From contig NZ_OBEJ01000001.1 of NCBI RefSeq assembly GCF_900215575.1, forward strand, positions 1-64,000: DNA of 64,000 bases, read 5' to 3'. The notes under the pieces were generated by a model, which made no database searches, was not told where the DNA came from, and saw only the letters and a program-made list of their open reading frames with translations. This DNA comes from Natronoarchaeum philippinense. GTDB lineage: Archaea > Halobacteriota > Halobacteria > Halobacteriales > Natronoarchaeaceae. Position 1 is the first letter of the stretch; every line of letters begins with the position of its first letter. The position numbers and the translations under genes were made by a program. Below are positions 1 through 64,000 of this stretch, one piece after another.

Positions 1-46
1 CGCGAGCCTCTGGAAACACCGCCTCGCCGCCTCCCATTCATACTCT

Positions 47-80
47 CGACCCTCACGAGCAGCGCGCTCGTGGGGGTCGG
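47..80. terminator. Inverted repeat, possible terminator hairpin
   Basis: Two 14-base arms (47-60 and 66-79) are complementary except for one mismatch and enclose a 5-base loop. The structure lies just beyond the 3' end of the minus-strand zinc-finger gene and could also end a plus-strand gene left of the window. No strong T run follows on either strand, so a terminator role is only a guess. Confidence 0.35.
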
Positions 81-115
81 TTCATTTCGAACGCGACCGC
101 GAGCAACAGCAGTCG

Positions 116-454
116 CTAGCGGTCGCTCTCGTCATCCGAGCGCAAAAGCGCTAGTTGCGGCTTCGGATCGACGAGGCAGGCCCACCGCGTCTGCGTTGAC
201 GCGTCCGACGTGACGCCGAGACGCGCGCTGATGATCGCGCGACCGCGCGCTTCGAGCGGCGCCGTCACCCCACAATTCTCGCAGAATAGCGCTTCGACCG
301 ACCAGTGGCGACGCTGCTGGGGCTGATGCAACCGAACGATGACGGGTGCTCCCGACTGGAGTCGACCGTCGCAGGTGTCACACGTTGTACACGCATCTTC
401 ACCCACTCGGAGTCCCGTTGCAAGCTGCGCCAGCGTCGTTCGAACAGGGATCAT
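116..454 (-). CDS. Small zinc-finger-like protein, unknown function
   Basis: This 112-residue protein is not recognised as a named family. It carries a Cys-rich N-terminal patch (CTTCDTC around residues 22-28) and a second pair, CENC, around residue 58, so four or more cysteines could bind one zinc ion. The rest is soluble with no signal peptide or membrane segment. The start is the ATG at 454 (MIPVRTT...); an upstream TTG at 484 would add ten residues but has nothing to recommend it. It may be a DNA-, RNA- or protein-binding zinc protein, as are many short CxxC proteins of haloarchaea. The neighbour at 592 is on the same strand but separated by 137 bases. Confidence 0.7.
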   Translation of the reverse strand: MIPVRTTLAQLATGLRVGEDACTTCDTCDGRLQSGAPVIVRLHQPQQRRHWSVEALFCENCGVTAPLEARGRAIISARLGVTSDASTQTRWACLVDPKPQLALLRSDDESDR

Positions 455-591
455 CGTACTCTCCCCGTGATTGCTACGGGACAACTATGGACAGAGGATC
501 GCTCAGCGAGCGGCCAGTACGGGGCGATGTCGAGAGAGCCGACAGTATCCATCGGGAGCTCTCGCCGCCCGACCGTACGAAAAGCTGTGGG

Positions 592-1662
592 TCAGAGCTG
601 ATAGGGGCTCTCGTCGCGACCGAACTGGTCGCGCTCGACTGCTCGGAGCGTGCTCGAATCGAGTTCGACGAGGTGGCACAGCGGGTTTCCGGGATAGACG
701 ACCGGATTTTCGAGGACGCCGACGAGAAGACCGGTGAAGGGTGCTTCGACCACGTCGGTGTCAGTCTTGAACGGGTTCGTAATCGAGCAGATCGCTTCGC
801 CTTCGTGGACGAGCGCGCCGCGGTCGTGATGCATGTCGACGATGCCGCCGACATCTGCTCGCAGCCACGTTTTCTCTTGCTCGTCAGTGATGACGGTACG
901 CCACCCCGGCCAGTGCACGGTGCTTTCTTTGAACAGGCCGTACTCGGCGAAGACACTGACGACGCCGTCGAGCGCGCGGTTGATCAGGCCGCGCTGAAAG
1001 CGGTGGGCTTCGCCCATCTCGACGGTGATCGTCGGGACGCCCGCGTCGGTCGCCTCTCGCCGGAGCGTTCCGCTTGGACCGTTCCCCGCGAGGATGACGT
1101 TCGAACTGAACGCTTGTGCCAGCCGTGCAGTTTCCTCGTCCTCCATGTTCGCTCGTGCGTGGAGCATGTTCGTTCGCCCGCGCGTGGACGTGTGAAAGTC
1201 CAGTCCGAAATCACACGGCTCGATGAAGTTCGAGAAGATGCGATGTGCCATTCGCTTGGCGCTGGTCGAGTGTTCACTGCCCGGAAACGAGCGGTTCAGG
1301 TCCCGATCATAGATCGGCAGGTAGCGCTGCTGGGCGAGGAAGGCGGGGACGTTCAACACCGGAAGACAGACCAGCGTGCCGTGAAGCACGTCGTGGTTCC
1401 ACTCGTGGGCGACTTCACGAACGACTTCGATGCCGTTGAGTTCGTCGCCGTGTGCTGCCGCAGTCAGATACGCCGTCGGTCCCGGTTCGGGGCCGTTGAT
1501 GATCGTCACAGGGAGCCGCACCGGATCTCCGAGATACGTCTCGCTGATCGGGAATCGGATGTTGACGCGCTCGCCGGGGGCAACTGCGCCGCCATCGTAC
1601 ACGAACGTGTCGTCTTCCGTCGAGGGATCGTCGGCAGACGCCGACCCCTCATGTTCGCTCAT
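592..1662 (-). CDS. Succinylglutamate desuccinylase/aspartoacylase-family zinc hydrolase
   Basis: This 356-residue protein belongs to the AstE/AspA branch of the M14 carboxypeptidase-like fold, which removes acyl or aminoacyl groups from amides with a catalytic zinc. The zinc ligands are visible as HGDE (H71, E74) and a later His in LDFHTS (H157). The substrate-binding DLNRSFPG (R124) and the likely catalytic Glu in TVEMGE (E215) are also present. The C-terminal 90 residues look like the usual beta-barrel domain. The start at 1662 (MSEHEG) is preferred because a TATA element lies 25-33 bases upstream; longer starts would run through the promoter. It is divergent from a RimK-like ligase fused to a RimB-like domain, a pairing that suggests both act on the same amide-linked modification. 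Its substrate cannot be read from sequence. Confidence 0.88.
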   Translation of the reverse strand: MSEHEGSASADDPSTEDDTFVYDGGAVAPGERVNIRFPISETYLGDPVRLPVTIINGPEPGPTAYLTAAAHGDELNGIEVVREVAHEWNHDVLHGTLVCLPVLNVPAFLAQQRYLPIYDRDLNRSFPGSEHSTSAKRMAHRIFSNFIEPCDFGLDFHTSTRGRTNMLHARANMEDEETARLAQAFSSNVILAGNGPSGTLRREATDAGVPTITVEMGEAHRFQRGLINRALDGVVSVFAEYGLFKESTVHWPGWRTVITDEQEKTWLRADVGGIVDMHHDRGALVHEGEAICSITNPFKTDTDVVEAPFTGLLVGVLENPVVYPGNPLCHLVELDSSTLRAVERDQFGRDESPYQL

Positions 1663-1686
1663 ACGTACGATAGCAACCGGTAGAGC

Positions 1687-1695
1687 AATATAAAT
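1687..1695 (-). promoter_or_regulatory. TATA element of the AspA-like gene
   Basis: On the minus strand this reads ATTTATATT, 25-33 bases before the ATG at 1662. That is the spacing expected for a leaderless haloarchaeal transcript. The divergent ligase gene at 1761 shares this 98-base spacer but shows only a weak TATA-like stretch near 1726-1736. Confidence 0.55.
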
Positions 1696-1760
1696 CAGTC
1701 CCTCGGTCGGACACGCGCCGACGGGTAAGGTTTTCACCCGGGTGGCGTTTGTCATACGTA

Positions 1761-3101
1761 ATGGCAGGCGACGCTGCGACGACGATCGGGGTTTTGAGCC
1801 TTCACAACAGCAAGGAGACGAAAGCGATACTCAATGCGGCCGAGGCACTAGGGTACGACACGGCGTGGCCTCGTTCTGAGAACACGTCTGTAAGTATCGA
1901 GGACGGCGAACTGACGATCGAACCCGATGTCGATGTCGTCGCCAACCGACTCTTACTCTCGAACACCGCACAACCCGCCGAAGAACTCGGCTTGGCCAAC
2001 GTCTTCGCGCGTGCCGGGGAGATGCTGAACGTTCCGGAGGCGACGCTGACCGCGATGCACAAGTTCGCTGCGGCCACCGCGTTGGCCGAGGCTGATGTCC
2101 CGATCCCGGACGCGCTGTTGGCCCTCGGCAGCGCGACGCTGAACCGCCGCCGGTCGGAGTTCGGCGAGGAAGCAGTCTACAAGACCGCGATCGGAACCCA
2201 CGGCGGCGGCACGTGGAAGGTCGGCCCCGGTGAGTCGGTCAATGCGATGGTGGGCAACCGATACGCGTTCCTACAGGACCTCATCGAGCGTGATGGCGAA
2301 GCCCACCGCGACCTCCGCGTGTACGTCGTCGACGGCCAGATCCTCGGTGCGATGCACCGCTATGCCCCCGAAGGCGACTGGCGCACGAACGTCTCGCTCG
2401 GCGGAGATGTCCGCGATGCTTCCGACCAACTCACCGATGAGGTCCGTCAGATCGCACGTACGGCGACCGAGGCGATCGGACTGGACTACGCCGGCGTCGA
2501 CATCATCGAGGGCGACGACGGCTGGTACGTCCTCGAGGTCAACCCTACCGCTGGCTTCAAGGGTTTTTTCGAGGCTACCGGCCGCTCGCCCGCACCGTAC
2601 ATTGCCGCGCTCGCAGCGGAGCGCGCTGGCGAATCGGTCGACGAGACCCGTGTCGAAGAACTCTCGACCACGCTCGACGATTCGGTGCCGACCGCCAGAC
2701 CGCACCCGGAGCCTAATGGGCTCGACGGCGCCGCGACGATCGGCTACACCGAGGAAGTGATGGTCAGTGGGACGAGCGACTCAAAGACCGTCGTGGCAAA
2801 GTCCGACACCGGCGCGACCCGAACCAGCGTCGACACGAGTCTCGCCGCCGAGATCGGTGCGGGCCCGATCAAGAGCAAGATGCGCGTCCGATCGGGAAGT
2901 TCCAAGCGCAGCAAGGTTCGGCCGATCGTCGACATCGTCGTCGGCGTCGGCGGGCATCGCCACACGGTCGCCGCTAACGTCGAGGACCGAAGCCACATGG
3001 ACTACCCGCTGTTGCTCGGCCGAGACATCCTCGAACACTACCACGTCGATGTCGGACGCCGCGTCGACGCCGACACCGACGAGACGGAACTCGAGGAGTA
3101 A
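1761..3101 (+). CDS. RimK-like ATP-grasp ligase fused to RimB-like retropepsin-fold (PF05618) domain
   Basis: This 446-residue protein has two domains. Residues 1 to about 290 form an ATP-grasp amide ligase of the RimK/LysX/CofF type, with a Gly-rich ATP loop (THGGGTWK near 146) and the metal-binding ExN motif LEVNPT (E259, N261). Residues about 325-430 match the RimB/'ATP-dependent zinc protease' family: KSDTGATRTS near 347 corresponds to the pepsin-like DTGA motif and YPLLLGRDIL near 415 to the second conserved block. RimK enzymes add glutamates to protein or cofactor tails, while RimB-type domains are linked to them genetically. Fusion and the divergent AspA-like hydrolase suggest a ligate/trim pair. 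The ATG at 1761 was chosen over an upstream TTG. Substrate is unknown; coenzyme F420 or a ribosomal protein are possibilities. Confidence 0.88.
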   Translation: MAGDAATTIGVLSLHNSKETKAILNAAEALGYDTAWPRSENTSVSIEDGELTIEPDVDVVANRLLLSNTAQPAEELGLANVFARAGEMLNVPEATLTAMHKFAAATALAEADVPIPDALLALGSATLNRRRSEFGEEAVYKTAIGTHGGGTWKVGPGESVNAMVGNRYAFLQDLIERDGEAHRDLRVYVVDGQILGAMHRYAPEGDWRTNVSLGGDVRDASDQLTDEVRQIARTATEAIGLDYAGVDIIEGDDGWYVLEVNPTAGFKGFFEATGRSPAPYIAALAAERAGESVDETRVEELSTTLDDSVPTARPHPEPNGLDGAATIGYTEEVMVSGTSDSKTVVAKSDTGATRTSVDTSLAAEIGAGPIKSKMRVRSGSSKRSKVRPIVDIVVGVGGHRHTVAANVEDRSHMDYPLLLGRDILEHYHVDVGRRVDADTDETELEE

Positions 3102-3113
3102 GCCGGGAACGTC

Positions 3114-3725
3114 TCACTCCGATTCGTACGCTTGCCAGACGTACCGCGTTCCCACCGACCGGTACGGACGCCACGACTCGGCGATCGCACGCATCTCCGA
3201 GCGCGCCATCGACGCGTCGCCGTCGCCGTACAGTTCGTCGATGCCGCGCCGAACTGCCAAGTCGCCGAGCGGGAGAACGTCTTCGCGCCCGAGCGCGAAG
3301 ATCAGGTACATGCGGGCGGTCCACTCGCCCACGCCGCGGATCTCGGTCAGTAGATCGATCACCGCGTCGTCGCCGTACTCGTCGAGGGCGCCACGGGTGA
3401 GATCGCGCTCTTGAAACGCCTGCGCGCAGTTCCGGACGTATTCGACTTTCGAGTCGCTCAGGCCCGCCTCGCGGAGCGCGTCCTGATCGGCCGATAGAAC
3501 GGTATCGGGCGTCACCTGACCGTCGAGCACGTCGAACGCGCGCTCTCGGACGGCGCGTGCCGAAGCCGTCGACAGTTGCTGGTTGAGAATCGACACGACG
3601 AGGCGACGAAACTCGTTGTCGGCCGGCGTCATGTCGAGCGGGCCGTGGCGGTCGATCAGGTCGGCCATCACTGAATCCGACTGGAGAACGGACGCGGCGT
3701 CTGCGAAGGTTGCTCGCTCGGACAC
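3114..3725 (-). CDS. DNA-3-methyladenine glycosylase, AlkA-like (HhH-GPD)
   Basis: This 203-residue protein is a base-excision repair glycosylase of the HhH-GPD superfamily that removes alkylated bases from DNA. The helix-hairpin-helix reads EIRGVGEWTA (residues 128-137), and the catalytic aspartate follows in PLGDLAVRRG (D155). NQQLS near residue 48 is the conserved helix after the N-terminal region. There is no iron-sulfur cluster, unlike the Nth homologue at 33910. It is short for AlkA because it lacks the N-terminal TBP-like domain, as in AlkA-like enzymes of many archaea. The start is a GTG at 3725. It converges on the ligase gene with a gap of only 12 bases. Confidence 0.9.
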   Translation of the reverse strand: MSERATFADAASVLQSDSVMADLIDRHGPLDMTPADNEFRRLVVSILNQQLSTASARAVRERAFDVLDGQVTPDTVLSADQDALREAGLSDSKVEYVRNCAQAFQERDLTRGALDEYGDDAVIDLLTEIRGVGEWTARMYLIFALGREDVLPLGDLAVRRGIDELYGDGDASMARSEMRAIAESWRPYRSVGTRYVWQAYESE

Positions 3726-3820
3726 GCCGTGACAGTCAGGGCGGAGACGCCAAGGGCGTTTCGCTGGCCGCGATCCGATTCTGTAGTCACAACGCTCGTG
3801 TGTGCTGTGTGTCGGCCTAG

Positions 3821-3826
3821 ATTTAT
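3821..3826 (+). promoter_or_regulatory. TATA-like element of the small membrane protein gene
   Basis: ATTTAT lies 25-30 bases before the ATG at 3851, the normal position for a leaderless haloarchaeal promoter. It supports the chosen start of the downstream gene. Confidence 0.4.
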
Positions 3827-3850
3827 CCCGGACCGTGGTAGTGTGACGCT

Positions 3851-4174
3851 ATGATCGCTCGTACCGGAGCTTACATCGCCAACGGAGGCGGGTTTGCGCC
3901 GATCGTCACGTTCGTACTCGTCATGCTCGCGGGAGTTGCGGCAGTCGGCGCGGGATACGCCGCCCACGCCGCGCTGTCGGTGGCGGGGTTCGACCGTCCG
4001 GTCGTCGTAGGCGGCGTCGCCGGCGTCGGATTCTTCGCGTGGTTCTGGTATGCAGCGGCCACCGGAAGCGGACTCGCGGCGCTCGCCGCCGCCGCTGCTG
4101 GCGTCGTACTGGCCGTGATCGGGGTCGTCTGGGAAGCGACGACCTCGCTTCTCGATGCTCTGGATGTTAACTAA
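3851..4174 (+). CDS. Small three-helix membrane protein
   Basis: This 107-residue protein was not assigned to a family. It has three predicted membrane spans, at about residues 16-38, 48-68 and 72-95, rich in Ala, Gly and Val, with short polar ends. There is no signal peptide with a cleavage site and no obvious metal-binding or catalytic residues. It stands alone between the divergent glycosylase gene and the convergent acyl-CoA dehydrogenase gene (14-base gap), so context gives no function. A TATA-like element at the right distance supports expression. Confidence 0.7.
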   Translation: MIARTGAYIANGGGFAPIVTFVLVMLAGVAAVGAGYAAHAALSVAGFDRPVVVGGVAGVGFFAWFWYAAATGSGLAALAAAAAGVVLAVIGVVWEATTSLLDALDVN

Positions 4175-4188
4175 AAGACGGTCGCGGA

Positions 4189-5340
4189 TCAGAACCCTTT
4201 GCCGAGCAGCTCGCGCGCGATGATGTTCTTCTGGATTTCGGTGGTTCCCTCGTAGATCTGCGTGATCTTGGCGTCCCGGTAGAGTCGTTCGACGTCGAAG
4301 TCGTTGACGTAGCCGGCCCCACCGTGAATCTGGACGGCCTCGTCTGCGACATCGACCGCGACTTGCGAGGCGTACTCTTTGGCCATCGAAGCTAGCGCGG
4401 TCAACTGGTCGTCCTCGTTCTCGACGCTCCACGCCGATTTGTAGGTGAGCTGACGGGCGGCCTCGGTCTTGGTGTGCATCTCCGCGAGCTTGTGCTGGAT
4501 CGCTTGGAAGTCGCTGATCGACTTGCCGAACTGCTCGCGGTCTTTCGCGTACTCCAGCGCGCGCTCGCAGGCGCCCTTGGCGATGCCGACGCCTTGGGCG
4601 GCGACCATGGTACGAGTCTCGTCGAAGAAGTTCATCAGTTGGAGGAAGCCGGCGCCCCGCGTGCCGATCAGGTTCTCCTCGGGAACGCGCACGTCGTCGA
4701 AAATTAGCTCGGCGGTGTCGGATGCACGGATGCCGAGTTTTCCGGTGATCTTGTCAGCTTCGAAGCCATCTCGGTCGGACTCGACGACGATCTGTGAGAA
4801 GCCCGAGTAGCGGTCGTCGACATCGTCAGTCTGGCACATCACGACGAAGTAGTCGCCGACCGACCCGTTGGTGATCCACATCTTGTTGCCGTTGATCACC
4901 CACTCGTCGCCATCCTTGTCCGCCTCCGTCGAGACGCTTGACACGTCCGATCCGGTGTCGGGTTCGCTGATCGCCGCGCCCATGATCGCCTCGCCCGACG
5001 CGATCGGTTCGAGGAACCGCTCTTTCTGATCTTCGGTGCCGTACTCCATGATTGAATCGGCGCCAAAGGCCGCGCTCGTGATACAGAGGCCGATTCCGGG
5101 GTCGACGGCGAACAGTTCTTCAGTGATCAGCGACATCTCCAGCGGCGTGTAGGACGCCCCGCCGTACTCGACGGGGATGTGTGCGCCAGTCAGCCCCATC
5201 TCGGCGGCCTCGTCCATCACTTCCGCGGGATATTTCTCGTCGACGTCGTACTCGGTTGCGACCGGTTCGATCTCGTTTTCGGCGAAGCGCCGCACCTCGT
5301 CGCGGATCGCTCGCTGCTCCTCGGAGAGTCCGAAGTCCAT
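4189..5340 (-). CDS. Acyl-CoA dehydrogenase
   Basis: This 383-residue flavoenzyme oxidises acyl-CoA to trans-2-enoyl-CoA, passing electrons to an electron-transfer flavoprotein. The full-length family pattern is present: an N-terminal helical domain starting FGLSEEQ, the FAD/substrate-binding WITNG region, the signature [15 protein letters not shown] near residue 242, and the C-terminal QIHGGAGY and YEGTTEIQ. The Glu in YEGTTE is the expected catalytic base. The ATG at 5340 gives the usual family N-terminus; in-frame ATG or TTG-type starts up to 5364 would add a few residues. It is divergent from the hydroxyacyl-CoA dehydrogenase/enoyl-CoA hydratase fusion, and the pair supply three consecutive beta-oxidation steps. 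Confidence 0.95.
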
Positions 5341-5455
5341 GCTACTCACTTCCATAGTGAACAATAAATATCTTTGTAACCAGAGATAAACCGAAACATA
5401 GTTTCAAAGCAGGACGAGGGAAACGTTAAAACGACTGCCTGCCGTGGGCCTATCC
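5341..5455. promoter_or_regulatory. Divergent, AT-rich promoter region of the beta-oxidation genes
   Basis: The 115-base spacer is clearly richer in A and T than its surroundings, especially 5355-5405. It must drive both the acyl-CoA dehydrogenase gene and the hydroxyacyl-CoA dehydrogenase fusion gene. TATCT (5368-5372) and AGATA (5383-5387) form a small dyad that could bind a regulator, and a TTAAAA stretch at about 5426-5431 is a reasonable TATA box for the plus-strand gene. Regulator identity is unknown. Confidence 0.45.
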
Positions 5456-7429
5456 ATGGAGTTAGACGATGTCAACACTATCGCAGTTCTCGGCGCTGGA
5501 AACATGGGCCACGGCATCGCCGAAGTCGCGGCGTTGTCCGGCTACGAGGTCAACATCCGGGACATCAAAGAGGAGTTCGTACAGAACGGCTACGAGCAGA
5601 TCGAGTGGAGCCTGAACAAGCTCGAGGAAAAAGAGCAGATCGGCGAGGGCGAAGCCGACGCGACGCTCGACCGCGTGACGCCGCTGGTCGATGTCGGCGA
5701 GGCGGTCGGTGACGCCGATGTCGTGATCGAAGCCGTCCCCGAGAAGATGGATATCAAGAAGGACGTCTATCAGGAAGTCGAGGAACATGCCCCCGACGAG
5801 GCCATCTTCGCCACCAACACCTCCTCGCTGTCGATCACCGAACTGTCGGAGGTCACCGAACGCTCGGGCCAGTTCTGCGGGATGCACTTTTTCAACCCGC
5901 CGGTTCGGATGCAGCTCGTCGAGGTCATCTCGGGCGCCCACTCCGACGAGGAGACGCTCGACGTGATCGAGGGGCTCGCCGAGGAGTTCGGCAAGACGCC
6001 CGTCCGCGTCCACAAGGACTCGCCGGGGTTCATCGTCAACCGCATCCTCGTGCCGCTGATGAACGAGGCGTGCTGGCTCGTCCACGAGGGCGAGGCCACC
6101 ATCGCTGAGGTCGACTCCACGACCAAATACGATATCGGTCTCCCGATGGGTAGCTTCGAACTCGGCGATCAGGTCGGTAACGACGTGAGCTACCACGTGC
6201 TGGAGTATATGCACGAAGAGCTCGGGGACGCCTACGAGCCCTGCCCGCTGCTGGCCGAGAAGGTCGAGAACGACGAGCTCGGCAAGAAGACCGGCAAGGG
6301 CTTCTACGACTACGAGGACGGAGACGGCGCCGACGTGCCCACCGACGAGGGCAGCGAACTGGTTCGAGACCGCCTGACGGCCGTGATGGCCAACGAGACT
6401 GCCCACCTGATCGGCAACGACGTTGCGGGGCCCGACGCCATCGACGAGGCCGTGATGCTCGGCGCTGGCTTCCCCGACGGTCCCGCCAAGCTCGCCGACG
6501 ACGCCGGTCTCGACCACCTGCTCGACGTGCTCGAATCAGCCCACGAGGAGACGGGCGCAGAGCGCTACCAGCCGGCTGACTACCTCCCCGAAGCCGCCGA
6601 AGAAGGCGGCTTCCACGGTGGCGACGCCGACGGCGGCGAACGTTACGACTTCGACACCATCCGCGTCGAGAAGCCCGGCGAAATGGTCGGCAAGGTCGTA
6701 CTCGATCGTCCCCACCGGATGAACACGATCAGCGGCGAGTTGCTCGACGAGCTCGGCGAGGCGATCGACCTGCTCGACGACGACGAGGACGTGCGTTCGA
6801 TCCTGCTGGTCGGCGAGGGCGAGAAAGCGTTCTCGGCCGGCGCCGACGTTCAGAGTATGGCCAGCGGTGCCGACCCGCTCGACGCCGTCGAACTCTCCCG
6901 CAAGGGCCAGCAGACGTTCGGCAAGTTACAGGACTGTGATATGCCGGTCGTCGCCGGTATCGACGGCTTCTGTCTCGGCGGCGGGATGGAGATGGCGACC
7001 TGCGCCGACATGCGTGTCGCCTCAGAGCGGTCCGAGCTCGGCCAGCCCGAGCACAATCTCGGGCTCCTGCCGGGCTGGGGCGGCACCCAGCGGCTTCAGC
7101 GCATCGTCGGCGAGGGCCGCGCAAAAGAGATTATCTTCACCGCCGAGCGATTCGACCCCGAGACGATGGCCGACTACGGCTTCGTCAACGAGGTCGTCGC
7201 CAACGACGAACTGCAGAACCGCGCCTTCGAGCTAGCGGCCGACCTTGCTGCGGGGCCACCGATCGCCCAGCGCTACACCAAACGCGCGATGCACAAGGGC
7301 TGGGAGAACGCCGAGGCCGGTCTGGAAGTCGAAGCCCAAGCGTTCGGGCAGCTGATGGCGACTGACGACCTCATGGAAGGCATCACCGCCTTCATGGGTG
7401 ACGACGACCCCGAGTTCGAAGGCAAGTAG
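5456..7429 (+). CDS. 3-hydroxyacyl-CoA dehydrogenase / enoyl-CoA hydratase fusion
   Basis: This 657-residue bifunctional enzyme carries out hydration of enoyl-CoA and NAD-dependent oxidation of 3-hydroxyacyl-CoA. The N-terminal half (to about 390) is the dehydrogenase: a Rossmann motif GAGNMGHGIAE near residue 12, catalytic GMHFFNPPVR near 138, and a C-terminal dimerisation domain. Residues about 400-657 are a crotonase-fold hydratase with oxyanion-hole segments FSAGAD and GFCLGGGMEMA and both catalytic glutamates (GGGMEMA and QPEHNLGLLPG). The order, dehydrogenase first, is the reverse of bacterial FadB and is common in archaea. The ATG at 5456 is preferred to the GTG at 5444. Confidence 0.95.
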   Translation: MELDDVNTIAVLGAGNMGHGIAEVAALSGYEVNIRDIKEEFVQNGYEQIEWSLNKLEEKEQIGEGEADATLDRVTPLVDVGEAVGDADVVIEAVPEKMDIKKDVYQEVEEHAPDEAIFATNTSSLSITELSEVTERSGQFCGMHFFNPPVRMQLVEVISGAHSDEETLDVIEGLAEEFGKTPVRVHKDSPGFIVNRILVPLMNEACWLVHEGEATIAEVDSTTKYDIGLPMGSFELGDQVGNDVSYHVLEYMHEELGDAYEPCPLLAEKVENDELGKKTGKGFYDYEDGDGADVPTDEGSELVRDRLTAVMANETAHLIGNDVAGPDAIDEAVMLGAGFPDGPAKLADDAGLDHLLDVLESAHEETGAERYQPADYLPEAAEEGGFHGGDADGGERYDFDTIRVEKPGEMVGKVVLDRPHRMNTISGELLDELGEAIDLLDDDEDVRSILLVGEGEKAFSAGADVQSMASGADPLDAVELSRKGQQTFGKLQDCDMPVVAGIDGFCLGGGMEMATCADMRVASERSELGQPEHNLGLLPGWGGTQRLQRIVGEGRAKEIIFTAERFDPETMADYGFVNEVVANDELQNRAFELAADLAAGPPIAQRYTKRAMHKGWENAEAGLEVEAQAFGQLMATDDLMEGITAFMGDDDPEFEGK

Positions 7430-7489
7430 ACGGCGGCGCTCGACCGCGTTCCGGAGGTTCTTTGCTTCGCGGTCCGAAATCCGGCTTCG

Positions 7490-8182
7490 ATGAGCGCGAA
7501 CGCGACGGTTACGGCGAGCGATTTTTGGAGTTCGTTGCGGGGCGCCGTTCGGCTGGTGTACGACGAGGTTGTTCCCGTTTCGGTGATCAGTCTCGGTACA
7601 AGCTTGCTACTGTTCCCTCTCGTCACGATCGGCCCGGCGTGTCTGGCCGCCGTTGTGACGATGTCCGAAATCGCCCATCGACGCGGCTCCGCCAGCGGGC
7701 GCTCTGAACGTGAGCGGCTTCGATCGTTTCCGTCGGCGATCCGGCGCTATTTCCGGGCCGGAATCCCGTTTTCGGTGCTGATCGTGTTTACAGCCTTGAA
7801 TCTCGTGACATACGTCCTACTTGCCTCGGCGAACGACTCGGCAGTGTTCTGGTTCGGCGCCGCGCTGGCGCTCTACACGTTGATCATCGTCGTCGCACTG
7901 ACCTTTCGAGCGGGGAGTCTGCTTGCAGACGCCGGCGCCGATACCGACGAACTTCCTGGAACTCGTGCTCTTCTCGCACAGGGCGTCGATGTGTGGCTCC
8001 AGAGTCCGTGGTACTCTGCAATACATCTGCTCGTTGTCGCGTTCATTTTGCTCGTGATGGTGCTGCTGACGCCGGCAGCGATGGTCCTGCTTGCAGGATC
8101 GCTTGCGGCGCTGGAGGTCGTCGTCTACGAGGACTTGGCCGGTGATGGTGCGGCGACGTTCTTCGAGGAGAACGACAGTTAA
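7490..8182 (+). CDS. Integral membrane protein, possibly YesL (DUF624)-like
   Basis: This 230-residue protein has five or six hydrophobic spans (about residues 28-58, 88-112, 118-142, 165-190 and 190-215). The spacing of helices and the run SSLRGAVRLVYDEVVPVSVISLG resemble the YesL/DUF624 family, but no diagnostic motif is certain. It contains no signal peptide and no cytoplasmic domain beyond short loops. It lies 60 bases after the beta-oxidation fusion gene, and its own start follows a GC-rich leader; co-transcription is possible but unproven. Function is unknown. Confidence 0.75.
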   Translation: MSANATVTASDFWSSLRGAVRLVYDEVVPVSVISLGTSLLLFPLVTIGPACLAAVVTMSEIAHRRGSASGRSERERLRSFPSAIRRYFRAGIPFSVLIVFTALNLVTYVLLASANDSAVFWFGAALALYTLIIVVALTFRAGSLLADAGADTDELPGTRALLAQGVDVWLQSPWYSAIHLLVVAFILLVMVLLTPAAMVLLAGSLAALEVVVYEDLAGDGAATFFEENDS

Positions 8183-8294
8183 TATATTCATTCATATATA
8201 ACTACTGCTACACACAGCCGCGACATTTATCACGGATTACGACAATCGCCCTAAAGAGAGTGCAGTTCGACCGACGCCCGGAACTATCCAGACT

Positions 8295-8867
8295 ATGTCC
8301 GACCAACCTGCAGAAATACTCGTCGTAGACGACGAATCGAGGCTGGCAGATCTCTTCGCGGCTTGGCTGTCAAGCGACTGGTCTGTCGAAACTGCGTACG
8401 ATGGGGAAAGTGCGCTGGAATCGATGCAAGACTCCGTCGAAATCGTGCTTCTCGACAGGCGAATGCCCGGACTATCGGGCGATGAAGTTCTATCGGAGAT
8501 TAGGGATCGTGGCTACGATAGTCGCGTCGTCATGGTCACGGCTGTCGATCCTGACTTCGACATCATCGAGATGGGTTTTGACGACTATCTCGTCAAGCCA
8601 GTCTCGAAAGACGAGCTTGTCGAGGTAGTCGAACGTGTCGAGACCCGTTCTGCCTACGAGGCCGACATCCAGCAGTACTACTCGCTCGTCTCGAAGAAAT
8701 CACTACTCGAAGCCGAGAAATCGGACCGTGAACTCGACGAGAGCGACGAGTACGACGAGCTGTGTAAACGGGTCGATTCGCTGCGCGGGCAGGTCGACGA
8801 CACCGTCTCCGGACTCTCCGACCACGACGACTTCGTCGGTGCATTTCAGGATCTACCGGGCGAGTAA
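8295..8867 (+). CDS. HalX-type response regulator
   Basis: This 190-residue protein has a receiver domain (residues 7-122) followed by a HalX domain (about 123-185). The acidic pocket is VDDE (11-14), the phosphorylated residue is D54 in VLLDRRMPG, and the conserved Lys appears in YLVKPV. The HalX domain is a charged helical region found only in haloarchaeal regulators and is not a recognised DNA-binding domain. No histidine kinase is encoded nearby, so it is probably an orphan served by a distant kinase. It lies just upstream of the giant secreted protein gene at 9064 and could control it, but that is inference from position only. A close relative is encoded at 53169. Confidence 0.93.
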   Translation: MSDQPAEILVVDDESRLADLFAAWLSSDWSVETAYDGESALESMQDSVEIVLLDRRMPGLSGDEVLSEIRDRGYDSRVVMVTAVDPDFDIIEMGFDDYLVKPVSKDELVEVVERVETRSAYEADIQQYYSLVSKKSLLEAEKSDRELDESDEYDELCKRVDSLRGQVDDTVSGLSDHDDFVGAFQDLPGE

Positions 8868-9010
8868 CGACCTCAGATATACCGACGCCCCGCACCGTTG
8901 ATCCGCTCCTGATGGGTTACGACAGTCTCTTGCTAGCACTTCTTGCGAGCGTGTCGCGCTCCCCGTCCTGATTGTCTCTGCACTGTCAGTGTATCTCACA
9001 TCGCGCACCC

Positions 9011-9048
9011 ATATTATTCCGCAAGTTTATAACAGAAGGGAATAATAT
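9011..9048 (+). promoter_or_regulatory. Perfect 10-base inverted repeat enclosing a TATA box
   Basis: ATATTATTCC (9011-9020) and GGAATAATAT (9039-9048) are exact inverted copies separated by 18 bases. The spacer holds TTTATAA at 9026-9032, 32-38 bases before the ATG at 9064, a plausible TATA box. A regulator bound to both arms would flank or cover the TBP/TFB site, as expected of a repressor operator. The downstream genes encode a giant secreted protein and its anchored partner. Confidence 0.65.
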
Positions 9049-9063
9049 TGCTTCCCAATCTGG

Positions 9064-12000
9064 ATGAAATTTGTAAGAGTGGTGCTATTGGGACTTGTCG
9101 TCACTGGCGCTCTCACCCCAATCGCAGCGACAGGCTCACCGACGGTTTCGCCGGCTCTCGACACCGACAAGCCATTTGCAGAAGCTGGTCTCGATCAAAC
9201 TGCTACAGTTGGCGATCGAGTATTGTTGGACGGCGGCGGATCACGTGCCGCGTCCGGTGTCGTCTCGCAGTACGACTGGACGATCACCGGGCCGAACGGA
9301 TCGACGTTCCAACCCGCCTGCAGTCGGTGCGTTCGCACCTCGTTCGTCCCGAACAGATCGGGACGGTACGCCGTAACGCTGACCGTCACCGACGACAGCG
9401 GCCGATCGCACGCCGATACCATGTACGTTGACGCTCGGGTTGTTGACGGGCCTTCGGTGTCGATTTCGGGTCCACGCCGTCTCGTCCGCGGTCGCACTGG
9501 CGAGTTCACTGCCGATGTTCGTACAGGCGATGCGGAGCTCAGTCGCATCCGCTGGTCTGTCGACGACACAGAGATACAGAACGGCTCTCTTGATGGTCCC
9601 GGCACCGTGTCGCTCCAACGGTCCTTCGATGACTCCGGAACCTCCATTCTACGTGCGACAGTTCGCGACGGTGCCGGTCGGACGCAAACCGTCACGCACC
9701 GGGTCAGAGTCACAGGCACCGGCGTATCGAATACCGATCCGGCAGATCCCGAACTAACCGTTCGTGGCCCTCAACTTCTGACTGGCACGGCACCGTTCGA
9801 CGCGACGTACGAGATTGCCGGTCCTGACGCTGATGCTGTTGATGGGGCAACGTGGTACGACGACGACGGCGCACGTGGCGACAGACCACGGCTCGATACT
9901 CAGTGGAAAGCCGGGACCCACCAACTCTTTGCCGCAGCTTCTATCGGTCCCAACGCCTATCCGGCTGCGTTCGACAATGGCACTCGCGTCGTCGTCGACC
10001 CACGGCCACAGGTATCAGTGAACGTCTCCCAGTCAGACGCGACGCTTACTGGCACGATCAGTGCATCTGACGGTTTCGGCAATCTCGACTCGGTCACGTT
10101 GTACGTCGACGGTGAGTCGTCTCGGCAGTGGTCGCCCGACAGCGGGTCCGGGTTCCGGACCGGGTTTTCGGTTAGCCTTCCTGCTGAGCAGGATTCCAGC
10201 CAAGTCCGTGTTGTCGCCACTGACGAGCGGGGACAGACTGCGGCGGCGAGCAACACTGCTGGCGAGCCTGAAATAGTTCGCTCTGGCTTCGTCAACGGCC
10301 CTGTCGATTCGTATCACGAGCGTATCGACCCCGACCGATACACGGCGGTTCACGAGACTGTTGTAGAGTTGAACGGTGTCGATCCGAGTACGGTTTCGCC
10401 ACAGCTTTCTTCTATTTTTGATTATAGTGATTTGAGGCAGTTGGAGGCCCCTAGACGGCACTACGACCCTGACACTGGTCGGTTAACGATTACATCAGAA
10501 TGGGCTGGAAAAGCACCTAGTAGTTACACGTTTTCAATAACTTCTAATCAACTAGAATATGACCGGTCTTCTTTCACTGTAACAAATAGTCCTCCAGAGC
10601 CACGGATCGAAATTGTTGATGAGGGACAAGATTCACATTATGAGGGACATCTACTCCGTGTCGATGTAAGTGGCACTTTTGACCCAGATGGCGATAAATT
10701 GTATTTCAACGTCCAAGATCGAAGACGTAACTCTGATGATCCAGACGTAATTGGTATAGAATTTGATGATACTCCCGGTCTCAATATAATTGGTGAACAG
10801 CACCGAGTAGATCTTTCTTCAAAGCTCTACGACTACTGGAGTCCTGATATTACAAGTGTCGAAGAGGTTTCGACGGGACCGTACAACGCTAACGATTCAA
10901 TCCGGTTCCGCTTTGAGACTGAGACGTACCAACTCGCAAATCCGGAGTACACCCCATCGTTTGATGTTCAATTCAGAGGTAGCACTGGTCGTGTTATCGA
11001 ATTAAACAAAGAGGTTCGTGGCTCAACCACTGGTCCTGATCCTGCACCGAAAGAATTCGATCATCCACGGTACGTGGGAACAGTCGAAGTTGACGCTAGC
11101 TCGTATCTTGACAGCACTAATCCGTATATTGGCCTTGCAAACGTTGAACAGCCGAGCCAGAGCAGGCAACTGGTTGAACTTCCTTCAGTGAATGTCTTTG
11201 AGCGCGACAAACTCCAACGTAACAATGTAGAAGTAACAGATATTCAGTATATGCAGGCCAAAAAATATCAAAAGAGAACTAGTTCGGTCCGCACGCGCAT
11301 CCGGTACCAATCTATGGGGTACCGTATTCAGTCATCTTCACGCTCGTTAGATACGATAACGATTGAATCGCGTGAAACACGACCTGTCGTCGTGGATACC
11401 AAGACGTTCTCTTCACGAGCTCGCAGAAAGCAATACATTTCGACTCATCCTCTGTGGTCAACTGCAGGGACCACGGAGCAACAAACAACACGCGAGGTGA
11501 CTGAGTGGTATGATACACGGCATTCTGCCCGTGGCTACACCGGTAAAAAGCGAGTACGCACAACCTGCTCGGGTCCCGAAGCGTATCGCTACGGTGGTCG
11601 CTGTGTCCCATCTACTGCACTCGATTCTAACACACAATATTTACATAGATATAGTAAAAAAAAAAAAATACATGAAACAATGTATGTTGCTGAGAAGCGC
11701 GAGACTCGGAACCAGTGGACTCATCACCGAAACGTAAACTCTCGTCTCATCGCTTCGTTATTAACTCGCAATTCCGATCTGCGAATCGGGTCTCGTCAAT
11801 ATTCTACTCAATGGAACCTAGTCAAATCTTCCGACGAGACGTTTGTCTCGAACTCTTACGAGGATCCATCTGATGTGATCAAAACGATGGCTGCAGTTAA
11901 GACTGATTTACAGTATACCAAGGTAGGTATCACTCCACCTGATAATAAGCTCATGACGATAAGACAACTTGATGGTGACACCGTATTTGCTGGATATAAA

Positions 12001-12087
12001 ACTCGGAAAGAAATTGTTGACGCGGTCAAATCTGGTGCACATATTTCGACGACTGGATGTTCAATCGACGGAAGCATCGGGTGTTGA
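9064..12087 (+). CDS. Giant secreted protein with PKD-like N-terminal domains
   Basis: This 1007-residue protein starts with a Sec-type signal (MKFVRVVLLGLVVTGALTP, cleavage near 24-28). Residues about 40-125 form a PKD-like beta-sandwich (AEAGLDQTATVGD ... YDWTI ... YAVTLTVTDDSG), and two or three Ig/PKD-like repeats follow to about 440. From about 445 to the end the sequence is unlike the first part: rich in Tyr, Arg, Ser and Thr, with many TETYQ/RETR-like strands and almost no recognised motif. DNA composition also changes abruptly at this boundary (see findings). Paired cysteines (CSRC near 80; others near 835-848 and 999-1007) may form disulfides outside the cell. There is no C-terminal membrane anchor, but the next gene, 3 bases on, encodes an anchored protein. 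A surface adhesin or secreted structural role is likely; function is unknown. Confidence 0.85.
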   Translation: MKFVRVVLLGLVVTGALTPIAATGSPTVSPALDTDKPFAEAGLDQTATVGDRVLLDGGGSRAASGVVSQYDWTITGPNGSTFQPACSRCVRTSFVPNRSGRYAVTLTVTDDSGRSHADTMYVDARVVDGPSVSISGPRRLVRGRTGEFTADVRTGDAELSRIRWSVDDTEIQNGSLDGPGTVSLQRSFDDSGTSILRATVRDGAGRTQTVTHRVRVTGTGVSNTDPADPELTVRGPQLLTGTAPFDATYEIAGPDADAVDGATWYDDDGARGDRPRLDTQWKAGTHQLFAAASIGPNAYPAAFDNGTRVVVDPRPQVSVNVSQSDATLTGTISASDGFGNLDSVTLYVDGESSRQWSPDSGSGFRTGFSVSLPAEQDSSQVRVVATDERGQTAAASNTAGEPEIVRSGFVNGPVDSYHERIDPDRYTAVHETVVELNGVDPSTVSPQLSSIFDYSDLRQLEAPRRHYDPDTGRLTITSEWAGKAPSSYTFSITSNQLEYDRSSFTVTNSPPEPRIEIVDEGQDSHYEGHLLRVDVSGTFDPDGDKLYFNVQDRRRNSDDPDVIGIEFDDTPGLNIIGEQHRVDLSSKLYDYWSPDITSVEEVSTGPYNANDSIRFRFETETYQLANPEYTPSFDVQFRGSTGRVIELNKEVRGSTTGPDPAPKEFDHPRYVGTVEVDASSYLDSTNPYIGLANVEQPSQSRQLVELPSVNVFERDKLQRNNVEVTDIQYMQAKKYQKRTSSVRTRIRYQSMGYRIQSSSRSLDTITIESRETRPVVVDTKTFSSRARRKQYISTHPLWSTAGTTEQQTTREVTEWYDTRHSARGYTGKKRVRTTCSGPEAYRYGGRCVPSTALDSNTQYLHRYSKKKKIHETMYVAEKRETRNQWTHHRNVNSRLIASLLTRNSDLRIGSRQYSTQWNLVKSSDETFVSNSYEDPSDVIKTMAAVKTDLQYTKVGITPPDNKLMTIRQLDGDTVFAGYKTRKEIVDAVKSGAHISTTGCSIDGSIGC
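11656..11668 (+). repeat. Thirteen-A homopolymer inside a coding region
   Basis: A run of 13 adenines encodes four consecutive lysines and the first base of an Ile codon near residue 868 of the giant secreted protein. Such runs are very rare in high-GC haloarchaeal genes and are prone to polymerase slippage, so this could be a phase-variable site or a place where the assembly is wrong. The reading frame as given stays open. Confidence 0.9.
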
Positions 12088-12090
12088 ACT

Positions 12091-13017
12091 ATGTTTAAAT
12101 CACGCGAAGCTATAATTATAACTTTAGCTATTACTTCATTCTTTTTTATCGGTGGGACTACTGCAAATGACACCCTCTCTAGCTTTCAAAAGAATTCTAA
12201 CATCGTCGAAACTGAACAGAATATTTCGAATGGCTATAATGTCAATGTGTCCGTAACATCACAACATAATGCAACTATTCACTTTCAAAAGGTAGAAAAA
12301 TCACTATTTAAACCCGAGGTGGATTTAAAAATTGATGGGTATAAAGTAAGTAGGTCTGGTCCTACTTTGGAAAATGGTGGGACTTGGTCAACGAATGTAA
12401 ATTTATCCAATAAATATAACGTTTCCAAAAAGAACCATTCAGTCAGAGTCAGCTCTTTTGGCGTCGTTGTTAACACAACCCTCACTAAACAGTACGACCT
12501 CGAAAACCCAAACATCCCCGCCACTCGGATACAGAACGTCGAAGTCGTCGAGACAAAGCACGACGGCGAGCCAACCGCTGCCGTCGACGTTGTATTCAAA
12601 AATCCTTCACCTCGCGTATACGGTGCATCCATCTATGCGCACACTCTCAAGACTAATTTAAGGACTGGCAATGCAATGGTCCCGAGAAATCAGACCACTA
12701 TGGTCACAAGGCTTCACCTGCGGGAAGATCCAGATGAGATGGTCGAAGGCGAGTTACGTATGACAACGACGCGACTAAACAAGGACAAAGGACTCCGCGA
12801 TCAGGTGTGGTTCCGTGGCACTGCAGATGGCGACACGGAGTGGCAGCGAGAGCCATACGAGCCTGTTGGGTACATTTCAGGTGAAAATCCGTACACCTAC
12901 AGCAAGGACGAGGGGCTCCTCGAATCATACGGCCTCTCGACCAGACAGGTCCTCGGAGGCGGTGTTCTTGCAATCATAGCTATCGCGCTTGTGTTCCGAA
13001 GGCGAACCAGTTGGTGA
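12091..13017 (+). CDS. Membrane-anchored secreted partner protein
   Basis: This 308-residue protein has an N-terminal signal sequence (hydrophobic segment about residues 7-24) and a C-terminal transmembrane helix (about 285-302, GGGVLAIIAIALVF) followed by RRRTSW. It should therefore be displayed outside the cell and held by its tail. The exterior part is beta-rich and full of Asn, Ser and Thr, with several N-x-S/T sequons for archaeal N-glycosylation. No catalytic motif is seen. It starts 3 bases after the giant PKD-like protein and is surely co-transcribed with it, so it is a plausible cell-surface docking partner. The first 400 bases are AT-rich, the rest is normal GC. No archaeosortase PGF-type signal is present. 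Confidence 0.82.
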   Translation: MFKSREAIIITLAITSFFFIGGTTANDTLSSFQKNSNIVETEQNISNGYNVNVSVTSQHNATIHFQKVEKSLFKPEVDLKIDGYKVSRSGPTLENGGTWSTNVNLSNKYNVSKKNHSVRVSSFGVVVNTTLTKQYDLENPNIPATRIQNVEVVETKHDGEPTAAVDVVFKNPSPRVYGASIYAHTLKTNLRTGNAMVPRNQTTMVTRLHLREDPDEMVEGELRMTTTRLNKDKGLRDQVWFRGTADGDTEWQREPYEPVGYISGENPYTYSKDEGLLESYGLSTRQVLGGGVLAIIAIALVFRRRTSW

Positions 13018-13026
13018 TCTACGAGC

Positions 13027-13242
13027 TCATTCCCTCTCGATTGCCGCCTCTGACATCCCATAGAGCAGGAAGTACGCCAGCACGCCCGAGAACATGAACA
13101 GGTAGTAGGCCCACTGTGGCCCGTCGACGACGTCGAACAACACCGATACGATCGTCACCCACGCGATGGCGAACGCCAGATCGGTCAGCATCTCCCAGCG
13201 GTTTTCGCCGACGTACTCGACGAGGCGATCGATCTGGCTCAT
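13027..13242 (-). CDS. Small two-helix membrane protein
   Basis: This 71-residue protein has two predicted membrane spans, at about residues 17-37 and 42-62, and charged ends. It begins MSQIDRLVEYVGENRW and ends in a short acidic tail. No family was recognised. It is convergent with the anchored surface protein (9-base gap), and the region upstream (13243-13466) is shared with the divergent lipoprotein gene. Confidence 0.65.
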   Translation of the reverse strand: MSQIDRLVEYVGENRWEMLTDLAFAIAWVTIVSVLFDVVDGPQWAYYLFMFSGVLAYFLLYGMSEAAIERE

Positions 13243-13466
13243 CCCTCTGTCCTCTTTCTGGACGCTGGTGCGCTCTCATCGCATTCCGCAACGCTGCCTG
13301 ACGGAAACGACTCGACGACGAACTCGGCAACTGTCTCGACGTCCATGGTATTGTCTGGCAGAGCCTACGTGCATCAGACTCAAAAACTTGCGGTCCGACG
13401 CCGTACCGAATCGTTTCCGAGCAACGAACGGAAGTCGTATGCCCGCGGCGTCCCGATGTTCGAGAT

Positions 13467-14555
13467 ATGCATCGGCGGGACGCGCTGAAAGCGGGTGCTG
13501 CGATCGGTGGGTTGGGAATCACCGGCTGTCTCGATCAGGTCGAGACGGAGTCGGTCTGGCGTAACACGCCGCTGGTCGAGAACCGGCCCAAAGCGGTGTA
13601 CCTTCCAGCGAGCCGTGAGCAGATGGCGACGTACGGGCGTGCTCGCACCGGTCGATACGCCGTCGCGCTCAGGTACTCGTTCCCGCATCGGTTCTGGACC
13701 GTCTCCGGAACGTCGACGAGCAAGGTCGAAGTCGGTCAGTCCGATTCGCTGCACCTGATGGCGACGGTCTGGGACGCCGAAACCGGGGTTGTACTCCCCG
13801 TCACGCCTCGGCTGGAACTTCGCCACGATGGATCGGTCATAACGTCGCGGACGCTCTGGACGATGCTCTCCCAGCGGATGGGCTTTCACTACGGCGACAA
13901 CGTCGAACTCGATGGGGAGGGCAGCTACGTCGCCGACATTCGACTCTCACCGATTGACGCGACGCCGGTCGGCGAGTTGGCAGGCAGCTTCGAGGAGGCG
14001 GCGAGCGTCAGCATCGAGTTCGAGTACAGCCCCGACGATATCTACGATCTGGAGTACACGCAGATCGACGAGGAACGGCGCGGTACTCGGGGGGCGTTGC
14101 CGCTCATGACTCACGGGGGTCACGAATCCAGCGGCGATGCCGCGTCACCCGTCCAGACGGTGCCGGCGGCCGAGGACCTCCCTGGTGAGCTAATCGGCGT
14201 CGGAACGAGCGGCGACGCCGCGTTCGCCGCCGCGCTCGTGCCGTCCGGGTCGAGATTCGCGGAGCAAGAGGAGTTCCTGCTCGTCTCGCCGCGGACGCCG
14301 TACAACTCGATTCCGGTTCCACAGATGGGTCTCTCAGCGACCGTCACTCGAAACGGGGAAACGGTGTTCGACGGGCCGCTGTCGGCGGCTGTCGACGGCA
14401 CGGTCGGTCTGCATTACGGCGCCGCCGTCGACGAGCTACAGCGCGGCGACCGGGTGACGGTCTCGGTCGATACGCCACCGCAGGCCTCGCGTCACGACGG
14501 GTACGAGACCGCCTTTTTCGGGATGTCGTCGATGGAGTTCACCGTCGGCGAGTGA
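13467..14555 (+). CDS. Tat-exported lipoprotein, unknown function
   Basis: This 362-residue protein begins with a twin-arginine signal (HRRDALKAGAAIGG) that ends in a lipobox-like ITGC (Cys22), so it should be exported folded by Tat and anchored by a lipid on the cysteine. The mature part is acidic, predicted beta-rich, with tyrosine-rich strands and no cofactor or catalytic motif visible. The DNA from about 14100 has many Gly/Ala/Asp codons but no repeat. Haloarchaea export many lipoproteins this way; substrate-binding or surface structural roles are both possible. It stands alone on the plus strand. Confidence 0.82.
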   Translation: MHRRDALKAGAAIGGLGITGCLDQVETESVWRNTPLVENRPKAVYLPASREQMATYGRARTGRYAVALRYSFPHRFWTVSGTSTSKVEVGQSDSLHLMATVWDAETGVVLPVTPRLELRHDGSVITSRTLWTMLSQRMGFHYGDNVELDGEGSYVADIRLSPIDATPVGELAGSFEEAASVSIEFEYSPDDIYDLEYTQIDEERRGTRGALPLMTHGGHESSGDAASPVQTVPAAEDLPGELIGVGTSGDAAFAAALVPSGSRFAEQEEFLLVSPRTPYNSIPVPQMGLSATVTRNGETVFDGPLSAAVDGTVGLHYGAAVDELQRGDRVTVSVDTPPQASRHDGYETAFFGMSSMEFTVGE

Positions 14556-14827
14556 GCCGTCGGCGGCTGTTGCTAACTGTGAGTGAGCGTGGCGTCGTGG
14601 CAACGACCTGTGATACGAAAGTATGATCTTCGCTACTGTGCGGTATCGGTAATCTCAGCGGTATCGGTGGATCCCGACACCGGAGTGCAATCAGCTCCAA
14701 CCAAGTAAGCTCGGGGGTGGAGTGGGTACGTCGGAGCTTCGAACGTTCTGTGGGCCGATAACATCGTCTTGGAACGGATACGCCAGCAATTACAATCGGG
14801 GAGAGCGTTCGCACGTTCTCTCGACGC

Positions 14828-16183
14828 ATGAAGGTCACATACCTCCAATCCGCCGCGATACTGGTCGAAGATGACGAGCGGTCGGTGCTGTGTGACCCGT
14901 GGTTGCTCGACGGCGCGTACTACGGCTCGTGGTGTCACTACCCGCCACCGGACTACGAGCCCGAGGATTTCCACGACGTCGATTACATCTACGTCTCCCA
15001 CGTCCACCCGGACCACTTCCACCCCGAGTCGATGCGCCGACTCGACACTGACACGCCGGTCGTCATCCACAACTACCGCTGGGACTACCTGAAAGACGCC
15101 ATCGAGGAGCTCGGATTCGACGTGATCGAGCTGCCCCACGGAGAGCCGTTCGATCTCGGCGGCGACTGGCACATCAACGTGTTCGCCGCCGACGGCTGCG
15201 ACCCGGAGGCTTGCGGTAACTTCTTCGGCTGTACGTGGTACGACGGTCAGGCCGAGACGCCGGGCTCGACGCAGGTCGACTCGATGGCCGTGATCGACAA
15301 CGGCGAGCACACGCTGGTCAACACCAACGACTGTCCCTTCGAAATGGCCAAGCCGACGTTCGAGAAGATCAACCGGGCCTACGACGATGTCGACGTGCTC
15401 TGTCACCAGTACAGCGCCGCACAGTTCTACCCGCAGGCGATGATCGACTACTCCCACGAGGAGAAACTCGAGGCATCCCGCGAGGTGATCTTGGAGAAAC
15501 ACCAGCTCGCCGAACGGTTCGTCGACCTCTTCGAGCCGGACTACTACATGCCCTTCGCGGGCGAGTACGTGCTCGCCGGCTCGCTGGCCCACCTCAACGA
15601 GTACACCGCGAACCCGCCGCGATCGGAGGCCTACGACTACTTCACGAGCAACATCGACCCCGACGAACATCGGTGTGTGTTTCTCAACACCGGCGAGCAT
15701 CTCGATGTCGAGGACGGAAGCGTCTCTCAGCCGTTCCAACCGCCGGATCCCGAGAAGAAAGCAGAATACATCGAGTCGGTGCTCGCCGAACGGGAGTTCG
15801 ACTACGAGGCCGATCCGATGCCCGGGCTTCAGGAACTGCAGTCCTACGTCCCCGAAGCCTACGAGAGTCTAGAGGACAAACGCGACACGATCGGTTTCGA
15901 ATCCTCGACACGAGTGCTGATCCCGCTGGTCGACGATGTCACGCTGGAGATTCGCCTCGACGGCGACGGGTTCCGCTATCTTGCCGACCGTGACATCGAC
16001 CTCGACGAGTACGACCGGTACGTGAAGATGGTTCTGGACCCGCGTCTCCTGCGCCGGATCTTCGAGGGTCCCCACGAAGCCTACTGGGCCGACGCGAAAA
16101 TCGGCTCGCACATCGGCATCGGGAAGGACCCCGACATCTACGAGCGTGGACTGTACAACTGCATGAGCGCGTTCCACTCGTAG
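14828..16183 (+). CDS. MBL-fold protein resembling CMAH/NamH sugar-nucleotide hydroxylases
   Basis: This 451-residue protein has a metallo-beta-lactamase fold at its N-terminus. CDPWLLDGA near 22-30 and YVSHVHPDHFHP near 57-68 give the metal ligands, and NTNDCPF near 161-167 supplies a later Asp. The way the CDPWL segment leads into the HxHxDH motif is like the MBL domain of CMP-sialic-acid hydroxylase and UDP-MurNAc hydroxylase, enzymes that hydroxylate sugar nucleotides with iron. Those enzymes also have an N-terminal Rieske domain, which is missing here. The C-terminal 200 residues hold many aromatic and acidic positions and an unassigned domain. It may be a plain hydrolase or need a separate electron donor. 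No sugar-nucleotide genes are adjacent. Confidence 0.75.
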   Translation: MKVTYLQSAAILVEDDERSVLCDPWLLDGAYYGSWCHYPPPDYEPEDFHDVDYIYVSHVHPDHFHPESMRRLDTDTPVVIHNYRWDYLKDAIEELGFDVIELPHGEPFDLGGDWHINVFAADGCDPEACGNFFGCTWYDGQAETPGSTQVDSMAVIDNGEHTLVNTNDCPFEMAKPTFEKINRAYDDVDVLCHQYSAAQFYPQAMIDYSHEEKLEASREVILEKHQLAERFVDLFEPDYYMPFAGEYVLAGSLAHLNEYTANPPRSEAYDYFTSNIDPDEHRCVFLNTGEHLDVEDGSVSQPFQPPDPEKKAEYIESVLAEREFDYEADPMPGLQELQSYVPEAYESLEDKRDTIGFESSTRVLIPLVDDVTLEIRLDGDGFRYLADRDIDLDEYDRYVKMVLDPRLLRRIFEGPHEAYWADAKIGSHIGIGKDPDIYERGLYNCMSAFHS

Positions 16184-16297
16184 ACGCCCCATCCGCCGTT
16201 CCACAGCGTCGTCCCGCATTCGGCACGCTGACAGCCCTACGGCCCCGCGCGCGACTTGCAAAGCGTTTTACACGGCCGCCGCCAAACGCCGATACTA

Positions 16298-18202
16298 ATG
16301 ACTATCGACGAGGCGAACGGCGCGGACGGGGAGCGATCGCCCTCCGTCGTCTACGATCTCGATGCGGACTGTACGCCCGACGACGTAGAGGAGGGGGTTC
16401 CCTACCTCGGCACGGTCAACGGCGTCGTCGACTACGGCGTATTCGTCGATCTCTCCGAGTCCGTTTCCGGACTCGTCCACGAATCCAACCTGCGCGGCGA
16501 GTACGATGTCGGCGACGAGTTTGTCGTCGAACTCGATCAGGTGCGAGACAACGGTGATATCGCATTCGAAGAGGTCGACATCGACGAGTACGACGTGGAA
16601 CCGGTCGATCACGACTACGATCTTGGCGATGTTGACTCGCTGACCGAGATTCTCGGCGAGACGGTCCACATCGAAGGCCAAGTCGTCCAGATCAAACAGA
16701 CAGGCGGACCGACGCTGTTCCACGTCCGCGACGAGACCGGCGTCGTCCCCTGTGCGATCTTCGAGGAAGCCGGCGTCCGAGCCCGGCCCGGCGTCGACGT
16801 CGATGACTACGTCCGCGTCACCGGCGAACCCGAGCGCCGCGAGGACGCCGTCCAGATCGAAGCCGACTCGCTGACCGTCCTCGACGGCGAAGACGCCGCC
16901 GCGGTCGAAGATCGACTTGACGCCGCCATCGAGGAGCGCGCCGCGCCGCGGGACGTCGAGCCGCTGGTCGAGTGGCCCGCCTTCGAGAAGCTTCGCGGCG
17001 ATCTGGAGTCGGTCGCTCGCCTCCTCCGACGGACGGTGCTGGAGGGGCGCCCGATCCGAATCCGGCATCACGCCGACGGCGACGGGATGTGTGCAAGCGT
17101 TCCCGTCGAACTCGCACTCGAACGGTTCATCGACGAGGTTCACGAGGACCCCGACGCGAAACGGCACCTGTTCAAGCGCCTACCGAGCAAGGCGCCGTTC
17201 TACGAGATGGAAGACGCCACGCGCGATCTGAACTTCGCGCTAGAGGACCGCGAGCGACACGGCCAGAAGCTTCCCCTTCTGCTGATGCTCGACAACGGCA
17301 GCACCGAGGAGGACACGCCGGCCTACGAGACGCTGCGACACTACGACATCCCGATCGTCGTCGTCGACCATCACCACCCCGACCCCGAGGCGGTCGACCC
17401 GCTGCTGACCGAGCACGTCAACCCCTATCTCCACGACGAGGACTACCGGATCACGACCGGGATGATGTGCGTCGAGCTCGCGCGGATGATCTACCCCGAC
17501 ATGACCGACGAGCTCCGCCACGTCCCCGCCGTTGCCGGCATCTCGGACCGTTCCGAAGCCGAAGCGATGGAGGAGTACGTCGATCTGGCCCGCGAGGAGG
17601 GGTACGACGAGCAGTCGCTCAAGGACGTGGGCGAGGCGCTCGACTACGCCGCCCACTGGCTTCGGTACAACTCCGGCCGGCATCTGATCAACGACGTGCT
17701 CGACGTCGGCGCCGACGGCGACGAAGAGCGCCACCGCGAACTCGTCGACACGCTCGCTGAGAAGTCCCGACGGGATATCGAGGAGCAACTCGACGCCGCC
17801 ATGCCCCACGTCGAACACGACCGACTCGACAACGGCGCCCACCTCTACCGGGTCGACGTGGAGAACGACGCGCACCGCTTCACGTACCCCGCACCGGGTA
17901 ACACGACCGGCGCGGTCCACGACCGCAAAGTCGAGGAAACCGGCGACCCCGTGATCACGATCGGCTACGGCCCGGACTTCGCCGTCCTCCGGAGCGACGG
18001 CGTCCGACTCGACATCCCGACGATGGTCACCGAACTCGACGAGGAGATCGTCGGCGGCGGCGTCAGCGGCGGCGGCCACCTCGTCGTCGGCTCGATCAAG
18101 TACGTTCAGGGCCGCCGCGAGGAGGTGCTGGACTCGCTCATCGAGAAGATGGCCGAGGCCGACATCGACGAGGAACTCGGCAGCACGAGTTCCCCGATCT
18201 GA
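16298..18202 (+). CDS. RecJ-like DHH phosphoesterase with S1 and OB-fold domains
   Basis: This 634-residue protein is a DHH-family nuclease. Residues about 25-85 are an S1 RNA-binding domain (YLGTVNGVVDYGVFVDL), about 110-200 an OB-fold of the tRNA_anti/RPA type (VHIEGQVVQIKQTGGP), and about 250-634 the catalytic part. Catalytic motifs seen are RHHADGDGM, LMLDNGS, VVDHHHPDP (the DHH triad) and the C-terminal DHHA1 glycine motif GGGVSGGGH. Archaeal members of this group act as 5'-3' exonucleases on RNA or DNA, and some partner the replication GINS complex. The ATG at 16298 is preferred to the in-frame start at 16256, which would add 14 residues in the spacer. It is nearly abutted by the convergent PLD-like gene. 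Confidence 0.92.
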   Translation: MTIDEANGADGERSPSVVYDLDADCTPDDVEEGVPYLGTVNGVVDYGVFVDLSESVSGLVHESNLRGEYDVGDEFVVELDQVRDNGDIAFEEVDIDEYDVEPVDHDYDLGDVDSLTEILGETVHIEGQVVQIKQTGGPTLFHVRDETGVVPCAIFEEAGVRARPGVDVDDYVRVTGEPERREDAVQIEADSLTVLDGEDAAAVEDRLDAAIEERAAPRDVEPLVEWPAFEKLRGDLESVARLLRRTVLEGRPIRIRHHADGDGMCASVPVELALERFIDEVHEDPDAKRHLFKRLPSKAPFYEMEDATRDLNFALEDRERHGQKLPLLLMLDNGSTEEDTPAYETLRHYDIPIVVVDHHHPDPEAVDPLLTEHVNPYLHDEDYRITTGMMCVELARMIYPDMTDELRHVPAVAGISDRSEAEAMEEYVDLAREEGYDEQSLKDVGEALDYAAHWLRYNSGRHLINDVLDVGADGDEERHRELVDTLAEKSRRDIEEQLDAAMPHVEHDRLDNGAHLYRVDVENDAHRFTYPAPGNTTGAVHDRKVEETGDPVITIGYGPDFAVLRSDGVRLDIPTMVTELDEEIVGGGVSGGGHLVVGSIKYVQGRREEVLDSLIEKMAEADIDEELGSTSSPI

Positions 18203-18214
18203 GCGGCTCCGCTT

Positions 18215-19954
18215 TTACTCGAACGTCACGCGCCGTCGGGTGACGCCGACCGAGACGATGCCGACGCCACCGAGCGCTGCCGCCAGTCCGACCGGCAGCC
18301 GTTCGACGCCGCCCGTCCAGTCAGCGTGGAACAGGCCCGCGTAGTACTCGCCTACGTTGTCGCCCTCGACGATCACGGCGATTTCTCGATTTTTGCGGAG
18401 CGAGTTGTTGTTCCAGTTGATACTCCCGATCACAGCCGATTCCTCGTCGACCACGATGCCTTTGGAGTGAAGTTTCTCGTACCGGCCTCGCGGTTCGGCC
18501 AGCCTGACGCGCAGGTCGAGGTCCTCGGCGGCCGCGCGCCGTTCGAGCCACCCGGCGAGCTTTCGATTCTCCGCTTCGACGTACCACGCGCTCGATAACA
18601 GCACCTTCACCGAGACGCCACGCCGGGCCGCGTCGAGCGTCGCGTCGACCAGCGGCGTCTCCCGCTCGATTGAGACTTGTTCGATCAGGATCGACTCGTC
18701 GGCGTCCGCGAGCAGTCTCCGAAGTTCGCCCTCGGCGTTGTCCGGTGCGGCGATCAGCCGGACCGAGTCGGCGTCGAAACGTCTGGGCTCGATCCGTCGC
18801 GGGAACGTTCCGTTGGCCGGCGTCGTTTCGACGGCCTCGACGCGCGTCCGGAACTTCGACCACGGGACAGCGCCGCGCCCCGCGGCGTCGGCGTCGAACA
18901 CTGCTCGCAGCGACGCCGCGGTCTCCTCTCCGTGGACGACGACGCCCCACCCGCGACTGGAGTGGCCGCCGGTCCCGGAGGGTTTCCAGTTCTCGGTCAT
19001 CACGAGCGCCTCGTCGTCGAGCACGGCGTACTTTGGGTGGTGATACCGGTATCGCGCACGCTCGCCACCGACGGCGCTCACGTCGATGCCCGCTCCGACG
19101 AGCCGGTCGAGCGCGCGGTGCTGGGCCGCTGGGACGCCGCCGACCGGCGCGCCATCGACGAGCACGTCGACGCGGACGCCCCGCTCGTTGGCCGCGATCA
19201 GCGCCTCTGCGACGCGCTCGTCGGTGAACGTGTAGCCCGCGAGCAGGACGCGCTCGTCCGCCCGCTCGATGCGCTCGACCGGAACAGTTGGTGCGTCGGG
19301 GAGCGCGAACGCCGTCACGGCGTCTGGATCGCCCGTTATGGGCTCGAAGTCCGTCGCACCCAGCGGCGACCACGTACCGCTCGACGCTGCGGTCGCAGCG
19401 GCGTCACCGCCACTCGGCGTCGCCGCGGCGCCGTCACGCCGCCACAGTTCGCCTTCCGGAGCGTCGCCGTACCGTGCGGCGTCGATGCGCGTACCGTTCT
19501 GTCTGAGCACGACTCGCTCGCCGCCGTTGGCGAGGCGCAACCGCCCGGCGAGCGCGACCACAGGCTTTTCAGTGCGGTTCGTGGCGACGGCGGGATCGAC
19601 GCTGACCGCGATGGTTTCTTCTGCGGTTTCGTTCGGGAGTCTCGCCAGGTCGCGGTCGCCGTCACCGAGCGTCAATCCGGTTAGATTAGTTGGCGCCGGC
19701 ACGTCGAGCACGACGTACTCGCCCGTATCGCCGTCCGCGACCGGGTTCGGGTAGAGCCCAACGATCCGGGGGTGCTCGTCGCTGGCTGCGTCGCCGTCGC
19801 TTCGATTAGCCTCGTCGACCACACTCTGATCGACTGGCTCGTTCGGCGCCGCCGACGCCGCGGCGTCGGCCGAAATCGCCCCACACGCACCTGTCGTGAC
19901 GAGCGCGAGTGCTATCAGTGCGGAAAGGACGACGTGCGAGCGCCCGTGTGACAC
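18215..19954 (-). CDS. Secreted, membrane-anchored phospholipase D-like protein
   Basis: This 579-residue protein has a signal peptide (hydrophobic 8-28) and a C-terminal helix (about 553-572) that would anchor it with the bulk outside. Residues about 60-165 resemble a lamin-tail-type beta-sandwich (GEYVVLDVPAP ... LTLGDGDRDLARLP), often fused to secreted nucleases. Two HKD half-sites follow: HHPKYAVLDD near 304 and LHSKGIVVDEES near 493, each with the H-x-K-x4-D pattern, so both halves of a PLD active site are intact. The substrate could be lipid or DNA; the lamin-tail domain argues for nuclease. The start is a GTG at 19954. Confidence 0.88.
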   Translation of the reverse strand: MSHGRSHVVLSALIALALVTTGACGAISADAAASAAPNEPVDQSVVDEANRSDGDAASDEHPRIVGLYPNPVADGDTGEYVVLDVPAPTNLTGLTLGDGDRDLARLPNETAEETIAVSVDPAVATNRTEKPVVALAGRLRLANGGERVVLRQNGTRIDAARYGDAPEGELWRRDGAAATPSGGDAAATAASSGTWSPLGATDFEPITGDPDAVTAFALPDAPTVPVERIERADERVLLAGYTFTDERVAEALIAANERGVRVDVLVDGAPVGGVPAAQHRALDRLVGAGIDVSAVGGERARYRYHHPKYAVLDDEALVMTENWKPSGTGGHSSRGWGVVVHGEETAASLRAVFDADAAGRGAVPWSKFRTRVEAVETTPANGTFPRRIEPRRFDADSVRLIAAPDNAEGELRRLLADADESILIEQVSIERETPLVDATLDAARRGVSVKVLLSSAWYVEAENRKLAGWLERRAAAEDLDLRVRLAEPRGRYEKLHSKGIVVDEESAVIGSINWNNNSLRKNREIAVIVEGDNVGEYYAGLFHADWTGGVERLPVGLAAALGGVGIVSVGVTRRRVTFE

Positions 19955-20008
19955 GGGGGGTCTCGCCGCGCGTTCCTACAAGAAGGTGTTGCAGCGGTGC
20001 GCGACGGG

Positions 20009-20998
20009 CTATTCGAGCGCTTCCGGCGGCCCGCCAGGAAGCTCGTCGCGGTCGTGGGACGCTCCGAAGTCCGGATCCGGTCCCACTGGCACCTTGCCGC
20101 CGGGGTTGAGATCGCGGTGGCTCTGGTAGTAGTGGTTCTTGATGTGGTCCATATTCACGGTCTCTGCCACTCCAGGAAGCTGGTAGAGTTCTTTGAGGTA
20201 GTTCCAGAGATTGGGATAGTCGGTGATCTGGGCGACGTTGCATTTGAAGTGCGTGTGGTACACCTCGTCGAAGCGGATCAGCGTGGTGAACATCGCCACG
20301 TCGGCCTCCGTCAGAACGTCGCCGGCGAGGTAGCGCTGGTCGGCCAGTACGTCGTCCCAGTGCTCGAGCGCGCCGAACAGGTCGTCGATCGCGTTCTCGT
20401 AGGCGTGCTGGGACTCCGCGAACCCGGCGCGGTAGACGCCGTTGTTGATCGGGTCGTAGATCTCGTCGATGATCCGGTCGACGTCGTCGCGGTACCCTTC
20501 CGGGTAGAGATCAACGTCGTTGGCGGCCACGTCGTGCATAGCAACGTCGAGCATCCGCATGATCTCCTCGGACTCGTTGTTGACGATCGTTGCGCGTTCT
20601 TTGTCCCACAGCACCGGCACCGTGACGCGCCCGGTAAAATCGGGTGCTGCGGCGGTGTAGATCTCTCGGAGTTTGTCGGCGCCGTGGACGCTGTCGGGTG
20701 TGCAGCCGTCTTTCCCCGGCGCGAACTCCCAGCCGTCGCGCCGCCGGACCGGATCGACGACATCGACGCTGATGGCATCGTCGAGCCCTTTCAGTGCGCG
20801 CGTGACGAGCGTCCGGTGGGCCCACGGACAGGCCCAACTGACGTACAGGTGATAGCGGTCCTCTTCGGCAGGGAACGTCGCGTCGGGATCGGCTTCGATG
20901 CTGTCCCGGAACGACGTTTCTTGACGCTGGAACTCCCCGGAGTCGTCGGTCGCCACGTAGGCGTTGCGGCGCCACTGCCCGTCGACCAGCATGTGCAT
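20009..20998 (-). CDS. Glutathionyl-hydroquinone reductase-like protein (GST superfamily, Ecm4/YqjG type)
   Basis: This 329-residue protein has the layout of glutathionyl-hydroquinone reductases: an N-terminal thioredoxin-like domain with the active-site motif SWACPWAHRT (Cys57) and a C-terminal all-helical domain from about 165 on. Those enzymes use a thiol to reduce glutathionyl-quinones. Haloarchaea generally lack glutathione and use gamma-glutamylcysteine, so the physiological thiol is probably different. The ATG at 20998 is used because the extra upstream start would be TTG. It is in the same direction as the PLD-like gene but 54 bases upstream of it, and is probably separately expressed. 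Confidence 0.9.
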   Translation of the reverse strand: MHMLVDGQWRRNAYVATDDSGEFQRQETSFRDSIEADPDATFPAEEDRYHLYVSWACPWAHRTLVTRALKGLDDAISVDVVDPVRRRDGWEFAPGKDGCTPDSVHGADKLREIYTAAAPDFTGRVTVPVLWDKERATIVNNESEEIMRMLDVAMHDVAANDVDLYPEGYRDDVDRIIDEIYDPINNGVYRAGFAESQHAYENAIDDLFGALEHWDDVLADQRYLAGDVLTEADVAMFTTLIRFDEVYHTHFKCNVAQITDYPNLWNYLKELYQLPGVAETVNMDHIKNHYYQSHRDLNPGGKVPVGPDPDFGASHDRDELPGGPPEALE

Positions 20999-21147
20999 GC
21001 CCAACCATAGCGTCCGTGGCGATTAATACCCGTTGCCGGCGGCCAGCACGACCGGCGTTGGCTTCGCCCTCGTTGATTTCTCTATCGGTGAACAGTGCTA
21101 AAACTCAAGCCATACTATAATTTAGGGATCTAGCGCCTTACAGAAAG

Positions 21148-21156
21148 ATATAATAC
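21148..21156 (+). promoter_or_regulatory. TATA element for the 38-residue membrane peptide gene
   Basis: GATATAATA lies 23-31 bases before the ATG at 21179, inside an AT-rich patch (21100-21180). The spacing fits a leaderless transcript and is the main reason to believe in the tiny downstream gene. Confidence 0.5.
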
Positions 21157-21178
21157 TAATAGCGAATAAGTGAAAAAT

Positions 21179-21295
21179 ATGAACGCGTTCAGACTCCCGA
21201 TGAAGCTGCTACAGGTGCTCAGCTTCCGGTCACTGGTCGGCTTCCTGCTGCTCGTGGTGCCGCTGCTCGGGCTGTTGGTCATCGCGGGGCTGTAG
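21179..21295 (+). CDS. 38-residue membrane peptide
   Basis: The frame encodes 38 residues: a short basic N-terminus (MNAFRLPMKLL), a polar step at residues 15-18, and one hydrophobic helix (about 19-38, rich in Leu and Val). It ends five bases before the convergent nuclease-like gene. The TATA element, the start spacing and the clean amphipathic-to-hydrophobic layout support it as a real small protein. Function is unknown. Confidence 0.55.
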   Translation: MNAFRLPMKLLQVLSFRSLVGFLLLVVPLLGLLVIAGL

Positions 21296-21300
21296 CCCCG

Positions 21301-22611
21301 TCAGTCCCAGCCGGTAAACATCACGCGCAGCCCTGCCCGCTCCGCCAGCTGCTCGACCGCCGTTCGTGCGACGCCAGTCGTCACCCTGGCGTCCAGATGC
21401 CAGCCGTTCGAGAGTTCGAGCGTCGCGTTCTCCACTGCTTCAGTCACGACGACCGCGCGCTCTCCCTCCGGTCCCCACGGCGCCGAGAGCGCCCCTGATT
21501 TCCCCTGCCGATCGGCGGCGCCCTGTTTGAGCAGGTACTCGATCGCCTGTGCCGTCGCCAGCACCGCTCGCGCGTGACCGACAGCCCACACCGACGTACG
21601 TCCGTTGAAGAACTTGATCACGTACTGGCCATCCTCGGCGACGGCACCGCCGAGCGCGTCGGCCGGAACGTCGTCGGTGGCGCTCTGGTTTGGATCGGCG
21701 GCTGCCGTAGCTTCGGCGTCGACATCCGCAGCGGTTTCGGCATCGAGATCTGCAGCGGTTTCGGCGTCATCGCCGTCGGCCGCCTCGACATCGGCATCCG
21801 CGACCGCTTCGAGATCCGCAGTATCGACTGCACCGAGGTCGGCGTCCGTCGCGGTCGCCGTGGTGTTCTCACCACTGGCCTCGGCTGCGTCCTCGCCGTC
21901 TTCTCGAGCTTGCACTCCCGCCGTCTCGCCGTCTCTCGACGCGTCCGCGGCTCCGTCGGCAGATTCAATCGCTGTATCGCCGTCGCCCAACTCCTCGATC
22001 ACCCGATCGACGAACGCCTCGCTCTCGTCGCGTAGTCGCTGGTCGATGCCGTCGCCAGCCGTCTCGACGAGCCTGTCGCGGATGTCGTCGACGACCGACT
22101 CGCGGTCCTCGGCGAGCGACCGGGCGGCGTCTCGACGACGCCGCTGGGCGGTTCGCACCCGCTGCTCGACCGCTTCGCGCGAATACTCGGCCACGGCGTC
22201 GGCGCGCTCGGGGAGTTCTTGGAGTCGACACTCGGTTCGATCCAGCGCGCCGCCGTCGTCGGCGACGAAGACGAACGCCCGTCCGTTGGTGAGAACGCCC
22301 CGGTCGACGCCGGAGTCGAGCACCGTCCGGCCGAGGCGTTGTGCGTGCTCGCGCTGCAGATCGGTTGCGCAGGCGACCGTCTCGACGAGCACTGCAGGCT
22401 CTCCTTCGACCAGCAGCGCGAAGTCGACGCGCCGTTTCGCGTCTCCGATGTCGACTACACGGTCGGCGTCGATCCGGTGAAGCTCCCAGCCCAGCGCAGT
22501 GAAAAACGGCTGTACCAGCCGGAGCTGCGTATTCGGCTCCGAGAGCTCCGGCGAAGCGTCTACGAGCTCGCGGGACCGGTCGACGTACGTGCGGAGGGCG
22601 CCCCTGTCCAT
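21301..22611 (-). CDS. Protein with degenerate type I restriction-like nuclease domain and acidic linker
   Basis: The 436-residue product begins with about 110 residues that look like the N-terminal nuclease domain of type I restriction subunit R and its stand-alone relatives: VDFALLVEGEPAVLVET near 62-78. In the active PD-(D/E)xK form the final part reads E-x-K; here it is E77-T-V, so the catalytic lysine is missing. Residues about 110-200 are an Arg/Glu helical region, about 205-325 a low-complexity Ala/Asp/Glu/Thr linker, and about 335-436 a compact domain (FFNGRTSVWAVGHARAVLATA) of unknown function. It is likely a DNA- or nucleotide-binding protein without nuclease activity. Confidence 0.72.
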   Translation of the reverse strand: MDRGALRTYVDRSRELVDASPELSEPNTQLRLVQPFFTALGWELHRIDADRVVDIGDAKRRVDFALLVEGEPAVLVETVACATDLQREHAQRLGRTVLDSGVDRGVLTNGRAFVFVADDGGALDRTECRLQELPERADAVAEYSREAVEQRVRTAQRRRRDAARSLAEDRESVVDDIRDRLVETAGDGIDQRLRDESEAFVDRVIEELGDGDTAIESADGAADASRDGETAGVQAREDGEDAAEASGENTTATATDADLGAVDTADLEAVADADVEAADGDDAETAADLDAETAADVDAEATAAADPNQSATDDVPADALGGAVAEDGQYVIKFFNGRTSVWAVGHARAVLATAQAIEYLLKQGAADRQGKSGALSAPWGPEGERAVVVTEAVENATLELSNGWHLDARVTTGVARTAVEQLAERAGLRVMFTGWD

Positions 22612-22657
22612 CGGTCGTCGGTACGTACGGGGTCGTTTAGTACCTGCTGGCGTCCGA

Positions 22658-23068
22658 TCAGGTCGGGATCGGCGTCTCGGCGTGCGAGAGGTACGCCGCC
22701 ATGTCCGTCGTGGTGATCATTCCGATGACGCCTTCATCCTCGTCGACGACAGGCATGTGGTGGAAGCCGTGGTCGACCATCTCGTCGGCGACGTCGCGGA
22801 TCGAGTCGCCCGCCGCCGTCGTCGCCACGTCGGTGCTCATGTAGCGCTCGACCGTCGTCTCGGCCTTGGGTTTGCTCTTTGCGACGATGTCGACGAAGTC
22901 CGTCGTCGTGAGGATGCCGAGCAGTTCATCGTCGTCCCCGACGACGACGAGCGAGCCGATCTCGTTGTCGAGGATCGTCCGCGCGGCGTCTTCGACGAGC
23001 GTATCTGGCGTGACCGTCCGGGCTGGCGTCGACATGAGCCGGCCTACGAAGATGTCATCAGTGGTCAT
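22658..23068 (-). CDS. CBS-domain pair protein
   Basis: This 136-residue protein consists of two CBS domains (about 8-65 and 73-130), which bind adenine nucleotides or similar ligands in a cleft and act as energy sensors. Typical strands are seen: TPARTVTPDTLVEDAA, IGSLVVVGDDDELLGILT, and MPVVDEDEGVIGMITTTD. There is no attached enzyme, so it would act on a partner. The ATG at 23068 gives the family-typical N-terminus; longer upstream starts run through a spacer on the other side of which ribH is divergently encoded. Confidence 0.9.
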   Translation of the reverse strand: MTTDDIFVGRLMSTPARTVTPDTLVEDAARTILDNEIGSLVVVGDDDELLGILTTTDFVDIVAKSKPKAETTVERYMSTDVATTAAGDSIRDVADEMVDHGFHHMPVVDEDEGVIGMITTTDMAAYLSHAETPIPT

Positions 23069-23308
23069 TGGTGTCTGATAGCATAGCTGTGGTGCGGGTA
23101 TAAATATATCGCATACGGCCGGCCGAAACTGCTCCCGGCCGCTCCGAACGTATTCGACGGTTGTCGATTTCGAGCCGGCGACTCCCTCGGTGTGACGCCC
23201 GCTGACCGGCCGACAAGAGTGTCTCCGCGATCCGTCGGTCTCGGCGCGAAGCGGCGTCGAGCGATCGGGAACGGTAGTTCTTTTAGGCGCCGCGGCTACC
23301 CGACGACC

Positions 23309-23719
23309 ATGGTACAGCTCGGACTCGTGGTCGCGGAGTTCAACGCCTCCGTGACCGAACCGATGGCCGCAGGTGCCCGGGAAGCCGCCGCCGAGCACGG
23401 CGCCGAGATCGTCGCGGAAGCCTCGGTGCCCGGCGCCTACGACGCGCCGCTGGCGGCCGACCGCCTCGCTCGGCGCGACGACGTCGACGCCGTGGCGACG
23501 GTCGGCGCGATCGTCACCGGCGACACCGACCACGATCAGGTGATCGCCGACGCCGCCGCCCGGAAGCTCACCGACGTGAGCCTCGACCGAGACACGCCAG
23601 TGACGCTCGGCATTATCGGTCCCGGCATGAGCGGCGACGAGGCCCGAGCCCGAACCGACAAGGGAGCGATCGCGGTCGAGAGCGCGATCGACCTCGCAAC
23701 AGAACTGGAGGAACTATAG
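23309..23719 (+). CDS. ribH: 6,7-dimethyl-8-ribityllumazine synthase
   Basis: This 136-residue enzyme condenses 5-amino-6-ribitylaminouracil with 3,4-dihydroxybutanone phosphate, the penultimate step of riboflavin synthesis. Family features are the N-terminal LVVAEFNASVTEPM, the mid-segment TVGAIVTGDTDHDQV with the catalytic His, and the C-terminal helix. It is of normal length. The ATG at 23309 was chosen because the in-frame upstream part (to 23192) is Arg-rich and lies in the promoter spacer. The stop codon directly abuts the aminotransferase ATG, so the two genes form an operon. FAD synthase is encoded about 3 kb further on the opposite strand. Confidence 0.95.
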   Translation: MVQLGLVVAEFNASVTEPMAAGAREAAAEHGAEIVAEASVPGAYDAPLAADRLARRDDVDAVATVGAIVTGDTDHDQVIADAAARKLTDVSLDRDTPVTLGIIGPGMSGDEARARTDKGAIAVESAIDLATELEEL

Positions 23720-24865
23720 ATGGACTTCGCAGACCGAGTACGACGAGTCGAACCGAGCGCGACGCTTGCGATCAGCAACCTCGCCTCCGAACTGGAGGCC
23801 GACGGCGCCGACGTGGTCGACCTGAGCGTCGGCGAACCGGACTTCCCGACGCCCGAAAACGTCGTCGAAGCCGGAAAAGCGGCGATGGACGCCGGCCACA
23901 CCGGATACACGTCCTCGAACGGCATTCCGGAACTCAAGGACGCCATCGCCGAGAAGCTACACGGCGACGGGCTGGATTTCTACGACGAAGACAACGTGAT
24001 CGTCACGCCCGGCGCCAAGCAGGCGCTGTACGAGACGATCCAGTCGCTGATCGACGACGGCGACGAGGTCGTCCTGCTCGACCCCGCGTGGGTGTCCTAC
24101 GAGGCGATGGTCAAGATGGCCGGCGGCTCTCTGAACCGGGTCGACACCGCTGAGTACGACTTCGCACTCGAACCCGCGCTGGACGACTTAGCCGACGCCG
24201 TCTCCGACGACACCGAGTTGCTCGTCGTCAACACGCCCGGCAACCCCACCGGTGCGGTGTACTCCGACGCCGCTCTCGAAGGTGTCCGCGATCTGGCCGT
24301 CGAGCACGACATCACCGTCATCAGCGACGAGATCTACAAGGAGATTACCTACGACGCCGAGCCGACGAGCCTCGGCACCCTCGACGGGATGGCCGAACGC
24401 ACGGTCACGATCAACGGCTTTTCGAAGGCCTACTCGATGACCGGCTGGCGGCTCGGCTACATCGCCGCGCCCGAGGAACTGATCGATCAGGCCGGTAAGC
24501 TTCACTCCCACTCGGTGTCCTGCGCGGTGAACTTCGTCCAGCACGCTGGCGTTGAGGCCCTACAAAACACCGACGACGCCGTCGACGAGATGGTCGAGGC
24601 GTTCAGCGAGCGCCGGGACTTCCTGATCGACCTGCTCGCGGAGCGCGGCGTCGACGTGCCAGAGCCCTCCGGCGCCTTTTACATGATGGTGCCAGTGGAC
24701 GACGACGATCAGGCGTGGTGTGAAGGCGCCATCGAGGACGCCCACGTCGCCACCGTCCCCGGCAGCGCGTTCGGGACGCCGGGCTACGCGCGAATCTCCT
24801 ACGCCAACAGCAAGGAACGCATCGAGGAGGCCGTCGAGCGCCTCGACGCCGAAGGCTACCTCTAG
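23720..24865 (+). CDS. Class I/II pyridoxal-phosphate aminotransferase (aspartate aminotransferase family)
   Basis: This 381-residue enzyme has the fold-type I pattern: DLSVGEPDFPTPENV near residue 35, GYTSSNGIPELKDAIAEKL near 65, the cofactor-contacting NTPGNPTGA near 172 and the PLP lysine in INGFSKAYSMTGWRLGY (Lys near 237). It transfers amino groups between amino acids and 2-oxoacids, most likely aspartate. A gene directly abutting ribH is unusual for an aspartate aminotransferase but gives no firm hint about substrate. Length and motifs are normal. Confidence 0.94.
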   Translation: MDFADRVRRVEPSATLAISNLASELEADGADVVDLSVGEPDFPTPENVVEAGKAAMDAGHTGYTSSNGIPELKDAIAEKLHGDGLDFYDEDNVIVTPGAKQALYETIQSLIDDGDEVVLLDPAWVSYEAMVKMAGGSLNRVDTAEYDFALEPALDDLADAVSDDTELLVVNTPGNPTGAVYSDAALEGVRDLAVEHDITVISDEIYKEITYDAEPTSLGTLDGMAERTVTINGFSKAYSMTGWRLGYIAAPEELIDQAGKLHSHSVSCAVNFVQHAGVEALQNTDDAVDEMVEAFSERRDFLIDLLAERGVDVPEPSGAFYMMVPVDDDDQAWCEGAIEDAHVATVPGSAFGTPGYARISYANSKERIEEAVERLDAEGYL

Positions 24866-24902
24866 CTGCTTCGCCGCTGCGGCGCGCTGAATCTCTCTTT
24901 CG

Positions 24903-26171
24903 ATGTCTCCACTCCCGGACCTGCGCCGACTCGGCCGGTTCGACGTACTGCTCTCGGCCTCGCTGTTGTGGTTTCTCGCCAAGCTCCTCCGCTATTCGTT
25001 TCCGCCGCTGTTCGGAACGCTCCAGACCGCCTACGGCGTCTCGAACGCGACGCTCGGGACCGCCTTCACCGGCTTCATGCTGGCTTACGCCGCGATGCAG
25101 TTTCCCGCGGGCCTGCTCGCCGACCGGTTCGGCTCGGTTCGGGTAATCGTCGCGGGCGCGCTCGTCGCCGTCGGCGCGGCCGTCGCCGTCGTCTTCGACT
25201 CGCCCTTTGTGGTGCTCGTGACCGCGATGGTCGTCATGGGCGCCGGCACCGGCGTCCACAAGACGGTCGCCGTCGAGTTACTCTCCCGGACGTATCCGTC
25301 CCGAACGGGCCGCTCGCTGGGCATCTTCGATACGTTCGGCACGTTCGGCGGCGTCGTCGCGCCGGCGGCCGTCGTGGCGGTTGCCGGACTTACAGTCCTC
25401 CCCGGAGAGGGCTGGCGGATGCTCTTTCTGGTTGCCGCCGGCTTCGGCCTCGCCGCGACGGCGCTCTTTGCCGTGCGGACGCCGAAGCGTCTCGACGCCG
25501 ACGCGAAGCCCGGCGAAACGACGGCAGACGGCGCAGCGTCCGACGACTCCGGCGAGCTATCGACGGATGGCGGTCTTCTGTCGACGGTCCGTCAGTACGC
25601 TTCGCTGTTCAAAAATCGTCGATTCGCCGCGTTCGTGACCGTCACGATCCTCTTTTCGTTCACCTACAACGGGCTGGTCGCCTTCCTGCCGCTGTATCTC
25701 ACCGCCGAGGCCGGCGTGACCGAGGCGACGGCGAGTCTCCTCTACAGCGCGCTCTTTGCGGTCTCGCTCGTGCAGTTGGTCTCGGGAGAGGTCAGCGACC
25801 GCCTCGGCGCCTTGCCCGTGATCGTCGCCGCACTCGGCTTGGCGTCGGCGTCCCTGCTCGCGCTGCTGACGGTCTCGGGCGTCGCCGGTGCGCTCTCGGT
25901 CGGTGCGATCGTTGTCGCGCTCGGCCTCGGCGCCCACGCGTTCCGTCCAGTCAGGGGCGCCTACCTGATGTCGATCGTCCCCTCGTCGATGGCTGGCGGC
26001 GGGTTCGGCGCCGTCCGCGCGCTGTTGATGGGTGCCGGCGCGATCTCCCCGGCAATCGTCGGCGTCCTTTCGGAGACGGCCGGGTTCAGGGTGGCGTTCG
26101 CGCTGCTCGCTGCGACGCTCGTCGCGGCGACGACGTTGGCGAGTGGATTGCTATTCGTCGGCAGTCGATAG
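24903..26171 (+). CDS. Major facilitator superfamily transporter
   Basis: This 422-residue protein has about 12 membrane spans in two halves separated by a cytoplasmic loop (about 195-235, acidic and Ser-rich). The short loop between spans 2 and 3 reads GLLADRFGSVRV, the MFS signature. It probably moves small organic solutes, but the substrate cannot be told; the central loop has no known domain. It lies 37 bases after the aminotransferase gene and could be co-transcribed with ribH and the aminotransferase. Confidence 0.92.
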   Translation: MSPLPDLRRLGRFDVLLSASLLWFLAKLLRYSFPPLFGTLQTAYGVSNATLGTAFTGFMLAYAAMQFPAGLLADRFGSVRVIVAGALVAVGAAVAVVFDSPFVVLVTAMVVMGAGTGVHKTVAVELLSRTYPSRTGRSLGIFDTFGTFGGVVAPAAVVAVAGLTVLPGEGWRMLFLVAAGFGLAATALFAVRTPKRLDADAKPGETTADGAASDDSGELSTDGGLLSTVRQYASLFKNRRFAAFVTVTILFSFTYNGLVAFLPLYLTAEAGVTEATASLLYSALFAVSLVQLVSGEVSDRLGALPVIVAALGLASASLLALLTVSGVAGALSVGAIVVALGLGAHAFRPVRGAYLMSIVPSSMAGGGFGAVRALLMGAGAISPAIVGVLSETAGFRVAFALLAATLVAATTLASGLLFVGSR

Positions 26172-26185
26172 TCAGGACGCCACGC

Positions 26186-26899
26186 TCAGAAGAGGCCCAC
26201 GCTGCGGTGGCGTCTGACGAGGTAGTAGATCGTGTACAGCGGGTACACGACGGTTGCGAGGAACGATGTCATCACTGCCACCGTGAACTGCGTCGGCGGA
26301 CTCGGCGTCCAGCCGTCGCCGTGACTTGCAGTGTACTTGGCGTCTTTGTACAGTCCGATCATGAACAGGCCGGCCAGTGAGAACGTGCTACCGAAGGTGA
26401 ATGGGACCGCTCGCAGCAAGGCAGTGACGACGAGAAGACCGACTGCCGTCACCACCATCACGACCCACCAGTTTTCTCGCTGTTCGATGTCGACGATGTT
26501 GGCCTGCCTGACATAGAGGTAGTGCAACACGGCGAGCCCCGGAAGGAGGAGTCCAGCAAGCGCATACAGCCACGGGGTCGGTGACCAGTCTGCCGCCGAG
26601 TCTCGGACTGTCTCGGCGTCCAGATACAGCGCCAAGGCACTGACGACCGTCAGTAGAAAACCAACGGCGAGAATAAAGAGGAACATGCCTCCCAGTGCGA
26701 GGATCCCAGCACTTGCTGCACCCTCACTTGAGGATCCGGTTGCAAGTATCCCCACGCTCCCGACTGACATCACGATCCCGAGCAGGATGAACTGCGCTGC
26801 GATGGCGTACAGCACCCATTCGAGGATCCGATACGGCGTCGACGGTATATCGGCGGCGCTGATAGCGTCTGCCGGCTGAACATTGTTTTTAACGCTCAT
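26186..26899 (-). CDS. Multi-span membrane protein, unknown
   Basis: This 237-residue protein has about six membrane helices (residues roughly 25-50, 62-87, 110-132, 140-165, 165-185 and 205-228) and short polar loops. It was not assigned to a family. It is convergent with the MFS gene (14-base gap). A TTTTATA box lies about 25-33 bases upstream of the ATG at 26899. Confidence 0.8.
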   Translation of the reverse strand: MSVKNNVQPADAISAADIPSTPYRILEWVLYAIAAQFILLGIVMSVGSVGILATGSSSEGAASAGILALGGMFLFILAVGFLLTVVSALALYLDAETVRDSAADWSPTPWLYALAGLLLPGLAVLHYLYVRQANIVDIEQRENWWVVMVVTAVGLLVVTALLRAVPFTFGSTFSLAGLFMIGLYKDAKYTASHGDGWTPSPPTQFTVAVMTSFLATVVYPLYTIYYLVRRHRSVGLF

Positions 26900-26923
26900 G
26901 TGAAAAAGATGTCTCTGCTAATG

Positions 26924-26931
26924 CTATAAAA
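26924..26931 (-). promoter_or_regulatory. TATA element of the 26186-26899 gene
   Basis: On the minus strand this reads TTTTTATA, 25-32 bases upstream of the ATG at 26899, in an otherwise GC-rich neighbourhood. Confidence 0.5.
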
Positions 26932-26953
26932 ACATTCGCTGCGTGGATAGCAA

Positions 26954-27382
26954 CTATCCGCGCTCTTCGAGAATTCGGTCGATGATCTGCCCCGTCGAGA
27001 GCAACTCGCCCTCGAACTCGGACTCGCGCGCCGACGCGCGGCGCACCTCGCAGTCGATGCCGCGCCGGCCCAACTCCTCGGCGATGGCGTCGTCGTCGTG
27101 GTGCTGGTCGTGACCCAGCGCGATCACGTCGGGGTCGATCTCTTCGATCGGCGCGAAGATGTCTTCGGGGTGGCCGATCCGGGCGACATCGACGGGATCG
27201 AGCGCGTCGACCATCGCAACGCGCTGGCGGTCCGGAAGGATCGGCGGCTCCTTGTGGGTGACGTTCGCGCGGCGGGCGACGATCACCACGAGCCGATCGC
27301 CCATCGCGGCGGCGTCCCGCAGATAGTGGGCGTGGCCGGGATGGAGGATGTCGAACGTCCCCTGTGCGACGACCGTCACCAT
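26954..27382 (-). CDS. ribL: FAD synthase, archaeal type
   Basis: This 142-residue nucleotidyltransferase adenylates FMN to FAD. It shows the family marks: the HxGH nucleotide-binding motif in [13 protein letters not shown] near residue 14, a central phosphate-binding region, and the C-terminal STGQII. Archaeal RibL is monofunctional, unlike bacterial RibF. The start codon overlaps the end of the JAMM-protein gene by 7 bases, so the two are translationally linked. ribH lies on the opposite strand about 3 kb away. Confidence 0.93.
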
Positions 27383-27888
27383 CGGCCGCCCTCCCCGCGT
27401 AGTTCCTCGTCGATGTCGTGCTGGTCGAAGTGGAAGAACTCCTCGGCGTCGGGCAGATCGACGTCGATCACCTCTAGCTCACGGGGCTTGCCCTCGGTGT
27501 CGAACGCCTGCCAGTCGGTTCGGCCGTAGGGCGCGCCGATGATGACGTGAACGTCGCCGCGCGTGAACGTCCCGAGGTCCTCTTGGCTGGGCTGGAGAAC
27601 GCCGTTGGGATGCGAGTGGACCGATCCGAGCGCGTGCCTGTCGTTGGGGATCATGTTGGTCTTGACCGTCGCGCTGACGCTGTTCGATTCGGTGCCGGGA
27701 ATGACGAGCACGTCCGTGATCACCATTCCGTCCCGGTCGAGGCCCAGTGTGTCGGCCTCGGTCCCCCGAAGCATCCCCATGTACTCGTTGGGGTGGGTGT
27801 CTTCGGAGGCCTGTAGTGCGAACTCCAGCGTCTCCTCGGCGATGCCGAGGACGGCGCTCGACCGGAACAACGAATCGAACAGGCCCAT
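27376..27888 (-). CDS. JAMM/MPN+ (Mov34-type) metalloprotease
   Basis: This 170-residue protein has the JAMM zinc motif: [15 protein letters not shown] (residues about 90-104) provides the H-x-H and downstream Asp ligands, and the preceding Glu near residue 40 in [10 protein letters not shown] completes the site. JAMM enzymes cleave isopeptide bonds, in haloarchaea to remove ubiquitin-like SAMP proteins. It is not obviously the well-known Haloferax JAMM1, so its substrate is open. The last codons overlap ribL by 7 bases, an operon that links flavin cofactor synthesis with a protease-like enzyme. Confidence 0.88.
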
Positions 27889-28071
27889 ACCTACACTCGC
27901 CGCGTCCCGATGCTAAACGTTCCGGAAGCGAGGCCAAGCCGCGGCGCTGTTAGGTTGATAGGTCAGGGCGTGGTAGCGTCCGCCCGAGGTGGACGAGACC
28001 GTGGGAGTCGAGCGATCGGGTATCGTGCCGAGAGAACGACGCGGCCTTCCGCTGTTCGACGGTCCGGAGCA

Positions 28072-29193
28072 ATGAGCAAGGACACTACCACGCGGCGGCA
28101 ACTGCTCCGTGCGGGCGCCAACGGCGCCGTAGCGACGGGTATCGCCGCGCTGTCGCCGATCGACGACGTGCTCGCTGCCGGGGACGAGGCGACCACGATC
28201 ACCTACGCGTACGCCCGCGACGACCCCGCTGATCTCGCTACGCTGCGCCCACGCACCAAGACCGTCCCCGGCGACTGGCACCGGGCCGTCTCCGGGGCCT
28301 TCGACGTCCACGACCGCCTCGTCGACGCCGATATCCCGGGGCTACTCGGAAGCGCCGTCGTCCCGGGCAGCTACGACGCGCCGATGGCCTCGATCGCGGT
28401 CGACGTGTTGCCCGACGCCGAGTCGGTGCTCACCGGGAGTCTCGCGGAACTGCTCGACGGCGTCGACTTCCTTTCGGCCGCGGTCTCGAAAGTCGACCCC
28501 TCGGGCGAGCGCCGCGACGCCGACGGCGCTATCGAGTACGCGCCGTCGCTCACCGAACCCGACGCACCCGGCGGGATTCCGTGTGGTCACGACGGCGCGC
28601 TCGGCACGCTCGCGCCGGCGCTGTTCGACGCCGATGGTCGCTCCTATTTTGCCACGTCGAATCACCTCTTTGGCGCCGGTGACGATTCGGTCGAGGAGTC
28701 GCTCGTCGTGTTCGACGACGAGCAGTCCGAGCGGACGCTCGGTCGCGTCCAGCGTCGCTACCCGCGTCAGGACTTCGTCCTCGCGTGGCCGACCGGCGAT
28801 TTCAACCCGACCAACGGCGTCGCCGCGCCCGGCCCCTCGACGGTCGCCGGTCAGTTCACCCGGATCGGTCTGGCCGACCTCGCGGCCCGCGGCGAACCCT
28901 TGTGGAAGGTCGGCGCCCGGACGGGCGTGACCACCGGGCCGATCCGCGGTATCGACGGCGTCACCTGTTACGCCGGCGGCCGGTGCCGTCGAGGCCAGCT
29001 GCGCTGGGGCGGCGAAGCCACGTTCGACGACGGCGACAGCGGTTCGGTCAACTTCCGACCGGATCCCGAGCGTCCCGACGAATGCGTTCTCGTCGGCGGC
29101 CTCAACAACGCCCGGACGTGGTGGCCGGGCCAGAACTTCACGTGGGGCACCGCGGCCTACCAGATGACTGCGGTCAACGGCGTGCGATTCTGA
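28072..29193 (+). CDS. Tat-exported trypsin-like serine protease
   Basis: This 373-residue protein begins with a twin-arginine signal (TTRRQLLRAGANG) and is probably exported folded. The later half has a chymotrypsin-fold triad by pattern: His in ATSNHLFG (about 201), Asp in RQDFVLAW (about 238), and the nucleophile Ser in FDDGDSGSVNF (about 324), the family GDSG motif. It should be secreted or surface bound. The stop overlaps the start of a small membrane protein by one base (TGATG). Substrate is unknown. Longer starts upstream are rejected because they run into the spacer divergent from the JAMM gene. Confidence 0.86.
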   Translation: MSKDTTTRRQLLRAGANGAVATGIAALSPIDDVLAAGDEATTITYAYARDDPADLATLRPRTKTVPGDWHRAVSGAFDVHDRLVDADIPGLLGSAVVPGSYDAPMASIAVDVLPDAESVLTGSLAELLDGVDFLSAAVSKVDPSGERRDADGAIEYAPSLTEPDAPGGIPCGHDGALGTLAPALFDADGRSYFATSNHLFGAGDDSVEESLVVFDDEQSERTLGRVQRRYPRQDFVLAWPTGDFNPTNGVAAPGPSTVAGQFTRIGLADLAARGEPLWKVGARTGVTTGPIRGIDGVTCYAGGRCRRGQLRWGGEATFDDGDSGSVNFRPDPERPDECVLVGGLNNARTWWPGQNFTWGTAAYQMTAVNGVRF

Positions 29194-29429
29194 TGCCCGA
29201 CGATTCGGACGGTCCGACCCGGTATCTGCTGGCGTTTCTTTCGGCCAACCGACGACGGTTCGCGATCGATCTCGTGGCGATCGCAGGCTGGATCGTTCTC
29301 TTGCTCGGCGTCGTCACCCGACTCGGCTGGCCCCGCTGGGTCTACTACCCGGTGGCGTTCGCGGGCGCCGTCGCGTACACGCTCGCGGTCGGCTCGTGGC
29401 GTCTGCCGGACGAGCCCGGCAGCCGATAA
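29193..29429 (+). CDS. Small two-helix membrane protein coupled to the protease
   Basis: This 78-residue protein has two membrane spans (about residues 24-44 and 49-68) with polar ends. Its ATG shares its first base with the protease stop (TGATG), so translation is coupled. It may be an anchor, inhibitor or regulator of the secreted protease, but no family was recognised. Confidence 0.72.
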   Translation: MPDDSDGPTRYLLAFLSANRRRFAIDLVAIAGWIVLLLGVVTRLGWPRWVYYPVAFAGAVAYTLAVGSWRLPDEPGSR

Positions 29430-29500
29430 TCCGCCCTTAGGTCCGCGCGCTGACTGATAGGCGATGTATAGCTAACAGGCTCGGTGAGGGTTCTGTATGC

Positions 29501-29854
29501 ATGGTGCTCGCATCAATCGTCGTGTTCGTGGTGAGCCTCCTGATCGGCGGCCTCGGCATCTACTTCGGCGCGAAGGTCGTCGTCGACGTCGAGGACTACA
29601 CCTACGCCATCGGCACGGCGTTGATCGGCGGGCTGTTGTGGGCGATCATCGAGTTTTTCGTGCCGCTCGTGGGCGGACTGTTGGCCTTTTTCGCCTACCT
29701 GTGGATCATCAACCGCCGGTATCCCGGCGGCTGGATCGAAGCGATCCTGATCGCGTTGGTCGCTTGGCTGGCGGTCACAGTCGTGTTCGTCCTGCTTGCG
29801 ATCCTGCTTCCGGGAATCAACAGCGGGCTGAGCGCGTTCGGCGTCCCGGCGTAA
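29501..29854 (+). CDS. Small membrane protein with three or four spans
   Basis: This 117-residue protein is very hydrophobic, with spans at about residues 4-25, 36-56, 58-72 and 82-104, and a loop DVEDYTYAIG near 30. No family or catalytic site was recognised. TATAG at about 29468 sits 30 bases upstream. It lies 71 bases after the protease pair. Confidence 0.72.
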   Translation: MVLASIVVFVVSLLIGGLGIYFGAKVVVDVEDYTYAIGTALIGGLLWAIIEFFVPLVGGLLAFFAYLWIINRRYPGGWIEAILIALVAWLAVTVVFVLLAILLPGINSGLSAFGVPA

Positions 29855-29922
29855 CGCTTGGCGTCGTCACGACGCCGCAGGCGCACGGCCGTTCCCCACC
29901 GATCGCACGAGGTGTCGGCTGC

Positions 29923-31083
29923 TCACTCGCTCGGCGGCGGCCCGAGTTCTTCGTAGACCAGATCGACCGCTCGCCCGACGGCGCCGACGGAGCCGAGATA
30001 GCTCGCGCCGGTCGTCGCTTTGGCGGCGACGGCGGCCCGCCCGGTTAGCACCGCCGGGCCGATCTGTGCAACGGCGTCGTCGCCCACGCTGACCACCCAC
30101 CCCGGCGAGTCGAACCGAAACGGCTCGGGACGGGGGACGAACAGCTCTGCGGCGCGTCTGTCGTGCTCGACTAACCGGACCATACTCTCGGCGACGACGG
30201 CCGCCTCGCGGACTGCGGCCTGCGCGCTCGCCGGCACTCGCCGGCCTTCGGCGTCGACGACCCGCGCGGCGTCGCCGAGCACGAACGTCCGGTCCGCGAG
30301 TCGCAGAGTCTTTCGGACGACCGGGCGCTCGCCGTCTAACGCCGTCCTACCGGTGATTCCGCCGGTCCAGACGAACTGGTCACACTCGATTCGCTCGCCA
30401 GCAGCGAGCTCGACCGCGTCCTCGCTCGCCCCGGCGACGACCGACTCGGTCCGGATGTCGACGCCGCTCTCGCGCAGCGCATTCTCGATGGCGTCCTGAA
30501 ACTCGGCGTCGAACCCCGGTGCGACGCTCGTTTTCTGTTCGAGCAGGCATAGCTCCGGCCCGTCATCTGTGTCACCCAACTGCTCGCGCGCGAGCGCGGC
30601 CAGTTCGCCAGCGACCTGAATACCGGAGAGGCCGGCACCGCCGATCACGACCCGGTCGCCCGAGCGCTCCAGCACGTCGAGAAACTCTTCGCGGATCGTC
30701 TCGGCGTCCGCGACGGTTTTGAGCGGCGTGCCGTGTTCTTCGACGCCGGGAATGCCGTAGTCGGCCGTTTCGGCGCCGAGACACACTGCTCCGATGTCGT
30801 ATTCGAGCTGCTCGCCGTCGGCGAGCGTCACGACCCGCTCGTCGGCGTCGATCTCCGCGACCGTCCCCGTTCGAACGTCGGCCCGGTAGGTCACGTCCGC
30901 CAGCGGGATCGAGATCGCCTCGACGATCGAGGGGCGCCGGATCGCACGGTGGAGTTCGTGGAGAACGAGGTGCTCGCCGGTGTCGTCGACCAGCAACAGT
31001 TCCACGTCGGGTGGCAGCCGATCTTCGAGGCGCCGCGTGAGCGCGAGGCCGGCGTAGCCGCCGCCGAGGACGAGTACTCGCAT
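29923..31083 (-). CDS. FAD-dependent NAD(P)H oxidoreductase (NDH-2 / sulfide:quinone reductase-like)
   Basis: This 386-residue flavoprotein has two dinucleotide-binding motifs: VLVLGGGYAGLALTR (residues 3-17) for FAD and RVVIGGAGLSGIQVAGE near 150 for NAD(P)H. FVLGDAARV near 280 is the third, FAD-contacting stretch. The layout is that of single-subunit NADH:quinone oxidoreductases and related enzymes. No CxxC or paired cysteines suited to sulfide oxidation were seen, so NADH dehydrogenase is the better guess. The ATG at 31083 gives a start at the Rossmann fold; the upstream frame to 31125 is in the spacer. The C-terminal membrane-binding amphipathic region is present. Confidence 0.88.
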   Translation of the reverse strand: MRVLVLGGGYAGLALTRRLEDRLPPDVELLLVDDTGEHLVLHELHRAIRRPSIVEAISIPLADVTYRADVRTGTVAEIDADERVVTLADGEQLEYDIGAVCLGAETADYGIPGVEEHGTPLKTVADAETIREEFLDVLERSGDRVVIGGAGLSGIQVAGELAALAREQLGDTDDGPELCLLEQKTSVAPGFDAEFQDAIENALRESGVDIRTESVVAGASEDAVELAAGERIECDQFVWTGGITGRTALDGERPVVRKTLRLADRTFVLGDAARVVDAEGRRVPASAQAAVREAAVVAESMVRLVEHDRRAAELFVPRPEPFRFDSPGWVVSVGDDAVAQIGPAVLTGRAAVAAKATTGASYLGSVGAVGRAVDLVYEELGPPPSE

Positions 31084-31139
31084 ATCAGTTGTATCGTGAC
31101 TCGCGGGAAAAAGTCTAGCCGGCACACGTGAGACTGCTC

Positions 31140-31598
31140 TCAGGCTCTCACCGGCGCCCGCCGCTCGACGCGGCGCTTCAGCGCCACGCTCATCTCGTCG
31201 ACGCCGCGCCGGACGGCGTCCTCGCGGAGCAACAGCGGAACGAGGACGCCGCCGAACACGACGTGGTGCCGGAATCGCGTTGCGCCGTCGATCGGCTTGT
31301 CGTCACCGATCGGCTCTAGGTAGAACGTGTGGCGCTCGTCGAACAGATGCGGGAACCCGACCCGACCCAGCCACACCAGTCGGCGAGACTCCTCGACGGC
31401 CGTTATTTTCGGCGTGCTCGTGTACTCACGAGCGCCCGGCGGATCGATCTTGAGGTCGAGCCGGCTCCCCGCGCGGGCCTCGCCCGAGACGCGCGGCATA
31501 AACGAGTTCCACTCGACGTAGGACTCGAAGTCCGTCAGCACGTTCCAGACGACCGACGGACGGGCGTCGATCTCGATCGCCGATTCGATCGTCCGCAT
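31140..31598 (-). CDS. SRPBCC (START-like) domain protein
   Basis: This 152-residue protein has the START-like layout: an N-terminal strand and helix (AIEIDARPSVVWNVLTDF), a run of antiparallel strands with KITAVEESRRLVWLGR, and a long C-terminal helix. Such proteins bind hydrophobic ligands in a deep cavity, and haloarchaea have many. There is no conserved catalytic residue. It is 56 bases from the NDH-2-like gene on the same strand. A second, unrelated START-like gene is at 51703. Confidence 0.88.
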   Translation of the reverse strand: MRTIESAIEIDARPSVVWNVLTDFESYVEWNSFMPRVSGEARAGSRLDLKIDPPGAREYTSTPKITAVEESRRLVWLGRVGFPHLFDERHTFYLEPIGDDKPIDGATRFRHHVVFGGVLVPLLLREDAVRRGVDEMSVALKRRVERRAPVRA

Positions 31599-31664
31599 CG
31601 TCTAGGCGTGCAACGAGCGAGGAAAAGTACGCGGGGGGAAACGGGAGTTTCGGTGAAGAGACGA

Positions 31665-32648
31665 TCAGAACAGCGCTTCGTCCTCGTCGAGGATCTGTGC
31701 CGGGCCGCCGACCTCCCAGATCGCCGTGTCGACGCCGCAGTTGCCGACGACCTCCGCGACGCGCTCGGCGTGCTCGTCGGTCGTGTTGACGTAGACGCTC
31801 GCGCCGGTGTCCGTCGAGAAGTACACCGGGATGTCCTCTTCGTCGCGGAGTTTGCGGACGGCGTCGAAGATCTTCAGCGTGGCGGGCTTCCAGTACACCC
31901 AGCCTGCGGGGCCGGTCATCGTCGTCGCCGCCAGCGACAGCGAGTCGTGCTCGGCCAGCTCGAAGGTGCTCTCGAAGTCGTCGTTCCGAAGCGAGTCGCG
32001 CATCGACTGGATCTGCTCGTGCATGTGGGCCATCCGGGCCTGGAACATGTGGCTGTCGGCGGCTTCCTCGTGGGCCTGCTCGGTCTCCTTGTAGGCCGGG
32101 ACCAGTCCGACCACGATCTTCAGGTCGTCGTCCAGTCCCGTCTCGATGCGTTCCGAACGGCAGTCGTCGTCGTTCATCCCGGCGTAGAGATGCGAGTACG
32201 CGCCGGTGACGGCTCGCGCGGCCGACGACGACCCGCGTCGGGCGATCGTCGAGATTTCGGGACGCGACCAGTCGAGTTCGGCAGCTTCGGCGAGCGCCAT
32301 CGCCGCCGCGGCAAAGCCCGAGGACGAGGAGCCCAGCCCGACGTTCGTCGGGAAGCTGTTCTCGCTTTCCAGCCGGACGCCGTACACCGAGTGAGCGGCA
32401 TCCGAGACCGAGCGCACGTACTCGACGACCTGCTCGACGCGTTCGGCCGCTCGGCCCTCCAACTCTTCGCCGTCGACGACGTACACGTCCTCCTCGCGGT
32501 CGAACTCGAACTCGACGGTCGTTTTGGTGTGGCTCGGTGCCGTGCAGACGCTGATGCTGTCGTGGTAGGGAAGCCGCAACTGCTCGTCGCGCATCCCGTG
32601 GTACTTCACGAGCCCCTGGATCGGGTGGGCCTTCGCGGTGGCTTTCAT
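31665..32648 (-). CDS. mvaD: Phosphomevalonate decarboxylase (mevalonate pathway, GHMP kinase family)
   Basis: This 327-residue enzyme is a GHMP-superfamily decarboxylase of the isoprenoid (archaeal lipid) pathway. The N-terminus QGLVKYHGMRDEQLRLPYHDSISV matches the KYWGKRD...SLSV motif of mevalonate-diphosphate decarboxylases, the glycine-rich ATP loop is NVGLGSSSSG near 111, and FSTDTGASVYV near 277 carries the catalytic Asp. In haloarchaea such genes encode the variant that acts on mevalonate 5-phosphate to give isopentenyl phosphate, rather than the diphosphate. I infer the same here. The ATG at 32648 matches the family N-terminus and a TTTAA box lies about 25 bases upstream. Confidence 0.9.
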   Translation of the reverse strand: MKATAKAHPIQGLVKYHGMRDEQLRLPYHDSISVCTAPSHTKTTVEFEFDREEDVYVVDGEELEGRAAERVEQVVEYVRSVSDAAHSVYGVRLESENSFPTNVGLGSSSSGFAAAAMALAEAAELDWSRPEISTIARRGSSSAARAVTGAYSHLYAGMNDDDCRSERIETGLDDDLKIVVGLVPAYKETEQAHEEAADSHMFQARMAHMHEQIQSMRDSLRNDDFESTFELAEHDSLSLAATTMTGPAGWVYWKPATLKIFDAVRKLRDEEDIPVYFSTDTGASVYVNTTDEHAERVAEVVGNCGVDTAIWEVGGPAQILDEDEALF

Positions 32649-32762
32649 ACCACCAAGGCGTAGTGATTCGCGCTTAAATGTGCCGGATGCCGTAGTTCGC
32701 ACGCAAAAGCAGTCCGCAACCGTTAGTCGTCGAGGCGATCGACGAGCGATCTCTCGGCCGGC

Positions 32763-33056
32763 CTATCGGGGCTGGCCGGTACCGGTGCCCTCAACGGCAC
32801 CTCCCGTTCCCGGCGCGATGCCGAGCTTGTAGCCCGCGTAGGCCAGCCAGACCAGCAGGCCCAGCAGCACCAGCCCGGTGCGCAGTTCGACCGGGATCAG
32901 CGGCGTCGCAACGGTCGTTCCCTCCTCGACGACCGGTGCGGGCGGCGCGTCCGCGAAGGTGTTGATCAGCCCGAGGACGACGACCCCGAGGACGATCGGG
33001 ATGCCGCCGCCGAGCATGGCGATTCTGTCGGCCGTGGTGAGTTCGGTGTCGGTCAT
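32763..33056 (-). CDS. Small two-helix membrane protein next to DoxX
   Basis: This 97-residue protein has membrane spans at about residues 16-36 and 60-80, an N-terminal cytoplasmic stretch and a Gly-rich tail. It is the second gene of a pair with the DoxX protein (13 bases apart) and is probably part of the same complex. No family was recognised. Confidence 0.72.
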   Translation of the reverse strand: MTDTELTTADRIAMLGGGIPIVLGVVVLGLINTFADAPPAPVVEEGTTVATPLIPVELRTGLVLLGLLVWLAYAGYKLGIAPGTGGAVEGTGTGQPR

Positions 33057-33069
33057 TGTCGTGCCCTCC

Positions 33070-33603
33070 TCAGATCAGGTATCGCACCCATGCGTTGTTC
33101 TTGGCGAACTCGGTCTCGACGAGCCAGCCGTCGATGCCCAGCACGCGTCCGGCGGCGAACACGACCATCGTCACGAACAACAGCAGACCCATCAGGTCGC
33201 CGTTGACGAAGCCGTGGCCGAAGCCGGCGTTCCCGATGTAGAAGAACACCATCAGGAACGTCCCGAAGAACGCGGCCAGTCGGGTCAGGCAGCCCACCAT
33301 GAGCCCCAGCCCGATCAGCGTCTCGCCCATCGGGATCATCAGGTTCGGGAGCCACGCGGCGTTCTGGGCGAACCAGTTGGTGATCGGGTGGATGAGCGTC
33401 CCCTCGGTGGCGTACTGCATCCATCCGGTGGCGTCCATCATCAGGCCGCCGCCCATCAGTTTCGTGATCCCGGCGTGGAACATCCAGTACCCCGTGATCA
33501 CTCGGAGCATCGCTACCCAGTAGCCGCCCCAGCCGCCATCGACGTCGAGTGCGAGTCCGCGACCGAACAGATCGGCCCCGGCGCGCTCAGTGTTGGTTGC
33601 CAT
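33070..33603 (-). CDS. DoxX-family membrane protein
   Basis: This 177-residue protein has four or five membrane spans and the DoxX pattern, including YWMFHAGITKLM near 40 and MIPMGETLIGLGLMVG near 88. DoxX proteins were first seen as a subunit of an archaeal terminal quinol oxidase and in general act in membrane redox or thiol-stress systems. The ATG at 33603 was used because the upstream stretch MYVCTICTC is unlikely to be translated. It heads a two-gene operon with the small membrane protein. Confidence 0.87.
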   Translation of the reverse strand: MATNTERAGADLFGRGLALDVDGGWGGYWVAMLRVITGYWMFHAGITKLMGGGLMMDATGWMQYATEGTLIHPITNWFAQNAAWLPNLMIPMGETLIGLGLMVGCLTRLAAFFGTFLMVFFYIGNAGFGHGFVNGDLMGLLLFVTMVVFAAGRVLGIDGWLVETEFAKNNAWVRYLI

Positions 33604-33909
33604 CTGTGTCACCTCACAGGTACAGATTGTGCAGACATACACCTAAAACCGGAAACTGGTTCCCAGTTCGTGAAAATGGTCGCTACGACGGGCTAAGCGG
33701 GCGCTTTTCTCTCGGTGCAGTCTGACACCGAGCCGAGGCCATCGCTGGGCGTCCACGAGGACGAGGTGTGCGGTGTCCGCGCTCGTGTCAGTCTATTTTT
33801 ACAGTTGCCTTGTGCGTTGCCACCTTCGTATGGCTACTCCCGATCACGTTCGGGACGCGGAATGACCGGAACCGAACCGCTGAAACCACCGCGGTCGCAG
33901 TGCTGTGGT
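33604..33909. other. 306-base spacer between DoxX and nth
   Basis: No gene was accepted here. A plus-strand frame runs into nth from 33715 but its residues look like noise and the nth family start is at 33910. A run CTATTTTTAC at about 33793-33802 could be a TATA-like element, but it lies too far from the nth ATG for a leaderless transcript. The DoxX promoter lies near 33620-33650. Confidence 0.5.
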
Positions 33910-34593
33910 ATGGGAACACCGCTTGAGCCACGCACCGCGCAGGCCGAGGAAGTCGTCGACCGCTTGCTCGAAGAGTACCCAGACAGCACCATTTCGCTGC
34001 GGTACTCCAGTCGCCTCGAGTTGCTGATCGCAGTGATCCTCTCGGCCCAATGTACCGACGAGCGAGTCAATTCGGAGACCGAACACCTCTTCGAGAAGTA
34101 CGACGGTGCCGAGGACTACGCCGAGGTCGACGAGGAAGAACTCGCCGAGGACCTGAACTCGATCACCTACTACAACAGCAAGGCCGGCTACATCAAGACC
34201 TCGTGTCAGATGATCGTCGACGAGCACGACGGCGAGGTTCCCGATACGATGGACGAACTCACCGAACTGCAGGGTGTGGGCCGCAAGACTGCCAACGTCG
34301 TCCTCCAGCACGGCCACGACGTCGTCGAGGGAATCGTCGTCGACACGCACGTCCAGCGTATCTCCCAGCGACTCGGCCTGACCGAAGAGGAGCGTCCCGA
34401 AGCCATCGAACCGGAGCTCATGGAGATCGTCCCCGACCAGCACTGGCAGCAGTTCACCCACCTGCTGATCGACCACGGGCGCGCGACCTGCACGGCGCGT
34501 AACCCCGACTGTGCCGACTGCGTGCTCGCGGACATCTGTCCCTCCGAGAAAGGCGACGCCGAAGTCGATCTCGCAAGCGGCGAGGCGTGGTGA
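33910..34593 (+). CDS. nth: Endonuclease III (DNA glycosylase/AP lyase)
   Basis: This 227-residue enzyme removes oxidised pyrimidines and cuts at abasic sites. It has the helix-hairpin-helix LQGVGRKTANVVL with the catalytic Lys (near residue 120), the catalytic Asp in VVDTHVQRI, and the C-terminal [4Fe-4S] cluster spaced C-x6-C-x2-C-x5-C (CTARNPDCADCVLADIC). The length is normal. The ATG at 33910 was chosen since the extra upstream frame is not family-like. Together with the AlkA-like gene at 3114 it shows a normal base-excision repair set. Confidence 0.96.
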   Translation: MGTPLEPRTAQAEEVVDRLLEEYPDSTISLRYSSRLELLIAVILSAQCTDERVNSETEHLFEKYDGAEDYAEVDEEELAEDLNSITYYNSKAGYIKTSCQMIVDEHDGEVPDTMDELTELQGVGRKTANVVLQHGHDVVEGIVVDTHVQRISQRLGLTEEERPEAIEPELMEIVPDQHWQQFTHLLIDHGRATCTARNPDCADCVLADICPSEKGDAEVDLASGEAW

Positions 34594-34704
34594 CGCCGCG
34601 GGCTCCGCGGCAGTCGGTTGTTATCTGACGAACTAGTTCGCATGGGCGTCACCGCGCGCCCAACTTCTTTCAGTGTGGCCGCCAAACCCCATCCCGGAAG
34701 GACA

Positions 34705-34977
34705 ATGTCCGACCACAACTCGGAGGCCGACCACGTCGACGAGGACGACCCGCACGAACCGGATGTCGACCTCGATCATGCCGAAGACGAGGCCGACGGC
34801 GAACCACAGCAGGCCCGCGAGGACGACGAACTGACCGAGGAAGAACGCGAGGCCCGCCGGGCGGCAGACGAGGAGGCAGCCGAGGCAGAACGCGAGCGCG
34901 CCGACGAGCGCGAGGACGACGCTCGCCAGCAGGAGAATCCCGACAATCACCGCGACGAGCCGCCCTTCGAGAGCTAA
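34705..34977 (+). CDS. Highly charged, disordered acidic protein
   Basis: This 90-residue protein is almost entirely Asp, Glu, Arg, His and Gln, with a central helix-prone run (TEEEREARRAADEEAA) and no hydrophobic core. It was accepted because its composition is typical for small halophile proteins and because its stop lies 26 bases from the convergent next gene, but it could be non-coding. Function is unknown. Confidence 0.5.
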   Translation: MSDHNSEADHVDEDDPHEPDVDLDHAEDEADGEPQQAREDDELTEEEREARRAADEEAAEAERERADEREDDARQQENPDNHRDEPPFES

Positions 34978-35003
34978 CGTCGGCGTCGCCTCGCAATCGT
35001 TTT

Positions 35004-35498
35004 TCAGGGTAGATACCGCGCCAGCATCAGATATCGGAACGCGAACCGAATGATGCCGACGAGATACGCCAACACCCAAAACAGCAGGTAGCCGGCGACG
35101 CCGATGCGGAGACGCCACCGCCACGCGCCCATGTGTTCGTGGAGGTCGTTGATCTCGATGTCCTCGTCCGGATCGCGATAGAGGTCCGACCGGCGCTTGA
35201 CCTGAAAGATGCGAACGATCCCCGTCAGCGCCACCAGCAACAGCGAGTACGCCTGCAGCCCGAAGAACATGTGGACCGCCAGCATCGGTCCCCACTGGTC
35301 GAACGCGCGCGGGATCATCCAAACGACCATCGGCACCGTCGTGAGCGCGAGCCCTGCACCGATGAATTTCAAGTGGTGAGTCAGCACGTCCCACGTCACC
35401 GTCTCGGCTTCGATGATGATCCACGCGCCGTACAGGTACAGCGGGAAGCTGGCGGTCACCAGCACCACGACGATCGCCGCGGTGAGCATCTCGGCCAT
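35004..35498 (-). CDS. Four-helix membrane protein next to the bc-type complex genes
   Basis: This 164-residue protein has four spans (about 5-27, 40-62, 72-95 and 130-152). Spans 2 and 3 contain histidines (THHLKF and MLAVHMFFG), a spacing that could bind haem or a metal, though nothing proves it. It is divergent from the acidic membrane protein at 35658 and is one of several uncharacterised membrane proteins around the cytochrome bc genes. No family name can be given with confidence. Confidence 0.75.
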   Translation of the reverse strand: MAEMLTAAIVVVLVTASFPLYLYGAWIIIEAETVTWDVLTHHLKFIGAGLALTTVPMVVWMIPRAFDQWGPMLAVHMFFGLQAYSLLLVALTGIVRIFQVKRRSDLYRDPDEDIEINDLHEHMGAWRWRLRIGVAGYLLFWVLAYLVGIIRFAFRYLMLARYLP

Positions 35499-35657
35499 CG
35501 ACGGAGGTTAGGACGACCGGTGGTTAAAGCACGCGATACGTTCGCGTACCGTCGAGCCGGTCGCACGGGCGATGCGCTTGTCTTGACATTCACACCGGCT
35601 CAGTTAGCGGCCGGCAACCGTCACGCTAACGGGGACTGCGTGCGTACACTCGACCCA

Positions 35658-36512
35658 ATGAGCGAATCCTCCGACGAGCGCGCCGGCGACGATCGCCCGG
35701 AATCGGAGTCCACAGCGGCGTCTCCGGACGAGTCAGTCGACCGCTCGGTCGAGGAGCTGCGCGCTGAAGTCGAGGACAAGTACGACTTCGACAACTTCGG
35801 TCCCGCGGACATGGCCGAGATGTCGGCCGACGAGTGGGACGTTGCGTTCGACCACGATAGCTGGATCACCGGCGAGGAGCTGCTCGACAAGATCGAGCAA
35901 GATCTGAAGCGCCGCATCGCCGAGCGAGATGTCTTCGCGGTCGTCGAGCGCGTCCGGCACGGCGACGACGAGCTGTTGATCGCGTACTCGGATTCGGACT
36001 ACGCGCTGATCTACCCGGACGGCACCGTCGAGGGTGCCGGGACGGTGCTTCGTGACGTGCAACCGACCGTGGCGCTGTGCTCGATGGACGAGTACGAACC
36101 CGACCCAGCGCCGGAAGCCGATTTCCTACTGCCGTCCCCGGACGACATCCCCGAGCAGAGCAACGAGCGGGGCAACCTGATGCTCCAGATCATCGCGGCC
36201 GCCCAACTGCTCGCTGGCGTCGGATTGATCGGCGTTTCGCTGTACTACGCCGCTTTCGGCGGTGCCCAGCCGGGGACCTCGATGGTCACGGGCGTCGCCG
36301 GGCTCGGCTTCATCGGAATTGCCGTCTTCTTGTTCATGACGGTCGCTAACGCCCGGCTGTCCGACCGGTTCCGAACAGAGGAGTTCCGCGAGCGACTCCG
36401 TTCGATCGGGCTGGAGGACGGCGAACGCCCCGAGTTCCTCCCCGTCGACGCGACGGACGACGGCGACCTCGTGTTCGCGCCCGTCGAGCGCGACGACGAG
36501 GCCGCTGAATAG
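35658..36512 (+). CDS. Acidic protein with two C-terminal membrane helices, in the bc-type complex locus
   Basis: This 284-residue protein has an acidic soluble N-terminal part (about 1-170), in which residues about 95-135 form strands (DELLIAYSDSDYALIYPDG), and two C-terminal membrane spans (about 180-200 and 208-230). A soluble tail of about 50 residues follows. It is not a known redox protein: there is no Cys, haem or copper motif. It directly precedes the halocyanin gene (59-base gap), so it is likely an assembly or accessory factor of the bc-type complex. The ATG at 35658 follows a GC-rich leader; longer in-frame starts are Arg/His-rich and rejected. Confidence 0.82.
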   Translation: MSESSDERAGDDRPESESTAASPDESVDRSVEELRAEVEDKYDFDNFGPADMAEMSADEWDVAFDHDSWITGEELLDKIEQDLKRRIAERDVFAVVERVRHGDDELLIAYSDSDYALIYPDGTVEGAGTVLRDVQPTVALCSMDEYEPDPAPEADFLLPSPDDIPEQSNERGNLMLQIIAAAQLLAGVGLIGVSLYYAAFGGAQPGTSMVTGVAGLGFIGIAVFLFMTVANARLSDRFRTEEFRERLRSIGLEDGERPEFLPVDATDDGDLVFAPVERDDEAAE

Positions 36513-36571
36513 CCAGTTCCCGACCACGTCATCGGTGGGTTTAAGCAAACTCACTCCTGATCTTGTCCTGT

Positions 36572-37234
36572 ATGAACAGGCGGGACTTTATGAAGACGGC
36601 CAGCGGCGTTTCCGCCGCCGCAGCGGCCGCAGGGGCCGCGGGTTCGTCCGCCGCGGCTCAGGACGCGCCAGCCCTCCAGCAAGAGGGCAACGGATCCGGC
36701 GGCAACGCCTCCGGTAACGCGTCCGGCGGCGGCAACCAGTCCGGCAATCAGTCGGGTGGCGGCGGCACGACCCACGAGGTTATCGTGGGTCCCGGTGGAG
36801 ATCTCGTGTTCGATCCGGCCGAGGTCACGATCGCGCCGGGCGACACCGTCGTCTGGACCTGGGACTCCGACAACCACAACATCGCCCCGACGAGCGTTCC
36901 GGGTGAAGCGGAGTGGGAGGGTTACCCCGAGATTTCCGGCCCTGGTACGGAGTACAGTCACACGTTCGAGACCACCGGCACGTACGAGTACGTCTGCCAG
37001 CCCCACGCGGCCTCCGGCATGGAGGGGTCGGTCGTCGTTCAGGAGGGCGGCGGTGGCGGCGGGGGCGGTGGCGCGGCCGCCGAATTCGATCCGCACAACC
37101 TCGGCGTCCCAATTCAGAAACACTACATCGGTGCGGCCACCTTCCTCGCCATCTTCGCCACGTTCGGCTTTACGTTCTACCTGCTGAAGTACGGCGAGTC
37201 GGCCAACACCAGCTACCCCAACAAGAAGAGCTAA
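36572..37234 (+). CDS. Membrane-anchored halocyanin (blue copper protein) of the bc complex operon
   Basis: This 220-residue type 1 copper protein has a twin-arginine signal (NRRDFMKTASG), a Gly/Ser/Asn-rich linker (about 35-65), a cupredoxin domain (about 68-160) and a C-terminal membrane helix (about 188-208). Copper ligands are the His in DSDNHNIAP and the Cys-His-Met set in YVCQPHAASGMEG. It should carry electrons on the outer face from the Rieske/cytochrome b complex to a copper oxidase, taking the place of cytochrome c. The ATG at 36572 is preferred over TTG at 36563. A paralogue is encoded at 42434. Confidence 0.93.
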   Translation: MNRRDFMKTASGVSAAAAAAGAAGSSAAAQDAPALQQEGNGSGGNASGNASGGGNQSGNQSGGGGTTHEVIVGPGGDLVFDPAEVTIAPGDTVVWTWDSDNHNIAPTSVPGEAEWEGYPEISGPGTEYSHTFETTGTYEYVCQPHAASGMEGSVVVQEGGGGGGGGGAAAEFDPHNLGVPIQKHYIGAATFLAIFATFGFTFYLLKYGESANTSYPNKKS

Positions 37235-37237
37235 TCC

Positions 37238-37633
37238 ATGTCATCCACTGGAAGCACCTACGGCGACATTCACCGCTACGAGCCGCCCCGTGAGAGCACG
37301 GCGGCGGCCATCGCCATCGTCCTGCTGACGATTATCGAGATTGTCTTCGTCGGGCTGTTCGCGTACGGTCTCGCACGGGGCTGGGCGGCCGGCCCGGCAG
37401 GCGAGCCCGCGAACATGTTCCTCGGGACGATTCTGGGACTCATCTTCATCGACCTTGCGTTCATCCTCGCGCTGTACCGCAAGGAGTTCCTCCCGGACGT
37501 CATGATCGTCAAGAAGCGGCGTCGCAAGTGGGAGGACCTCTACATCCGTGAGGAGGACGCCGACGGCGAGGAACTCGGCGGCAACGCGGTCGAGCAGCTC
37601 AAACGAGCAGTGTACCCATACTACAAGAGATAA
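37238..37633 (+). CDS. Two-helix membrane protein of the bc-type complex operon
   Basis: This 131-residue protein has membrane spans at about 24-46 and 60-80 followed by a charged cytoplasmic tail (KKRRRKWEDLYIREED). It lies 3 bases after the halocyanin gene and 1 base before the Rieske gene, so it must be co-transcribed and is probably a small subunit or assembly factor. No cofactor ligands are visible and the family has no functional name. Confidence 0.85.
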   Translation: MSSTGSTYGDIHRYEPPRESTAAAIAIVLLTIIEIVFVGLFAYGLARGWAAGPAGEPANMFLGTILGLIFIDLAFILALYRKEFLPDVMIVKKRRRKWEDLYIREEDADGEELGGNAVEQLKRAVYPYYKR

Positions 37634-37634
37634 T

Positions 37635-38498
37635 ATGACAGACAGTGACAAATATCCGGTCGAATCGGATCGTCGGCGTTTCGTCAAGGGCGTCGTCGGC
37701 AGCGCCGCGCTGTCGGGCGTCGGCATCACTTCCGCGGTGACCGCCGACAGCCTGACGACGCCGCCGGGCGCCGGTGGGGGCCCAACGCAGTACATGGGCA
37801 TCGAGCGCGTCGGCGGCCCGGCGCCGCGCGGGATGCCACAGATCCCCATCGAAATCGACGACGACGGCGCCCTTCGTGGCGTCTGGCCCGAGGTCGAGAC
37901 GGAGACGACCGCGACCGGCCAAGAGATTCAGGTTGCCGAGACCGAAATCGCCGGCACGACCTACTCGACGACGTGGTACCAGTACTGTGGTTCCCAGACG
38001 AGTCCGGCGGTCGAACCGGACTCGGATCGGGACAACTACTTCCGGTACTCCAGTGCGTCGAACTACGACTGGCAGGGCGAATTCTCGGGTGGCGACAAGG
38101 TCATGGTCAGCCACTTCGACGACTACGAGCAGTTCGGCACCGGCGTCGGTGATGCCGGGCTCGGCAAGCCAGCACAGGCGACGTGGCGTTCCCAAGACCT
38201 CGAACCCCGCGACACTCTCGGCGTCCAGATCATCCGGAGCACGGCGATCGAGGAGGCTGCACAGGACGACGAGTGGCTCTCGGAGACGACCGCAGAGGGC
38301 TTTATCGCCTACTTCAACTCCTGTACGCACTACTGCTGTGTCCCCGGCTTCCAGATGCACGCCGGCTCTGCGGGGTACGGCGCCGAGAACCTGAGCTACT
38401 GTAACTGCCACCAGTCGGTGTACGATCCGTTCACGGTGCTCCAACAGCAGTTCGTCGCGCTACCGCGTCCGTCTGACACCGTCGGAGGGCAGGGATAA
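37635..38498 (+). CDS. Rieske [2Fe-2S] protein of a cytochrome bc-type complex
   Basis: This 287-residue protein has a twin-arginine signal/anchor (SDRRRFVKGVVG) and a C-terminal Rieske domain. The cluster motifs are CTHYCC and CNCHQS (near residues 232-237 and 254-259), giving two Cys and two His. It differs slightly from the usual CTHLGC and CPCHGS, mainly a second Cys instead of Gly and Asn instead of Pro. The domain contains a long insertion between the anchor and the cluster. It takes one electron from quinol and passes it to halocyanin. One base separates it from the upstream gene and two from cytochrome b. Confidence 0.94.
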   Translation: MTDSDKYPVESDRRRFVKGVVGSAALSGVGITSAVTADSLTTPPGAGGGPTQYMGIERVGGPAPRGMPQIPIEIDDDGALRGVWPEVETETTATGQEIQVAETEIAGTTYSTTWYQYCGSQTSPAVEPDSDRDNYFRYSSASNYDWQGEFSGGDKVMVSHFDDYEQFGTGVGDAGLGKPAQATWRSQDLEPRDTLGVQIIRSTAIEEAAQDDEWLSETTAEGFIAYFNSCTHYCCVPGFQMHAGSAGYGAENLSYCNCHQSVYDPFTVLQQQFVALPRPSDTVGGQG

Positions 38499-38500
38499 CA

Positions 38501-39307
38501 ATGAGTCTCGAAAAGAAAGACGACTTCGACCACGACGAGTGGCTCGACACGAAGGACCTCTCGACGGTCGAGAAGTCGTATCTCGTCGTGCTGATGTGGC
38601 TCGACAAGCGGCTTCGAATCGTCGACTACCTCGAACTGCTGGAGGACATGTACTACAAGATCAACCTCCAGATGCCAAAGAGCCACACCGAACAGTACGA
38701 CCTCGACAACAAGTTCTGGTACTGGTACCCGCTGTACTCGCTCGGGTCGCTATCTATCGTCGCGTACGTCGTGCTTGCGATAACGGGCGCGTTGCTCGGC
38801 TTCTACTACGCGCCGGGGACGATCACGGCAGAGGGTGCCGACTACGCGCTGGCCTACGACCAGATGCTGTTCATCTTGGCGGAGCTCAACTTCGGGTACA
38901 TGATCCGGAGCATCCACCGCTGGGCGGCGCAGTTCATGATCGCCGCGGTGTTCCTCCACATGCTGCGCGTCTACTTCACGGGCGCGTACAAGGAACCCCG
39001 AGAGCTCAACTGGCTGCTCGGCGTCCTCCTGATCTTGCTGCTGTTGCTGTTTGGTTACAGCGGCTACCTCCTGCCGTGGAACCAGCTGGCGCTGTGGGCC
39101 GGTACTATCGGCATCGAGATGGCCCGATCGGTCCCGCTGGTCGGTAGCTGGGCCGCACAGCTGATCTTCGGCGGCTTCGCGCTCGGACAGCCGACGCTGA
39201 TGCGAATGTACATCATCCACGTGTTCCTGATGCCGTTCGTCGTGACCGCGCTGATCGCGCTCCACGTCGGCATCGTGTGGATGCAAGGCATCGCCGAACC
39301 CCACTGA
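38501..39307 (+). CDS. Cytochrome b, N-terminal (b6-like) subunit
   Basis: This 268-residue protein has four core membrane helices and an N-terminal amphipathic extension. The two haem b groups are bound by paired histidines in IRSIHRWAAQF...FLHMLRV and RMYIIHVFLM...IALHVGIV. That matches cytochrome b6 of the b6f complex, in which the b subunit is split in two. The 70-residue soluble N-terminal extension (DEWLDTKDLS...) is characteristic of halophile versions. It lies 2 bases after Rieske. Confidence 0.95.
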   Translation: MSLEKKDDFDHDEWLDTKDLSTVEKSYLVVLMWLDKRLRIVDYLELLEDMYYKINLQMPKSHTEQYDLDNKFWYWYPLYSLGSLSIVAYVVLAITGALLGFYYAPGTITAEGADYALAYDQMLFILAELNFGYMIRSIHRWAAQFMIAAVFLHMLRVYFTGAYKEPRELNWLLGVLLILLLLLFGYSGYLLPWNQLALWAGTIGIEMARSVPLVGSWAAQLIFGGFALGQPTLMRMYIIHVFLMPFVVTALIALHVGIVWMQGIAEPH

Positions 39308-39311
39308 TACC

Positions 39312-40085
39312 ATGACCGACGACAACGAACCCCGAACTGACGGTAGCGGCACAGGAATCGTCCCGCCGGACGACGAGACGCCAACGTGGCGCGAGCGCAA
39401 AGAGCGAACGCTCGGGCTCTCGCAACTGACCTACGAGTACTTCGAGCGGGCTCGCCGGGAGGACCAAGACCTCAGACAGGAGTCCGACTACGTCGAGCGC
39501 GACGTGCTCGGATTCCCCGCTTGGCCCCACGAGACGATCCGCAACCTTGCGATTGTCAGTTTCTTCGTCGGGATAATGATCTTCCTCGCGGCGACGCTCC
39601 CGCCCCACCTCGGCGGCGCCGCAGACCCCAGCTCGACGCCCTCGGTCATCCAGCCCGACTGGTATCTGTACTTCTCGTTCGGCCTGCTCAAAACCAATCC
39701 GCTCAACCCCGAGCTTGCGATTCTGGGCGGACAGAAGCTGATGTCCGACAGCGTCTTCGGCGTCGCCATCCACGCCCCGATCATCGGCCTGATCGCGTTC
39801 GTGCCGTTCCTCAACAAGGGTAGCGCACGCCGCCCCGTCGAGGAGCCGTTCTGGGCTGCGCTCGGCATGACCGGTGTCATCCTCTCGTTCACCCTGACGC
39901 TACTGGCGCAGTACAACCTGTTCGCCAGCCAGATGCCGCTCGTCACGACGGGGATGTTCTTCGACCTCTCGTTCATTCTCCCCGCCGTGGCCGGCATCAT
40001 CACCTACGCCGTCCTCAAGGCGATGCAAGAAGGGTACATGTACAACCTGAACCGACGCTACTACCGGCTGCGACCGCCGCGGTAG
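39312..40085 (+). CDS. Cytochrome b, C-terminal (subunit IV-like) subunit
   Basis: This 257-residue protein corresponds to subunit IV of b6f or the C-terminal half of mitochondrial cytochrome b. It has three to five spans and the quinol-site loop IQPDWYLYFSFGLLK (about 113-127), the equivalent of PEWY with Asp in place of Glu. It has no haem-ligating His pairs. An N-terminal soluble extension of about 75 acidic residues is present. It follows the b6-like gene by 4 bases. Confidence 0.95.
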   Translation: MTDDNEPRTDGSGTGIVPPDDETPTWRERKERTLGLSQLTYEYFERARREDQDLRQESDYVERDVLGFPAWPHETIRNLAIVSFFVGIMIFLAATLPPHLGGAADPSSTPSVIQPDWYLYFSFGLLKTNPLNPELAILGGQKLMSDSVFGVAIHAPIIGLIAFVPFLNKGSARRPVEEPFWAALGMTGVILSFTLTLLAQYNLFASQMPLVTTGMFFDLSFILPAVAGIITYAVLKAMQEGYMYNLNRRYYRLRPPR

Positions 40086-40092
40086 CTCCCTG

Positions 40093-40407
40093 ATGTCCCG
40101 TTCCGACGACGACACTCGGACCGTCTCGCTTCGCCGGGACGTTCCCGTTCCGATGGCCGTTTACAAGGTCGTGATGGTGTTTTCGATGCTGATAGCGATC
40201 GTGCTGGTGGTCGGTGGGTTCAGCCTCGTCGACAGCGCCACCGATCGCGGCACGGCCGACCCCGACGATGTCGACCCGGTGCTTGCGCTCGCTGGCGTGG
40301 GGCTGGTCGCGACTGGCGCGGTTGTCTACGTGTTCTCGACGCGCTTCAGGGCTGAAGAAATGGAAAACGCTAAAGACGCCGACGACGAACCTTCAGATAA
40401 TGGCTGA
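40093..40407 (+). CDS. Two-helix membrane protein, bc-type complex operon
   Basis: This 104-residue protein has spans at about 25-45 and 61-80, a basic N-terminal tail and an acidic C-terminal tail. It starts 7 bases after cytochrome b subunit IV and its end overlaps the next gene by 8 bases. No cofactor ligand was seen; probably a small accessory subunit. Confidence 0.82.
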   Translation: MSRSDDDTRTVSLRRDVPVPMAVYKVVMVFSMLIAIVLVVGGFSLVDSATDRGTADPDDVDPVLALAGVGLVATGAVVYVFSTRFRAEEMENAKDADDEPSDNG

Positions 40408-40669
40408 CGAATTTGCCAAGGGATTCACGATCTTCAGCGCAGCGGGGATGCTCTGGATGATCCTCGCCGCCTGGTATCGCACGCCGGAGTTCGATGGCCC
40501 GCAGCTCACGGCGCCCGTACCGGAGAATCCGGGGACCTACGACGCGATCGGCATCATCATCATGGACGCCATGGTCGCACTGATGATTCTCGGTCCGATC
40601 ACGTTCTGGTTCCTGATTCCTGCCTACCAGCAGGCCAAGACCGCCTACGCCGACCGCAACGCCGAGTAG
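40400..40669 (+). CDS. Two-helix membrane protein, last gene of the bc-type complex operon
   Basis: This 89-residue protein starts in the last codons of the previous gene (8-base overlap), which argues for translational coupling. Spans are at about 8-26 and 48-72. It ends with a short charged tail (QQAKTAYADRNAE). No named family. Confidence 0.8.
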   Translation: MADEFAKGFTIFSAAGMLWMILAAWYRTPEFDGPQLTAPVPENPGTYDAIGIIIMDAMVALMILGPITFWFLIPAYQQAKTAYADRNAE

Positions 40670-41054
40670 CTCGGTTCCGCTGTTCTTCTCGCCTCTCCGT
40701 TCTTTGCGTTCAGAGTGACGCTTTTCGGTCCCGACTCGTTCGGTGATCTGGCCTCCCTCCTTCCCCGGCAAATCGCCTTGGCGGTTCCGACCTACGTGCC
40801 CGCCAATCAGCCCTGAGTCCGCGACACGACTGTGCTTGCTGAAACACGCACATCACTCGTGTTTGCGTCTGGCTGACTCGCGCGCGGTTGTGCGCCACAG
40901 CCCCCACAACGTGTACACTGGATTCCGCCAGCGCGGCATCAACAGCCCTGCCGATGCACTCAGCTTTGCGGCGACAACCCGCTTAGCGGTTCAGAAGAAA
41001 AACGAACGGCCGCGTACCAGCTTCAAAAACGAGGAGTCCGAACCTCCGAACCGG
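40670..41054. other. 385-base gap after the bc-type complex operon
   Basis: No convincing gene was found. One plus-strand frame (40743-41126) is rich in Pro, Arg, Cys and His and overlaps the convergent gene at its end, so it was rejected. A small perfect 7-base stem (40842-40848 with 40858-40864) is present but no T run follows. Composition is less GC-rich and less codon-structured than the neighbours. An RNA of unknown type cannot be excluded. Confidence 0.45.
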
Positions 41055-41495
41055 TTAGACGATGCTCGACCAGAATGCCGTCTGCTCGATCAGCACGAAG
41101 ACGCTCTGGAACAGTGCGTAGGCTAGCACCAGCGTCCACGCCGCCAGCGCACCCTTGGGACGCTGTAGGGGATCTTCTCTGCGCGCCTCGACTTTGCGTG
41201 CCTCGAACTCGAAGAAGTCCGTCACGAACACACCCAGCGCGAGGACGCTCAGGATCGTCCCGGCGTGGAGCGTGATCGTCGTGAAGTAGAACGCGCCCAG
41301 TACGAGCAACACGTTCGACACGTCGTGGGGCAGGTAACGGTCGAGCGCCTCGGCGCCGCCGTCCTGATACTGATCGACGTAGTGTCGCTGCGCTAGGAAG
41401 CGCGTCACCGCGTTGACGAGCACCAGCACGAGGAACACGTACTCGACGTACGGCAACAGCAGATCCAGCGGGCCGAACATCGTATCCGGATTCAT
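41055..41495 (-). CDS. Four-helix membrane protein of the respiratory island
   Basis: This 146-residue protein has about four spans (9-28, 55-75, 78-96 and 118-138). Loop residues include a His/Tyr pair (RHYVDQYQDGG). No known redox motif was found and no family name can be given. It is one of the recurring membrane proteins near the bc complex and the oxidase genes. Confidence 0.75.
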   Translation of the reverse strand: MNPDTMFGPLDLLLPYVEYVFLVLVLVNAVTRFLAQRHYVDQYQDGGAEALDRYLPHDVSNVLLVLGAFYFTTITLHAGTILSVLALGVFVTDFFEFEARKVEARREDPLQRPKGALAAWTLVLAYALFQSVFVLIEQTAFWSSIV

Positions 41496-41575
41496 ACTCG
41501 ACAGTCTGTGGTTAGCACATTAGTGTTTTTCCAATTGCTCCCCCGATCGGCCGGTCAGGTCGCCCCCGAGCGCGC

Positions 41576-42328
41576 TTAGGGCCAGTGGGATCGACTGTGT
41601 GGGCCGACCAACACCGAGAGGCTGCCGTCGACGGTCACCGATACCGGCGTCTTCGGCGAGACGGCGCGCACGCGCCGGTCGTCGACGAGCAATTCGACCG
41701 GCCCCTCGTCGCGCTCGACAGTCAGCTCGACGCCGTCGGCGGGATCGACGACCCAGTGGTCGTGGGCCGTGGCGAACGGGGCGACGGGCACCGCGGCGAG
41801 GCCGGTTCCGGGTGCGAGCACCGGGCCGCCCGCCGACGCCGCGTAGCCTGCCGATCCCGCGGGCGTCGCCAGCGTCACGCCGTCCGCCCGGAAGCGCGCG
41901 ATTCGATCGTCGCCGGACCGGATCGCGTATTCGGATATTTTGGCCGGCTCGCTCGTCACCAGCATCACGTCGAGGACGGCGCGGCGCACGCGCTCGCCGT
42001 CGACGGCGACTGCCAATACCGTGCGCTCGCGGGGCGCGTAGTCGCCGTCGATGGCAGCCTCGATTGCGGCGTCGAGCGCGCTCGCCGGAATCGAGTGTAC
42101 GCCGCGTCCGGCATCGACCGGCAGGATCGGGGCGTCGACCGCCTCGCGGGCCAGTTTCAGCACCGCTGCTTCGCCACGCGCGACGATGGCGTCCAGCGAC
42201 CGCTCGGCCAACGTCGGCGCGTCCCCGACGACGGCGTCGGCGCCTGCGGCCTCGACGATCGCCGAAGCAGGCCGACCGGCACGTCCGTCGGCGTCGTCCG
42301 ACTCGTCGAGGATCCCGATCGCGTCCAT
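41576..42328 (-). CDS. NAD kinase-like protein with degenerate GGDG motif
   Basis: The 250-residue product has the C-terminal fold of NAD kinases: TLATPAGSAGYAASAGGPVLAPG (residues about 157-179) is the substrate-binding TPTGSTAYxxSAGGP motif and LVTSEPAKISEYAIR matches the preceding core. However, the N-terminal nucleotide-binding GGDGT motif, which holds the key Asp, is missing: the matching stretch is DAIVARGEAAVLKLAREA. The active-site Asp of the GGDG motif is therefore absent, so this may be a non-catalytic or altered homologue. The ATG at 42328 is used. It lies divergent from a halocyanin gene with 105 bases between. Confidence 0.8.
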   Translation of the reverse strand: MDAIGILDESDDADGRAGRPASAIVEAAGADAVVGDAPTLAERSLDAIVARGEAAVLKLAREAVDAPILPVDAGRGVHSIPASALDAAIEAAIDGDYAPRERTVLAVAVDGERVRRAVLDVMLVTSEPAKISEYAIRSGDDRIARFRADGVTLATPAGSAGYAASAGGPVLAPGTGLAAVPVAPFATAHDHWVVDPADGVELTVERDEGPVELLVDDRRVRAVSPKTPVSVTVDGSLSVLVGPHSRSHWP

Positions 42329-42433
42329 GCCCGCTGGGTATGGGGCGTGACACAAAAGACTGCGTGATTCGCGCGCGCGCTCTCGCCGGCGCGAACCAAA
42401 GTATTCAGTACCCGCCAGCGCCAAGCCCCGCGC

Positions 42434-43066
42434 ATGGCAACACACGACGGCAGCGACGACGTCTCCCGTCGCTCTTTCCTTCGGGCGGCGACGGGCTCGG
42501 CCGTAGCCGCCGGCGCCGCGAGTTCGGCGGCGAGCGCACAGGAGGGCGGCAATCAGTCGGGCGGCGGAAACCAGTCCGGTGGCGGCAATCAGTCGGGCGG
42601 TGGGAACCAATCCGGCGGTGGCACCGGTGGCGGCGGCAAGACGTGGGAGGTCGTCGTGGGGCCGGGCGGCGACCTCGTGTTCGACCCCGCCGAGCGCGTC
42701 ATCGCGCCCGGCGACACCGTCCACTGGACGTGGGACTCGGACAACCACAACATCGCGCCCGGAAGCACTCCCGAGGGCGCCGAGTGGGAGGGTCATCCCG
42801 AAATCGCAAATACGGGGACAGAGTACAGCCACACGTTCGAGACGACGGGGACGTTCGAGTACGTCTGCCAGCCCCACGCCAGCTCCGGCATGGAGGGATC
42901 GGTCGTCGTGCAGGAGGGCGGCCCCGAGACCAGTAGCGGTCCGACCGGACCGGTCGTTCCGAAGAACGCGCTCAGCCTCGCGGTCGGGACGATGGGCGCG
43001 ATGCTCTCGACGCTGGCGCTGGCGTACTTCTTCATCAAGTACGGCGGCTACGAAGACCAAGAGTAG
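42434..43066 (+). CDS. Membrane-anchored halocyanin near the terminal oxidase
   Basis: This 210-residue protein has a Tat signal (SRRSFLRAATG), an 18-base-repeat linker (four GGNQSG units), a cupredoxin domain (about 70-160) and a C-terminal membrane helix (about 180-200). Copper ligands are His in DSDNHNIAPG and Cys-His-Met in YVCQPHASSGMEG. The domain is nearly the same as in the protein at 36572, which sits in the bc operon. Its own place next to cox genes suggests that it supplies electrons to CuA of the oxidase. The start is the ATG at 42434, preceded by the divergent NAD-kinase-like gene. Confidence 0.93.
   Translation: MATHDGSDDVSRRSFLRAATGSAVAAGAASSAASAQEGGNQSGGGNQSGGGNQSGGGNQSGGGTGGGGKTWEVVVGPGGDLVFDPAERVIAPGDTVHWTWDSDNHNIAPGSTPEGAEWEGHPEIANTGTEYSHTFETTGTFEYVCQPHASSGMEGSVVVQEGGPETSSGPTGPVVPKNALSLAVGTMGAMLSTLALAYFFIKYGGYEDQE
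42545..42616 (+). repeat. 18-base tandem repeats (four units) in the halocyanin linker
   Basis: Four consecutive 18-base units encode Gly-Gly-Asn-Gln-Ser-Gly. The units differ at synonymous positions, so the array is old. The flexible linker would let the copper domain reach between complexes. The paralogue at 36572 has a less regular Gly/Asn/Ser linker. Confidence 0.85.
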
Positions 43067-43132
43067 TCCCGATCGACGCCGCTGACTCGATTCGAACCGG
43101 TCGGTCGCCGTTTTCGCGGTCGGGAATCCGAT

Positions 43133-44998
43133 TCATCTGTCTCCTTCTTGATCACCGTCTTCCTCTTGGATCCCCGATCGGGACGCTGAATCTCCGCCGA
43201 CTGCGTCTCGGCGTCCGTCCGCCTCCTGCTGTTCGGCTTCCTCCAGTCGCTTCTCGAACCACTGCCATTCGCGGGTGAACTGCCCGGTTTCCTTGAGGTT
43301 CCACACGTCGGCGTCTCTGACGACCGGCCCGACGCGCGCGGATTGGACCATGTTGATCACCCAGAGGACGACGCCGACGCCGAGGGTGTACGCCCCGATC
43401 GACGCGATCTGCTGGAGCGGCGTGAACTCCGGGGGGTAGAATCCATAGCGTCGCGGGAGCCCCTCGTAGCCCAGCAGCAACATCGGCATGAACGTGACGA
43501 AGGTCCCGACGATGATCAACAGCACCTGCACTTTGGCGAGGCGTCGGTTGTACATCCGGCCGGTCAGGATGGGGAACCAGTAGTAGCTCGCGGCCATCAT
43601 CGCCAGCGGGATGATCCCGACGACGATGAAGTGGAAGTGCCCGACGACGTGGTACGTGTCGTGCAAGACGAGATCGACCGGGATCGACGCCAGAAAGACG
43701 CCAGTGATCCCGCCGATGACGAACGTGCTGAGGCTGCCGATCAGGCACAGCATCGGCGCGGTCAGGCGTATCCGGCCGTTCCACAGCGTTGCGATCCAGT
43801 TGAACTCCTTGACAGCGCTCGGAATGGCGATCGCCAGCGAGACCGCCATGAAGCTGGCCCGCAGCCCCGGCGACATCCCGGTCGCAAACATGTGATGCGC
43901 CCAGACGCCGAAGGACAGCACCCCGATGGCGATCGTCGAGTAGACGATGAACTGGAACCCGAACAGCCGCCGCCCGGCGAACTTCGGCAGCACGAGGCTG
44001 ATGATGCCGAAGGCCGGAAGCACGAGGATGTACACTTCGGGGTGGCCGAAGAACCAGAACAGATGTTGCCACAGCAGCGGGCCGCCGCCCGGTTCGACGA
44101 AAAACGTCGTGCCGAAGCTCCGGTCGGCCAGCAGCATCAACAACGCGCTGCCCAGCAGCGGAAAGGCAAACAGGATGATCCCGCTGGTGACGAGGATGTT
44201 CCACGAGAAGATATCCAGCCGGTTCCAGCCCACGTCCTCGCTGCGCTCGGTGAACACGGTGACGATGAAGTTGATCGCCCCCATCGTCGTCGCGACGCCA
44301 CTGAGATGCAGGCCAAGTAGTGCGACGGTGACCTGCGGATTTGCCATTTGAACCGACAGCGGCGTGTACAGCGTCCACCCGGTGGCGATCGGTTCCAGCG
44401 CGAACAGCGCCGCGGCGTCGATCGGGAGCGGCGCGAGCATCCGGCCGAGGAGATCCGTCAGCAGGCCACCCCGGACCATCGCCAGCGACGGCGGGAGCAG
44501 CCAGAACGCGATGGCGTTGATCCGCGGGAACGCGAGATCGTCGGCGCCGAGAAACAGCGGCAGAAAGTAGTTAGCGATGCCGAAAAACACCGGCGTGACG
44601 AAGAAAAACAACATCGTGAACCCGTGAGTCGTGAAAATCGCGTTGTACGTCTCCGTGGTCCAGACCGTCGACTCGGGCGTCAGCAACTCGGTTCGGATCA
44701 TCATCCCGTCTGTCGAGCCCCACAGTCCGGCGAGCGTCCCGAACAGGATGTACAGCACGCCGATATCCTTGTGATCGACCGTCGTGAGCCACCGGAGTAT
44801 ACCGGTGGGTTTTCCGTGGGCTGTCAGGCCGATGACCGGCGAGCCGTACCCCCCGTCGGCTGCCGTTTTCCCGTCTCGCTGCGCTCGGTCGGCGCCGGCG
44901 CCCCGACCACCGCCGAGCCGTTCGCCCAAGAACCGGGCGCCAGCTAGCGCCGACAGTACACACCCCGCGATCACGAGTCCGGATACGCTATCGAACAT
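43133..44998 (-). CDS. Haem-copper oxidase subunit I (A-type)
   Basis: This 621-residue protein is the catalytic subunit of a terminal oxidase that reduces oxygen to water while pumping protons. Haem and copper ligands are visible: IFTTHGFTM (low-spin haem), FFGHPEVYILVLP (CuB His plus the D-channel Glu and the cross-linked Tyr), WAHHMF (CuB), and VGHFHFIVVG (haem a3 and haem a). The D-channel Asp (GADDLAFPR) and K-channel Lys (SAVKEFNW) are present, so it is A-type. An extra N-terminal helix (about 7-26) and an acidic C-terminal tail are unusual features. Genes for subunits II and III are close. Confidence 0.96.
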   Translation of the reverse strand: MFDSVSGLVIAGCVLSALAGARFLGERLGGGRGAGADRAQRDGKTAADGGYGSPVIGLTAHGKPTGILRWLTTVDHKDIGVLYILFGTLAGLWGSTDGMMIRTELLTPESTVWTTETYNAIFTTHGFTMLFFFVTPVFFGIANYFLPLFLGADDLAFPRINAIAFWLLPPSLAMVRGGLLTDLLGRMLAPLPIDAAALFALEPIATGWTLYTPLSVQMANPQVTVALLGLHLSGVATTMGAINFIVTVFTERSEDVGWNRLDIFSWNILVTSGIILFAFPLLGSALLMLLADRSFGTTFFVEPGGGPLLWQHLFWFFGHPEVYILVLPAFGIISLVLPKFAGRRLFGFQFIVYSTIAIGVLSFGVWAHHMFATGMSPGLRASFMAVSLAIAIPSAVKEFNWIATLWNGRIRLTAPMLCLIGSLSTFVIGGITGVFLASIPVDLVLHDTYHVVGHFHFIVVGIIPLAMMAASYYWFPILTGRMYNRRLAKVQVLLIIVGTFVTFMPMLLLGYEGLPRRYGFYPPEFTPLQQIASIGAYTLGVGVVLWVINMVQSARVGPVVRDADVWNLKETGQFTREWQWFEKRLEEAEQQEADGRRDAVGGDSASRSGIQEEDGDQEGDR

Positions 44999-45098
44999 TG
45001 CTCCCTCGAAATCCCCCGTGTCGGAGCCTTCGACCGACTCCGGCTAAAGGGCTTTATCGAACGCCTGACAGTATCGCAGACGCGCCGGCTCCGACCAG

Positions 45099-45542
45099 TC
45101 AATCGGCGCGCGGCGTCGCGTCGGCTCCGGGACGGTTCAGCAGGCGTCCGTAGACCGCTCCGAGCGTGAAGCCGTACCCCCAGTGGGCCAACAGCGTGAA
45201 CGCCGCGTAGATGACCAGCAGCGAGCCGCTGATCTCGCCGCGACCGGTGATGACGAACGCGACCCAGAGTACGGTTCCGAGCACGACGCCGCGACTCGCC
45301 GGATCGGGCCCGCGCGGAATGTACGGTTCGAGCGCAACGAACAGTAGCGGCCACGCGACGACGCCGGCGATCGTAAACAGCACGAACCCCACTGCCTGAT
45401 TCTCGGGCGTCCCGACGAACCGAGCGATCACCTCGAACACCGGAATCGCCGAGCGCGTCTCCGTTTCGAGCAGCAACAGCAACAACAGCAACACCGTCGT
45501 CCCGGCGACGCCGCCCGCGATCGCGCTCGCCGGCCTGTTCAT
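45099..45542 (-). CDS. Four-helix membrane protein in the cox operon (probably DUF6789)
   Basis: This 147-residue protein has four spans (about 5-25, 50-72, 85-105 and 112-132) and shares a C-terminal motif AHWGYGFTLGAVYGRL with the protein at 47005. Its start overlaps the end of subunit II by 4 bases (ATGA), so it is co-transcribed and translationally coupled with that gene. A conserved His in the fourth helix (HWGYG) could bind haem or copper, but no experimental role is known to me. The family label is from memory and should be checked. Confidence 0.8.
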   Translation of the reverse strand: MNRPASAIAGGVAGTTVLLLLLLLLETETRSAIPVFEVIARFVGTPENQAVGFVLFTIAGVVAWPLLFVALEPYIPRGPDPASRGVVLGTVLWVAFVITGRGEISGSLLVIYAAFTLLAHWGYGFTLGAVYGRLLNRPGADATPRAD

Positions 45543-46327
45543 GGCCGGATCGGGTGGTTTCTGTTGTTCGCGGTGGTGTTGCCGCTCGTCCCGTTTTGTC
45601 GGTCGAGCCAGCGCTGGTACTCGTCCTGTTCGACGACGCGCAGCGTCGATCCCATCCCCGCGTGTCCGACGCCGCAGAACTCGGCACAGTACAGCCGATA
45701 CTGTCCCCTCTCTCCGACCCGCGTCCGGATGAGGTTGTACTGGTTCGGGAAGGCGTCCTGCTTGAGCCCGAGTTCAGGGACGTGGACCGAGTGGAGCGTA
45801 TCCTCGGAGGTGACGTAGAGATACAGCGTCCGATTTCTGGGCACGACCAGCTCCTCGTCGGCAGTGACGCCGCTGTCCGGGTACTCGTAGGTGTAGTTCC
45901 ACTGCTCGGCGACAATTTCGACGACGACGGCGTCTGCCGGCGCGCCTTCGGGCGGCCCCACGTCGGTCGTCTCCTGTCCGCTCAGGTCGGGAACGGCCGC
46001 CACGTACGGGCTGGTCAGCACGGCGAACGACGCCGCACCGACGAACAGCAACACGAGCGCGGTCGCCACGGTCCAGGTGATCTCCAGATCCCGATTCGTC
46101 CGCGTGGGCTCGGGCTCGTCGTTGCCGTGGAACCGCCAGATGGTGTACAGCAGGATAAACTCGACCAGCACGGCGATCGGGACGGCGATGTACAGCAGCC
46201 GCCGATTGAGCCCGCGGATGAGCTCCTCGGTGATCGACTCCGGCGCCGCCGCGACGGGCGTCGCGGCGACGATCGTCACAACGACAACGGCGACGGCGGC
46301 GCTTGCGATCCGGCGCGCTCGAACCAT
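45539..46327 (-). CDS. Haem-copper oxidase subunit II with CuA site
   Basis: This 262-residue subunit has a signal-like N-terminus (8-26), two transmembrane hairpin helices (about 45-65 and 84-106) and a CuA cupredoxin domain. The dinuclear copper ligands are His in HSVHVPELGLKQD and the set YCAEFCGVGHAGM (C-x3-C-x3-H-x2-M). It accepts electrons from halocyanin. The start at 46327 (MVRARRIA) is upstream of the signal; no longer start is plausible. It overlaps the next gene by 4 bases. Confidence 0.96.
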   Translation of the reverse strand: MVRARRIASAAVAVVVVTIVAATPVAAAPESITEELIRGLNRRLLYIAVPIAVLVEFILLYTIWRFHGNDEPEPTRTNRDLEITWTVATALVLLFVGAASFAVLTSPYVAAVPDLSGQETTDVGPPEGAPADAVVVEIVAEQWNYTYEYPDSGVTADEELVVPRNRTLYLYVTSEDTLHSVHVPELGLKQDAFPNQYNLIRTRVGERGQYRLYCAEFCGVGHAGMGSTLRVVEQDEYQRWLDRQNGTSGNTTANNRNHPIRP

Positions 46328-46454
46328 CCTATGTGGACATCCACAAATCGGGGAATAAGCGTTCGCCCGGCACCGACACGTCCCCACGCCCGCCTCGAAC
46401 GGCACACCCCTTCCGCGACCAAGGACTATACGCTGGGCCGTCGATACGCCGACT

Positions 46455-46679
46455 ATGCTGGAGTGGGTACGCCGGGAGACGCTGCTGGACGTTTCGATCA
46501 ACGTCATTCCAGTCGTGATCCTGCTGTTGCTGGATCTGCTCTTCATCTTCCTCTATCCGTGGCAGCGCGGCACGCTGTCGGAACTACTCACGCACCTGCT
46601 GACGCTGTTCCCGATCATCGTCCTCGCGTTTGCGACGTATCAGGCCGCGCGCGCGATCGAACTTGATGCTGCGGAGTAA
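46455..46679 (+). CDS. 74-residue membrane protein (probably DUF6684)
   Basis: This protein has two membrane helices (about 16-37 and 47-66) with a positively charged N-terminus and an acidic C-terminus ending DAAE. It is divergent from subunit II with 127 bases between and may be an oxidase accessory. The family label is from memory. The last codons and the bases around the stop are repeated downstream in the repeat feature at 46686. Confidence 0.75.
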   Translation: MLEWVRRETLLDVSINVIPVVILLLLDLLFIFLYPWQRGTLSELLTHLLTLFPIIVLAFATYQAARAIELDAAE

Positions 46680-46685
46680 AACTCG

Positions 46686-46801
46686 GCGAGCCCTGCTTCG
46701 GCGTCGCCTCGCCGAGACGCTGCCGCTCCCGAGGACGCCGCAGAGTGAACTCTGCGAGCCCTGCTTCGGCGTCGCCTCAGCAGGACGCCGAAGCGCAGGG
46801 C
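46686..46801. repeat. Direct repeat and adjoining inverted repeat between two small cox-locus genes
   Basis: A 25-base sequence occurs identically at 46686-46710 and 46754-46778 (68 bases apart). The similarity runs back further: the bases before each copy also match, and both contain a GAG-stop that ends the frame (the first is the end of the upstream gene). The second copy, with 46783-46801, forms a near-perfect stem of about 16 base pairs with a 2-base bulge and a 9-base loop. It may be a decayed terminator or a small mobile palindrome. Confidence 0.7.
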
Positions 46802-46877
46802 GCTTCGAGCCCCCGCTCGACTCCGTCTCGCGCGGACGCCCCCTCGATTGACGGCGTCGCGCGTGCAACGTCTACTC

Positions 46878-47003
46878 ATGCAGCTCCCGTCGGTGTACAC
46901 GCCCGAAGGGTCGTTCGCGTACCTGCTGGTCGTGCTCGGTGCGACGCTCGTGACGGCGGTCACGTATCTCGTTGTGTACGCGGGCGCGAGCCTGCCGCCC
47001 TGA
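46878..47003 (+). CDS. 41-residue membrane protein
   Basis: The frame encodes a polar N-terminus (MQLPSVYTPEG) and one helix (about 14-36, rich in Leu, Val and Ala), ending in SLPP. It ends one base before the convergent DUF6789-like gene. Single-helix small subunits are common in haem-copper oxidases, and its position inside the cox island supports a similar role, but no homologue can be shown. Confidence 0.6.
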   Translation: MQLPSVYTPEGSFAYLLVVLGATLVTAVTYLVVYAGASLPP

Positions 47004-47004
47004 C

Positions 47005-47526
47005 TCAGATCGTGTGTTCGGGGATATATGCGAGTCGCTCCATGACCGCGCCGAGCGCGTAGCCGTACACCCAGTGGCCCGCCAGCGAGAGCGCGGCGAA
47101 CAGGACGACGTTGCGCGGTCCCGGCCGGTAGGCGATGACGAAGCCGGTCCACATGATCGTCGCAAAGACGATCCCGCGTGCCGCCCGCGGCTCCCGCGGC
47201 GGGAGGAAGGCGCCGGCGACGGTGAACAGCAGCGGGAGCGCGATGACTCCGCCGGCGAGAAACACCGCGAGGCCGAGCAGCAGGCTCGGCTGGACGCCGA
47301 TGACGCGCCCGAGGTCGGTCACGCTGACCAGCGGATCGGCCTCGAACAGACCGAGCAACGCCGGTAGGCCGAGCAGTACGGGCGTCATCGCAATCAGCCC
47401 GGCCAGCCCGCCGGCGAAGGCCGACAGCACGACTCGCGCGTTGATGTCGAGGCGCGCCTCCAAGTCCTCTATATCCCCCGGAACCGTCGGTTGCGTGAGG
47501 TCCGGTCGCTCGTCGGGGGTGCTCAT
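47005..47526 (-). CDS. Four-helix membrane protein, paralogue of 45099-45542 (probably DUF6789)
   Basis: This 173-residue protein has a 33-residue acidic N-terminal part and four spans (about 34-56, 75-100, 105-120 and 143-165). The C-terminal block GHWVYGYALGAVMERL matches AHWGYGFTLGAVYGRL of the other protein and RGIVFATIMWTGFV matches RGVVLGTVLWVAFV. The two were probably duplicated and kept at the oxidase locus. The His in HWVYG is conserved between both. Confidence 0.8.
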   Translation of the reverse strand: MSTPDERPDLTQPTVPGDIEDLEARLDINARVVLSAFAGGLAGLIAMTPVLLGLPALLGLFEADPLVSVTDLGRVIGVQPSLLLGLAVFLAGGVIALPLLFTVAGAFLPPREPRAARGIVFATIMWTGFVIAYRPGPRNVVLFAALSLAGHWVYGYALGAVMERLAYIPEHTI

Positions 47527-47669
47527 CGTCCTGAGCTACGGCGTCACAGCGTAAAATCACCACGGGCGGTTCGGAGCCGTTCGGTCCGGGACGGACGCGT
47601 CGGCGTCGTGCCCGACTGCCGATTCCGTCCGGTCGAAGGTACTTTTCGGAGGACGTTGAATCATCGAGC

Positions 47670-48500
47670 ATGACCGAGTCCGAGGAGTCCGAGCACCGCG
47701 GCCCGGCGATCGAGGACTGGCCGCCCGGGTTCGGCGAGGCGAGTTGGTGGCCGATCGTGACCGGCGCCGGCGCGGCCGGCATCTACGCCGGCGTCGCGCT
47801 GTTTCTCCTCGCGGGCACTGCAGCCGCGCTCGCCCCTCCGGCGGTCGGCCTCGGGCTGGCAGTCGGCGGCCTGCTTGCCTTTCTCGGCGGACTGTACGGC
47901 TGGGTGTATCACGCGTTCGTCCGGAACTACTGGGAGCGCGCCGCGGGCCACGGTCTGGCGCTCGAGTGGGGGATGTTCGTGTTCATCATGACCGACGTGA
48001 TGACGTTCTCCGCGGGATTCATTTACTACTTCTTCGTCAGGTCCGGGTCGTGGCCGCCGGCGGAACTGCCGCCGCTTTTGACCTCGATCGTGTTCGTCAA
48101 CACTGTCCTCCTGCTCGTCAGCAGCCTCACGTTGCACGCGGCCCATACCGCGATTCGTCGGGGAAATCGTCGTCGATTTCTCGCGTGGCTCGCCGCGACC
48201 GTGCTGCTCGGTCTCGCCTTCGTCGGCGGTCAGATTTTCGAATACTACGAGTTCCTCGTCGTCGAGGGCGCCCCGGTGACGACGGTCTTTTTCAGCGCCT
48301 TCTTCGGGCTGACCGGACTGCACGGTCTCCACGTCGTCCTCGGCGTGGTCGTGCTGACGACCGTCCTCGTGCGCGCCCTGCGCGGGCAGTTCGACGCGGA
48401 GCGCCACACCGCGGTCGCGACGGCGTCGATGTACTGGCACTTCGTCGACGCGGTGTGGGTGTTTCTGGTCGTCACTCTGTACGTCGGCGCCGTCGCGTGA
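47670..48500 (+). CDS. Haem-copper oxidase subunit III
   Basis: This 276-residue protein has seven spans and family features: EWGMFVFIMTDVMTFSAGF near 98-116, HAAHTAI near 153-159, GQIFEYYEF near 189-197 and HGLHVVLG near 218-225. WHFVDAVWVFLVVTLY at the end is diagnostic. Subunit III holds no metal and shapes proton uptake and stability. It stands as a single gene on the plus strand between convergent neighbours. Confidence 0.93.
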   Translation: MTESEESEHRGPAIEDWPPGFGEASWWPIVTGAGAAGIYAGVALFLLAGTAAALAPPAVGLGLAVGGLLAFLGGLYGWVYHAFVRNYWERAAGHGLALEWGMFVFIMTDVMTFSAGFIYYFFVRSGSWPPAELPPLLTSIVFVNTVLLLVSSLTLHAAHTAIRRGNRRRFLAWLAATVLLGLAFVGGQIFEYYEFLVVEGAPVTTVFFSAFFGLTGLHGLHVVLGVVVLTTVLVRALRGQFDAERHTAVATASMYWHFVDAVWVFLVVTLYVGAVA

Positions 48501-48541
48501 CCGGTGGCGCCGATGGAGGACTGGCCGCCGCGCGGTTGCGT

Positions 48542-48688
48542 TCAGACCTCGAACGCGCCGATCTCTCCGGACCCGCACTCCAGACAGCGGTCGGCGTCAG
48601 ACGGCGTCTTCGTACCGCAGACCCGGCACTCGTAGACAGTGTCGGTCCCGGCGTCGAACAGCGACCGCACGCGATCTAGCAACGGCAT
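48542..48688 (-). CDS. 48-residue zinc ribbon protein
   Basis: The tiny frame encodes MPLLDRVRSLFDAG followed by two CxxC pairs, CRVCG (residues 21-25) and CLECG (35-39), a classic four-cysteine zinc ribbon. The ATG is at 48688. It fits haloarchaeal small zinc-finger proteins, which are often regulators or interaction modules. It lies convergent with subunit III. Confidence 0.78.
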   Translation of the reverse strand: MPLLDRVRSLFDAGTDTVYECRVCGTKTPSDADRCLECGSGEIGAFEV

Positions 48689-48761
48689 CTTGGAGTTTCT
48701 CGCCGCCCCTATCGACATAAACTTTCGTGTTCGCCCGCGCTCGATGTCGCCGCGGCGTCAA

Positions 48762-50297
48762 TCAGGACCGCCAGAACGCCCGCGTCAGTAGGACGAGCAC
48801 CGGGAATATCTCCAGCCGACCGATCCACATCAGCCCGACCATCAGCAGCCTCGAGGACCAGGGGAACTGGAGGTAGTTGCCCATCGGGCCGACCATGCCC
48901 AGCCCCGGGCCGATGTTCCCGAGCGTGGCCGCGGTGGCCGTCACCAGCCCGATGACCTCGATCCCGATTCCGCCGACGCGTGCGGCGTCGACCGCCAACA
49001 GTAGCGTCCCGACGAGAAACACCACGAAGTACAGCAGCGTGAATGTGTAGATCCCCCGCACTGCGTTCTCGTCAAGGGAGCGGCCGGCCAGCCGAACCGG
49101 TCGGACCGCTTCGGGATGGACGGTCGTAAACAGCTCCCGGCGGATCGACTTGAGAATCACGAGCCAGCGGATCATCTTGATGCCGCCGCCGGTCGAGCCG
49201 GCAGAGCCGCCTAAGAACATCGCAAACACGAGCACGTACTGGGCCGGCGGGCTCCAGACGTCGAAGTTCATACTGGCGTAGCCCGTCGTCGTGACGATCG
49301 AGACGATCTGGAAGGCGGCGTGGCGAATCGAGGGCTCGACCAGCCCCGCGACGCGCCCGACGTTTTCGGCGTCGACGAGCGCGTTGTCGACGAACAGCAG
49401 GACGCTGACGATCGCGCTCAGCGACGCCAGACAGCCCGCGTAGAAACGGACCTCGCTGTCCTCGACCGCCTCGCGCCAGTCACCGGTCAGCACGTGCCAG
49501 AACAGCACGAAGTTCGTCCCGGCGACGACCATAAACGGGATGATCGCCCACTGGACCGCCCACGAGAACGCCTCGATGCTGCGGGCCTGCGGGGAGAACC
49601 CGCCCGTCGGCATCGTCGTGAACGTGTGCGCGATCGCGCCGTAGGCCGTCATCTCGGGCGCCAGCCCCGAGACGCCGAGCAGGTACAGCAGGACGGCCTG
49701 TGCGACCGAGAAGCCGATGTACGCGAGCCAGAGTGCGCGCGCCGTCTCGGCGATCTGGGGAGTCAACTTCTCGATGCCGGGGCCGGGCGCTTCGGCCTCC
49801 ATGAGCTGGGCGCCACCGACCGACAGTTCGGTGAGAATCGCCACCGCGAGGACGACGATGCCCATTCCACCGAGCCACTGGGTGAGCTGGCGCCACATCA
49901 TCAGCTCCCTGGAGTGGGCGTCGACGGAGATGTCTCTCATGACTGTCGCTCCGGTCGTCGTGAAGCCGCTCATGCTCTCGAACAGGGCGTTGACCGGGCT
50001 GGCGACCGTTCCGGATCCGGCGAGTACGTAGGGTGCCGCCCCGACGACGGCGACGAGAAGCCACGTCAGCCCGACCATTAGGAACGCCTCTCTCGGGCCG
50101 GGATCCTCAGCGGGACCGACCCGCTCTAAGAGCGCGCCCGCGGTGACGGTACCGGCCATCGTCGCAACGAACACCAGCAGGTCCTGCTGGGAGTAGAGCA
50201 AAGAGACGGCGATCGGCACCAGAAACGCGACCGAGAGGTACTTCAGAATCCGCCCGGTGAGGCTCACGCTGGCCCGCCAGTCGACGCGGACCCTCAT
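48762..50297 (-). CDS. trkH: TrkH-type potassium uptake channel subunit
   Basis: This 511-residue membrane protein has four M1-P-M2 repeats, each with a filter-like loop: MSGFTTTGAT near 110, FTTMPTGGFS near 225, VTTTGYASMNF near 325, and TAATLGNIGPG near 460. It moves potassium into the cell, coupled to a cytoplasmic TrkA subunit. Haloarchaea depend on molar internal potassium. Its ATG overlaps the TrkA stop by three bases (ATGA), so the two are one operon, TrkA first. Confidence 0.95.
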   Translation of the reverse strand: MRVRVDWRASVSLTGRILKYLSVAFLVPIAVSLLYSQQDLLVFVATMAGTVTAGALLERVGPAEDPGPREAFLMVGLTWLLVAVVGAAPYVLAGSGTVASPVNALFESMSGFTTTGATVMRDISVDAHSRELMMWRQLTQWLGGMGIVVLAVAILTELSVGGAQLMEAEAPGPGIEKLTPQIAETARALWLAYIGFSVAQAVLLYLLGVSGLAPEMTAYGAIAHTFTTMPTGGFSPQARSIEAFSWAVQWAIIPFMVVAGTNFVLFWHVLTGDWREAVEDSEVRFYAGCLASLSAIVSVLLFVDNALVDAENVGRVAGLVEPSIRHAAFQIVSIVTTTGYASMNFDVWSPPAQYVLVFAMFLGGSAGSTGGGIKMIRWLVILKSIRRELFTTVHPEAVRPVRLAGRSLDENAVRGIYTFTLLYFVVFLVGTLLLAVDAARVGGIGIEVIGLVTATAATLGNIGPGLGMVGPMGNYLQFPWSSRLLMVGLMWIGRLEIFPVLVLLTRAFWRS

Positions 50298-51631
50298 ATT
50301 TTGTCGAGCACGTCGTCGAGGATCTCAGTGGCAAGAAACACCACGACGTGATCGCCCGCCTGAACGTGCGTGTCGCCTCGTGGCGTGATGTGCTCGCCGT
50401 TGCGGGTGATCGCGCCGACGACGACGCATTCGGGTAGTTCCGACATCGCTTCTTGGATCGACTGGCCGACCAGCAGGCTCTCACGGTCGACCTCGAACTC
50501 GACGACCTCCGCGAGGTCGCTTTCGAGCATCGCCACGTTTTCGGCCTCGCCCTCGCGGGTGAATCGGGTGATCTCCTCGGCGGTCTCCTCGCGGGGGTTG
50601 ACCGCGATGTCGACGCCGACGGCCTCGAACAGTTCGATGTAGTCGGGCGATTCGACGATCGCGACCGTTCGATCGACGCCCTGTCGTTCCGCCAGCAGCG
50701 AGACGAGCAGGTTCTTCTGATCGTTCTCCAAGGTCGAGATCAGCAGGTCGGCTTCGCCGACGTGTTCGCGCGCGAGGAAATCGGTGTCCGTCGCGTCGCT
50801 TTGCATCACAGTCGTCTTTGGCAACTCCTCGGCAAGCTCGCGGGCCCGATCGGGGTCCTGTTCGATCAGGCGCGGTTTCAGTCCGTGATCCTCGAATATC
50901 CGGGCGGCCTGATAGCCGATGTCGCTGCCGCCGACGATCACGATCTCGTCGGTGCCGTCGCGGGCGTCGGCGGGGTAGAGTTGGGTCGCAAACTCCTGTA
51001 CGCTTTCGGGACTCCCGATCACGACGAGGCGATCGCCGGCCCTGATTCGCGTGTTGCCGCGGGGGATCGTCACCTCGCCGTCACGGAATATCGCGGCGAA
51101 CGTCAACGAGTCGAACCGGTCGGCTTCCTGCACCGTATCGCCGGCAACTGGGCTTTCGGCTTCGATCTCGAACTCGCCCATCCGGACCGCACCGCCGGCG
51201 AACGCATCGGCGTCGTGCGCGCCGGGGAGACCGGCAATCTGTACGATCGCGTGCGCGGTCAGCAGGTCGCTGCCGACCATGAAGTCGACGCCGAAGGCCG
51301 TCGTGGTGCGACGCCACGTGTCGAGTAGATTCGTCTTCTTGACGCGGGCGATCGTGAACGCCTCGGAGACGGTCTTGGCCGTCCCGCAGGCGACGAGGTT
51401 CGTTTCGTCGTCGTCGGTGCTTGCGATGACGATGTCGGCGTCTTCGACGCCAGCCTCTTCGAGCACGTCCAGCGACGTTCCGTCACCGGTGATCGAGAGC
51501 ACGTCGAGCGAGTAGGTCAACTCCTCGACGACCTCGGGGTCGCGTTCGATGACGACGACTTCGTTGGAGTCGGCGAGGTTGGAGGCGATGCTGCGCCCGA
51601 CCTCACCGGCACCGATGACGATCACGCGCAC
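50294..51631 (-). CDS. trkA: TrkA-type NAD-binding regulatory subunit
   Basis: This 445-residue protein has two tandem RCK units: each has a Rossmann NAD-binding domain (VIVIGAGEVGRSIAS near 2-16 and IVIVGGSDIGYQAAR near 231-245) followed by a TrkA-C domain (about 145-220 and 365-445). It forms the ring that gates TrkH in response to NAD(H) or ATP. It starts at a GTG. The gene arrangement with trkH is typical. Confidence 0.95.
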   Translation of the reverse strand: MRVIVIGAGEVGRSIASNLADSNEVVVIERDPEVVEELTYSLDVLSITGDGTSLDVLEEAGVEDADIVIASTDDDETNLVACGTAKTVSEAFTIARVKKTNLLDTWRRTTTAFGVDFMVGSDLLTAHAIVQIAGLPGAHDADAFAGGAVRMGEFEIEAESPVAGDTVQEADRFDSLTFAAIFRDGEVTIPRGNTRIRAGDRLVVIGSPESVQEFATQLYPADARDGTDEIVIVGGSDIGYQAARIFEDHGLKPRLIEQDPDRARELAEELPKTTVMQSDATDTDFLAREHVGEADLLISTLENDQKNLLVSLLAERQGVDRTVAIVESPDYIELFEAVGVDIAVNPREETAEEITRFTREGEAENVAMLESDLAEVVEFEVDRESLLVGQSIQEAMSELPECVVVGAITRNGEHITPRGDTHVQAGDHVVVFLATEILDDVLDKI

Positions 51632-51702
51632 GCGGAGCCCACCATATGATTACCGGCAATTCTGCAGGGGGGAATAAGTGTATTTCCTTCGAGGCCGGCC
51701 GC

Positions 51703-52233
51703 TCAGACCGACGAGGGGGCGTCGTGGACCTGCAATTCGACATCGCGGCGCTCGCCTTCCAGATCGGCGACGATGCGCTCGACGATGCGTTCGGCCTCTT
51801 CGAGGACTTTGGGTCGAAGCTTGTCGATCACCCACCCCATCGAGACCAGCGCGGGCAAATCCACCGCGCCGGCGCTCGCGCTCGATGGGTCGTACTCGAC
51901 GACGAAGTGAACGCGACTGGCCGTCTCGCGGTGCTGTGGCGCCGCTTCGGGCTGATGGTCGACGCGCCAGTACCCCTGCGCGTCGAGGTCCGTAACGAGC
52001 CGCCAGTCGATGCGCTCGGGCGGAGTCGTGTCGGTCACTTCCGACTGGGCGGTGTACTCTAACTTCCACCACGCGAACTCGAGATCGTAGCGTGTCCCTT
52101 CCTCGCCGGTCCCGTCCCGCCTGACATCTTGGAGATACTTGGAGTAGTTCGCGTACCCCGGAAAGTCCTCGAGGAACTCGTAGATATCCTCGGGCGGCAG
52201 GTAGACGAGGGTGCTGACCTGTACTCTGTCCAC
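51703..52233 (-). CDS. START-like (SRPBCC/polyketide cyclase-type) protein
   Basis: This 176-residue protein starts with a GTG at 52233. It has a CoQ10-binding COQ10/START-like pattern (LVYLPPEDIYEFLEDFPGYANYSKYLQDVRRDGTGEE...), antiparallel strands (TRYDLEFAWWKLEYTAQSEV) and a long C-terminal helix (about 140-165). Similar proteins bind lipids, quinones or other hydrophobic ligands. The gene runs divergently from the flavoprotein at 52351 with about 115 bases between. Confidence 0.86.
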   Translation of the reverse strand: MDRVQVSTLVYLPPEDIYEFLEDFPGYANYSKYLQDVRRDGTGEEGTRYDLEFAWWKLEYTAQSEVTDTTPPERIDWRLVTDLDAQGYWRVDHQPEAAPQHRETASRVHFVVEYDPSSASAGAVDLPALVSMGWVIDKLRPKVLEEAERIVERIVADLEGERRDVELQVHDAPSSV

Positions 52234-52350
52234 GAGTCGACGTATGCGGGCGCGATGGTAAGTGTTACGCGCCGGTTGGCCAGCACGACGAGCGCCAATG
52301 GCCGATCCAGTCCGGCGCGTTGATACGCCCGCGGCAACGAGCGGTGAGTG

Positions 52351-53109
52351 ATGACCAGAGACGTGCTCATCGTCGGCGGCGGCGTCGCGGGGCTCTCGGC
52401 CGGCATCTTCACTGCGAGAGCCGGACTCGACACCCTCATCGTCGACCCGGCTGGCGGACCGGACGACGCCAGCGACGCCGACGGATCGATTCTCGAACGC
52501 AACGCCCACCTCGAAAACTACCCCGGCTTTCCCGCTGGGATCGATGCCCGGTTGTATCTGAAGATGGTTCGAGAACAGGCGGCCGAGGCCGGCTGTAGCT
52601 TTTTCGAGGGACGTGTCGCGGACGTTCGTGACCGCGACGACGGGTTCGCCGTCGAACTCGACGCTGGCGAGATGCTCCAGTCGACCCGCGTAATCGCGGC
52701 GTCGTGGTCGGACGTTTCCTATCTCGACGGGCTCGACATCGAGTTCGTCGACCGCGGATCGAAGACCTACGTCGGCGTCGACGAGCACGGCCGAACGAAC
52801 GTGTCGGGGCTGTACGCCGCTGGCCGGGTCGCCGGGCGCCCGCATCAGGCCATCGTCGCGGCCGGGCACGGTGCGACGGTCGGGCTCACCGCAATCTCGG
52901 AGTCGAACGCCAACTTCTATCACGACTGGGTCACCCCGGAGGGGTATTTCACCGGCCGCGAGCGCGACGTGCCGCCGGGCTGTGAGGAGATCGACGACAT
53001 CGAACGCGGCGCCCGCGAGGCCGCGGCGCGCGACCGGCTGAGCGAGTGGATCGAGGACCCGCTCGACGACGAACCGACGATGCACCCGAGCGTCGACGAC
53101 TCGGCGTGA
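52351..53109 (+). CDS. Thioredoxin reductase-like flavoprotein lacking the NADPH domain
   Basis: This 252-residue protein has the FAD-binding motif LIVGGGVAGLSAGI near 7-20 and the second FAD contact GLYAAGRVAGRPHQAIVAAGHG near 150-171, in TrxR-like order. The central NADPH domain and the redox CxxC of real thioredoxin reductases are missing, and YAAGR carries Arg where the usual motif has Asp. It could be a light- or ligand-sensing flavoprotein, or an oxidase with a different partner. The C-terminal 50 residues are acidic. The start is the ATG at 52351, though GTG at 52348 is possible. Confidence 0.78.
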   Translation: MTRDVLIVGGGVAGLSAGIFTARAGLDTLIVDPAGGPDDASDADGSILERNAHLENYPGFPAGIDARLYLKMVREQAAEAGCSFFEGRVADVRDRDDGFAVELDAGEMLQSTRVIAASWSDVSYLDGLDIEFVDRGSKTYVGVDEHGRTNVSGLYAAGRVAGRPHQAIVAAGHGATVGLTAISESNANFYHDWVTPEGYFTGRERDVPPGCEEIDDIERGAREAAARDRLSEWIEDPLDDEPTMHPSVDDSA

Positions 53110-53168
53110 CGCCGCCCTCGTCCGCCGGACAAAAACTATTAGCTTCTCGGCCATCCAGACAGTACTAG

Positions 53169-53735
53169 ATGGACGAACAGCGCGGTATCGTCCTCGTCGT
53201 CGACGACGACCCGCGGGTCGCCCGAGTGTACGCAGAGCAACTGCGCCGCCAGCACACGGTCCGTGTGGCCTACAGCGGTGCGGACGCGCTCGAGAGCCTC
53301 GATACCGATGTCGATGTGGTCCTGCTCGACCGGCGGATGCCCGATCAGACGGGCGACGAGGTGCTCGAACAGATCCGTGCTCGCGGCCTGACATGCCAAG
53401 TGGCGATGGTGACGGCCGTCGAGCCGGACTTCGACATCATCGAGATGGACTTCGACGAGTACCTCTACAAACCGGTCACCGGCGACCAGCTGCTATCGAC
53501 GGTCGACCACCTGCTCCGGCGGGCGACCTACGATACCGCCTTACAGGAGTTTTTCTCGGTCGCCGCCAAACGCGCCGCACTCGAGTCCGAAAAGCCCCTC
53601 TCGGTGCTGCAAGAGAGTGATGAGTTTGCTACGCTGACCGCGCGCTTCGAGCGTCTGCGCGAGGAACTCGACGAGTCGCTCCACCAACTCGACGACGAGG
53701 AGGCTTTCGAACTCGCGCTGTCCGACCAGTTCTGA
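53169..53735 (+). CDS. HalX-type response regulator
   Basis: This 188-residue protein has a receiver domain (residues 6-120) with VDDD (11-14), D54 in VLLDRRMPD and Lys in YLYKPV, and a HalX domain (about 125-185). It is closely similar to the one at 8295 (DFDIIEM..DEYL shared). It lies 60 bases after the flavoprotein gene; no histidine kinase is nearby. Confidence 0.93.
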   Translation: MDEQRGIVLVVDDDPRVARVYAEQLRRQHTVRVAYSGADALESLDTDVDVVLLDRRMPDQTGDEVLEQIRARGLTCQVAMVTAVEPDFDIIEMDFDEYLYKPVTGDQLLSTVDHLLRRATYDTALQEFFSVAAKRAALESEKPLSVLQESDEFATLTARFERLREELDESLHQLDDEEAFELALSDQF

Positions 53736-53830
53736 CGCGGGTTCGGCTTTTCAGCCGGCGCGGTCGCGCCGTCTCGATGCCGTCGAGGCCGCGACAACGT
53801 TTTGTCGGCCCCGCGAGAACCACTGGCTGA

Positions 53831-55039
53831 ATGCTGGACGGAGTCAACGTCGCGCTCGGGGTCTGTGGCTCTATCGCGGCCGTAAAGACGGTGGAACTGG
53901 CCCACGAGCTTCGGCGTCGCGGCGCCGACGTGCGAGCGGTGATGACCGGCGGCGCTCAGAACATCATCCACCCGTGGGCCGTCGACTTCGCCACCGACGG
54001 GGACGTGGTCACGGAACTCACCGGCGCGGTCGAGCACGTCGAACTCTGCGGCCGGGAGGGCTGGGCAGACGTGTTCCTGATCGCGCCGGCGACGGCCAAC
54101 ACCGTCGGTAAGGTCGCCGGCGCCGTCGACGATACACCTGTCACCACCTGCGCGACCACCGCGCTCGGCGCCGACGTGCCGGTCGTGATCGCCCCCGCGA
54201 TGCACGAGCCGATGTACGATCATCCCGGCGTGCTCGACGCCATCGAGCGCGTCGAGTCGTGGGGCGTCGACTTCGTCGACCCCCGCATCGAGGAGGGCAA
54301 GGCCAAGATCGCCAGCGAGGAGCGTATCTGTCTCGACACAGCGCGCGCGGCCGGTGCTCGTCCGCTCGCTGGCGAGCGCGTCGTCGTCACGACCGGCGCG
54401 ACCGCCGAAGAGATCGACCCGGTTCGGGTGCTGACGAACCGCTCGTCGGGCAAGACCGGACGGGCCGTCGCACAGGCCTGCTACGTCCGTGGGGCCGACG
54501 TGACGCTGGTCCACGGCGTCGTCGGGCCGCACGCGCCCTCGAACACCGCCGACGAGCCGGCGCTCGGTCCCGACGGCGGCCTCGGCTACGCCGAGTACCG
54601 GCCCGTCGAGAGCGCGGCCGAACTCCGCGACGCAACGCTCGACGCGGCGGCCGACGCCGACGCGCTCGTCTCGGCGGCGGCGATCGGCGATTACACCGTC
54701 GAGGCAAGCGACAGCAAGCTCCGATCCGGGCAGGATCTGACGCTGGACCTCGACGCGACGCCGAAGGTGATCGACGCCGTCCGCGAGGCTCGCCCCGACC
54801 TTCCGATCGTCGGGTTCAAGGCCGAAACCGACGGGGACGACGACGCGATGGTCGAAGCCGCCCGCGCGACGCTCGATCGGGTCGGACTCGCGTTCGTCGT
54901 CGCCAACGACGCCGGCGTGATGGGCGCCGAGGACACCCGCGCACTGTTTGTCACCGACGACGGTGTCGACGAGTTCGCGGGCTCGAAGCGCGGGCTCGCC
55001 GACGGCGTCGCCGACCGATTGGTCTCCCAACTCGACTGA
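53831..55039 (+). CDS. coaBC: Bifunctional phosphopantothenoylcysteine decarboxylase/phosphopantothenate-cysteine ligase
   Basis: This 402-residue enzyme makes phosphopantetheine for coenzyme A. Residues 1 to about 180 form the FMN-binding decarboxylase (GVCGSIAAVKTVELAHEL near 9, the active-site His in EHVEL near 74, APATANTVGK near 90). Residues about 185-402 form the ligase (TTGATAEEIDPVRVLTNRSSGKTG near 187). The archaeal enzyme uses CTP or ATP. The start codon and length are normal. Confidence 0.95.
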   Translation: MLDGVNVALGVCGSIAAVKTVELAHELRRRGADVRAVMTGGAQNIIHPWAVDFATDGDVVTELTGAVEHVELCGREGWADVFLIAPATANTVGKVAGAVDDTPVTTCATTALGADVPVVIAPAMHEPMYDHPGVLDAIERVESWGVDFVDPRIEEGKAKIASEERICLDTARAAGARPLAGERVVVTTGATAEEIDPVRVLTNRSSGKTGRAVAQACYVRGADVTLVHGVVGPHAPSNTADEPALGPDGGLGYAEYRPVESAAELRDATLDAAADADALVSAAAIGDYTVEASDSKLRSGQDLTLDLDATPKVIDAVREARPDLPIVGFKAETDGDDDAMVEAARATLDRVGLAFVVANDAGVMGAEDTRALFVTDDGVDEFAGSKRGLADGVADRLVSQLD

Positions 55040-55287
55040 TCCGCGCTCGTTGGACGCCGCTTGACCAGTCCGTTTCCGGCATCGTTGGCCGGATCAGCCG
55101 GCGGCGACGGGTGAATAACGAAATTGTTTTCCTCGGGCTACCGCTTGGTTCGGACGACAGACAGAGCCATGAGTGACACACTTGGACCCGTCCGCGGCGT
55201 CCGGGCGCCGCCGATTTCGCGGCGCCGCTCGACGTCTTCGGGATCTCCTCGGCGCCGGGCCGGGCCGTCGACGGAGGTCGATCCCCC

Positions 55288-56352
55288 GTGAGCTACGCTC
55301 ACACGCTAGTTCCCGTCGAAGAATCGGCGACGCTCCGTCGAACCGTCGCGCACGCGGTCGACTCGGCCATCGAGGCGGCCGACGGCGACGCACGCATCAC
55401 GTTCGCGTCAGTGCTATCGGCCGACAGCACGCAACTACCCGGATCGGAACTCGAAGCGTCCGCCGAGGACCTCCTCGACCGGATCGAGATCTGGGCCGAG
55501 GAGGATGCCGGTGACGCCGAGTTGACGATCGACACCGTGATTCTGGGCGCCGACGAGTACCTGTTCAGCCCCCAAGATATGGCGCGGGTGATCGGCGCCC
55601 ACGCCGTCTCGACCGGCGTCGACCGGATCGTCCTCGATCCCGAGTACGACCCGGGCGCCGGGCAGCCGCTGCTCGAACCGCTCAAGTCGGACTTGAGCGG
55701 TGACGACCGATTCGACGTCGAGGAAGCGCCGGTCGAGCACCCGCGACGCTCGGCTCGTATCGTCGCGCCATCCAGCGCTAGCCGCTTCATCGGGACGTTC
55801 GTCCTTTCGTTCGTCTTCTACCAGTTGATCGGCGGCTTCGCCGGACTGTTCGACATCGTCACCGGCGCCGCGACGGCGCTGATCGCTGCGATCACGCTCT
55901 CGCAGGTAACGTTCTCCCGTCGGCCACAGCTGGTCGGTTCGTTCGTGCGACTCGGGCGCTGGTTCGTGTTCGCGCCCGTGTTGCTTTGGGAGATTCTGAT
56001 CGCAAACCTGCAGGTCGCCGCGGTCATTCTGGATCCTAGGAAGTCGATCGACCCGCGAATGACACGCGTCCACGCTGCGGTCTGGGGCGTTCTGCCCGTG
56101 ACGACGCTGGCAAACAGCATCACCCTCACGCCGGGAACGCTCACGGTCCGCGAGCGCGGGCAGGACCTGTACGTCCACTCGCTGCTGCCGGTCTCCCGCG
56201 AGGGCCTGTTCGACGGCGGTCTGGAGCGGTGGGTTCGCTTCGTCTTCTACGGCCGCCGGTCGATGCGCATCGACAGCCCGAAAGACCGCGGCGACGCCGA
56301 AGTGCTCCAGTCACCCGAGGACGGCGACGACGCCGGAGGTGAGGACGCATGA
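55288..56352 (+). CDS. mnhE: Mrp antiporter subunit E with N-terminal Usp-like domain
   Basis: This 354-residue protein has two parts. Residues 1-145 resemble a universal stress protein (TLVPVEESATLRRTVAHAV near 6), a small nucleotide-binding fold. Residues 165-330 are MnhE/MrpE: two spans, then FSRRPQLVGSFVRLGRWFVFAPVLLWEILIAN near 210 and the conserved ITLTPGTLTV near 270. The Usp-like part is normal for haloarchaeal versions but not for bacterial ones. The start is a GTG at 55288; the frame is open for 110 bases upstream without ATG. It opens a long overlapping operon. Confidence 0.9.
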   Translation: MSYAHTLVPVEESATLRRTVAHAVDSAIEAADGDARITFASVLSADSTQLPGSELEASAEDLLDRIEIWAEEDAGDAELTIDTVILGADEYLFSPQDMARVIGAHAVSTGVDRIVLDPEYDPGAGQPLLEPLKSDLSGDDRFDVEEAPVEHPRRSARIVAPSSASRFIGTFVLSFVFYQLIGGFAGLFDIVTGAATALIAAITLSQVTFSRRPQLVGSFVRLGRWFVFAPVLLWEILIANLQVAAVILDPRKSIDPRMTRVHAAVWGVLPVTTLANSITLTPGTLTVRERGQDLYVHSLLPVSREGLFDGGLERWVRFVFYGRRSMRIDSPKDRGDAEVLQSPEDGDDAGGEDA

Positions 56353-56639
56353 GCCTCGGCACCGGCGGCCTCGTCGGCGACGTGTTCCTCGCCGCGGCGG
56401 CGCTGTTCGTCGTGCTAGCGATCGCGTTGCTCTATCGGGTTATCGACGGCCCGACCATGCAGGACCGCGTGCTGGCGGTGAACGTGCTCGGCACGAACAC
56501 CGTCGTGATCCTCGCGCTGCTGGCGGTCGGATTGGGCGAGCCGTCGTTCCTCGACATCGCGCTGATCTACGCCCTGCTCAACTTCCTGATGTCGGTGGCG
56601 ATCTCGAAGTTCACCGTCGAACGAGGTGGGATCATATGA
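56349..56639 (+). CDS. mnhF: Mrp antiporter subunit F
   Basis: This 96-residue subunit has three membrane helices. The conserved RVIDGPTMQDRVLAVNVLG (about 29-47) is diagnostic of MrpF. It overlaps the preceding gene by 4 bases (ATGA) and the next by 4, so translation is coupled. Confidence 0.93.
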   Translation: MSLGTGGLVGDVFLAAAALFVVLAIALLYRVIDGPTMQDRVLAVNVLGTNTVVILALLAVGLGEPSFLDIALIYALLNFLMSVAISKFTVERGGII

Positions 56640-57052
56640 GCGCGATCGAGACGGCCCGGCTCGCCCTCGTGGGCCTCTTGCTCGTCGGGTCGCTGTTCTT
56701 CACGCTCGTCTCGACTGTCGGCGTCCTACGACTGCCCGACATCTACTCGCGGGCTCACACCGCCTCGCAGGCGGACACGCTCGGCGCCGGCTTCGCGCTC
56801 GCGGCCGTCGCAGTAGTGCTCGGTCTGCAGCCGACGACCGCGAAGACGGTGTTGCTGTTGCTGTTTATCTTCCTGACGAACCCGACGGCGGCCCACGCGA
56901 TCGCCCGCGCAGCCGACGAGGACGGCATCGAGCCGTGGACGGCCGACGACGACCGCACGGCAGAGGACCTCGCGCCGGACCACGCCAACACGACCGAATC
57001 GGCCGAGTCGGCAGACGCGGCCGACCGCGACGAGGGAGGTGAGCCGGCATGA
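56636..57052 (+). CDS. mnhG: Mrp antiporter subunit G
   Basis: This 138-residue subunit has three helices and the family motif GVLRLPDIYSRAHTASQADTLG near 30. It carries a long acidic C-terminal tail (residues about 92-138) absent in shorter homologues, possibly soluble and cytoplasmic. It overlaps both neighbours by 4 bases. Confidence 0.93.
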   Translation: MSAIETARLALVGLLLVGSLFFTLVSTVGVLRLPDIYSRAHTASQADTLGAGFALAAVAVVLGLQPTTAKTVLLLLFIFLTNPTAAHAIARAADEDGIEPWTADDDRTAEDLAPDHANTTESAESADAADRDEGGEPA

Positions 57053-57594
57053 TCTCCGCGATCACCGCCGCGTTGTTCGTGTTCGTGCTCGCCACGGCGG
57101 TGCTGACCGCCGTGCTCAGAGACGTGCTCGCGGCGATCATCGTCTTCGCCGCCTACAGTCTCGGAATGGCGATCTTCTACGCCGTCCTGCTCGCGCCCGA
57201 CGTGGCCATGACCGAGGCGGCTATCGGCGCCGGCGTGACGACGCTGTTGTTGCTGTTGACGATCGCAAAGACCGTCCGCCCGTCGACGGACGCGACGTTC
57301 GAGCGGCCCAGCCTTCCGGGCCTGCTCGTCGTCGGCGCCTTTACGGCCGTCGTGCTTGCGACGGTTCCGTCGTTCCCCGCGGTCGGCAGCGAGACGGCAC
57401 CGATCTGGTCGAACCCGGAGGTAAGCCAGTATTACCTCGAACACGCCTACAAGGACACCGGCGTCGAGAACGCCGTCACGGCCGTCCTCGCGGGCTACCG
57501 TGGGTTCGACACGTTCGGCGAGGCGGTCGTGGTGTTCGCGGCCGGTATCGCCGCACTACTGGCTCTGCAGACGGAGGTGTTCACCGGTGAGTAA
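57049..57594 (+). CDS. MrpA C-terminal region as a separate protein (DUF4040 plus MbhE-like)
   Basis: This 181-residue protein corresponds to the C-terminal end of bacterial MrpA. The first half (three spans, RDVLAAIIVFAAYSLGMAIFYAVLLAPDVAMTEAAIGAG) is DUF4040/MbhD; the second half with HAYKDTGVENAVTAVLAGYRGFDTFGEAVVVF is MbhE-like. Thus MrpA is split here. It overlaps the next gene by 8 bases. Confidence 0.9.
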   Translation: MISAITAALFVFVLATAVLTAVLRDVLAAIIVFAAYSLGMAIFYAVLLAPDVAMTEAAIGAGVTTLLLLLTIAKTVRPSTDATFERPSLPGLLVVGAFTAVVLATVPSFPAVGSETAPIWSNPEVSQYYLEHAYKDTGVENAVTAVLAGYRGFDTFGEAVVVFAAGIAALLALQTEVFTGE

Positions 57595-58117
57595 CGATAC
57601 TGAGGAGTACGAACCGATCAGCGAGGACCAGCCCTACGTCGAGAGTCAGGTGATCATGACGACCGTTCGCGTGATCGCCCCCTTCTCGTTTACCTACGGG
57701 CTCTTCTTGACCTTCCACGGCGGCGGCTCGCCCGGGGGCGGGTTCCAGGGCGGCGCCATCATCGGCGCGACGATCCTGATGATCGCCTTCGCCTTCGGCA
57801 TCGAACCGACCCGGGACTGGCTCTCGAACGGCACCGTCGTCGGGCTCGCCAGCGGCGGCGTGCTCGCCTTCGCGCTGATCGGGCTGGTCCCGCTCGCGCT
57901 CGGCGGGCAGTTCCTCGAACACCCGCTGTACGAGTCCACGCTGGGCATCTACGACGGCAAGAAGTACGCGCTGGAGGGCGTCGAGATCCTCGGCATCATG
58001 CCGATCGTCGCCGGCGTCGTCGTGGGCCTCTTCTTCGCCATCGCGGCGGGCTTCGGCGGCGGCGCCCGGTTGACGGGCGATGGCGGCGAGCGGCCCGACG
58101 GAGGTGATTCGCGGTGA
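57587..58117 (+). CDS. mnhB: Mrp antiporter subunit B
   Basis: This 176-residue subunit has four helices and the family motif FHGGGSPGGGFQGGAIIGA (about 44-62). It starts with GTG at 57587 inside the previous gene. The hydrophilic N-terminus is acidic, as expected for a halophile. Confidence 0.93.
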   Translation: MSNDTEEYEPISEDQPYVESQVIMTTVRVIAPFSFTYGLFLTFHGGGSPGGGFQGGAIIGATILMIAFAFGIEPTRDWLSNGTVVGLASGGVLAFALIGLVPLALGGQFLEHPLYESTLGIYDGKKYALEGVEILGIMPIVAGVVVGLFFAIAAGFGGGARLTGDGGERPDGGDSR

Positions 58118-58479
58118 CGCCGCTCGAGATGCTCGCCAGCAGGTACGCCTACGTTCTGTTCGCTCTGCTGGTCGGCACCGGCCTGTACATGGTCGTGTCG
58201 AGCCCGAACTTCGTCAAGAAGGTGATCGGCCTGAACCTGTTCCAGACGGGCCTGTTCCTGTTCCTGATCGCCAGCGCCTACCTCGACGGCGGCTCGACGG
58301 CCATCGTCCACGGCGAGGGCGGCCCCTACGTCAGCCCGCTCCCGCAGGTGCTGGTCCTGACCGCGATCGTCGTCGGCGTCGCGCTGACGGCGGTCGCGCT
58401 CGCGCTGATCGTCCGCATCTACGACGAGTACGGCACGCTCCGCGAGGACGTGCTCCGGGAGGTGCGTGCCGATGACTGA
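58114..58479 (+). CDS. mnhC: Mrp antiporter subunit C (NuoK-like)
   Basis: This 121-residue subunit has three helices and resembles NuoK. Diagnostic stretches are SPNFVKKVIGLNLFQTGLFLF near 30 and DPLPQVLVLTAIVVGVALTAVAL near 72 (PLPQALVLTAIVIG in the family). It starts with GTG overlapping the subunit B stop by 4 bases and overlaps the next gene by 8. Confidence 0.93.
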   Translation: MTPLEMLASRYAYVLFALLVGTGLYMVVSSPNFVKKVIGLNLFQTGLFLFLIASAYLDGGSTAIVHGEGGPYVSPLPQVLVLTAIVVGVALTAVALALIVRIYDEYGTLREDVLREVRADD

Positions 58480-60076
58480 CGCCTCGATCGCCGTCGTCGG
58501 CCTGATCGTCCTGCCGCTGGTCGCGGCCGCGGTGGCGCTTCTGGCCGGCGTCGTCCGCGATCGGACCGGCTGGGCCATCGCCGTCGCCTCGCTGCTCGGC
58601 GAGGCCGCCCTCGTCGCTTGGCTCGCCACCGCGGTGTACGGTGGCCAAGGCGAACTCGTCCACGTGCTCGGCGGCTACGGCCGTCCCGGTCCCGAGGGGC
58701 TCGCGGTCGGCATCGAACTGGTCGCCGACCAGCTCTCGGCGCTGATCGCCGTGCTGATCGTCGTCGTCTCGCTGGGCGTCCTCGCCGTCGCGCGTTCGGC
58801 CGGCCCCCGCGGGAACGCCTTCTTCAGCGCGTTCTTGCTGCTCAACGGCGGGCTGATGGGCGTCGTGCTGACCGGCGACGTGTTCAACCTGTTCGTCTTC
58901 CTCGAAATCGTCGGGCTGGCGACCTACGCGCTGGTCGCCTCCGACAGGCGTCCAGACGCCGCCGTCGCCACGCTGAAGTACCTGATCGTCGGGACGACCG
59001 GCGCGTCGATGTACCTGCTCGGCGTCGCCTACCTGTTCATGGCGACCGGCGTGTTGAACATGGCCGACCTGTCGGCCGTGCTGGCCGGACAGGCCGGGCT
59101 CGGCGGCGAAGTGCTGTACACCGACACGCTCGTGCTGGCCGGCTTCGCGTTCGTGACCGTCGGCCTGTTCGTCAAGGCGGCGATCTTCCCGCTGCACGTC
59201 TGGCAGCCCGACGCCTACGCGGCGGCGCCCGACACCGTCACCGCCTACATCTCGGCGCTGGTCTCGACCGCGGGCGCGTACGCCTTCGCCCGCATCGCGC
59301 TCGACGTGTTCACGCCGGCCTTCTTCGAGGCCGTGCCCGCCGCGGCGTGGGCGATCGTGACGCTGGCCTCGATCAGTGTGGTCGCCGGCAGCGCGCTGGC
59401 CGTGACTCAAACTCGGGTCAAGCGCGTGTTCGCGTACTCGTCGGTGTCGCAGTTCGGCCTGATCGTCGCGGCCGTCGGCGTCGCCGTCCACCCCGCGGCG
59501 TCGCCCGCCGCGATCGAGTACGCGGTGCTCGGCGCCGCGATCCACCTGATCGGCCACGGCGTCATCAAGGGCGGCCTGTTCGTCGCCGCGGCCGGCCTCG
59601 CGCGGACGGCCGACGCGCGCACGCTCGACGAGTACGCGGGCCTCGGCCGCGAGGCGCCCCTGCAGTCGGGCGCGCTCGCCGTGCTCGCGCTCTCGCTGGT
59701 CGGCGTCCCGCCGACGGTCGGCTTCCTCGGGAAGTTCTACATCGCGCTGGGCGCCGTCGAAGCCGGGATCTGGCCGGTCGCAGCGGTCATCCTGCTCAGC
59801 ACCGTGCTGACGCTGGCGTATGCCGCGCGATTCCTCGAACGGCTCTACTTCACCCCCCGGTCGGCGGCGCCCTCGACCGGAGCGGTTGCGGCCGATGGCG
59901 GCTCGGATGGCTCGTCCCCCGCGGCCCAATCCAAGCGGGACGCCGACCTCCCCGGTGCATCGCTCGGCCTGCTGGCCGCGCTCGTCGGCGCCGTGATACT
60001 CGCCGTCGCGCTCGGCTTCGCCGGCTTCGAGTTCGCCGACGCGATGGCTCCCTTCGTCTCTGAGGTGGTCCAATAG
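58472..60076 (+). CDS. mnhD: Mrp antiporter subunit D (proton-conducting, NuoN/M-like)
   Basis: This 534-residue protein has about 14 helices and the Mrp/complex I antiporter fold. The TM5 Glu is present in VFLEIVGLATYAL near 145, the TM7 Lys in VGLFVKAAIFPLHVWQPDAY near 235, and the TM12 Lys in VGFLGKFYIALGAV near 415. It should form one half-channel of proton/sodium exchange. A Ser/Gly/Ala insertion lies at about 465-495. The ATG at 58472 overlaps the previous stop. Confidence 0.94.
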   Translation: MTDASIAVVGLIVLPLVAAAVALLAGVVRDRTGWAIAVASLLGEAALVAWLATAVYGGQGELVHVLGGYGRPGPEGLAVGIELVADQLSALIAVLIVVVSLGVLAVARSAGPRGNAFFSAFLLLNGGLMGVVLTGDVFNLFVFLEIVGLATYALVASDRRPDAAVATLKYLIVGTTGASMYLLGVAYLFMATGVLNMADLSAVLAGQAGLGGEVLYTDTLVLAGFAFVTVGLFVKAAIFPLHVWQPDAYAAAPDTVTAYISALVSTAGAYAFARIALDVFTPAFFEAVPAAAWAIVTLASISVVAGSALAVTQTRVKRVFAYSSVSQFGLIVAAVGVAVHPAASPAAIEYAVLGAAIHLIGHGVIKGGLFVAAAGLARTADARTLDEYAGLGREAPLQSGALAVLALSLVGVPPTVGFLGKFYIALGAVEAGIWPVAAVILLSTVLTLAYAARFLERLYFTPRSAAPSTGAVAADGGSDGSSPAAQSKRDADLPGASLGLLAALVGAVILAVALGFAGFEFADAMAPFVSEVVQ

Positions 60077-61888
60077 ATGGTAGAAATGTCTCTGCGACCG
60101 CTGGCGGCCGTGTTGGTCTCGGCCGTTGCGATCGTTCTGATCGTCGCGTCGTATCGCCGCCCGAACCTCCGGGACAGCTGGTCGGTCGCGGCCGCGCTGG
60201 CCAAGTTCGGCATCGTCGCCAGCATGGTCCCCGGCGTCCTCGCGGGCGAGAGCTACCGCTGGTCGATGGGGTCGTACGCGCCGGTCGCCGACGGTCCGGC
60301 GATCGAGTTCGCGCTCGAAGCCGACGCGCTCGGCGTGATCTTCGCGCTGCTCGCGAGCCTGCTGTGGATCTTCACGTCGTTCTACGCGGTGGGGTACATG
60401 CGCGGGCTCGACGAGCACGCCCAGACGCGGTTTTTCGCCGCGTTCGCCGCCAGCCTCGCGGCCGCGGTCGGGATCGCCTTCGCGGCGAATCTGGTGACGA
60501 TCTTCGTGTTCTACGAGCTGCTGTCGGTGGCGACGTACCCGCTGGTCGCCCACGACGAGGACGGCGAGGCGCGCGCCGCCGGCCGGAAGTATCTGACCTA
60601 CACGTTCTTCGGCGGCGGCGTGCTCGTGCTCGCTGGCACCGCGCTGGTGTTTGTGCTCGCGGGCACGACCGAGTTCGGCGCCACGGCACAGGCGCTCGCC
60701 ACTGCCGACCCCGTGCTGGCCAAGGCGGCGTTCGCGCTGCTTGCGGCCGGGTTCGGCGTCAAGGCCGGCCTGATGCCGCTGCACTCGTGGCTGCCGGACG
60801 CGATGGTCGCGCCGACGCCGGTGTCGGGGCTGCTCCACGCCGTCGCGGTCGTCAAAAGCGGCGTCTTCGGCATCGCGCGGCTGGTGCTGGAGGTGTACAG
60901 TCCGGCCGTCGTCTCCGACCTCGGCATGGGCGTCCTGCTGGCGTCGGTCGCGGCCTTCACCATCCTCGTGTCGAGCCTGATCGCGCTCCGGCAGGACCAC
61001 CTCAAGCGGCGGCTGGCGTACTCGACGGTGAGCCAGTTGTCCTACATCGTGCTCGGGCTGGCGCTGCTCGGCCCGACTGCGATCAAGGGCGGTCTGCTGC
61101 ACATCCCCGCCCACGCCTTTATGAAGCTCACACTGTTCTTCTGTGCGGGCTTCATCCACGTCGAAACCCACACCGACTACATCAGCGAGATGGACGGCAT
61201 CGGGAAACGGATGCCCCTGACGATGTCGGCGTTCGCCGTCGCCGCGGCCGGGATGGCCGGCATCCCGCTCGTGGCCGGCTTCGTCAGCAAGTGGTTCCTG
61301 CTGATCGGTGCCGTCGAGGTCGAGCAGGCCGTCTTCGCGGTCGCGCTGTTGCTCTCGGGCGTCCTCAACATCGCGTACTTCTGGCCGATCGTCTACGGCG
61401 CCTTCTTCGAGTCGCCCGGCGAAGCCGACTCGAAACCGCTGCTCGAGGGACCGCTCGGCGGTCGCTTCGGTGCGGCTGCCGACGCCGATGCGGCGCCCGT
61501 GGCGACCGACGGCTCGGGTGACGATGCCGACGCCGCCGATGCCAGCGAGGACGCGACGGCGTCGTCTGGCACCTACGCGGTCGACCGGAACCCGAGCGAT
61601 CACCGCTCCGAGGAGGAGCGAGAGCAGCGTTCGGACGCCGACGACGCGGCGGACGGCTCTGGCCGCGATGACGATGTGGACCACCACGACGTGGCCCACG
61701 ACGACCACGCCCACGGCGGCACGACCGGCGATTGGGAAGCCGTCGGCTGGACCGGCGGCGAGGGCTCGTGGCTGATGCTCGGGCCGATTCTGGCCGTCGC
61801 GGCCGGCGCCATCGTGCTCGGCGTCGTTCCGTATCAGGCCGTGTTCCTGCAATTGATCGAGCAGGTCCTCACGGAGGTGACGTTCTGA
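60077..61888 (+). CDS. Second Mrp antiporter NuoL/M-like subunit with His-rich acidic insertion
   Basis: This 603-residue protein has the antiporter fold with the TM5 Glu (FVFYELLSVATYPL near 144), the TM7 Lys (GVKAGLMPLHSWLPDAM near 230) and the TM8 Lys (VVKSGVFGIAR). After about residue 450, before the last helix, there is an acidic insertion of about 100 residues ending in a His-rich stretch DHHDVAHDDHAHGG that is outside the conserved core. It starts directly after the previous stop. It may represent the N-terminal part of MrpA or a duplicated MrpD. Confidence 0.92.
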   Translation: MVEMSLRPLAAVLVSAVAIVLIVASYRRPNLRDSWSVAAALAKFGIVASMVPGVLAGESYRWSMGSYAPVADGPAIEFALEADALGVIFALLASLLWIFTSFYAVGYMRGLDEHAQTRFFAAFAASLAAAVGIAFAANLVTIFVFYELLSVATYPLVAHDEDGEARAAGRKYLTYTFFGGGVLVLAGTALVFVLAGTTEFGATAQALATADPVLAKAAFALLAAGFGVKAGLMPLHSWLPDAMVAPTPVSGLLHAVAVVKSGVFGIARLVLEVYSPAVVSDLGMGVLLASVAAFTILVSSLIALRQDHLKRRLAYSTVSQLSYIVLGLALLGPTAIKGGLLHIPAHAFMKLTLFFCAGFIHVETHTDYISEMDGIGKRMPLTMSAFAVAAAGMAGIPLVAGFVSKWFLLIGAVEVEQAVFAVALLLSGVLNIAYFWPIVYGAFFESPGEADSKPLLEGPLGGRFGAAADADAAPVATDGSGDDADAADASEDATASSGTYAVDRNPSDHRSEEEREQRSDADDAADGSGRDDDVDHHDVAHDDHAHGGTTGDWEAVGWTGGEGSWLMLGPILAVAAGAIVLGVVPYQAVFLQLIEQVLTEVTF

Positions 61889-63639
61889 TGTTGGATGTCA
61901 TTCCACCCGCCGCGCTGGTGCTCGTCGCCGCGCTGCTGGTCGCCGTCTTGCCCCGCAAGCTGGGACACGGCGTCGGCGCGCTGGCGACCGGTACGGCGCT
62001 CGCGCTGTCGTGGCTCGTCCCCGCCGGCGCGCACCTGCAGGTCGAACTGTTCGGCGCGTTCCAAGCCGTCCTCTACAACGTCGACTCCTTTAGCCGGCTG
62101 ATGGGCCTGATCTTCTCGTTCATCGGGCTCGTCGCCGTCGTCTACTCCTACGCCAGCGACGCCGAGCGCACACAGACCGCCTACGCGCTGTCGTACGTCG
62201 GCACGAGCCTCGCGGCCGTGTTCGCCGGCGACTGGCTGACGCTGGTGTTCTTCTGGGAGCTGATGGCCGTCACCTCGACGCTACTGGTCTGGCACTACGG
62301 CGGCCGGGCGGTGCGGGCCGGCTTCCGCTACGCCATCCTGCACGGGATCGGCGGCAGCCTCGTGCTCGCGGCACTGGTCTGGCACTATGCTGAAGCGGGA
62401 ACCTTCCTGTTCGGCTCGCTCCCCGGCGTCGCCGTCGAGCCCGGTATCGCCGGCACCGTCGCGCCGGTCCTCATCGCAATCGGTATCGGCGTCAACGTCG
62501 GCTTCGTCGGCCTGCACGCGTGGCTGCCCGACACCTACCCGCGCCCGCACATCGCGGCATCGGTGTTCCTCTGCGTGTACACGACCAAGACCGGCGTGTA
62601 CGGGATGTACCGAGCGTTCCCCGACGGTCATCTGTGGATCGCCTACATGGGCGGCGCGATGGCCGTCTTCGGCGCGACGATGGCGCTGCTCCAGTCCGAT
62701 ATGCGCCGGCTGCTGTCGTATCACATTCAGTCGCAGGTCGGCTACATGATCGCCGGCGTCGGCATCGGAACGAAACTCGCCACCGCCGGCGCCTTTGGCC
62801 ACGTGTTCAACCACATCCTCTACAAGAGCCTGCTGTTCATGACGGTCGGCGTCGTGATCTACCGCACAGGTGAAGAGAGCCTGAAGAAGATCGGCGGCCT
62901 CGCCAAAGACATGCCGATCACCGCCGGCGCCTTCGTCGTCGCGGCGCTGTCGATCTCGGGCTTCCCGCTGTTCAACGGCTACGTCTCGAAGGGGATGATC
63001 ACCTACGCCGCCCATCACGGATACGAGCCGCTGTTCTACCTGCTGATGATCGGGGGCGTCGGCACGTTCCTCTCGTTCATCAAGCTGGGCTATCACGCCT
63101 TCTTCCACGGGAGCTACGACGGCAACGTGCTCGACGCCAACCGCGGCCAGAGCGTTGCGATGGTCGCGGTCGCGGCGCTGTGTGTCTTCTTCGGCGTCGT
63201 GCCGTCCGCACTGTACGACCTCCTGCCCGAGGGCACCTACGCCGCCGGCCACTACACGGCGTACACGGTCAGTCACGTCCTCGAAGTCGCGGTGCTTGCG
63301 GTCACCGCCGTGATCGGGTTCGTGCTCCTGAAGAACGCGCTCGAAAAGGTCGGCAAGGTGCCGGACATCGACGCGATCTACAACCCGTTGACGTTCTACG
63401 GCACCCGCGCGGTCGTCGTCGGCGTCACCGAACTGTACGCCGCGGTCGACCGAGCGGTCGTCGGCTTCGTCGGCTTCGTCACCGGCGTCGCCGCCGATCC
63501 CGAGGCCGCCGTCGCTGCGACGCCGCTGGGCGATCGTGTCGACGACGAGTACGCCCACCCGCTTCGGGCGGGCGTCGGGACGAGCATCCTGCTCGTGACG
63601 CTGGTCGTGACGCTGGTCTTGTTGGTCGTGCTCGGGTAA
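61888..63639 (+). CDS. Third Mrp antiporter NuoL/M-like subunit (TM7 Lys replaced)
   Basis: This 583-residue protein has the same fold: FFWELMAVTSTLLV near 121 has the TM5 Glu, and VYTTKTGVYGMY near 235 the TM8 Lys. The TM7 segment is GVNVGFVGLHAWLPDTYP, so the usual Lys is Asn. The C-terminal region has extra amphipathic helices (about 520-560). It starts on the last base of the previous stop (TGATG). Its function may be structural or sodium-specific. Confidence 0.9.
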   Translation: MLDVIPPAALVLVAALLVAVLPRKLGHGVGALATGTALALSWLVPAGAHLQVELFGAFQAVLYNVDSFSRLMGLIFSFIGLVAVVYSYASDAERTQTAYALSYVGTSLAAVFAGDWLTLVFFWELMAVTSTLLVWHYGGRAVRAGFRYAILHGIGGSLVLAALVWHYAEAGTFLFGSLPGVAVEPGIAGTVAPVLIAIGIGVNVGFVGLHAWLPDTYPRPHIAASVFLCVYTTKTGVYGMYRAFPDGHLWIAYMGGAMAVFGATMALLQSDMRRLLSYHIQSQVGYMIAGVGIGTKLATAGAFGHVFNHILYKSLLFMTVGVVIYRTGEESLKKIGGLAKDMPITAGAFVVAALSISGFPLFNGYVSKGMITYAAHHGYEPLFYLLMIGGVGTFLSFIKLGYHAFFHGSYDGNVLDANRGQSVAMVAVAALCVFFGVVPSALYDLLPEGTYAAGHYTAYTVSHVLEVAVLAVTAVIGFVLLKNALEKVGKVPDIDAIYNPLTFYGTRAVVVGVTELYAAVDRAVVGFVGFVTGVAADPEAAVAATPLGDRVDDEYAHPLRAGVGTSILLVTLVVTLVLLVVLG

Positions 63640-63796
63640 GCCGTTTCGGCCGCTTTCCCCGACTGTTTTCGCGCCGTTCGCGCGGCTTACCGTCGACGCC
63701 GCTGTGAAACCGGACCATAACCAAGTACGGCATCGACGTACCAACGGCCGTGACTGGTGTCAGGTCGTCCGGCGACGCCGCGTGGGGTGTGTTGCG

Positions 63797-64000
63797 GTGG
63801 CGCTGATCGACCGGTTTTCGCGCGGCATCTCGGCGACGCTTTTGTCCCGCGGCGTCAAGATGGTCGCCAACGCGGCCTTGCTGGTCGTTCTCGCCCGATT
63901 CTTGCTCTCCCCGGACGAGTACGGCCTGCTGTACCTCACGATCTCGATCGTCGGCGTCGCTCGGCTCTTTAGCGATCTCGGGCTCGGGCGCTCGACGGCC
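63797..64000 (+). CDS. Polysaccharide flippase (Wzx-like), truncated by the window edge
   Basis: The 68 residues visible show the start of a multi-span flippase: MALIDRFSRGISATLLSRG, then the helix VKMVANAALLVVLARFLLSPDEYGLLYLTISIVG. This matches the N-terminus of the MATE/MviN-like O-antigen transporters used to move lipid-linked glycans for N-glycosylation or S-layer sugars. The start is taken as GTG at 63797; GTG at 63782 in the same frame is also possible. The 3' end is outside the window. Confidence 0.8.
   Translation, partial: MALIDRFSRGISATLLSRGVKMVANAALLVVLARFLLSPDEYGLLYLTISIVGVARLFSDLGLGRSTA

Follow-up and report, generated by a model that had tools for sequence, protein, structure and literature searches.

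In a perfect inverted repeat around the TATA box of a haloarchaeal PKD-protein operon, one half is probably a conserved promoter element and the other private to its genome

A perfect inverted repeat flanks the TATA box of a gene for a putatively secreted PKD-domain protein in Natronoarchaeum philippinense, and only one side of this repeat is conserved among relatives. The most probable reading, to which we assign a probability of about 0.6, is that the site is an ordinary haloarchaeal promoter that carries a conserved one-sided element and a right arm private to this genome. The repeat lies at positions 9011–9048 of the window, the 64,000-nucleotide stretch that was analyzed (contig NZ_OBEJ01000001.1, positions 1 to 64,000; the promoter elements, the operon and the HalX gene described here are on the forward strand), and has the form ATATTATTCC-GCAAGTTTATAACAGAAG-GGAATAATAT. 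Its left arm (9011–9020) and right arm (9039–9048) are exact reverse complements of 10 nt each, separated by a spacer of 18 nt, and the axis of the dyad falls on TTTATAA (9026–9032), just as the first-pass annotation of this DNA had described. One further pair follows past one mismatch, so that 11 of 12 positions are paired.

The gene downstream of the repeat (9064–12087) encodes a protein of 1007 residues with a hydrophobic, signal-like segment and a single PKD domain, both N-terminal; the description of this protein as ‘giant’ was overstated. A gap of 3 nt separates it from the second gene of the apparent operon (12091–13017), whose 308-residue product has a signal-like N-terminus and a C-terminal hydrophobic segment, and the two genes are paired in all eight relatives examined. 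A REC-HalX response regulator (8295–8867) adjoins the PKD gene in g1 and in the sister genus (g3) and is found elsewhere in the genome in a further genus, g2. In the congener, the sole one available, and in two sister-genus species the common gene order is acyl-CoA dehydrogenase, 3-hydroxyacyl-CoA dehydrogenase/enoyl-CoA hydratase, small membrane protein, REC-HalX, PKD gene, partner, DUF7350 and DHH. A membrane protein of 230 residues encoded at 7490–8182 of the window matches the MusI family (NF052431) weakly, below the cutoff.

The PKD gene and its partner (9064–13017) are 49–50% identical to their counterparts in the congener and evolve faster than their syntenic neighbors, which are 68–96% identical. 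Fast divergence is common for surface proteins. Homologs of the PKD protein are widespread in the order, with a match in 152 of 293 genomes, many of them over the PKD part only, and a protein scan of genome contigs for nearer relatives returned only Halegenticoccus soli, at 33%. A search for defence or named families found none for the two operon proteins.

The sequence upstream of this operon has the hallmarks of a haloarchaeal core promoter, for which dRNA-Seq in Haloferax volcanii gives a consensus of BRE CGAAA, TATA box TTWT and a WW motif at −10 (PMC4983044). Here, a BRE-like CGCAA (9020–9024) is followed by TTTATAA, the center of which stands 35 nt from the ATG, and an AT-rich −10 region and a short leader complete the likeness. 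In this reading, one core promoter would serve both genes of the operon, which encode a putatively secreted PKD-domain protein and a partner anchored in the membrane, with TBP predicted to bind TTTATAA and TFB the BRE-like bases that precede it. From the usual TATA-to-start distance, transcription would begin near 9056, placing the right arm between the TATA box and the start. Two features differ from the consensus promoter: the predicted leader of about 8 nt, where a leaderless start predominates, and an extra conserved ATTATTCC directly 5′ of the BRE (PMC4983044). Positions just 5′ of the BRE are known to hold positive and negative elements at sptA and a negative one at phaRP (PMC6085418). 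The conserved 11-mer ATTATTCCGCA (9013–9023), whose 3′ end overlaps CGCAA, may be either an extended BRE or the half-site of a regulator that touches TFB.

Conservation distinguishes the two arms. Between the window and the congener, 9 of 10 positions are kept in the left arm, 7 of 7 in the TATA box and 14 of 18 in the spacer, whereas the right arm keeps only 5 of 10, and the dyad is therefore gone in the congener. The gene order and the TATA-to-ATG distance are the same in both genomes, as is the 11-mer, and a short stretch between TATA and ATG, TATTGC (9046–9051), is also common to both and would lie near the haloarchaeal −10 (WW) position. The adjacent HalX promoter served as a control: over the stretch compared, the same two genomes agree at 90% of positions, and constraint can therefore be seen at this evolutionary distance. 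When the two sister-genus species are added, the four-way alignment retains essentially the left element and the TATA box (TNTTCCRYA-nn-TTTWTA), and the right arm is absent. Because the left arm and the TATA box are kept and the right arm is not, the conserved feature is a one-sided element over the BRE and TATA box. A homodimer operator would account for such one-sided conservation less well than a regulator half-site or an extended BRE. The right arm appears private to this genome, most simply through a lineage change, by parsimony over few genomes, and it is most likely a by-product of the AT-rich sequence of the −10 region.

A broader set of promoters agrees with this pattern. Among 31 ortholog promoters examined, the dyad occurs in none besides the window's own, dyads are not enriched across the set, and the two half-sites are not kept together in the congener, in g3 or in g2, the right arm being absent from the latter two. 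We also considered whether each lineage has its own dyad in the PKD promoter and rejected the idea: only 4 of the 31 promoters reach p<0.05, including the window's own and two more from mutually close relatives. The first-pass annotation had held that free variation of the arms between close relatives would speak against an operator, and this is largely what is seen, the right arm being lost and the left arm kept. The pattern of conservation speaks against a conserved operator.

The dyad is also unique. The search for further copies proposed in the first-pass annotation found none in the 3.16 Mb of the genome, whether as exact matches, with variable spacing or with up to 3 mismatches, and none in the genome of the congener under the same settings. 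The 11-mer ATTATTCCGCA is present once in each of these two genomes, at the PKD-gene promoter only, and in all four genomes compared that promoter is the only site with an exact match to TNTTCCRYANNTTTWTA. Further copies are not obligatory for a regulator with a single target.

How unusual the dyad is depends on the property considered. The window contains 10 perfect inverted repeats with arms no shorter than 10 nt and spacers of 0–30 nt, against a mean of 6.5 expected from order-1 simulations of the window (simulated range 3–12), so the dyad is not exceptional by arm length alone; longer perfect repeats (11–12 nt) are present in GC-rich sequence. It is, nevertheless, the sole TATA-centered one in the window, where the other runs at 43 TATA-like sites reach at most 5. 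Across 384 kb of the same genome (a 320-kb sample of genome stretches plus the window), the next-best TATA-centered run at 190 TATA-like sites is 7, and no other 10-bp repeat has AT-rich arms. A run of at least 10 at a TATA site arose in 6 of 20,000 simulations, or P ~3e-4 per site, which corresponds to ~0.06 over the 190 sites and, by extrapolation, ~0.5 over the whole genome. The TATA-centered position of the dyad is unusual and merits attention, and it falls short of proof. That such an outlier should arise by chance at any one promoter with a probability of only ~3e-4 counts against reading the site as an ordinary promoter.

The same outlier status favors a species-specific operator, which is the alternative that survives best and which we consider possible but doubtful. 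A homodimeric winged-helix repressor would occupy both arms, whose centers are 28 bp apart, cover the BRE and TATA box and block TBP and TFB. The perfect TATA-centered symmetry favors such an arrangement; the dyad does span the BRE and TATA box, as known haloarchaeal repressor sites do, and negative semi-palindromes over the BRE or the WW motif have precedents at sptA, phaRP and xacR (PMC6085418). The closest comparison is with SPS1–SPS3 of sptA in Natrinema sp. J7-2, where inverted repeats over the BRE or around the WW motif likewise belong to a secreted-protein gene, but their arms are shorter (3–5 bp) and lie off the TATA center (PMC6085418). Those elements have been tested by mutation (PMC6085418), whereas the dyad described here is one 10-bp repeat, with the TATA box in its spacer, known from sequence. 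Against an operator stand the loss of the right arm in both the congener and the sister genus, an extrapolated chance expectation of about 0.5 such dyads per genome, and the lack of a second site in the genome, which would leave its regulator with a single target. The earlier claim of tight regulation by an operator was thus right about the promoter position and the repressor-like geometry, and it is weakened by a right arm that is not conserved. With a single congener to compare, whose PKD protein shares just 49% identity, the lineage-specific gain of a real operator keeps some plausibility.

Other relatives carry different elements in this promoter. Just 5′ of the PKD-gene ATG, the two sister-genus species have a nested TATA-to-ATG dyad, TTATTCTATGCAGG(A/T)ATTAAATCCTGCAAGAATAA, which is near-identical in both while the sequence upstream drifts; a single change breaks an inner pair. 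From its sequence, it would be a better operator candidate than the dyad of the window, and its core lacks both a close second copy and an obvious regulon. We rejected kinship between the two dyads: they have TTATTC/GAATAA half-sites in common, but differ in spacing (23 vs 20) and position. In genus g2, all four ortholog promoters contain GTAACTAA between TATA and ATG and then a similar stretch that closes with ACGA ahead of the ATG, and this promoter element is conserved despite PKD proteins that are ~35% identical to the window's. In Halegenticoccus soli, a bulged inverted repeat, GGTAGCCGAACTATTCGGTGCTACC, lies between TATA and ATG 5′ of the PKD gene and is not significant against shuffles (p ~0.26). 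One could speculate, at rather long odds, that the promoter of this fast-evolving operon turns over lineage-specific candidate operators, with a TATA-flanking dyad here and a different TATA-to-ATG dyad in the sister genus, each served by a dedicated regulator.

The regulators named in the first-pass annotation find little support. Binding of the dyad by the REC-HalX response regulator, which would then control the PKD operon, is suggested by its gene lying directly upstream on the same strand in g1 and g3. However, HalX is 92% identical in the congener and 84% in the two sister-genus species and still adjoins the PKD gene there, while the dyad is absent; in g2, the two genes are apart. DNA binding by HalX domains is not documented (PMC5847659), and we regard this assignment as very improbable. 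An apparent tracking of the dyad with HalX adjacency was ruled out by the congener. For the proposed Lrp/TrmB-type repressor, no Lrp or TrmB gene is present among the nine neighboring genes scanned, from 4.2 to 18.2 kb. Least probable of all is a hairpin, acting as a cruciform or an RNA leader structure: single-strand folding beats 199 of 200 shuffles, as expected of any perfect dyad, but the repeat lies upstream of the predicted start and so would not be transcribed, it is not conserved, and a structured RNA at the dyad was rejected after a search that gave no Rfam match.

The preferred reading of an ordinary promoter with a one-sided element implies that a perfect TATA-box dyad can combine a conserved promoter element in one half with private sequence in the other, and symmetry alone is therefore no ground for calling an operator. 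Were the operator reading true, the dyad would act as a switch that is specific to this species and has the secreted-protein operon as its only target.
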